A stretch of DNA of 26,356 nt from a virus: positions 1 to 26,356 of the IMG/VR virus record IMGVR_UViG_3300006929_000099, one strand, 5' to 3'. A model generated the notes under the pieces. The model was not told the origin of the DNA and did no database searches. It saw only the letters and a list, made by a program, of their open reading frames with translations. Positions 1-26,356 of this stretch are shown here, one piece after another. Every line of letters begins with the position of its first letter. Position 1 is the stretch's first letter. The position numbers and the translations under genes were made by a program.

Positions 1-459
1 ACCGGTGCCCACGCGGCTCAGTCCTTTGTCTCTGCTGAGCATCGCGCCAAGCGCCAGGGGCAGGCTCGCTTCGGGGCGTCCCCGCTGGGCGACGAGCTGC
101 GCGATCTGTTCTTCGGTCGGCTCGGGGATCGGCGGAAGATCCTGATTCAAGAAGTCGTAGAACTGTTGAAAATTGCTCAGTGCACCTCCGGGCGCTGCGC
201 TGGGTGGCGTTGCGGCCGGTGGCGGTTCGGCCGGGTTAATTAATTCATCCTGGGCTCGGGCACGCAACACCGCTTCGCGCGTAACAGGGGCGAGAGCTGG
301 ATGGGTTACGTAGCCCTCGGGCAGCATCGGATCTTGCGCTTGGTCGGCCACGCGCTGCGGATCGCTCACCAGTGAGGAAGGATCAAATTCCTGTAGCTGG
401 GCAAGGTAATCCCGCAAGGGTGAAGACCTAGATACCATTCGCTGAGGTTGTCTGATCAT
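1..459 (-). CDS. Phage virion-cluster protein of unknown function (partial, C-terminus off the window)
   Basis: The minus-strand frame is open from an ATG at 459 to the window edge (153 codons, no stop seen), so the C-terminus is missing. The ATG shares one base with the TGA of the gene above it (TGATG), which points to coupled translation and decides this start over a second in-frame ATG at 438. The visible part is rich in Pro, Ala, Gln and Glu, with a low-complexity proline/alanine stretch around residues 75-95 followed by a short Phe/Tyr-rich helix-like segment. I do not recognise a family. Its place downstream of the tail genes on the late strand suggests a virion, ejection or scaffold-like role, which is inference only. 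Confidence 0.7.
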   Translation of the reverse strand, partial: MIRQPQRMVSRSSPLRDYLAQLQEFDPSSLVSDPQRVADQAQDPMLPEGYVTHPALAPVTREAVLRARAQDELINPAEPPPAATPPSAAPGGALSNFQQFYDFLNQDLPPIPEPTEEQIAQLVAQRGRPEASLPLALGAMLSRDKGLSRVGTG

Positions 460-893
460 CAGACCGATCTCGCAAGCTCGTCGTACGGGATCGGTTCATC
501 GACCTCCGATTTTCTGCCGCGCAACGCATTGAGCAATTCGCGAACCGCCGTATTGCGCTTGGAGACGCTGTCGTCATAACGTGCGGTCGCCTCGCGCTCG
601 CGCTGAGCGCCTTGCCAGGCGTCGCCGAGCTGCGCAGCATACTGCGTGAGCTGCGGAGCGACGTATGTGTTGCCGACCATTCTGCCTTCCGGGCCGTCAC
701 CCTGGAGCCCCTCTGCCCGCGCCTGCTCAGCGACAAGGCGCTGAAGCTCAACGTCCGAGTCGGGCAGCGTGGCGAGGAGCGCGGCGATCTGGTACTGGTC
801 TTTCTGGAACGGTTGAAAACCGACCATCACGTCCTCTTCTTCCGGCCGTGGGGAGAGTCCGAGCTGCGCATAATATTCTTCGATTGATTGCAC
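459..893 (-). CDS. Hypothetical phage protein, 144 aa
   Basis: This is a 144-codon minus-strand frame starting with GTG at 893. An AGGAG box overlaps the stop codon of the preceding gene and sits about 7 bases before the GTG, which supports the start. The protein is predicted mostly helical and charged, rich in Gln, Ala, Glu and Arg, with a Gln/Ala-rich middle and a long charged helix near residues 90-130. There is no signal peptide or membrane segment. It ends in TGATG, overlapping the next gene. No family is recognised. It belongs to the late virion cluster by strand, spacing and overlap, so an internal-virion or tail-associated role is possible but unproven. Confidence 0.75.
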   Translation of the reverse strand: MQSIEEYYAQLGLSPRPEEEDVMVGFQPFQKDQYQIAALLATLPDSDVELQRLVAEQARAEGLQGDGPEGRMVGNTYVAPQLTQYAAQLGDAWQGAQREREATARYDDSVSKRNTAVRELLNALRGRKSEVDEPIPYDELARSV

Positions 894-902
894 TTGTTTC
901 TC

Positions 903-1889
903 CTAAAATCCGAAGCTGCCACCGCCGGATAAATATCCTGCGCCGAGATCAAACAAGCCGCCCATCGTGGCGGCCCCTCGCGCTTGTTGCGCGTTGTACC
1001 CGTCCATCTGCGCGCCGTATCCCATGTTCGCGGCGCTCAACATCTGCGGGGTCTCACTCAACCCGGCATTTTGAAAACTAGGCATGGACGGCATGCCCAC
1101 TTGCTGCCCGGAAAGCAGCGCGTTCATTTCGTTCAGCGGCATGTTTCGGCGTGCCGCTTCTTCCGCGATGTACTGCTGACGGTTTTGGTTCTGAAACTGA
1201 TTGCCCTGGAACTGTTGATTAAACGCTTGGTTCTGCGCCGCGTTCGCAAACTGCCCGCTCGTCACATCCATGCCTTGCATGCGTTGCGCTTCCTGCCCGC
1301 CCTTCAAGATTGCATCTTGCGCGGCCGCTGCGTAAGCGTCGGTGCGCTCGCGCCCAAGGTTCGACATCGCGCGGTCGTAACCCGCGTCGCCAGGCTTGAA
1401 GCCCTGGTTCTGGAGCAGCGCCGTGAGGTCGTCCTGCTTCTGTTGAAAACGCGGGTCGAGGCGAGACGTTGCCCGGCCATAAAACGCGTCCTCAGCACGC
1501 TGAGAATACGCTTGCGCGGGGTCAATGCCCGTTTGCAGCGCACCCGGCTGAAGAGACCCCGCAAGCGCCGGCGCGTCCGCCCAGTTGAACTCTGTGCCAA
1601 ATTTATCTTGCACACGGCCGATATAATCGCCGGCGAGCTGGCTTCGACCCGTCTGGGCCGAAAATTGCGCGTCGAGCCCCTCTTGAAGGGACGGGTGTAA
1701 ATGCGTCGACTGAGTCCATTGCGGGCTGTCTGCGGTCGGCGCTTGCCATGTTTGCGAACCCCAGGGGGTCAGAATATCTGGACGGTTCGCACTCGTTTGC
1801 GTCGCCGTGTTCGCGGCAGACGCGTCTGCTTGTTGTCGCGCAATCCCCGCGTAATCAGGCGGCGGTGGCGGATCTGATTTTTTGCCCAT
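903..1889 (-). CDS. Putative virion structural / DNA-ejection protein, 328 aa
   Basis: The protein starts MGKKSDPPPPPD, then an Ala/Gln/Thr-rich helix, then a conserved-looking NRPDILTPWGSQTW segment (about residues 34-47). To my knowledge this N-terminal layout recurs in environmental podophages in proteins of the tail or internal-virion region. The middle (about 190-260) is a long Gln/Asn/Ala-rich helical stretch, and the C-terminus is glycine-rich and ends GGGSFGF. The start ATG at 1889 has AAGGA about 8 bases upstream. The gene overlaps the 3' end of the acetyltransferase-like gene by 35 bases. A role in the tail tip or ejected core fits composition and position, but no enzymatic motif is visible and the name is inference. 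Confidence 0.7.
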   Translation of the reverse strand: MGKKSDPPPPPDYAGIARQQADASAANTATQTSANRPDILTPWGSQTWQAPTADSPQWTQSTHLHPSLQEGLDAQFSAQTGRSQLAGDYIGRVQDKFGTEFNWADAPALAGSLQPGALQTGIDPAQAYSQRAEDAFYGRATSRLDPRFQQKQDDLTALLQNQGFKPGDAGYDRAMSNLGRERTDAYAAAAQDAILKGGQEAQRMQGMDVTSGQFANAAQNQAFNQQFQGNQFQNQNRQQYIAEEAARRNMPLNEMNALLSGQQVGMPSMPSFQNAGLSETPQMLSAANMGYGAQMDGYNAQQARGAATMGGLFDLGAGYLSGGGSFGF

Positions 1890-2298
1890 TTGGCATTCCT
1901 TCTTTAATCCAGCGGCAGCGGTCTCGAGTCATGGTCATCACATTGAGACTACCGTCCGGGTGAGCATCGGGAATTTCGACAAGCGTCGAAAAACCGAGAT
2001 GCAAATTTAGTTTGATCGCTTTTTTGTTTCCGCCTGGCACAAGTCCGAGCAGTACTCGATAACCGTTGTCGAAGGGATACGAAAACGCGCGTTTCAAAAA
2101 GTCTCGGTTGATCCAACGCGGGTCGTCGCCCGCGCAATGCATTTGGCAGCTCGCGCCGTTCCAACCGTCGAATCCGACGACCGCGATCAACTGTCCATCG
2201 CGCACGCGGCCCAGGCATCGCAGGTCGGGCGTTGCGACCAAGCCGATCCGATCACACAACCACGTCGTTAAGATGTCCTGGTGGTCAGAGACGATCAC
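1855..2298 (-). CDS. GNAT-like N-acetyltransferase, 147 aa
   Basis: The start is the GTG at 2298, which overlaps the TGA of the tail gene as GTGA and has a good GGAGG 6-7 bases upstream. The same frame stays open further upstream only because it is antisense-free noise inside the tail gene. The GNAT signature is the second half: a GYRVLLGLVPGGNKKAI segment (beta strand, then the N-K-K-A acetyl-CoA-loop helix) followed by LNLHLGFSTLVEI, which matches the usual N..A..LY...GF pattern. An earlier strand near residue 38 (AVVGFDGWN) fits the fold core. The substrate is unknown; small GNAT proteins do occur among phage tail genes. It lies between the nozzle-like protein and a structural protein and is probably co-translated with them. 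Confidence 0.75.
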   Translation of the reverse strand: MIVSDHQDILTTWLCDRIGLVATPDLRCLGRVRDGQLIAVVGFDGWNGASCQMHCAGDDPRWINRDFLKRAFSYPFDNGYRVLLGLVPGGNKKAIKLNLHLGFSTLVEIPDAHPDGSLNVMTMTRDRCRWIKEGMPNGQKIRSATAA

Positions 2299-3908
2299 AA
2301 CAAACCTCCGGGCTGCACTAAGATCTGCGAGCTGGCGTAATTCGTTGCTGGCATGCCGCGCACGACGAGCCGCAGCGATCCGCGATAGCTGATCCCTTGC
2401 AGCCCCACCCATGAAGCGTAGGTGTTCGCTGTGCCCGACCACTCGGCCGTATTCCAGACGCCGCTGTCCCATTGCCCGGTGCCGGGCTCGGCAAAGGACG
2501 GCGAACCGGCGGTCGTCGAGTAGCTGTATTCGGTGTTCATTTGCACTTTCACGCTGGGTGCCGCATCGGAAATGAACACCGGCCGGCACATTAAAAAGCG
2601 TTTGAGCGTGGAGCCCGATCCGAAACTTTCGAAGCCGCCTTGGACTTCGCCCTCGAGCGTCTCGCCGGCGACGCCGGCAATGGTTTTTCCGTCACTCTGC
2701 TCATTAGAGCTCAAACCCTTGCAAACGCGACCGTCGTTCGTGCCGAAGTAGAATTCGCCTTGAAATTGGGTGCCGGTATAGATGGGCATCTTCGTGAAGA
2801 TGCTCCAAGCGCCCGACGCTTGGTTCAGGATGTAATTCTTATAGGTAGTCTGAGGTTGAGGCGGTGCCTTCAGCATCACCGCATCGATGTGCGGTACGCG
2901 GATCATTTCCCAGGCGACGTCGTCCATCGTATCGACGATGAAGGGTCCGAGTTCCGTTTGAATTTTCGACGTCAGCGGGTTCAGGTAATCGCTGTCGCTA
3001 AAACGCCCATTGACCAGTTGCGAAATGGGAACAACACCATTCTGCGAGAGCGCCCACACGTCACCGTTAACCTGTGACCACCAGCGGTGACCTGTCGGCA
3101 CCGAGCCGATCCACCAGATCCCTTTGAGCTGATACGTGGCCGCGTTGGTCGGGTCGTAACCTTGATAGACAATGACGTCGCCTTGCGTTCCGAAGACCAC
3201 TTGATAGTCGTCGATCCCCTGGCCCGCGTCATGGGTCCAGTTGCTAATGCCGGCGAGCGTGCCGCCGTGCTTGAGTTGCGGACCGAAGTCGTGGGCCGTT
3301 GCGGTCCCATCAATAGCGCCAATCGCTAAATAAAAGCCGCGCGAATCATTTTCGAACGTGAACCACAACCGATTTTTCCAAGCGATGACGCTTGTGATCG
3401 AGTCGCTCGGAAAACCCGTCGGTGTGCGTTGAACCCAACCGCCGACCGTGTCGTACGTGTAATAGCCTCCGTCTGAATTGTTGACCGCGATCAGGTAAGC
3501 GCCGGCGTTGTTGACGAACATGGTCGACTCCCAGCGCCCGTTGTTCGCAGCAGCTTCCGTGAGCGCGAGCGTCGGGGTGTCGAATGTGGTGACGTCGTAA
3601 ATTTTATCGCCGACGCACGCGAATATTTTATCGTTCACCGAGTCCGGCGCTTGATACGTGAGAAGCGTTTCTATGGTGCTGACCGCGCTGCCAACTTCGA
3701 CGCAGTGCTCGGACCAACCCGGACGCAGCTCGAGCCCGAAGGGGCGCACAATAAAATCATTCAACACCGTCGCGTCGGTAGGTGCCATGTGCGAGATCGG
3801 ATCTCGGAAGTTCAAGCCGCCAATCGGCGACGGCACGTCGAGCGTTACTTGCGCACGTGCGTTACTTGTTGGAACTCGAGGTCGAAATGGTTGGATCGGC
3901 TGGAGCAC
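2295..3908 (-). CDS. Tail nozzle / stabilisation-like structural protein, 537 aa
   Basis: This is a large beta-rich protein. The N-terminus has SPIGGLNFRDPISHM followed by LNDFIVRPFGLELRPGW, an arrangement I associate with podovirus tail tube or nozzle proteins (T7 gp12-type and P22 stabilisation-type). Repeated short strands with W/Y-G patterns follow, consistent with a propeller-like fold. It begins with GTG at 3908, with GGAAG just upstream and the adaptor's TGA ending at 3910. An out-of-frame ATG at 3910 gives only a short frame. It follows the adaptor gene directly, the usual adaptor-nozzle order of short-tailed phages. The structural role is likely; the exact family is an inference from layout and sequence style. 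Confidence 0.75.
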   Translation of the reverse strand: MLQPIQPFRPRVPTSNARAQVTLDVPSPIGGLNFRDPISHMAPTDATVLNDFIVRPFGLELRPGWSEHCVEVGSAVSTIETLLTYQAPDSVNDKIFACVGDKIYDVTTFDTPTLALTEAAANNGRWESTMFVNNAGAYLIAVNNSDGGYYTYDTVGGWVQRTPTGFPSDSITSVIAWKNRLWFTFENDSRGFYLAIGAIDGTATAHDFGPQLKHGGTLAGISNWTHDAGQGIDDYQVVFGTQGDVIVYQGYDPTNAATYQLKGIWWIGSVPTGHRWWSQVNGDVWALSQNGVVPISQLVNGRFSDSDYLNPLTSKIQTELGPFIVDTMDDVAWEMIRVPHIDAVMLKAPPQPQTTYKNYILNQASGAWSIFTKMPIYTGTQFQGEFYFGTNDGRVCKGLSSNEQSDGKTIAGVAGETLEGEVQGGFESFGSGSTLKRFLMCRPVFISDAAPSVKVQMNTEYSYSTTAGSPSFAEPGTGQWDSGVWNTAEWSGTANTYASWVGLQGISYRGSLRLVVRGMPATNYASSQILVQPGGLL

Positions 3909-3909
3909 A

Positions 3910-4665
3910 TCAACTTCCGTATCCAGTCTGCGGCGCGTTCATCCCGTTGATCAGGCGGAACGGGGCGAACGCCTGGCCCGCGATGTTGAGCATCGGCGCA
4001 CCGGCCGATTGACCCACGCGGTTGTCGAACGCGCGCATAAAATCGCGCTGTGCAAACATCGAATCGAAGCCCGAGGACTCTTGGAACTTCGCCCGGCCGA
4101 GCAGCGAGATCAGATAACCGTCGAGTAAAAACGTGTCGCCGTTTTTAGTCGCTTCATTTTTGTAGAGCGTCGGCGTGTCCGCGTCGGTACACCAGCCCTG
4201 GCTTATGTATTCATAAGTGAAGGTGTGCGCTTCGGTCGGCGGCGAGAGAAACCAGATCTTGTTTTCACGCACGCGCCACATCAATTCAAACGTGACAATG
4301 GGCGTTAAATTTTTAATCGACTGCCAGTCGAGCGCGGTGAGAGGATTCCAAACTGGGCGACGTACCGAGGCGTCATTTTGCGTCTGATCGACGAAACCGA
4401 AGTAGTCGTCGGGTAGATCGAACGAGCGCTCAGCTTCGCCCGGCGTCGACGCGACAACACTCAACGTTCCCTGACGTTGCATTTCTTGCCAGGGATACAT
4501 GTTGAGCATGTCTGTCGCGGCGTCATTGACCGCCGATATGATCTTAATGATCACCGGGTCGGTCGAGCCCGCCGGGTCTGCCGACGCGGGGAAGCCGACC
4601 TTCTTACAGATCTGATTGACGACGCTGCTCAGCGTTTCGTAACGCGTAATTGCGTACGTCGCCAT
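3910..4665 (-). CDS. Head-tail adaptor (T7 gp11-like tail tubular protein A type), 251 aa
   Basis: The N-terminal 60 residues carry a helical adaptor-like pattern (LSSVVNQICKKVGF, then IISAVNDAATDMLNMYPWQ). This is followed by a beta-rich region with FDLPDDYFGFVDQT and FELMWRVRENKIWFLSPP, typical of podovirus adaptors that sit under the portal ring and dock the tail. The length of about 250 residues fits that group. It starts at ATG 4665, three bases after the TGA of the upstream gene, and ends two bases before the nozzle-like gene. Its position between capsid genes and nozzle supports the assignment. I see no clear Shine-Dalgarno box, so translation is probably coupled. Confidence 0.78.
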   Translation of the reverse strand: MATYAITRYETLSSVVNQICKKVGFPASADPAGSTDPVIIKIISAVNDAATDMLNMYPWQEMQRQGTLSVVASTPGEAERSFDLPDDYFGFVDQTQNDASVRRPVWNPLTALDWQSIKNLTPIVTFELMWRVRENKIWFLSPPTEAHTFTYEYISQGWCTDADTPTLYKNEATKNGDTFLLDGYLISLLGRAKFQESSGFDSMFAQRDFMRAFDNRVGQSAGAPMLNIAGQAFAPFRLINGMNAPQTGYGS

Positions 4666-4667
4666 GA

Positions 4668-5330
4668 TCAGTCGGTCTCAACCTCGGTCGTTTTTTTCCC
4701 GCTGCGTTTCTTCGTGGAAACAATCGAGTCGATCTGCTTTTGCAACGTCTCGAGTTGTAATTTCAACGTCTCATTCTCGGCGCTCAATCGCTCGTCGACT
4801 TCCGCTACCGGTGCACGCGCGTCGGCGAGGCGCAAATAAGCCTGCGCCCTTTTCTTGTCCGCTGAGAACCCCATGAACGCCTGCCCCGCGCCGTCGCTCG
4901 CTCCCGCGAGTTGCTCGACGGTCAGGATCTTCGAATATTTGTACTCCTCAACCTTGCTCGCGCTCAAGCCGGGCAAGAAGTGCAAGGGCGTACCGCTCTG
5001 CTGTTCTTCTTTTCCCGCCTTGAATCGTTCGTACTGAACTTTGAAACGCGACATGTCGATGTCGGTTGCAGGCCGGTCAATGATCGAGCGTTTTTCGCCG
5101 GGCGTGAAAATTTTCACTTGCTCAACATCTTCGTAAATCGGCCGTTTCGCCGCATCGCTAAGAGTCTGCGAGATCGACGGCTTGATGTAGAACAGCACGT
5201 GCAGCGCTTCATCCTCGGCGAAGCGCGAGTTGTTTGACGTCATCGCGTCGATGTCAAACTCCGCAACAGCGCCCCAGTTTGTCGGGGTACTTTCGTTCGC
5301 TGCAATCTCGCTCGCTACATCAGAGCTCAT
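4668..5330 (-). CDS. Conserved-looking phage virion-region protein with C-terminal coiled coil, 220 aa
   Basis: The N-terminal part is acidic and includes a VLFYIKPSISQTLSDAAKRPIYED segment. The middle contains LHFLPGLSASKVEEYKYSKILTVEQLA, which resembles a helix-hairpin-helix-like pattern (LPGL...V..Y...GI.TVEQLA). The C-terminal 40 residues form a clear heptad coiled coil (LSAENETLKLQLETLQKQID) ending in a basic KKRSGKK stretch. The ATG at 5330 overlaps the TGA of the 57-aa gene. Location just after the capsid gene suggests a capsid accessory or head-completion role, but I cannot name a family with certainty. Confidence 0.72.
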   Translation of the reverse strand: MSSDVASEIAANESTPTNWGAVAEFDIDAMTSNNSRFAEDEALHVLFYIKPSISQTLSDAAKRPIYEDVEQVKIFTPGEKRSIIDRPATDIDMSRFKVQYERFKAGKEEQQSGTPLHFLPGLSASKVEEYKYSKILTVEQLAGASDGAGQAFMGFSADKKRAQAYLRLADARAPVAEVDERLSAENETLKLQLETLQKQIDSIVSTKKRSGKKTTEVETD

Positions 5331-5500
5331 GGGTTATGCACCGTCAGGTTATACGCCAGGCCGCCGATGCGTTCGTCAGCAATCGTCGAATCGTCAACCG
5401 CGTCGAGCGCCGGTTTTCCTATACCGCTGGAGACGGCACCGGTATCTTGGCCGGCGGTCTCGTCGTGGACAATCGGCTTTCCTGCGAATGTTGCTGCCAT
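5327..5500 (-). CDS. Small phage protein, 57 aa
   Basis: A 57-codon frame starts at ATG 5500 with a strong GAGGAG box about 8 bases upstream and ends in TGA at 5327-5329, overlapping the ATG of the next gene. Its translation begins MAATFAGKPIVHDETAG and ends LTVHNP; it is soluble and acidic, with no cysteines or membrane segment. The strong ribosome site, directly behind a terminator-like hairpin after the capsid gene, argues that it is real. The product is unassigned. A head decoration or minor capsid role is possible from position only. Confidence 0.7.
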   Translation of the reverse strand: MAATFAGKPIVHDETAGQDTGAVSSGIGKPALDAVDDSTIADERIGGLAYNLTVHNP

Positions 5501-5518
5501 CGTTATTTTCTCCTCAGT

Positions 5519-5548
5519 TAAAAGACGGGGGGACAGGGAGCCCCCCCG
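5519..5548 (-). terminator. Terminator-like G/C hairpin after the capsid gene
   Basis: A 7-bp stem pairs 5526-5532 with 5542-5548 (CGGGGGG against CCCCCCG) around a 9-base loop. On the minus strand it is followed by GTCTTTT, a short U-rich tail. It lies between the major capsid gene and the strong ribosome site of the 57-aa gene. It probably acts as a partial terminator or an mRNA 3'-end stabiliser, lowering downstream expression relative to capsid. The U-tract is short, so read-through is expected. Confidence 0.6.
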
Positions 5549-5565
5549 AAAGCCTTACTCATGGG

Positions 5566-6540
5566 CTAGGGTCGTAAATCTTTAATCCGACCTTGGAACT
5601 GAGCACCTGACGTTGTGAGGTTGCCGGCCCAGGCTAAGATCTGAACTTCCGCGTCCTGGTTGATCGCATAACGACGATTGGGAGCCAGAGGCACCATGTC
5701 GCGGTCGCGGTGCGGTCTCATACGAATATATTTCGTGTTCAACATAAAGGCCGTCTTAGCTGGGCAAGCCCCACCAATTCCGCCGTCGAGCACGATGTCC
5801 GCGTCCATGTATTTGAGCGTCGGGAAACCGAGCGAACCTGTGGCCGGGTCGGTGAAGCGTTGCTGCGATTGCAGCTCCTCTACATATTCCTCCCACATCA
5901 CGCTGTCCATCGGTATCAAGTCAGGACGGTCGGAACCGCGAACGAGCCCAGACCAACTATCGTTGAGTGCGGACCTGATCGGATTCGTTTTCAACACGTG
6001 AGTGTTGACGTCGGTAATCGTTGACCGCCAGAACGTCCACGTCGCGCGGTCGATGCCGCCGTACGTGCCAGTAGTGGGGTCTAGTGGAACCGCAGCGTCA
6101 AGGCCGGTCAGCTCTTTACCGCCCGATCCTGTGCCGTCTGAGTAGAGACCAACGGCGACGTTGTTCGCCATTGTCGCTTCAGCTACTGCGATGCGAGCTT
6201 CGAGCAGATCGATCATCTGTTCACGACCTGCGTTCTGCAATTGCTCGAGCCCTGAAATGACGACGGGACACGCGAGCTGCTTGATCGAATACTCGGCTGC
6301 GCTGATCACGTCTTGCGCGGCGACCGGCAACAGGTCATACCCGCTGTACCAACCGACGTTTCCATTCTCTGCGAAGCTAAGCTCTTCAAGGATGACGTTA
6401 CCGCCGCCGAATGGTCGCTGGTTACCCCGTTCGCTCAATCGCATGAGCAACGCGTTATTTTTCGTGACGTTGTCCGCAATCCGACGACTGCGGTTTTGAA
6501 TCGTCGTAGCGACGATGTCTGTGATGTTAGGAAAGGCCAT
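5566..6540 (-). CDS. Major capsid protein (HK97-fold type), 324 aa
   Basis: The protein matches a phage capsid family I recognise by its segments. There is an N-terminal IADNVTKNNALLMRL helix (about 21-35), then GGGNVILEELSFAEN, then ISGLEQLQNAGREQMIDLLEARI (about 96-118), then AVGLYSDGTGSGGKELTGLDAAVP with GGIDRATWTFWR. The C-terminal half holds the P-domain-like MLNTKYIRMRPHRDRDMVPL. These subunits form the icosahedral shell. The start is ATG 6540 with GGAG about 9 bases upstream. A 189-bp AT-rich gap precedes it and a hairpin follows it, so this gene may have its own promoter and high expression. The scaffold gene lies directly upstream, the standard order. Confidence 0.9.
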   Translation of the reverse strand: MAFPNITDIVATTIQNRSRRIADNVTKNNALLMRLSERGNQRPFGGGNVILEELSFAENGNVGWYSGYDLLPVAAQDVISAAEYSIKQLACPVVISGLEQLQNAGREQMIDLLEARIAVAEATMANNVAVGLYSDGTGSGGKELTGLDAAVPLDPTTGTYGGIDRATWTFWRSTITDVNTHVLKTNPIRSALNDSWSGLVRGSDRPDLIPMDSVMWEEYVEELQSQQRFTDPATGSLGFPTLKYMDADIVLDGGIGGACPAKTAFMLNTKYIRMRPHRDRDMVPLAPNRRYAINQDAEVQILAWAGNLTTSGAQFQGRIKDLRP

Positions 6541-6714
6541 GTTTTATTACTCCAAAATTAACTAAAAACAAAGATCGTTTTTCAGTCGACATTCGGAGTC
6601 CGCTGGTGCGGTGGCTCGCCGCCACTGTGTCTCGAGAGTCCGGCGTCCGCTTACGCGGTGGCGTCGGCCATCGAGCTGTAGGCCATAAATACAGAAGTTT
6701 TTGTTTCAAGTCAC

Positions 6715-6728
6715 CAACAAAAAGTTTA
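6715..6728 (-). promoter_or_regulatory. Dispersed motif TAAACTTTTTGTTG upstream of the capsid gene
   Basis: The minus strand carries TAAACTTTTTGTTG, identical over 14 bases to 25154-25167 in the lysogeny region and one mismatch from 24823-24836. It lies just after the scaffold stop codon and about 175 bp upstream of the capsid start. It could be an operator or part of a promoter that boosts capsid expression. The rest of the gap (6541-6714) holds no convincing gene. Confidence 0.4.
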
Positions 6729-6729
6729 C

Positions 6730-7800
6730 TTAACGCGAATGGGCAACGAGAGCGGCTTCAATTGAGTCGCGTACCGACGCGTTCGAGTCGTCGGCGCTTT
6801 GTCGCGGCGCAGCTCCTCGCACGCTTGCGGAGTTCGCCCGCGCGCGCCGTGCCGTCGTTGTGCCGCCGGCCCGCTTTTCGGCGGCTGCTTTCTCGATCAC
6901 GACCTGGCTGAGCTGCGGGTGCATGCGCATCGCCGCGTCGTACGCTTCCTCGAGCGTGAGCGTTCGGCCTTGGCGTGCGCCGATCTCCACGACGTCCGCC
7001 ATCGTTTCACGCAGCTCTTCTGCGTGCGGCTGCGTGAGCAGAAACTGTTCGACGTGGCTGTCGACTTGCGCTTGCGCCTCTTGTGCGGCCTGAACTTCGC
7101 GCTGCTGCAAGCCGCTCACGTATTCCTGCATCGGTGCGATCTGCTGCTGAACCATCGCTTGCACGTTCGCTTGCGGTTGCGCCATCGGCTGACCTTGCGC
7201 CTGCCCGGTGAGCGCGGAGTCGAGCATCTCAACGAATTGATTACCGAAACGACCGGTGCCGAAGCGCGTCACCATGCCGGCGATCAAATTCGCTAGCTCG
7301 GGCGCTGAACCGGTGCGCAACTGCGCGCCTGTTTGCAGCAAACTTTCAATCGCTTGGATCGGCGTCGCGCCTTCCGCTTCGAGGATCGCTTTATGCGGAT
7401 TAAATTTTTCGATCACCGCCTCGCTAAACTTTTTAGCGTTCGCGCTATCACGCAACGCGGCATCCATTTGACGTTCGCGTTGCAAGATCTGCACGCGTGC
7501 GGCTTCGGGTATATCCGACCAGGCCGACGTGTTCTCCTCGCGCCAGCTCGCCGGCGCTCGCTCAATCGGAAGCCGCGCTTCCGGCGCTTCGTTTTGCCCT
7601 GGGGGCTCGGCTTTCGGCCCCGGCGTGATCGCCTGCGGTTCAACCTCGGGTTCGGCTTCGTCTTCGGTCGACTCGCTTACCGTTTCCGTTTCTGGGTCCG
7701 ACTCGAACGCGTCCTCGAGTGCATCGCGTAGCCCCGCCTCTTCTTCCTCGGCGGGGGCCTCTTCAATTTCGAGCGCGAGCTCCGCTTGTTCCTCAGCCAT
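6730..7800 (-). CDS. Capsid scaffolding protein, 356 aa
   Basis: The first 75 residues are strongly acidic and Ala/Glu/Pro-rich. A PASWREENTSAWSDIPEAARVQILQRERQMDAAL segment follows (about 82-115), a pattern I know from scaffold-like proteins next to phage capsid genes. The middle has Gln-rich low complexity (about 200-250) and helical coils. The C-terminus is basic with repeated RR and SVR motifs, as expected for the capsid-binding end of a scaffold. It starts at ATG 7800 with GAGGA upstream and TAATG overlap with the preceding gene. It likely guides procapsid assembly between portal and capsid subunits and is then released. No protease gene is visible in the window. Confidence 0.75.
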   Translation of the reverse strand: MAEEQAELALEIEEAPAEEEEAGLRDALEDAFESDPETETVSESTEDEAEPEVEPQAITPGPKAEPPGQNEAPEARLPIERAPASWREENTSAWSDIPEAARVQILQRERQMDAALRDSANAKKFSEAVIEKFNPHKAILEAEGATPIQAIESLLQTGAQLRTGSAPELANLIAGMVTRFGTGRFGNQFVEMLDSALTGQAQGQPMAQPQANVQAMVQQQIAPMQEYVSGLQQREVQAAQEAQAQVDSHVEQFLLTQPHAEELRETMADVVEIGARQGRTLTLEEAYDAAMRMHPQLSQVVIEKAAAEKRAGGTTTARRARANSASVRGAAPRQSADDSNASVRDSIEAALVAHSR

Positions 7801-8201
7801 TACTTTATCCTCTGGTTATTGTGCCGGTCCCACAGCTCGCCGGACGGCGGCCGCGCCCCGCTTTGGACGTCGGGCCAGCCGACGTTAAACATCACATCGC
7901 CGGTGACCGGGTCGACCGTGAGTTGCTCCTCGTGGTTTTTTCCTTTGCGTGATAGCTCGACCGGCGCAAGTCCCCACCCCGCAAAAGTTTGACGGCCTTC
8001 GCCCGTGGGCACGTTGGCATAGAAGCCGTCGAGTCCTGCGCCCAAAGTAAAGTCGCCTATCGGCACCTCGGCCATTGCTCGACCACCAGCGTCAAATTGC
8101 AAACCACGTCGGTTTGACCGAGCGGAGCCGCCCACCTCGCCCGACACGTCGATGTCGCGCAGCGCGGCGGCGATCATTGCGGCAGCATTTTTCTCGTCCA
8201 T
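7800..8201 (-). CDS. Hypothetical phage protein, 133 aa
   Basis: The frame starts at ATG 8201 (TAATG overlap with the upstream stop; GGAG about 9 bases before) and ends in TAATG at the scaffold start. After a short helix (AAAMIAAALRDI) the sequence alternates Gly-rich strands (GRAMAEVPIGDFTLGAGLDGFYANVP), which looks like a small beta-sheet or barrel-like fold without a signal peptide. I know no firm family. Its fixed place between portal and scaffold suggests head morphogenesis, such as a connector accessory protein, but this is inference. Confidence 0.7.
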   Translation of the reverse strand: MDEKNAAAMIAAALRDIDVSGEVGGSARSNRRGLQFDAGGRAMAEVPIGDFTLGAGLDGFYANVPTGEGRQTFAGWGLAPVELSRKGKNHEEQLTVDPVTGDVMFNVGWPDVQSGARPPSGELWDRHNNQRIK

Positions 8202-8530
8202 TAGTCCACTCCTGCATCATGTAGCGCGCGCTCGATGTCTCGGCGTCGCACGGGATCGGGCTCGGCACGAAAGAACTTTTCGCGTTTCTTCTCTGCCGCC
8301 GCCCACTCGTTTTTAAAATCATCCGCTGTCGTTAAGCCCGTACGTTGCATGTACTCGCGGTGTTTTTTCCGCGTCGAAATGTCTGCGCCGTCGCTTGCAC
8401 GTAGACCCTCGTATTCCCGGTCGTTGAAGAGCGCGCCATGATGCTGCGCATCGCTCGAGCGGTCAGTCGCCTGGCGCGTCACCTCGACGAACACGCCGCG
8501 AACTTGCCGAAAGGTTCGTCGCCCACTCAT
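8201..8530 (-). CDS. Hypothetical phage protein, 109 aa, downstream of portal
   Basis: The ATG at 8530 overlaps the portal stop codon as ATGA, so it is probably translated by coupling. The N-terminus (MSGRRTFRQVRGVFVEVTRQ) is basic and the rest is charged, helical and Arg/Glu/Lys-rich. It includes HGALFNDREYEGLRASDGADISTRKKHREYM, which looks like a short zinc-free DNA- or protein-binding helix pair. No cysteines and no membrane segment are present. Small basic proteins of this kind follow portal genes in podophages. The function is unknown. Confidence 0.7.
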   Translation of the reverse strand: MSGRRTFRQVRGVFVEVTRQATDRSSDAQHHGALFNDREYEGLRASDGADISTRKKHREYMQRTGLTTADDFKNEWAAAEKKREKFFRAEPDPVRRRDIERALHDAGVD

Positions 8531-10695
8531 GCCCTTGGCGGCCCTTGCGGCGGCAACGTACCCGGCGGCAGCGCGGGACCGGGCAGCGGCGGACCACCTC
8601 CCCCATTCAACGGTGGGGGCGGCGGGCCTTGTGGTCGCATCGGTGGCACCTGCGGAGGCATCCCCGGCGGCTGCGGCGGCGGCCCTGGTGGTGCTGGGTT
8701 CGCCATGCCAGGCGGCGGCAAGTCGTTAGCGATTGGCGGCGGCCCTTGGGGCGGCAGCGGTGGCGCTTGCGCCATGATCCGCGCGAGTTCCGTTTCCAGA
8801 TCCGTCTTGCGCGCCTCGGCCATATTCTTCGCAGCCGTCGCTTCGCGCTGCTGGCTGCTCGCCCGCAGGTCGAGTACCTCAGCACGCTCGCGCTCGAGTT
8901 CGGCCAACGCCATCGGCGAAGGTTGTGGGGGCGGCTCAGGTTGCGCCATCGCGGTCATCGCCTGGTCGAGCACGCTCTCAATCGACTTGCCGACGCGGAA
9001 GCCCGCGATTGCCCACTGCAACATGCGCAGTAAGTACGGCGCGGCGTTCGGCTCCGCTTGCACCAGGGGCATGACCTGCGACACGAAACTGCCGAGCCCC
9101 ATCAGGAACTGCGTGCGCGCATCGCGCTCGGCGGCCCAGTCTAGCGCCGCCATCGAATCCGCTTCGACGGTGATCCGATATTTTCTCAACGCGCCGTCTT
9201 TCAACAGCTCAATCGCCGGCCCGACGAACTGCTGGTCATAAGACCGCTCGATGTTCGACATCATGACAATGCTTTGCGGCTGAAAGAGGTTGCAGATGAT
9301 CTCCGCTTTGATGCGTAACGAGTCACGAATGAACAGCGCGACGTGCAACTGCGAAAGCTGCAAACGGGTCGATCCGAATTGCGCCTTGATCTGCTGCGCG
9401 GTCGCCGTCTCGCTCGCGCGCGTCGTGCCGCGCATGATGTCGGACACGCCGAGTACTTCGTATATCTGCGCGACTTTGTCTTGGCGGTACTGGCGCAGGT
9501 GATCAATTGCATTGGTCACCTCGCTGATCGGCATCCAATCGACCTGACCGCGAACGCCGCCTTTCTCAGCAAACATTGCCCAATTGTCGACCGGCAATAA
9601 CGTGTTCTCCACGCCGTCCTCGAGCATGCGTTGCACACCGTCGGACGCTTTGTCGTAAACGCCGACGACTTTAGTCGCACGCGTCAAATAATGAATGCGC
9701 GTGTTGATCTCGTCGAGTTCATCGAATTGATCTTGTGCGAAAATAAAATCCGCCCTGGGGATGAGATTCGACGTCGTTAAGTTCGCCATCATCGCCGGCG
9801 GGCACGGGAAGAAGTCAGACAGACCTAACCAGTCGTCGCGCACGTCTAGGATCGTCGGCGCGCCTTTGTTCAACCAGTACACGCGTTTCGTGTCCTTGCA
9901 CCAGATCTCGTAGACCGCCGCTTTGCTTTCCGTCTCGTTCGGCGCATCGGAGTCGTTTTGCGAGCGGTTAATTTTCTTGAACGCAACGTGTTTCGCGATC
10001 TCCTCGCCGAAGCGCTCGCGCAGCTCCGCTTTGGTCATGTGCACGCGGCGCGCAACCCAACGCACCTCTTCCCACACGCGCGCCGGGGAATAATAAAAAT
10101 CCTCCCAAAACACGTACTCGGAAACCGCGTCTTCGCTCAATAGCCGCTCAACAATCTGCTCCTCAACCACTACCTGGCCGGTCATCGGGTCGAGTACCGG
10201 CGGCACAACCTCTTCTTCGGTTTCGCTCGTGTAACGCATCCACATTTGACCGAGACCCACGATCAACCAGTCCTCGATGGCATGGCGCGCAGCCGCATCG
10301 AACTCACTGCCGTCGCTCTCGATGGTGTCGTTTAAAATCCGCTCGAGCATCTCGCCCGCGACACGCGCCGGGTCGTCGTCCGCATCATGCGCCGAGCGAC
10401 TCACGTCGGCCTTCGGCGGACGCGCGTAGAGCGTCGCGAGCATGACTTTGACCGTGCTCCAAAATAAATTTACGCGCGACTCGCCGTACACCGTTTCATC
10501 ACGTTGATCGAGATAACGACGCACGATCCGTCGACTCGTCTCGTGATATTTTTTCAACTCCTTGGCGCTCGCGTCGATCTCTTTTTGCCAATAACGTTGC
10601 AGCCCCTCGGGTGTGCCGTCGCCGTGCTCGTAGCCGCCTTTCTCGTCGTCGCCATATGCGCCGCCAGAGTCAACCGCTTCTGTGAGTTCATCCAT
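8527..10695 (-). CDS. Portal protein, P22-like, 722 aa
   Basis: This is the large dodecameric ring protein through which DNA enters and leaves the head. P22-type features are the N-terminal helix with LKKYHETSRRIVRRYLDQRD, then ESRVNLFWSTVKVMLATLYARPPKADV (about 72-98), then WLIVGLGQMWMRY, and the YVFWEDFYYSPARVWEEVRWVARRVHMTKAELRERFG block (about 193-227). A long C-terminal helical barrel region follows (ELERERAEVLDLRASSQQREA). The last 79 residues (644-722, DNA 8530-8766) are extraordinary: 38 are proline, mixed with Gly and Gln. The start is ATG 10695 with GGAG about 8 bases upstream. Large terminase lies just before it. Length is close to the P22 portal. Confidence 0.88.
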   Translation of the reverse strand: MDELTEAVDSGGAYGDDEKGGYEHGDGTPEGLQRYWQKEIDASAKELKKYHETSRRIVRRYLDQRDETVYGESRVNLFWSTVKVMLATLYARPPKADVSRSAHDADDDPARVAGEMLERILNDTIESDGSEFDAAARHAIEDWLIVGLGQMWMRYTSETEEEVVPPVLDPMTGQVVVEEQIVERLLSEDAVSEYVFWEDFYYSPARVWEEVRWVARRVHMTKAELRERFGEEIAKHVAFKKINRSQNDSDAPNETESKAAVYEIWCKDTKRVYWLNKGAPTILDVRDDWLGLSDFFPCPPAMMANLTTSNLIPRADFIFAQDQFDELDEINTRIHYLTRATKVVGVYDKASDGVQRMLEDGVENTLLPVDNWAMFAEKGGVRGQVDWMPISEVTNAIDHLRQYRQDKVAQIYEVLGVSDIMRGTTRASETATAQQIKAQFGSTRLQLSQLHVALFIRDSLRIKAEIICNLFQPQSIVMMSNIERSYDQQFVGPAIELLKDGALRKYRITVEADSMAALDWAAERDARTQFLMGLGSFVSQVMPLVQAEPNAAPYLLRMLQWAIAGFRVGKSIESVLDQAMTAMAQPEPPPQPSPMALAELERERAEVLDLRASSQQREATAAKNMAEARKTDLETELARIMAQAPPLPPQGPPPIANDLPPPGMANPAPPGPPPQPPGMPPQVPPMRPQGPPPPPLNGGGGPPLPGPALPPGTLPPQGPPRA

Positions 10696-10698
10696 TTT

Positions 10699-12039
10699 TT
10701 AGTCTCCTATTCGGCCCGCTCGGCGCGGCCCGCAATCCTTCCACAGGTCGTCTAGAGTGAATTCGTACATCGTTCGAGTTCGCACCTTCGGTGGGACGAT
10801 AATCGTCGAACTTTTCGGCTCGATGTTTTTCGCCGCCAGCGCGAGATAGCGAAACGAGTCGGCAGAGTGCGAGTGCTCGTCATGTCGCGGCCGATTGCGG
10901 AACGTCTGCGTTTTCTCGTCATAACTTCGCCGGTAGGCGCGTAAATGCTCGGTCCCTTCGTAAGTCGCGCTCTCGTCGAACACGCATTTCGGAATAACCT
11001 GGCGCGCGGCTTCGATGCCGTCCTGCACGCTCAATTCGGGCACGAGAGACGGGCGAATACCGTTTTTCAAAAACACTTCGATGATCGAGCGCCCAGTTTG
11101 CAAACTTTTCGCCTTCGCATCGTGCGGTAGCCACACCTTCTCAATGTCGTAAGGCAACGACTTGAGCCAATCAATGTAGTGCTGAATTTCACGCCCATTG
11201 TCCTCGTAATGCATCACGATCCGGTAACCTTCGTGCGTTGTTTGCCAGATCCACCAGCTCGTCGAATCGGTGTAACCCAGATCGGCCACGGCTTCGACTT
11301 TTCGGCCCGATTGCGCCGGGAAATCGCCGATCCGGTTCTCGTGATAGGCGTCGTTCATTAAATTCGCGAAATAAGTCCCAGGCACGCTCGCATCGAAGCT
11401 GCATTCGTACTCACGCAGGTAATCCGCCTCAGTCATCATCGCCTTCGCGGCCTCAAGCTCGGATTCGTCGATGATTTTCGTTTCGCTCGCCGGCGCTTCA
11501 ATCAGCAGGTGCGTTTCGGGGTTTAATCGCGCCTCTTCGCGCAAATTCCAGAACATATTTTTGCCCGCCGGGGTGCCGGTCCAGATCGCCCAGCCATTTC
11601 GGTCGGATAACGTCGCACGGAGGACGCCGTACCAGGCGCTCGGCCGAATTTGGCCGATCTCGTCCATCACCACGCCGTCAAAATAGAGTCCGCGAAGCGC
11701 ATCCGGGCGGTCAGAGCCCGCAACGTAAATTTTCGACACGCCGCCGGCCGAATTATTGACCTCGATCTTCAATTCGCTCTCGTTGGGCTTCTTCGCCGTC
11801 ATGCCCTCGCACATGTCTTTCAAATATTCCCACGCAATGCGCTTTGCCTGCTCGCGCAGGGGCGCGATATAGGCGAACTGGGGGTTTGGGAGCTGGCACT
11901 CGAGGGCACCAATGACGAGATCCGCAACATCGGCCACAGTCTTGCCCGCGCGCCGGTGCGCGACAATGCACGCCCAGCGTTTTTGCCGATTATGCAGCGC
12001 GAGAAACGGTTCTCGCGGAATATATTCGGTGAGCTTCAT
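10699..12039 (-). CDS. terL: Terminase large subunit (packaging ATPase/nuclease), 446 aa
   Basis: The motor that cuts and pumps phage DNA into the procapsid. Walker A is AHRRAGKT (27-34), Walker B is VVMDE (123-127) and the coupling motif is TGTPAGKN (154-161). The RNase H-like nuclease has its acidic residues at D253 (VADLGYTD), D307 (LPHDAK) and D394 (HSADSFRY). I chose ATG 12039 because MKLTEYIPREPF begins at the expected spot. A TTG at 12069 would add ten residues (end 12069); neither has a clear ribosome site. It follows a 124-bp G-tract-rich gap and precedes portal, the standard order. Confidence 0.9.
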   Translation of the reverse strand: MKLTEYIPREPFLALHNRQKRWACIVAHRRAGKTVADVADLVIGALECQLPNPQFAYIAPLREQAKRIAWEYLKDMCEGMTAKKPNESELKIEVNNSAGGVSKIYVAGSDRPDALRGLYFDGVVMDEIGQIRPSAWYGVLRATLSDRNGWAIWTGTPAGKNMFWNLREEARLNPETHLLIEAPASETKIIDESELEAAKAMMTEADYLREYECSFDASVPGTYFANLMNDAYHENRIGDFPAQSGRKVEAVADLGYTDSTSWWIWQTTHEGYRIVMHYEDNGREIQHYIDWLKSLPYDIEKVWLPHDAKAKSLQTGRSIIEVFLKNGIRPSLVPELSVQDGIEAARQVIPKCVFDESATYEGTEHLRAYRRSYDEKTQTFRNRPRHDEHSHSADSFRYLALAAKNIEPKSSTIIVPPKVRTRTMYEFTLDDLWKDCGPRRAGRIGD

Positions 12040-12163
12040 CCGGGCGGCTGCCCAGGGGAGAGAAACCAATTTTCTGGGTATGGAGCGGGGTCCCTATATA
12101 TTTTTCCCGACCCCCCCGTCGGATCGAAGGCCCCCCGGTCGGTTTCAGCAGGGATTGAGGCCG
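12040..12163 (-). other. Untranslated G-tract-rich gap between terminase genes
   Basis: On the minus strand this gap has runs of six G (12131-12136) and seven G (12110-12116) plus several GGG runs. They are arranged as two near-copies of CCGACnGGGGGG, the second followed by GTCGG, AAAAA and TATATA. It holds no convincing gene. It might be an mRNA structural element, a G-quadruplex-prone spot or part of a packaging-initiation site. None of these can be decided from sequence. Confidence 0.35.
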
Positions 12164-12775
12164 TCATGATAACGGACCTAGTGATTCAGAATCAGATGCT
12201 TCGACGTCGATAATCGTTGGAGAACAGTCACTTAGATCGGCCGACGTGTCCGATTGTGACCGATTTGTGACGGCTCGGTCGTTTAACCAGCCCAATTCGA
12301 TCTTTAGCGCGCCTCCACCTTCTCCGACGACTTGAAGCGGAACGCATCGGCCGACCAGGTTCACGAACAGACTACGGTCCGACTGCGTACCGTTCGCCAG
12401 GCGAACAAGGTAGCCGACTCCACCAACCTCGGGGTGATAGAACGCTTCGGCGACACTGTCTTTCAGGAGCTGCGTGACGCGGTTAGGACCGTTCCGGGAT
12501 CGAATACCTGCGTTCGGCGGGTAACCGTAGACCTTGTTGAACGCACGCCTCTCAGGCACGCTCAGCGCGCGCAGGCGCTCAGTTCGCTCGGGCTTAGTCT
12601 CACCGGGAAGGTAATCGGGAACTGTCTCAGAACCGGGGTTTGAAGACGGGTTCGGCACCGAAACTGAAACCGAGTTTGAGTTCGAGTTCGCCCGGCCGGC
12701 GGCGCGGGCGGACCCCGCTCCAGCGGGCTCCCCCGGTGTGCCGGGGGCGTTTTGGGGTGTTTTTGGCGTTTCCAT
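12164..12775 (-). CDS. Putative terminase small subunit, 203 aa
   Basis: It lies directly upstream of large terminase on the same strand. The N-terminal 55 residues are Pro/Ser/Asn low complexity. The middle (about 55-110) is a charged helical region. Residues about 112-150 contain EAFYHPEVGGVGYLVRLAN, then RSLFVNLVGRCVPLQV, which resembles the YL.RLA....FA.LLGKVLPLQ pattern common in proteins encoded just before phage large terminases. It would recognise phage DNA and start packaging. The start ATG 12775 lacks a good ribosome site. The gene also contains a 22-bp exact repeat of the attP arm region (12250-12271), see findings. The assignment rests on position and this motif. Confidence 0.6.
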   Translation of the reverse strand: METPKTPQNAPGTPGEPAGAGSARAAGRANSNSNSVSVSVPNPSSNPGSETVPDYLPGETKPERTERLRALSVPERRAFNKVYGYPPNAGIRSRNGPNRVTQLLKDSVAEAFYHPEVGGVGYLVRLANGTQSDRSLFVNLVGRCVPLQVVGEGGGALKIELGWLNDRAVTNRSQSDTSADLSDCSPTIIDVEASDSESLGPLS

Positions 12776-12809
12776 GCCGATTCAATACCATGAAACACAC
12801 ACCGACATC

Positions 12810-12832
12810 AATCGAAAGTTTATGTTTCGATT
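12810..12832 (-). promoter_or_regulatory. Operator-like palindrome upstream of the terminase/late cluster
   Basis: AATCGAAA (12810-12817) and TTTCGATT (12825-12832) form a perfect 8-bp inverted repeat around a 7-base centre. Read on the minus strand, the first 12 bases are AATCGAAACATA, identical to the arms of the large inverted repeat at 18202-18263. It sits between the helicase stop codon and the small terminase start. It is a plausible operator linking late transcription to the same regulator. Confidence 0.5.
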
Positions 12833-14294
12833 ATCTTTCCTCGCCGTGCAGGTCGACGGTCGCCGTGTCTTGCGCGTTCATCGCACGCAGCAATCGCTCT
12901 TGACTCATGTCCTTGTCGCGTATCGCGTCGCGAACGCGCTCGTCGACCGTGGCTTGCGCAATCAGCGTGTGCACGATCACGCGTCCTTCCTGACCCATGC
13001 GTTGTAATCGCGCGATGCCTTGCTGATACAGCTCGAGCGACCACGGCAGCGAGTACCACACGACGGTGTGTCCTCCACTTTGAAGGTTCAGCCCATGACC
13101 GCCGCTCGCTGGATGCATCGCGAGCAGTCTGATCTGCCCTGAGTTCCACCGGTCGATCACGTCGTCACCGTCGTCGAGCGTCTGCAAAAACGGGAACGCG
13201 TCGCGCAGCATCTCGAGGTCCGCCTGAAATTGATAAAAGATCAGGACGTTGTCACCGGTGCCTTCTAAAATTTCATCAACCGCATCGAGCTTTCGTTTAT
13301 GCACGGGCACCGTCGCTCGAGCGTTGTCGACGTTCTCGAGTACGTGGTCAATTTTCCACGCGTCAAAATCACCGAGATCATCGATGCGCTCTGCGTAAAC
13401 GAAACCGTTAGCGAGCTGCTGCAACTTGCATAGCAGCACCGCCGCGTTCACCGCACTAGCCTCGAAGGTCGACTGACTCTCCGCGAAATGCAAAGCGAAA
13501 TGCTCACGCAGCTCGTCGTACTTTTTTCGCTCCGCTGTCGCAAGTGGCACCGAGATAAAATTCTCGAGCACTGGGGGCAAGTCCAAATAATCTTTCGCAC
13601 GCAACGTGAGCACCATCTCGTCGACCGCGCTTCGAATTTCGACTTGTGCGTTCGGTCTCTCGTTGTAAGTCCAGCCCATGAAATCCTTGTCGAACCAGCG
13701 CTGCCGAAACGCCGTCACCGTTTTGCCAAGCGACTCACCCTGGTCGAGCAGCCAAATTTGAGACCAGAGATCGTGCGAACCGTTGGGCGCAGGTGTCCCA
13801 GTCATCTCGTAGAGTCGTTTGATTTTCCCTCGCACTTTTTTCAGCGCGCGAAAGCGTTTCGATGAATGGTTTTTGAAACTTGAACTCTCGTCGATCACAA
13901 CCGTGTCGAACTGCCACCGGTCACGGCCGAGATGCTCGACGAGCCAGGGCACCAGCTCACGGGAAATCACGTAGAGTCCGACCGCGTTGGTCTCGAGCAA
14001 CGCTGCGCGCTGTTTTGCACTCCCGCTCAGCTCGAATACCCCAGGCAGCTCGGGCTGCCACTTTGCGAACTCGCTCGGCCAGACACTGACCGCTACGCGC
14101 TTCGGCGCAATGACCAGGACGCGTTTCACCTGCCCTGCGCTTGATAATTTACCGAGCGCAGTGAGCACAGTCGCGGTTTTGCCGAGACCCATGTCGAGCC
14201 ACAGGGCAGCGGTCTCTCGCCGCGTGAGCCACTCGGCCGCCTGCTGCTGGTACGGATGCAATGAAACTTTTCGTTTTTCAATTTGGTATGCCAT
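12831..14294 (-). CDS. SNF2-family DNA helicase / translocase, 487 aa
   Basis: A superfamily 2 ATPase of the Swi2/Snf2 type found in phage replication modules. The Q-like entry is LHPYQQQAAEWL (12-23), Walker A is DMGLGKT (34-40), the DEAH-like box is VIDESS (133-138), motif III is TGTPAPN (165-171), and motif VI is QGIARLQRMGQ (425-435). I chose ATG 14294. A TTG at 14330 would add 12 residues, but TTGACA there looks like a -35 box. No good ribosome site precedes 14294. In related phages this gene neighbours VRR-NUC and primase genes; here the HTH-PAS pair separates them. Its likely role is remodelling replication or recombination intermediates. Confidence 0.88.
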   Translation of the reverse strand: MAYQIEKRKVSLHPYQQQAAEWLTRRETAALWLDMGLGKTATVLTALGKLSSAGQVKRVLVIAPKRVAVSVWPSEFAKWQPELPGVFELSGSAKQRAALLETNAVGLYVISRELVPWLVEHLGRDRWQFDTVVIDESSSFKNHSSKRFRALKKVRGKIKRLYEMTGTPAPNGSHDLWSQIWLLDQGESLGKTVTAFRQRWFDKDFMGWTYNERPNAQVEIRSAVDEMVLTLRAKDYLDLPPVLENFISVPLATAERKKYDELREHFALHFAESQSTFEASAVNAAVLLCKLQQLANGFVYAERIDDLGDFDAWKIDHVLENVDNARATVPVHKRKLDAVDEILEGTGDNVLIFYQFQADLEMLRDAFPFLQTLDDGDDVIDRWNSGQIRLLAMHPASGGHGLNLQSGGHTVVWYSLPWSLELYQQGIARLQRMGQEGRVIVHTLIAQATVDERVRDAIRDKDMSQERLLRAMNAQDTATVDLHGEER

Positions 14295-14301
14295 GCGGAC
14301 G

Positions 14302-14330
14302 ATATTCGCCGAGTGTTCACGGTCTGTCAA
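14302..14330 (-). promoter_or_regulatory. Possible promoter of the helicase/late cluster
   Basis: The minus strand has TTGACA (14330-14325), a 17-base spacer, then GAATAT (14307-14302). The -35 box is perfect and the -10 is weak (3 of 6). The initiation point would be very near ATG 14294, giving an almost leaderless message, which fits the absence of a ribosome site. Confidence 0.35.
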
Positions 14331-14339
14331 CAGATCGTA

Positions 14340-14385
14340 CCAAACTAACTTTTGTTGATCCTTTTAAACTTTTGGTTTAGTTTGG
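14340..14385. promoter_or_regulatory. Operator-like inverted repeat in the divergent promoter region
   Basis: CCAAACTAA (14340-14348) and TTAGTTTGG (14377-14385) form a perfect 9-bp inverted repeat with a 28-base AT-rich centre. The centre holds two copies of the dispersed motif (TAACTTTTGTTG at 14346-14357 and TAAACTTTTGGTTT at 14365-14378). It separates the leftward helicase gene from the rightward HTH-PAS pair and probably controls one or both, perhaps through the HTH protein itself. Confidence 0.5.
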
Positions 14386-14414
14386 GACCCTTTTAACGAG
14401 AAAGGAAAACGACG

Positions 14415-14858
14415 GTGCCAAAATTAGACTTCGTAAACCTAATCACGCTGGTGAACGCGAAACACGGGTCGCAAAAAGCGTTTTGTGATGAGCTTCAAAT
14501 CCGGGGGCGGCCGAAAGGCATCTCGCGGAGCACGCTGCTCAAGTGGAAACGCCGCGATGGCGAGGTTGATTTACTGACGATGTCGTCGGTATGCGAGCAC
14601 TTCGAAGTCGAGCGTCGCGTGCTCGACGAGAGCCTCCGCGAGATCGATCAAGCGGTCCTCGCCGAATGCCTGCTCAGCGTCCAGCGAGTGTGCGAAGAAG
14701 CGGGGAAAGAACTGCCGGACCTCGAGGACCGCGCGTTTTGGATCACGCGTTGTTACCGAGCCCGAATGGCGGGGAAAGAGCCAGCCGCCTACACGAAGGA
14801 ACTCAAGCGCGTGCTCGAAACCAACGTCATACCGTTACGCCAAAGCGAAGGAGAATAA
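14415..14858 (+). CDS. Helix-turn-helix regulator, 147 aa
   Basis: Starts with GTG at 14415, about 9 bases after AAAGGA. Residues about 17-68 read as a small Cro/CI-like helix-turn-helix: GSQKAFCDELQI, then ISRSTLLKWKRRDGEVDLLTMSSVCEHFEV, where the STLLKWK helix would contact DNA. Residues 70-147 are helical and charged (LREIDQAVLAECLLSVQRVCEEAG), probably a dimerisation part. There is no protease or kinase domain. It is followed after one base by the PAS gene, with a good ribosome site inside its 3' end, so the two form an operon. It may bind the inverted repeat just upstream. Its direct target is unknown. Confidence 0.7.
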   Translation: MPKLDFVNLITLVNAKHGSQKAFCDELQIRGRPKGISRSTLLKWKRRDGEVDLLTMSSVCEHFEVERRVLDESLREIDQAVLAECLLSVQRVCEEAGKELPDLEDRAFWITRCYRARMAGKEPAAYTKELKRVLETNVIPLRQSEGE

Positions 14859-14859
14859 T

Positions 14860-15429
14860 GTGTCCAATAAAATAAAAAATAATGATACCCGCCCTCAACA
14901 CTCCCTAGTCGCCGAAGACCCGGAGATCCGAGCGCTATACTCGCAATGCGTCGAAGAACTCATGCACGAGCCTTCGCGCATCACAAGCTTCGATGCGGAC
15001 GGCATCCTCGGATTGATCCACACGGGCTATAGCGTCGGGCACGCGATCACCGGTCGATTCATTTACACGAGCAAACCGTACGCGATGGCCCTTGGATACA
15101 CGCCGAGCGAAATGGAGTGGAACATGCGCTGGTTCGACATCGTCGAAATCGGCGAAGGCGAGCGCGACGCGAGATCGGAAATCACGCGCCAGCTCGAATC
15201 CATTCGAAATTTTGGCGTGTCGACGACCGCCAGCCGGCGAACCTGGCGTCATAAACGCGGCCATACCGTCACGGGCGAATGTCGATATTACGGCGCGCAC
15301 ACCTCCGACATTCGTGTGGCGCAGACCGGCAACGACGAGTCAACCGTCGAAGGGTGCCCGGTCCTCATCTGCGAAGCGCGCTTTGATCACTTTCATTCGG
15401 TAACCGGGAAGGCTCAGATGTCTGAATAG
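14860..15429 (+). CDS. Stand-alone PAS-domain sensor-like protein, 189 aa
   Basis: The start is GTG 14860, with AAGGAG 7 bases upstream; an overlapping ATG at 14858 gives only a few codons. After a disordered start and a helix (residues 20-40), residues about 60-146 show the PAS pattern. GRFIYTSKPYAMALGYTPSEM (65-85) fits the usual G.i.y.N.a....lGYs..El, WFDIVEIGEGERDARSEITRQLES fits the helix after it, and RRTWRHKRGHTVTGECRYYGA (126-146) fits the closing strands with the KRG turn. No LOV cysteine motif and no output domain are present. PAS domains bind small ligands or partners. The partner is probably the HTH protein upstream, which is inference. It ends four bases before the convergent nuclease gene. 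Confidence 0.75.
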   Translation: MSNKIKNNDTRPQHSLVAEDPEIRALYSQCVEELMHEPSRITSFDADGILGLIHTGYSVGHAITGRFIYTSKPYAMALGYTPSEMEWNMRWFDIVEIGEGERDARSEITRQLESIRNFGVSTTASRRTWRHKRGHTVTGECRYYGAHTSDIRVAQTGNDESTVEGCPVLICEARFDHFHSVTGKAQMSE

Positions 15430-15433
15430 CGGA

Positions 15434-15763
15434 TCAGAGACTCAGGAAATTCTCGACGTCGTCGTGACCGGCTAACACGACGACGTCGAGACGCATCGCA
15501 CGCAAGCGCCGGACTTCGATCTGCTGTAACCGGCTCAACTTCCCATGCCTCGTTTTCAGCTCAACGAAAACGATTCGCCACGGCTCAACTGTTTGTTTGT
15601 TTTTGCTTACCCCCGTCACCCCGGACGCAGGGGGTAAGAACACGAGCCGGTCCGGTGCCCCACGCCGCCCGACCCAAGCCAGCTTCCTCACCTCACCCCC
15701 GAGAGATTTCACCCCCCGCACCAGGGCACGCTCAACATCCCGCTCAAGTTCTCGATTTGCCAT
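15434..15763 (-). CDS. VRR-NUC domain nuclease, 109 aa
   Basis: This small PD-(D/E)XK nuclease is typical of phage replication modules. The catalytic signature is GAPDRLVF (35-42), VFVELKT (65-71) with E68 and K70, and the helix LSRLQQIEVRRLRAM with Q80/Q81. Family members act on branched or flap DNA, and stand-alone phage forms are suggested to process replication or recombination junctions. A segment between strands (residues 44-60) is a longer Ser/Gly/Lys loop than in compact members. The start ATG 15763 overlaps the repeat cluster that lies between this gene and the primase gene; GGA about 9 bases upstream is the only ribosome-site candidate. Confidence 0.87.
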   Translation of the reverse strand: MANRELERDVERALVRGVKSLGGEVRKLAWVGRRGAPDRLVFLPPASGVTGVSKNKQTVEPWRIVFVELKTRHGKLSRLQQIEVRRLRAMRLDVVVLAGHDDVENFLSL

Positions 15764-15904
15764 TTAGGTAGTCCAAGCGAACACCGCCAGGTAGTCATAG
15801 GGACCCCCCTTTAGGGGGGGGTTCCCCCAGACTATCTGGCATCGGAGTGTCAGGTAGTCATGTTTTAGGTAGTCCGAGGTAGTCCAAATTCGTTTTGACT
15901 ACCT
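15764..15904. repeat. Cluster of AGGTAGTC iterons with a C6/G6 hairpin: candidate replication origin
   Basis: Five direct copies of AGGTAGTC start at 15766, 15789, 15852, 15867 and 15877, and an inverted copy lies at 15897-15904 over the primase stop codon. A degenerate inverted copy is at 15830-15837 (GACTATCT). Between them 15804-15819 forms a CCCCCC-TTTA-GGGGGG hairpin. Extended copies share a following C or CA (AGGTAGTCC or AGGTAGTCA). The density of iterons next to the primase-helicase gene suggests an initiator-binding region. Alternatives are a repressor operator cluster or a terminator. Confidence 0.55.
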
Positions 15905-17915
15905 AAATACAAACCCAAAATCCACCGCCCTGACCGCGTCCGTCTCCCTTATTTCTGATCACTTCGCCAAGCTCCGCGAACCCTGCCAAAGCGCGCCGCA
16001 GGTTCTGCGCGCTCACCGGTTCTTGCTCCTGCTCGGCACGTTTAGCGCTCAACTGTTGGTTGAATTCGCGCAGCGAAACGTAAGGCATTTCGACGTCCGA
16101 ATCGGGCGGCGCAGACTTGATCGGCGGGATCGGATGCGCGAGCAATTCGGCAATGACCTCTCTGATCTGTGCGTCAAGGCCGGGTCGTCTGCCGGCGATC
16201 ACCTTCTCAACGCGCAGCTCCTTTAGCTCGTCGGTCGACATCGGCTCGAGTACCAAACTGTCGATGTCGTGCTCCATGTTGATCAGTATTTTTTTCGGCT
16301 TGAACACGATCTCCCTGGGCTCCTCCGCGTCCTTCATTTTCTGCGCGATCAAGCGCGACGCGTCACCTTCGCGCTGCATCTGGAATTCCCAGTCGAGTCC
16401 GTTGTGTAGCGAGCTGCTGCCGCGAAACTCGTCGCCATCCTTGCGGCTGTGGTGCACGAGCATCACCACGCAGTCGAGCCGGCGGGCGAGGCCGCGCTCG
16501 AGCACGTCGAACAACATCGAGATGTCTTGGCTCTCGTTTTCGTTGCCGCCGCCGAAATTGCGATGGAGTGTGTCGACGATCACCAGGCGCAGCGGTTCGG
16601 CGAGCGTCTCGGCCACGTAGTCAACAACAGCCGCGCAGAACTGCGGGTCTCGGACGTTGCCCGCCCCACGGCTGACGTGGAACGGCGCGTCTTCGATCTC
16701 GAGATCGTTTTGAATCGCCCAGGCTGCGGCGCGTCGAGCGATGCCGCGCACGCCCTCACCAGCCACGTAGAGCACGGCCCCTTGAGTGACGGCGTTGCCA
16801 TGCCATTCGATCCCGGTCGCGATGCACAGGCCCATGTCGACAGCGAGGAAGCTCTTGTAGGCGCTGCTATCGCCCCAGACCATTCCGATCCCCTGGCGTT
16901 CGATGTAGTCGTCGACTAACCAGTCGATGGGGCCAAGGCCGGCCAGGCTTTCGCCGATTGATTGGAACTCGAGGTGCCGGCGCTTGACGCGTGCGTTGTC
17001 TTCGACCTCTTCGATCTCGAACTCGCCCGGTGGTGCCAGCTCGGCCCGCGCCCGTGCATAGGTGCGCGCCAGATAATCAGCACGCTCGGACTTTTGTTGA
17101 TTGGAGCTACGCTCATAGACAATCGACGCACGGCGCACGTGGTCGACCTCTTCATTCGTTGCGTCGGGTAACTGGCGCAGCGCTGCCAAGGCGAACGCTA
17201 GATCTCTCTCGCTGTTGCCCGGCCAATTCTCAACTTCCCACCGCTCCTCCTCGTCGAGTCTCAGCAGCGCGTGCAGTTCACGCTCCCGCTCAGTCAGGTC
17301 GTGGACGCTGAGCAAACCCTCCACGTCCGGGCTCCAGTTATCCGGCTGCGTCTCCACGTGGCGCTCGAGCTGCAACTGTTCACGTAGCCTATTGAAGACC
17401 TGTGAGCAGTCGGCGACGTCCTTGCCGTTGCTCTGCCCGGTAAAAGTGAAAAACCTCCCCCAGTTATAAAGTTCAACGCCTGCGTTGCGGTCGTTTGTGC
17501 CGCGCCACTGTTGTTCGCTGTTCTCGAAGAACAGCGCGTGGAAGCCGGTCCCCGATGGACTGCGCTCGACGTACGTGAGTTCGTTTAGCTCGGTGTGCAG
17601 ATCTCGAGCGAGACCTGCTGTGATCTCTTCGAAGATCGGATCGAAGCACTTGTCGAGATCGATCCCGGCGAGGCCGTCGCCTAAGACGATGCCGATCCCG
17701 TCCTGGCCCTTGTCGTGCTCGAGCAAACTGAGCGCGGTCGTCGCCGAAAGCAGTTTGCCGGCAACAACGGAGCGGTCAGGCACCTTAGTCCAGCGCCCAC
17801 GGTGACGCTCGAAGCGCCAGGTCAGCCAGCGCTCACGTTCGCGCAAGCTATTCGGGATCGACTCAAGCGTTGGGCGTGGACTCGTCGGCCTAGCCGGCAA
17901 TTGCGTGATGCTCAC
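15903..17915 (-). CDS. Bifunctional primase-helicase (AEP-like primase plus RepA-type ATPase), 670 aa
   Basis: Residues about 20-180 resemble an archaeo-eukaryotic primase/PriPol domain: WLTWRFERHRGRWTKVP (30-46), GIDLDKC (84-90, acidic pair D86/D88), and SPSGTGFH (119-126). Residues about 315-545 are a RecA-fold helicase of the RepA/AAA_25 type, with Walker A GDSSAYKS (348-355), GEG at 386-388, Walker B LRLVIVDTL (442-450), HHSRKDGDEFRGSSSL (488-503), and an FKPKKILINM strand. The C-terminal 80 residues look like a winged-helix or accessory region. The GTG start at 17915 overlaps the upstream TGA as GTGA; upstream sequence in this frame belongs to another gene. It primes and unwinds phage DNA. 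Confidence 0.85.
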   Translation of the reverse strand: MSITQLPARPTSPRPTLESIPNSLRERERWLTWRFERHRGRWTKVPDRSVVAGKLLSATTALSLLEHDKGQDGIGIVLGDGLAGIDLDKCFDPIFEEITAGLARDLHTELNELTYVERSPSGTGFHALFFENSEQQWRGTNDRNAGVELYNWGRFFTFTGQSNGKDVADCSQVFNRLREQLQLERHVETQPDNWSPDVEGLLSVHDLTERERELHALLRLDEEERWEVENWPGNSERDLAFALAALRQLPDATNEEVDHVRRASIVYERSSNQQKSERADYLARTYARARAELAPPGEFEIEEVEDNARVKRRHLEFQSIGESLAGLGPIDWLVDDYIERQGIGMVWGDSSAYKSFLAVDMGLCIATGIEWHGNAVTQGAVLYVAGEGVRGIARRAAAWAIQNDLEIEDAPFHVSRGAGNVRDPQFCAAVVDYVAETLAEPLRLVIVDTLHRNFGGGNENESQDISMLFDVLERGLARRLDCVVMLVHHSRKDGDEFRGSSSLHNGLDWEFQMQREGDASRLIAQKMKDAEEPREIVFKPKKILINMEHDIDSLVLEPMSTDELKELRVEKVIAGRRPGLDAQIREVIAELLAHPIPPIKSAPPDSDVEMPYVSLREFNQQLSAKRAEQEQEPVSAQNLRRALAGFAELGEVIRNKGDGRGQGGGFWVCI

Positions 17916-18184
17916 GCTTCCGTTTTGAACGCAAGGGCAAGGTCGGGTCTGAGCTGCGCACCGGTCACCATACCGTGCGTCAGTCTCACCACGGACGGGA
18001 TGCGGTCCGCCGGGAACTTGTAGTCGGGGTCCTCGGCTGCCGCTTTGCGAACGCGGTAAACGTACTGCGGCGAACACTCCCAGTCCGCCGCCAGGTCTTC
18101 GACGCCGATGATCGAGCACGCAATTGTGAATGGGTGTGGTGGTCGCCAATTGCGCCGGCGGCCGCTGTCCTCGTCTGTCGACAC
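17912..18184 (-). CDS. YdaS/Cro-like DNA-binding regulator, 90 aa
   Basis: GTG start at 18184 with a strong GAGGAG about 8 bases upstream. Residues 25-50 form a helix-turn-helix (IGVEDLAADWECSPQYVYRVRKA) and residues 58-81 read FPADRIPSVVRLTHGMVTGAQL, the C-terminal pattern of YdaS/Cro-like phage regulators (iPa.r...Ie..T.G.v...LRPD). It is the first gene of the leftward replication operon and overlaps the primase start. Directly upstream is a perfect 23-bp inverted repeat, a likely binding site for autoregulation and control of the divergent plus-strand operon. It may be the phage's Cro or an activator of replication genes. Confidence 0.78.
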   Translation of the reverse strand: MSTDEDSGRRRNWRPPHPFTIACSIIGVEDLAADWECSPQYVYRVRKAAAEDPDYKFPADRIPSVVRLTHGMVTGAQLRPDLALAFKTEA

Positions 18185-18201
18185 TTGTCGTCTCCTCGAA
18201 A

Positions 18202-18263
18202 TTAAATCGAAACATATTGTTGCAATTTATTTCGATCAAATGCAACAATATGTTTCGATTTAA
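18202..18263. promoter_or_regulatory. Perfect 23-bp inverted repeat in the divergent replication promoter
   Basis: The left arm (18202-18224) and right arm (18241-18263) are exact reverse complements over 23 bases, separated by 16 AT-rich bases. Each arm contains AATCGAAACATATTGTT. Leftward and rightward transcripts must start here. A minus-strand TTGATC (18239-18234), 17-base spacer and TATGTT (18216-18211) could be one promoter overlapping the arm. The site is almost certainly an operator for a regulator, most simply the 90-aa protein. Confidence 0.75.
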
Positions 18264-18291
18264 AAACAAACAACAAAGCTAGGGGACCCCA

Positions 18292-18648
18292 ATGAAATTA
18301 AATATGAGCTTCGAGTTCTCGACACTCGATGAAGCGCGCGCAGTCATTTCTCAATTCGTAAACGTGGACAGCGACGGTGTCGACAAGATGATCAGCGACA
18401 CGATCATGCACGCGGACGCCGTGCAAAAAGAACACGACGACGCGCAGGTGCAGACCGTACCGGTTGCGAACAACGCGGTGACGACGCGCGCATCACTGCG
18501 CGAAGTGCTGACCGAATTAAAAGACGTGGAAGGCATCGAGGCGATCACCGATCTGTTAGCCGGGTACGGCGCGCAGAGTGTGACGCAAGTCAGCGAGAGT
18601 AATCTCAGCCTCGTGCATGCCGATGCGCTGGCTCGGTTAAACCGGTGA
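18292..18648 (+). CDS. Hypothetical replication-operon protein, 118 aa
   Basis: ATG 18292 with AGGGGA about 8 bases upstream is the first gene of the rightward operon. The protein is acidic and helical: MSFEFSTLDEARAVISQFVNVDSDG, then a variable middle rich in Val, then LREVLTELKDVEGIEAITDLLAGYGAQ. It has no cysteines, motifs or membrane segment. It ends TGA overlapping the GTG of the nuclease gene. In phages with this gene order a small unknown protein often precedes DUF2800. It might modulate the nuclease or replication complex, which is inference from position. Confidence 0.75.
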   Translation: MKLNMSFEFSTLDEARAVISQFVNVDSDGVDKMISDTIMHADAVQKEHDDAQVQTVPVANNAVTTRASLREVLTELKDVEGIEAITDLLAGYGAQSVTQVSESNLSLVHADALARLNR

Positions 18649-19772
18649 GCACGCACGCGAAACTCTCCCCGAGTTCTGCAACGCGCTGGCTGGCGTGCCC
18701 AGGCAGCGTGCAACTCATCGACGACCTCGACGAGCAGGGACTCCTGGCAGACGACGAGAGTGCGTTCGCAGCCGAAGGCACTGCGGCGCATGAGTTCGCC
18801 GCAACCGTGCTCGAGAAACACGTCGAACCTGCGGTTCTCGTCGACACGAGCGACGACTGGACCGCTGACATGGTCGAGCACATCGAGGCATATGCCGATC
18901 ACGTTCTTAATCTCGTCGATAGCGTCGACGCGGAGCTGATCGTCGAGGCGCGCGTCGAGTTCGACAAGTGGGTGCCCGGCGGCCGGGGCACAACCGACGC
19001 CGCCGTCATCGACTACGACGGACGCACCGTGCACGTGATCGACCTCAAGTACGGCCAGGGCGTGCGCGTCAGCGCACACGAGAACGCGCAGCTCAAACTT
19101 TACGCCGCCGGCATTCTTCAGAGCTACGCCTGGGCCAGCGACTTCGACACTTTTGTTTTGACCATCGTGCAGCCGCGCAAGGATTCGATCAGCACCTTCG
19201 AGCTGACTCGCGAAGAACTCGAGCAGTGGTTGACCGACGTGGTGACGCCGGCGGCGACGCTCGCGCTCAGTACCGACGCCCCACTGGTGCCGAGTGTCGA
19301 CGCCTGTCGTTGGTGCCGTGCCCGTGCGCTATGCAAGGCGCGCGCCGACGCGAACCTCGACGCCTTTCGCGGCGCATTGGGCAAGCGAGCCGATGCCATG
19401 ACGCCGGCGGCACTCGCGCAAGCCATCGCCCAGGCGAGCGACATGCAGTCCTGGCTAAAAGACATCGAAGCCGAAGGCATGCGTATTGCGCGCGGCGGGA
19501 AACTGCCCGGCTACAAAGTCGTGCGCGCTCGAGGACGACGGCGCTGGGTGCCCGGCCAGGAAGAGATGGTCGCAGCAACGCTCGGCGAGGACGCGTGGAA
19601 GAAAACGCTCGTCTCCCTCGGCGAAGCCGAGAAGAGGATCGGCAAAGACCATTCGATTTTTTCAACGTGCGTAGAAACGCCCGAAGGGAAAGAGAAGCTC
19701 GTTCCGGCGAGCGATAAGCGTCCGGCGGTCGTAGATGCGTCGTCGGTTTTTTCACAGACAGAAGGACAGTGA
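18645..19772 (+). CDS. DUF2800 family Cas4/RecB-like nuclease, 375 aa
   Basis: GTG start at 18645 overlaps the upstream TGA (GTGA). Family hallmarks are SPSSATRWLACPGS (8-21, with Cys18), EGTAAHEFA (44-52), GTTDAAVID (115-123, D118), VIDLKYGQGV (131-140, D133 and K135), NAQLKLYA (147-154) and a cysteine trio C221-x2-C224-x5-C230 near CRWCRARALC. With Cys18 these would bind a 4Fe-4S cluster, as in Cas4 and AddB. It is expected to be a nuclease that processes DNA ends in recombination or replication with the DUF2815 protein downstream. All catalytic residues appear intact. The next gene starts two bases later. Confidence 0.87.
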   Translation: MSTHAKLSPSSATRWLACPGSVQLIDDLDEQGLLADDESAFAAEGTAAHEFAATVLEKHVEPAVLVDTSDDWTADMVEHIEAYADHVLNLVDSVDAELIVEARVEFDKWVPGGRGTTDAAVIDYDGRTVHVIDLKYGQGVRVSAHENAQLKLYAAGILQSYAWASDFDTFVLTIVQPRKDSISTFELTREELEQWLTDVVTPAATLALSTDAPLVPSVDACRWCRARALCKARADANLDAFRGALGKRADAMTPAALAQAIAQASDMQSWLKDIEAEGMRIARGGKLPGYKVVRARGRRRWVPGQEEMVAATLGEDAWKKTLVSLGEAEKRIGKDHSIFSTCVETPEGKEKLVPASDKRPAVVDASSVFSQTEGQ

Positions 19773-19773
19773 T

Positions 19774-20310
19774 ATGGGAACCAAAGTAGTAACAGGCCGA
19801 GTCAGATTTTCTTACCTTAATATTTTAGACCCACGACAGAATGACCAGGGTCGTGACGTGTGGAGTTCGGCGGTGCTGATACCGAAGAGCGATACAAAGA
19901 CGATTGACCAGATCAAGGATGCGATCCGAGGCGAAGCGAAAGCAAAGTGGGGTGACAAGATCCCCGCGAACCTCCGCAACCCGCTGCGCGACGGCGACGA
20001 GGAGAAGCCCGACGACGAGGCGTACGCCGGGCACCTGTGGGTCAACGCAAACAATTACCAGGGTCCGCCCGGCGTTGTCGACGCGCAGACGCAGGCGATC
20101 ATAGACCGGGCTGAACTCAGTCAATGGCAGTCGGGCGACCACGGTCGAGCGCACCTGGAATTTTACGCGTACGACAAGAGCGGCGGCGGCGTTGCCTGCG
20201 GTCTGTCGAACATTCAATTCATCGAGCACGGCGAACCACTCACGGGAAGGATGCGAGCGGAAGATGTGTTCGAAGCGGTGGCGGTCGAAGAAACGGACCC
20301 CTTCGCATGA
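19774..20310 (+). CDS. DUF2815 family ssDNA-binding protein, 178 aa
   Basis: The start is ATG 19774, with AAGGA about 8 bases upstream. The sequence opens MGTKVVTGRVRFSYLNILDP and has WSSAVLIPKSDTKTIDQIKDAI, HLWVNANNYQGPPGVVD, and a C-terminal GVACGLSNIQFIEHGEPL, the order known for DUF2815 single-stranded-DNA-binding proteins of phages, with an OB-like fold. The C-terminal tail is acidic (VAVEETDPFA), as in T7 gp2.5 and SSB, where it contacts replication partners. It overlaps the next gene as ATGA. It probably coats ssDNA for the polymerase and nuclease of the same operon. Confidence 0.88.
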   Translation: MGTKVVTGRVRFSYLNILDPRQNDQGRDVWSSAVLIPKSDTKTIDQIKDAIRGEAKAKWGDKIPANLRNPLRDGDEEKPDDEAYAGHLWVNANNYQGPPGVVDAQTQAIIDRAELSQWQSGDHGRAHLEFYAYDKSGGGVACGLSNIQFIEHGEPLTGRMRAEDVFEAVAVEETDPFA

Positions 20311-20663
20311 ACGAGCGCGTGATGGCGTTCAAGTTGTTCTCGGACAAAACGCCGCCGAGATTGTCGCGCACGACTGACCCGGACACGTCCGACGAAGCCG
20401 CTGCGAAAAACGTAAACGGCCGCGCGTCGCAGCAGCTTCAACTGCTGCACGCGTGGGCTCGTCACGCCGACTTGACGGACACAGAAGCGATGACGGTCGC
20501 GGCGCTGCCTGGGGGCTGGCGTCGTTGCTCGGAGCTGCGCAAGAAAGGACTCCTCGAGTGGACCGGCGAGACGCGGATCGGCGAGCGGAACATCCGCGTG
20601 CGGGTGTCGCGCATTACCGAGCGCGGACGCGAGTGTTTGAAATTTGTGGAGGTGATGCGATGA
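20307..20663 (+). CDS. Small winged-helix protein, 118 aa
   Basis: ATG 20307 overlaps the upstream TGA as ATGA. After a variable start (residues 1-35, including PDTSDEAA), residues 44-110 read LLHAWARHADLTDTEAMTVAALPGG, then RRCSELRKKGLLEWTGETRIGERNIRVRVSRITERG. This is a winged-helix layout with recognition helix near RRCSELRKKG and a following beta-wing. Small wHTH proteins of this sort are common in phage replication operons. It may bind DNA, possibly as an operon regulator or replication accessory. The N-terminal 20 residues carry no known signal. The next gene overlaps its stop. Confidence 0.7.
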   Translation: MNERVMAFKLFSDKTPPRLSRTTDPDTSDEAAAKNVNGRASQQLQLLHAWARHADLTDTEAMTVAALPGGWRRCSELRKKGLLEWTGETRIGERNIRVRVSRITERGRECLKFVEVMR

Positions 20664-20884
20664 AGCCGCGTTGCGACCACGGTCGAATTGTCGGGTGGTG
20701 CCCGCTCTGTCCGCTCGAAGCGGAGATTGAAAATCTCAAGAAAGAGAACGCGGAGTTGCGCGGAGCGCTGGTGCGCGCGAGCCAAGGGTTGAACAAGATC
20801 AAGTCTAAGTACGAGCCCGCGCTCGAACAGCGTCTGGTCGACGCACGGGACAATCTGAGATCGTTCGCCACAACGCCTCGGTGA
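20660..20884 (+). CDS. Small zinc-ribbon-like plus coiled-coil protein, 74 aa
   Basis: The ATG at 20660 overlaps the preceding TGA and has GGAGG about 7 bases upstream. The stop TGA overlaps the polymerase GTG. The N-terminus CDHGRIVGWCPLC contains C5, H7, C14 and C17, a plausible zinc knuckle. Residues 20-72 form a heptad-type charged helix (LEAEIENLKKENAELRGALVRASQ), so a dimeric coiled coil is likely. The protein is tightly embedded between a wHTH gene and DNA polymerase, and may be a replication accessory factor. No family is recognised with confidence. Confidence 0.68.
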   Translation: MKPRCDHGRIVGWCPLCPLEAEIENLKKENAELRGALVRASQGLNKIKSKYEPALEQRLVDARDNLRSFATTPR

Positions 20885-22818
20885 TCTTTTGCTCGGTCGA
20901 CATTGAGACCTACTCTGAATCAGATCTGACCAAGGTCGGCGCGGCCGCCTATGCCCGACACCCGTCGACCCGGGTCCTTTTGATTGCGTGCAAATGTGGC
21001 GACGACATGTGGCAGGACGACCTGACCAGCGGCGAGCTGTCTGCCCGCACGCGTGCCGTGCTCGAGGACAACCAGGTGGTTAAGATCGCGTGGAATGCTT
21101 TCTTCGAGCGACAGCTCATAGCGTGCGTACTCGGCATTCCCTGCCCGCCGACGTCGTGGCGCTGCACCCAGGCGCATGCGATGTACCTGGCGCTGCCGGC
21201 GAGCCTCGAGAAAGCCGGCCGCGCGGTCGGTCTTAAAAACGAAGACCAGAAACTCGCTGCCGGCAAACGTTTGATCATCGATTTTTGCAAGCCGCAAAAG
21301 AAGACGGGGCAACCCCGCAAGACGCCCGCGTCTGACCCGGAAGATTGGAAGGCGATGCTCGAGTACAACGTCCAAGACGTCGTCGCCGAGGAAGCGATTG
21401 CGGAGCGACTCCGGCCCTGGCCGATGCCCGAGGTCGAGCGCGAGCTTTGGGAACTTGACCAGGCTATCAACGACCGGGGCATTCCCGTCGACGATCAATT
21501 CGTCGCCGCCGCGTTGCAAATCGACGGTGAACTGCGCGAGCGGATGGTGGCGCGCGCGACCGAGCTGACCGGGCTCGAGAACTGCAACTCCCGCGATCAG
21601 ATGCTTCGGTGGCTGCGCACGCACGACGAGATCAAAACCGAGACGTTAACCGCCGACGACGTGCGGCGGCTGCTCGCCGAGGTCACCGACCAGGTGCTCA
21701 AGGAAGTGCTCACGATCCGCCTCGGTCTCGCCCGCAGCGCGACGGCGAAGTACGCAGCGATAGAACGCTCGAGCTGCGACGGACGCGTGCGTGGCGCGCT
21801 GCAATTTTCCGGCGCGAGTCGTACGCACCGCTGGGCCGGTCGCCTCGTACAGCCGCAGAACATGGCCCGTGGACTATCGTCCGACGAGGACATCGCCGCC
21901 GCCCACGCGGTGATCAACACGCGGGACGCGGGCTGGATGTCGCTCGCTTACGACGACCCGATAGGAACCCTGGCGGACAGCGTGCGCAGCGCGATCAGCG
22001 CACCGCCAGGCCAAACGTTCGTCGTGCGCGACTATGCTTCAATCGAGGTCGTGATGCTCGCCTGGCTCGCCGGCGATGGCGAGATGCTGGACACGATCCG
22101 AAGCGGGCGCGATCCATATAAAGAGTTCATCGTCGCCCAGCGGGGCGTCGCCTACGACGACGTCACCAAGGCGCAGCGAACCTATGCGAAGCCGGTGATC
22201 CTCGGCTGCGGCTACGGGCTCGGCGGCGCGGGCCTCGTCGCTTATGCCGGGTCAATGGGCGTCGACATGGACGAGACCGAGGCGTGGGCAGCCGTGCGGC
22301 AGTACCGCGAGCAGCGGGCAGCGGTGCCGAAGTTGTGGCGCGGGCTAGAGCGGGCAGCAGCCAAAACGATCAAACGTAAATCGAGGTACAAGTTCGGCGG
22401 CGTTCAGTTCGAGTTCGACAAGCGCGGGCCGGTGTTGTTGATGCACCTGCCGAGCGGTCGCACGCTCGCGTACTGGCACCCCCGGCTCGAGCTGGACGAA
22501 CAGAAGCGGGAGCAGCTCACCTACGACGGCATGAACCAGTACACCCGGCAGTGGTCACGCATCCCAACCTGGGGAGGGAAGCTGGTAGAGAACGCAACCC
22601 AGTCCGTTGCGCGCGACGTCCTTGCCCACGGTCTGTCGTCGGTCAGCGAAACTCTTCCGGTGGTGCTCCACGTCCACGACGAGATTGTGGTGTGCGTGCC
22701 TGCGTCGGCGGCCGCCGATTCGGACCGGGTACTTGAAACAAAAATGGGCGCGCCGGACTGGTGTCTGGACGCGCCCATAAAAACGGACGGGTTTATCGGG
22801 AAGTATTACCGCAAGTAA
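20881..22818 (+). CDS. Family A DNA polymerase with 3'-5' exonuclease, 645 aa
   Basis: GTG start at 20881 overlaps the TGA of the upstream gene. Exonuclease motifs are SVDIETYSE (D7, E9), WNAFFERQL (72-79) and YNVQDVVAEEA (D166). Polymerase motifs are A, RDYASIEVV (383-391, catalytic D384, E389), B, KPVILGCGYGLG (437-448), and C, HVHDE (597-601, D600 and E601). The protein replicates the phage genome. In motif A the usual alanine-arginine after the glutamate (DFS.IEAR) is replaced by Val390 and Val391, which is unusual. No terminator separates its stop (22818) from the integrase stop (22824). Confidence 0.92.
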   Translation: MIFCSVDIETYSESDLTKVGAAAYARHPSTRVLLIACKCGDDMWQDDLTSGELSARTRAVLEDNQVVKIAWNAFFERQLIACVLGIPCPPTSWRCTQAHAMYLALPASLEKAGRAVGLKNEDQKLAAGKRLIIDFCKPQKKTGQPRKTPASDPEDWKAMLEYNVQDVVAEEAIAERLRPWPMPEVERELWELDQAINDRGIPVDDQFVAAALQIDGELRERMVARATELTGLENCNSRDQMLRWLRTHDEIKTETLTADDVRRLLAEVTDQVLKEVLTIRLGLARSATAKYAAIERSSCDGRVRGALQFSGASRTHRWAGRLVQPQNMARGLSSDEDIAAAHAVINTRDAGWMSLAYDDPIGTLADSVRSAISAPPGQTFVVRDYASIEVVMLAWLAGDGEMLDTIRSGRDPYKEFIVAQRGVAYDDVTKAQRTYAKPVILGCGYGLGGAGLVAYAGSMGVDMDETEAWAAVRQYREQRAAVPKLWRGLERAAAKTIKRKSRYKFGGVQFEFDKRGPVLLMHLPSGRTLAYWHPRLELDEQKREQLTYDGMNQYTRQWSRIPTWGGKLVENATQSVARDVLAHGLSSVSETLPVVLHVHDEIVVCVPASAAADSDRVLETKMGAPDWCLDAPIKTDGFIGKYYRK

Positions 22819-22823
22819 TTCTC

Positions 22824-23828
22824 CTACGCTGCTACTGAAAAAGAAATGTTGTCGGCGACGGACGACAACGCGTGCTGATCAAGATGCGCGTATCGTTGCA
22901 CCATCTTAAAGTCCGACCAACCGCCGAGCGCTTGCAGCTCAGGCAGTGACGTCCCGGCTTGCACGTGCCAGCTCGCCCAGGTGTGGCGCAGGTCATGCCA
23001 GCGGAAACCTTCGAGCCCGCATTCCTTGAGCGCCTTGTACCATAATTTTTTCATGGGCTCCTTGCGAGTGAAGAGTCGAGCGCCCGGCGCTGGGTTCAGC
23101 TCCCTGATCACGGCAATCGCTTCGGCGTTAAGTGGAACGATGTGTGTGCGGCCTCCCTTAAATTTTTCCTCGGGCACAACAGCGGTTCGAGTTGCCAAAT
23201 TAATTTCAGACTCGAGCATTCCAAAAACATTCGCCGCGCGCAGACCAGTCGCCAAAGCGAAGCGTGCAGCGAGTGCAGTCTCGCGGCAGCCACTCTCGAG
23301 CCGCGCGATTAATTGTGCGGCCTGCTCTTTTGTCGCCCAGGTGTTGCGCGAATTTTTTTCCGCCACAATCGCGGGCAGACGTGGGACCGCGTCGATCCAC
23401 TCCCACTTATATGCGTAGTTGAGTAACGAGCGGATCGCGGCGAGGTAGCGGTTGCGCGTCGCCGGCGTGACCTTCTTCTTTCCATAGCCGCGACGATTGC
23501 TGAGCGTGGAGAGCACCCGTTCGATCTCGTCGCGCCGGATGTCGATGACCGGGCGGTCGCCGAAGTGTTCCAACCAAAATTTTTCCTGTGCGTTAACGGG
23601 AGACTTCCGAAACGGCAACACGCGATCTTCCCACAGCGCGAACAGCGCGGCGAAGGTGTAGTTCTCTTTTTTCTTTTCGACCGCGCTCGGGTGCTCGAGA
23701 ATTTCTGCGATGCGGATCTCCGCAAGCTTCTGCGCGTCGCGCTTGGACGTCGTCGACAAGCTCTCGCGAATGCGTCGGCCGTTAATCGTGTGATCTAACC
23801 ACCAGATTTTTTTTCTTTTGAGTATCAT
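22824..23828 (-). CDS. int: Tyrosine site-specific integrase, 334 aa
   Basis: It catalyses phage integration and excision. The N-terminal region (1-45) has a lysine/arginine-rich arm-binding domain, residues 55-160 the SAM-like core-binding domain, and residues 160-334 the catalytic domain. Catalytic residues are R197 (ATGLRAAN), K224 (EKFKGG), H278 and R281 (HDLRHTWAS), W304 (GGWSDFK) and Y313 (QRYAHL), all present. I prefer ATG 23828 over 23840 because the bases before it (GGGAAACAAA) match a leader shared by the other genes of this operon; the longer form adds four residues. The attP and candidate arm sites lie about 1.1 kb away. Confidence 0.92.
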   Translation of the reverse strand: MILKRKKIWWLDHTINGRRIRESLSTTSKRDAQKLAEIRIAEILEHPSAVEKKKENYTFAALFALWEDRVLPFRKSPVNAQEKFWLEHFGDRPVIDIRRDEIERVLSTLSNRRGYGKKKVTPATRNRYLAAIRSLLNYAYKWEWIDAVPRLPAIVAEKNSRNTWATKEQAAQLIARLESGCRETALAARFALATGLRAANVFGMLESEINLATRTAVVPEEKFKGGRTHIVPLNAEAIAVIRELNPAPGARLFTRKEPMKKLWYKALKECGLEGFRWHDLRHTWASWHVQAGTSLPELQALGGWSDFKMVQRYAHLDQHALSSVADNISFSVAA

Positions 23829-23861
23829 TTTGTTTCCCATTGGTTGTGAATGCTTTCACCC

Positions 23862-23884
23862 AAAAACCCCAGCGAGCCGGGGTT
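23862..23884 (-). terminator. Rho-independent terminator after the 104-aa gene
   Basis: AACCCC (23865-23870) pairs with GGGGTT (23879-23884) around an 8-base loop. On the minus strand the stem ends in TTTTT (rc of 23862-23866), a proper U-tract. It ends transcription of the small-gene operon before integrase, probably limiting integrase expression; read-through could still supply it. Confidence 0.7.
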
Positions 23885-23908
23885 GTGGGGGTGCGGGTGT
23901 GGCTTGGA

Positions 23909-24223
23909 TTATGCTGCTCTGCCGTGAGCCTCCTCCCACGCGCAAATTTTATCGGACTCTTCGCGCTCCCAAATTTCTCTGATCTCGTCGTGCGAACAAC
24001 CGTACACTTCGTGCCACCAATCTTGTACTCCTCGGTCTGCTTCCCATCGCTCAAACCCGTCGTCGATTCCACATTCGGCGTGACGTAACCAGGCGTTTTC
24101 TGCGTCAGCTTCTCCCTCGGCTTCTGCGACGTACATCAAGTACTCGTCGTATTCCTCGGCTGTCATTAAACGGTCGTAAAAAATTATTGCTGCGGTAAGA
24201 TCTAAAAGTTCAGTTAAGTTCAT
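23909..24223 (-). CDS. Acidic hypothetical phage protein, 104 aa
   Basis: The ATG 24223 follows AGGGGAAACGAA, a good ribosome site in a leader shared with its neighbours. The product is strongly acidic (many Glu and Asp) and Trp/Ala-rich, e.g. MYVAEAEGEADAENAW, then ERWEADRGVQDWWHEVYG, with two cysteines (52 and 76). It is a soluble helical protein without a membrane segment. A charge and length like this resemble DNA-mimic or anti-host proteins, but that is only a hint. It belongs to an operon with two small genes and integrase. Confidence 0.72.
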   Translation of the reverse strand: MNLTELLDLTAAIIFYDRLMTAEEYDEYLMYVAEAEGEADAENAWLRHAECGIDDGFERWEADRGVQDWWHEVYGCSHDEIREIWEREESDKICAWEEAHGRAA

Positions 24224-24244
24224 TTCGTTTCCCCTGTTGGTTGA

Positions 24245-24262
24245 CGGGCCGTCCTTGGCCCG
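24245..24262. repeat. Intergenic hairpin before the 104-aa gene
   Basis: CGGGCC (24245-24250) and GGCCCG (24257-24262) form a perfect 6-bp stem with a 6-base loop. On the minus strand it lies between the stop of the gene before and the shared leader, with no U-tract, so it may be an mRNA stability or processing element rather than a terminator. Confidence 0.5.
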
Positions 24263-24268
24263 GTTGAA

Positions 24269-24565
24269 TTACTGCTCGGCGTTAAAAAATTCAGCCGCTT
24301 CGTCATTAATAATCCAGTCATTCGTCTTAGCGCCTCGCGAGGATTCGCGCGTGTCGGTAATCGCCATCTTTTGTTCTAGCGATGACATAGTCCCGCCGAT
24401 GCTTTGCTTTGTTCCGCCGAGAACTTTAAGCAAATCGTCGGCGTTCATGTAAGACAAATTTTCGTCTTCATCGCATGCGCCGCATATTTCCATCGAGGTG
24501 TTGTAGAAAGCGCGCAACATTGCAATCTCGTTGTCCGTGTATTCTGTGTTTCCGATCTTGGTCAT
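24269..24565 (-). CDS. Internal-start product, winged-helix-like, 98 aa (in-frame within the preceding gene)
   Basis: The internal ATG 24565 has a strong AAGGGG 7-8 bases upstream, in the same leader pattern as the adjacent genes, so an independent short product is likely. Its MTKIGNTEYTDNEIAMLRAF helix and SIGGTMSSLEQKM recognition-like helix suggest a small DNA-binding winged helix. It could be an excisionase- or regulator-type protein near integrase, but I cannot name one. The same reading frame extends upstream without a stop. Confidence 0.5.
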   Translation of the reverse strand: MTKIGNTEYTDNEIAMLRAFYNTSMEICGACDEDENLSYMNADDLLKVLGGTKQSIGGTMSSLEQKMAITDTRESSRGAKTNDWIINDEAAEFFNAEQ

Positions 24566-24775
24566 TTCTGTTTCCCCTTGGTTGGTTACACATTCCGCGC
24601 AATCACACGCGAAGATGTTTTTCCTGCGGGTGGATTCGCGGGCTTCTCTCACTGTGTCGAAACTCATCACTGCGTCATGCGTGGTATCGAACGAGTAGCC
24701 GTAGCGCAAAGTGACGATTATGCCGCTGCCGCTGGCTCGCTCGTCGTCCCAGCTTTCAATATGTTTGGCTCCCAT
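24269..24775 (-). CDS. Small lysogeny-region protein, 168 aa, apparent fusion of two former genes
   Basis: ATG 24775 follows AAAGGGGAACGAC, a good ribosome site. The first 70 residues begin MGAKHIESWDDERASGSGIIVT and end near NIFACDCAEC (two cysteines in a CxCxxC-like group). At residue 71 the frame passes through TNQGETEM, where a full leader (AAGGGGAAACAGAA then ATG at 24565) is embedded. The second half (residues 71-168) has a winged-helix flavour: TDNEIAMLRAF, then LLKVLGGTKQSIGGTMSSLEQKM. It looks like two genes joined by loss of the first stop codon, with the second start still used. The function of both parts is unknown. An upstream ATG at 24808 gives 11 more residues without a clear ribosome site. 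Confidence 0.65.
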   Translation of the reverse strand: MGAKHIESWDDERASGSGIIVTLRYGYSFDTTHDAVMSFDTVREARESTRRKNIFACDCAECVTNQGETEMTKIGNTEYTDNEIAMLRAFYNTSMEICGACDEDENLSYMNADDLLKVLGGTKQSIGGTMSSLEQKMAITDTRESSRGAKTNDWIINDEAAEFFNAEQ

Positions 24776-24818
24776 GTCGTTCCCCTTTCTCTCTCTGTTT
24801 TGAAACATCTTGAGATTA

Positions 24819-24847
24819 ATTTTAAACTTTTAGTTGGATTTCTGCAA
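24819..24847 (-). promoter_or_regulatory. Promoter for the leftward small-gene operon, with overlapping motif
   Basis: On the minus strand TTGCAG (24847-24842), a 17-base spacer and TAAAAT (24824-24819) form a credible sigma-70 promoter; the -10 matches 5 of 6. The spacer contains the dispersed motif (plus strand TAAACTTTTAGTTG, 24823-24836), so a protein bound there would block this promoter. Confidence 0.55.
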
Positions 24848-24911
24848 GAGGAAAAAGAGATGATTTGTATAAGTTTCGTGTGTCTTTTTTCGTTCGCACT
24901 TTTTGCACTTT

Positions 24912-24926
24912 TCAACAAAAAGTTGA
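24912..24926. repeat. Palindromic variant of the dispersed motif
   Basis: TCAAC-AAAAA-GTTGA is a perfect dyad with an A5 centre. Its minus-strand version (TCAACTTTTTGTTGA) overlaps the dispersed motif core. It lies between the leftward promoter and attP and may be an operator or a bending site for integration. Confidence 0.4.
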
Positions 24927-24967
24927 TTTTAAGCCCTTGTTTTGTAAGTGCTTTTTATTCAATCCTA

Positions 24968-25014
24968 GACTGTTAATCACTAGGTCGGCGGTTCGAGCCC
25001 GTCCCGGGGAGCCA
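24968..25014 (+). other. attP core: 3' end of tRNA-Asn (anticodon GTT to CCA)
   Basis: The 47 bases from GACTGTTAATC to GCCA match the anticodon loop, variable loop, T-arm (GGCGG-TTCGAGC-CCGTC) and acceptor 3' strand of a tRNA-Asn ending in CCA. The bases 5' of the anticodon arm cannot pair as a tRNA, so homology starts at the anticodon arm. Integration here would rebuild an intact host tRNA gene, the usual tyrosine-integrase strategy. It is not a functional tRNA gene. It lies 1.1 kb from the integrase. Confidence 0.8.
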
Positions 25015-25102
25015 ATTACACTCTTCTCTTTTCCGTTGCAGAACAGAAACTTACGCGATTATGCCCGCGCTGCGGGCTCGCGTCAATTCGTTTTGAGCAA
25101 CG

Positions 25103-25134
25103 CCGATTGTGACCGATTTGTGACCGTTTTGTGG
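25103..25134 (+). repeat. Tandem TTGTGACC repeats near attP: candidate integrase arm sites
   Basis: Three near-repeats stand in tandem (GATTGTGACC, GATTTGTGACC, then GTTTTGTGGC), each about one helical turn apart, about 90 bp from the attP core. Such short direct repeats are typical of arm-type sites bound by tyrosine integrases. The first 22 bases recur exactly at 12250-12271. Confidence 0.45.
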
Positions 25135-25153
25135 CAATTCTTGTTTCCAATCC

Positions 25154-25171
25154 TAAACTTTTTGTTGTATG
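25154..25171 (+). promoter_or_regulatory. Operator O1 candidate, TAAACTTTTTGTTGTATG
   Basis: The plus strand holds TAAACTTTTTGTTG followed by TATG. Its 14-base 3' part (25158-25171) recurs inverted at 25285-25298 with one mismatch. The pair flanks the region just upstream of the repressor-like gene and may be a looping operator set. Confidence 0.5.
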
Positions 25172-25194
25172 TCTTCGAACGAAAACAGAAAACC

Positions 25195-25212
25195 CAATCG
25201 AAACATTTTGTT
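25195..25212 (+). promoter_or_regulatory. AATCGAAACATTTTGTTT site between the repressor-region operators
   Basis: This site matches the arms of the 18202-18263 inverted repeat (AATCGAAACATATTGTT) with one or two changes. It lies between operator candidates O1 and O2, about 100 bp upstream of the repressor-like gene. It could let the replication-region regulator act on the repressor gene. Confidence 0.45.
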
Positions 25213-25249
25213 TATTTTTACGCGGCAAACGTTTACCATTCGCGGAGTT

Positions 25250-25271
25250 CCCCCCGTTACCAACCGGGGGG
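25250..25271. repeat. C6/G6 hairpin upstream of the repressor-like gene
   Basis: CCCCCCG (25250-25256) pairs with CGGGGGG (25265-25271) around an 8-base loop. It lies in the probable 5' leader of the repressor-like gene, 36 bases before its start codon. A U-tract is absent, so an mRNA structural or translational control role is more likely than termination. Confidence 0.4.
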
Positions 25272-25284
25272 TAGGTAAAAATTC

Positions 25285-25298
25285 CATACAACAAAAGG
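25285..25298 (-). promoter_or_regulatory. Operator O2 candidate over the repressor-like gene's ribosome site
   Basis: Minus-strand CCTTTTGTTGTATG is the inverted partner of O1 (13 of 14 bases). The plus strand reads CATACAACAAAAGG, and its AAAGG is the presumed ribosome site of the gene starting at 25308. A bound protein here would shut down the gene, so autorepression is a simple reading. Confidence 0.5.
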
Positions 25299-25307
25299 TT
25301 TGAAATT

Positions 25308-25943
25308 ATGGACAGCGCATTCATCGAACGACTCGTCACAAGCTGCGACGAGGCAGGAATACCCGAGCCGAATCGCGGCCGGTTTCAAAACCTGGCCGGG
25401 CAGATGGGTGTGTCGCACACAGCCGTTTGCGGATGGTTCACCGGTCGCTCGCGACCACGTTATGATCGAATCGAGCACCTCTCCGAGATCTTGAACGTCG
25501 ATCCAATGTGGCTCGGCTTCGGTCGAGAGCTCGGCGTCACGGCGGGCGACGTTCCGGTCGAATGGGTCCACGCCGCGACCGCCGGCGTCACGAGCATGCT
25601 GTTGTTTAACAACTGGAGTGTCGCCGCCGGCACTCGCGAAGGTGAAGTACTCGCGGTGAAGTCAGGCCGCTCTCGTCGCATTCATCCTGCGACGGCGAAG
25701 GGCAGTGGGGATAATTGGACCGGCGTCTTCGACGCACGCGCATGGGCAGACGATGAAGTAGAGACGCCGCTCGTTTGTTTTGTCCCAGACCGCCCGTGGT
25801 TTTTCGACACCGGTTCGGTGAAAGCAAAGCACGCGGAGAAGCGCGGGCCGAATGTCATTTTGAGTCTGGCTGGCACGTGCACGAAACGCTCGTGCGTACC
25901 GACCGTCGGCGGTTCGAAGTTAACCGCGTTCGACTTCGTTTAA
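25308..25943 (+). CDS. Repressor-like HTH protein with possible degenerate nuclease-fold C-terminus, 211 aa
   Basis: The N-terminal residues 24-75 form a classic XRE/CI helix-turn-helix (FQNLAGQMGVSHTAVCGWFTG, then ILNVDPMWLGFG). No RecA-cleavage (S24 peptidase) domain follows. Instead residues 88-180 read like a PD-(D/E)XK small-nuclease layout: a helix (ATAGVTSMLLFNNW), GEVLAVKSGRSRRIHPATA (112-130) and FDARAWADDE, VCFVPDRPWFF. In active relatives the second strand ends QVK-TA; here HPATA lacks the catalytic Lys, so it looks dead. Likely the lysogeny repressor, with induction other than RecA cleavage. Its stop TAA overlaps the convergent holin stop within TTAA. The start has AAAGG 9 bases upstream. 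Confidence 0.72.
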   Translation: MDSAFIERLVTSCDEAGIPEPNRGRFQNLAGQMGVSHTAVCGWFTGRSRPRYDRIEHLSEILNVDPMWLGFGRELGVTAGDVPVEWVHAATAGVTSMLLFNNWSVAAGTREGEVLAVKSGRSRRIHPATAKGSGDNWTGVFDARAWADDEVETPLVCFVPDRPWFFDTGSVKAKHAEKRGPNVILSLAGTCTKRSCVPTVGGSKLTAFDFV

Positions 25944-26329
25944 TCTCGAGCGACGCCCTTCGATTTTTCGAAACTGCGCAAGCCTGACATCCCGAGCATC
26001 GCCATTAGGATCGTGTTGAGCGGTCCGATGTCGATCTCGGGAAGCGGCTCGTTGTAGCCCGCAACAGCGAATGCAAACACAAGCGCCGGCGCGAGGATGA
26101 AGTGCCACGCCAAGGCGCTCACCGCCACCCATCCGACCGCCGGTCGCCAGCCGCTCACGAACAGCGACTTGTGCGCGGCTTCCGTTTTGTTGACTTCCAT
26201 CTGCGCCAAATTTTGCTCGAGCATCGCCGTCTCGATCTCGTGCTCGAGTTTTGCCTTAAGGTCTTTATCGGCAACGAACTTGTCGAGAACTTTGCCCACG
26301 GCTCCGACGATTGTCTCAGCGATTGGCAT
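25940..26329 (-). CDS. Holin of the 3TM type, 129 aa
   Basis: Residues 1-65 are a charged amphipathic start (IVGAVGKVLDKFVADKDLKAKLEHEIETAML, then EVNKTEAAHKSLFVSGWRPAVGW). Then two to three hydrophobic segments follow: VAVSALAWHFILAPALVFAFAVAG (about 68-91) and a C-terminal IGPLNTILMAMLGMSGLRSFEK. This order, with HKSLFVSGWRPAVGW before the first segment, fits the GTA-holin_3TM group that permeabilises the membrane at lysis. ATG 26329 has GGAG about 9 bases upstream. It is the last late-strand gene and is convergent with the repressor-like gene. Confidence 0.8.
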   Translation of the reverse strand: MPIAETIVGAVGKVLDKFVADKDLKAKLEHEIETAMLEQNLAQMEVNKTEAAHKSLFVSGWRPAVGWVAVSALAWHFILAPALVFAFAVAGYNEPLPEIDIGPLNTILMAMLGMSGLRSFEKSKGVARD

Positions 26330-26332
26330 TTA

Positions 26333-26356
26333 TCAGATCTCCGTCAGATGCGCGGC
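26333..26356 (-). CDS. Possible 3' end of an upstream lysis or late gene (partial)
   Basis: One frame from the window edge reads seven codons and stops at TGA (26333-26335), just before the holin start. Another frame is open. This may be the tail of a neighbouring late gene, but the piece is too short to identify. Confidence 0.25.
   Translation of the reverse strand, partial: AAHLTEI

Follow-up and report, generated by a model that had tools for sequence, protein, structure and literature searches.

Few sensory inputs besides DNA damage, peptides and quorum signals are known to reach the lysis–lysogeny or replication decisions of phages. In the NifL–NifA system, a PAS sensor is encoded beside the transcription regulator under its control; of the two, NifL also carries kinase-like domains, and NifA is an activator of the AAA+ type. 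The closest phage precedents are two. VqmA of phage VP882 is a PAS–HTH quorum-sensing receptor whose PAS domain provides ligand binding and dimerisation (PMC8284805, PMC12802170). In the xre-luxR operons of Aeromonas phages, an XRE protein cooperates with a ligand receptor to activate a divergent promoter, which leads to inactivation of cI (PMC10432266). Short LOV proteins such as SBW25-LOV and PpSB1-LOV consist of a stand-alone PAS core and an N-terminal helix with no effector domain (PMC4335406, PMC4416707).

The locus described here lies in the genome of a tailed phage with an integrase. The window that we analysed spans the viral record in full (26,356 bases), and the features on which the comparison draws are as follows:

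12831–14330, minus strand: SNF2-family DNA helicase of 499 aa (phrog_62, E 1.3e-146), left flank, divergent from the cassette
14331–14414, no strand: intergenic region of 84 bp between the SNF2 gene (minus) and the HTH-like gene (plus), candidate operator/promoter
14415–14858, plus strand: HTH-like ORF, 147 aa, GTG start, putative XRE-like helix-turn-helix protein
14860–15429, plus strand: PAS-like ORF, 189 aa, GTG start, stand-alone PAS-like protein
15434–15763, minus strand: VRR-NUC endonuclease (phrog_93, E 3.7e-16; PF08774 weak), right flank, convergent with the PAS-like gene
25308–25943, plus strand: DicA-like repressor candidate, 211 aa, N-terminal HTH_3/DicA-like domain, C-terminal part unmatched

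On paper, the two-gene cassette works like VqmA and the XRE–LuxR modules, and it is a member of neither. As in VqmA, a PAS sensor is linked to an HTH DNA-binding part and encoded by a temperate phage. VqmA, however, combines both in a single chain, with the HTH at the C-terminus, and responds to DPO, whereas the cassette comprises two chains with the HTH gene first, and no sequence relative was found. In the XRE–LuxR and TF–smORF modules (Aeromonas phages Apop and ARM81ld), the sensor LuxR has its own HTH (PMC10432266) and the divergent gene encodes a small antirepressor acting on cI; the sensor of the cassette is PAS-only and its divergent gene encodes the SNF2 helicase. The 189-aa protein shares the overall plan of the short LOV proteins, which were its best Foldseek matches (with a low-confidence model), but not their photoactive cysteine. 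With NifL–NifA the cassette has the two-protein logic in common, without the kinase-like and AAA+ parts.

Both ORFs are genes, as judged from their in-frame codon usage and SD sequences. Scored against the phage’s own codon usage, on which its confident genes reach 0.15–0.26 nats per codon, the HTH-like and PAS-like ORFs gave 0.22 and 0.16 in frame. Their other frames were negative, except one antisense frame of the HTH-like ORF at 0.05. Given this native composition, the pair was not acquired very recently from a host whose base composition differs. The HTH-like gene has the SD sequence AAAGGA 8 nt upstream of its start. The PAS-like gene lies in a different frame after a 1-base gap and has AAGGAG 6 nt upstream of its start, within the end of the HTH-like gene. 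The two thus form a classic coupled pair that looks like one operon, and the stop of the second gene is separated from that of VRR-NUC by 4 bp. The original prediction of two rightward genes between flanks on the opposite strand, 147 aa and then 189 aa with one base between them, proved exact in coordinates and lengths.

We next consider the second protein, which is very probably PAS-like. We built a PAS profile from 105 domains, taken from two bacterial genomes and from the dosP/dosC locus of E. coli, and scored sequences against it without filters. It matched the 189-aa protein with 14.6 bits over residues 64–139 (envelope 47–151), compared to best null scores of 9.5 bits among 14,302 viral ORFs and 8.6 bits among 5,000 shuffles. 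An earlier profile of 51 domains agreed with this result. The PAS pattern predicted at residues of about 60–146 was thereby recovered above every null. The claim that the protein has no kinase, cyclase or other output domain was also supported. The search with curated models that had been proposed as a check gave no such agreement: PF08447, PF13426 and PF00989 did not match even at E 10, and the protein had no match in Pfam hmmscan, PHROGs or NCBIfam. We therefore call it PAS-like rather than a member of the Pfam PAS family, because no PAS model scored above its curated cut-off.

An AlphaFold2 (AF2) single-sequence model of the protein was poor (mean pLDDT 36.8). It places an N-terminal helix at about 21–36, a PAS core at about 48–147 and a last strand at about 167–175, an order of secondary structure that fits the two strands, helices and three strands of a PAS domain following an N-terminal helix. 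When this low-confidence model was searched against the PDB with Foldseek, all of the top 50 matches (best E 0.0025) were chains of the PAS, LOV or HIF/ARNT type, and they included stand-alone short LOV proteins aligned nearly end to end. Rigid structure alignment of the same model gave PAS chains Z scores of 2.4–2.8, below those of unrelated chains (up to 4.5), which is expected because the model is poor.

Sensing of light, redox state or a small ligand had been suggested for this protein, and its sequence speaks against two of these in their familiar forms. In a profile alignment with the LOV domain of YtvA, NMRWF stands where LOV has NCRFL, and the photoactive cysteine of the motif GxNCRFLQ was not found in the 189-aa protein. 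Light sensing is accordingly disfavoured, and flavin binding is not supported by the sequence. Redox or gas sensing through a haem of the FixL/Dos type is disfavoured as well, since the predicted F helix (residues 99–117) has no histidine that could serve as the axial ligand. No known cofactor signature was found in the protein, and a structural role without a ligand is possible.

The 147-aa partner is probably an HTH protein. It shows an XRE-like pattern in which additional residues (about 31–36) form a loop between the two HTH helices, and its C-terminal half is helical. A home-made HTH profile scored it at 9.9 bits, a weak value reached by 1 of 2,000 shuffles. Its best Pfam match was Xre-MbcA-ParS_M at E 0.0031, below the cut-off, and no HTH family in Pfam exceeded its curated cut-off. 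The AF2 model (mean pLDDT 68) is all helical apart from a small hairpin, and a fold search of the PDB with it returned no match and no DNA-binding protein.

Neither protein has relatives in the collections searched. With tblastn, none turned up for either protein in phages at an E limit of 0.01 or in viral contigs, and none for the PAS-like protein in phages at the looser limit of 10 or in genome contigs; matches of the PAS-like protein to plasmids at E values up to 10 were dismissed as noise. No second copy of the pair was found near relatives of the portal, SNF2, primase or DNA polymerase genes, and an apparent HTH–PAS pair in one contig (L233) was rejected, being antisense to a major capsid gene. 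For want of relatives, it is the gene arrangement that speaks for a partnership of the two proteins. Absence of the pair from relatives combined with decay of the PAS-like gene had been named as an outcome that would count against the prediction; the absence was observed, but the coding statistics of the gene are intact. PAS sensors are rare in phages but do have precedents. Their supposed rarity held in that a typical PAS query matched no phage record, and has to be qualified by VqmA of VP882 and by a viral structure library in which uncultured Caudovirales are represented with PAS proteins of 169 and 205 aa, alongside several viral histidine kinases.

To place the cassette in its genomic setting, we compared the SNF2–VRR-NUC interval with that of viral relatives from IMG/VR having both genes (119 cases from two sets that share a few contigs, or about 115 loci). 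The two genes overlap by about 6–112 nt in 113 of the 119 (as a negative extrapolated gap) and are separated by 121–404 nt in the other 6, compared to 1,103 nt in the window. None of the 119 has SNF2 and VRR-NUC in opposite orientation, and none of the relatives with both genes carries an opposite-strand cassette of such kind between them; phages Stiles, AL and Javan140, for example, have the two genes overlapping in the same orientation. These comparisons bear out the expectation that the genes are usually near-contiguous on one strand. They also support the reading of the cassette as a later insertion that split SNF2 from VRR-NUC. SNF2 is cut off from the transcription unit that it shares with VRR-NUC in relatives. 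As it does not directly follow VRR-NUC, its promoter probably lies in the 84-bp region, unless transcription reads through to the gene across the cassette in antisense.

The 84-bp region contains an inverted repeat, GTACCAAACTAA (14337–14348) and TTAGTTTGGGAC (14377–14388), with 11 of 12 positions paired and a spacing of 28 nt; its arms are also cited as CCAAACTAA/TTAGTTTGG. The element AACTTTTG is present twice (14347 and 14367). An equally good 12-nt inverted repeat arose in 11 of 500 dinucleotide shuffles (about 2%), and no sigma-70 consensus promoter was found in the region. We regard the repeat at 14337–14388 as a candidate operator and no more.

Our preferred explanation, which we hold tentatively and at slightly less than even confidence, is that the cassette is a small self-regulated two-protein sensor–regulator operon of a temperate phage, acting at the 84-bp region. 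The HTH protein would bind the inverted repeat and control its own operon together with the divergent SNF2 helicase gene as putative target. The PAS protein, as a dimer, would contact the HTH protein and alter the latter's binding to DNA in response to a small ligand, the state of a cofactor or a host partner, and the cassette may thereby affect replication or induction. Such a two-protein regulator is reasonable because of the two phage precedents, VqmA and the xre-luxR operons. In its favour are the 1-base spacing, the SD sequence of the second gene, native codon usage and a PAS score above all nulls. The uniform Foldseek matches of the predicted model, the HTH-like pattern, the inverted repeat and the apparent separation of SNF2 from the VRR-NUC unit are consistent with it. 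Against it, the lack of relatives means that neither covariation nor conserved pairing attests the partnership, curated PAS models and rigid alignment are weak, and the HTH fold is unconfirmed. The inverted repeat is mildly significant, and consensus promoter and cofactor signature are missing. In a more specific version, the PAS protein, standing alone and responding to a new ligand, would gate the HTH protein as a separate regulator of a replication helicase and so tie replication or induction to host metabolism; we consider this rather unlikely. If true, a PAS sensor encoded apart from its neighbouring phage regulator would be a further type of input (metabolite, redox or cofactor state), and it would show that phages build switches of this kind from individual parts where the replication module is controlled.

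Other explanations make different use of the same observations. The PAS-like protein might be a moron product whose target is a signalling protein of the host; it could, for instance, pair with the PAS domain of a kinase or cyclase there, and the HTH protein would then do no more than autoregulate the cassette. That the insertion is lineage-specific, has a promoter region of its own and lacks relatives in other phages would suit this role, as would a PAS-like protein without an output domain, given that PAS domains commonly dimerise. We nevertheless think it unlikely: the tight coupling to the HTH gene suggests a joint function, and there is no pointer to a host target. Alternatively, the pair could sense a cue and end lysogeny by antagonising the CI/DicA-like repressor, as TF–smORF modules do, with either the PAS-like protein or a gene under the pair’s control as antirepressor. 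The phage has both an integrase and a DicA-like HTH repressor gene (25308–25943), and XRE-plus-receptor modules in phages act in this way (PMC10432266). The divergent gene, however, is a helicase rather than a small ORF, and the repressor gene lies about 10 kb away, which makes this reading improbable.

A toxin–antitoxin-like pair, that is, an XRE-type antitoxin followed by a toxin, autoregulated at the upstream inverted repeat and with a second protein that merely looks PAS-like, would agree with the gene order, spacing and upstream repeat of type II modules. It would also agree with the sub-threshold match of the first protein to the Xre/MbcA/ParS antitoxin middle domain. Yet a search of the window for the RES toxin domain (PF08808) returned nothing up to E 10, PADLOC and NCBIfam gave no toxin match (indeed, nothing matched in the PADLOC defence-system library), and the PAS profile score exceeds every null, so that we consider such a pair quite improbable. 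That the ORFs are not genes, or that the PAS resemblance arose by chance, would be in keeping with the absence of database relatives and the silence of curated PAS models. It is highly improbable in view of codon statistics, SD sites, gene coupling and a profile score above about 19,000 nulls.

The wider genome shows where the cassette might fit in the phage’s regulation. The head and portal genes are similar to their counterparts in Myxococcus phages Mx8/Mx9 and Stenotrophomonas phage BUCT555, and the portal is ~60% identical to that of viruses from IMG/VR metagenomes. The replication module comprises the SNF2 helicase, VRR-NUC, a primase-helicase, an exonuclease, a single-strand annealing protein and a DNA polymerase. 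The 211-aa HTH_3/DicA-like protein is probably the main repressor of the phage, and the cassette is therefore probably an additional regulator. The end of the repressor gene is overlapped by a holin gene of the gene-transfer-agent type (25940–26329, minus strand; PF11351, E 3.6e-21) with three transmembrane segments.

Three phages with ~60% identical portals (L014, L015 and L022) have other replication modules. Their primases are only 18–26% identical to that of the window (region 15903–18269, minus strand), and SNF2 and VRR-NUC are not near the primase. The same portal type beside unlike primases indicates that shuffling moves whole structural and replication modules. Finally, VRR-NUC and the primase-helicase gene are separated by 139 bp, and this gap (region 15764–15908) contains six copies of AGGTAGTC with flanking similarity, at 15765, 15788, 15851, 15866 and 15876 on the plus strand and at 15897 on the minus strand. 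The window holds 7 matches compared to 1.0 expected, a count reached by none of 100 shuffles. A 20-nt inverted repeat (15762–15781/15889–15908) and a GC hairpin (15800–15825) lie between the same two genes, and the repeats are iteron-like, making the gap a candidate replication origin.
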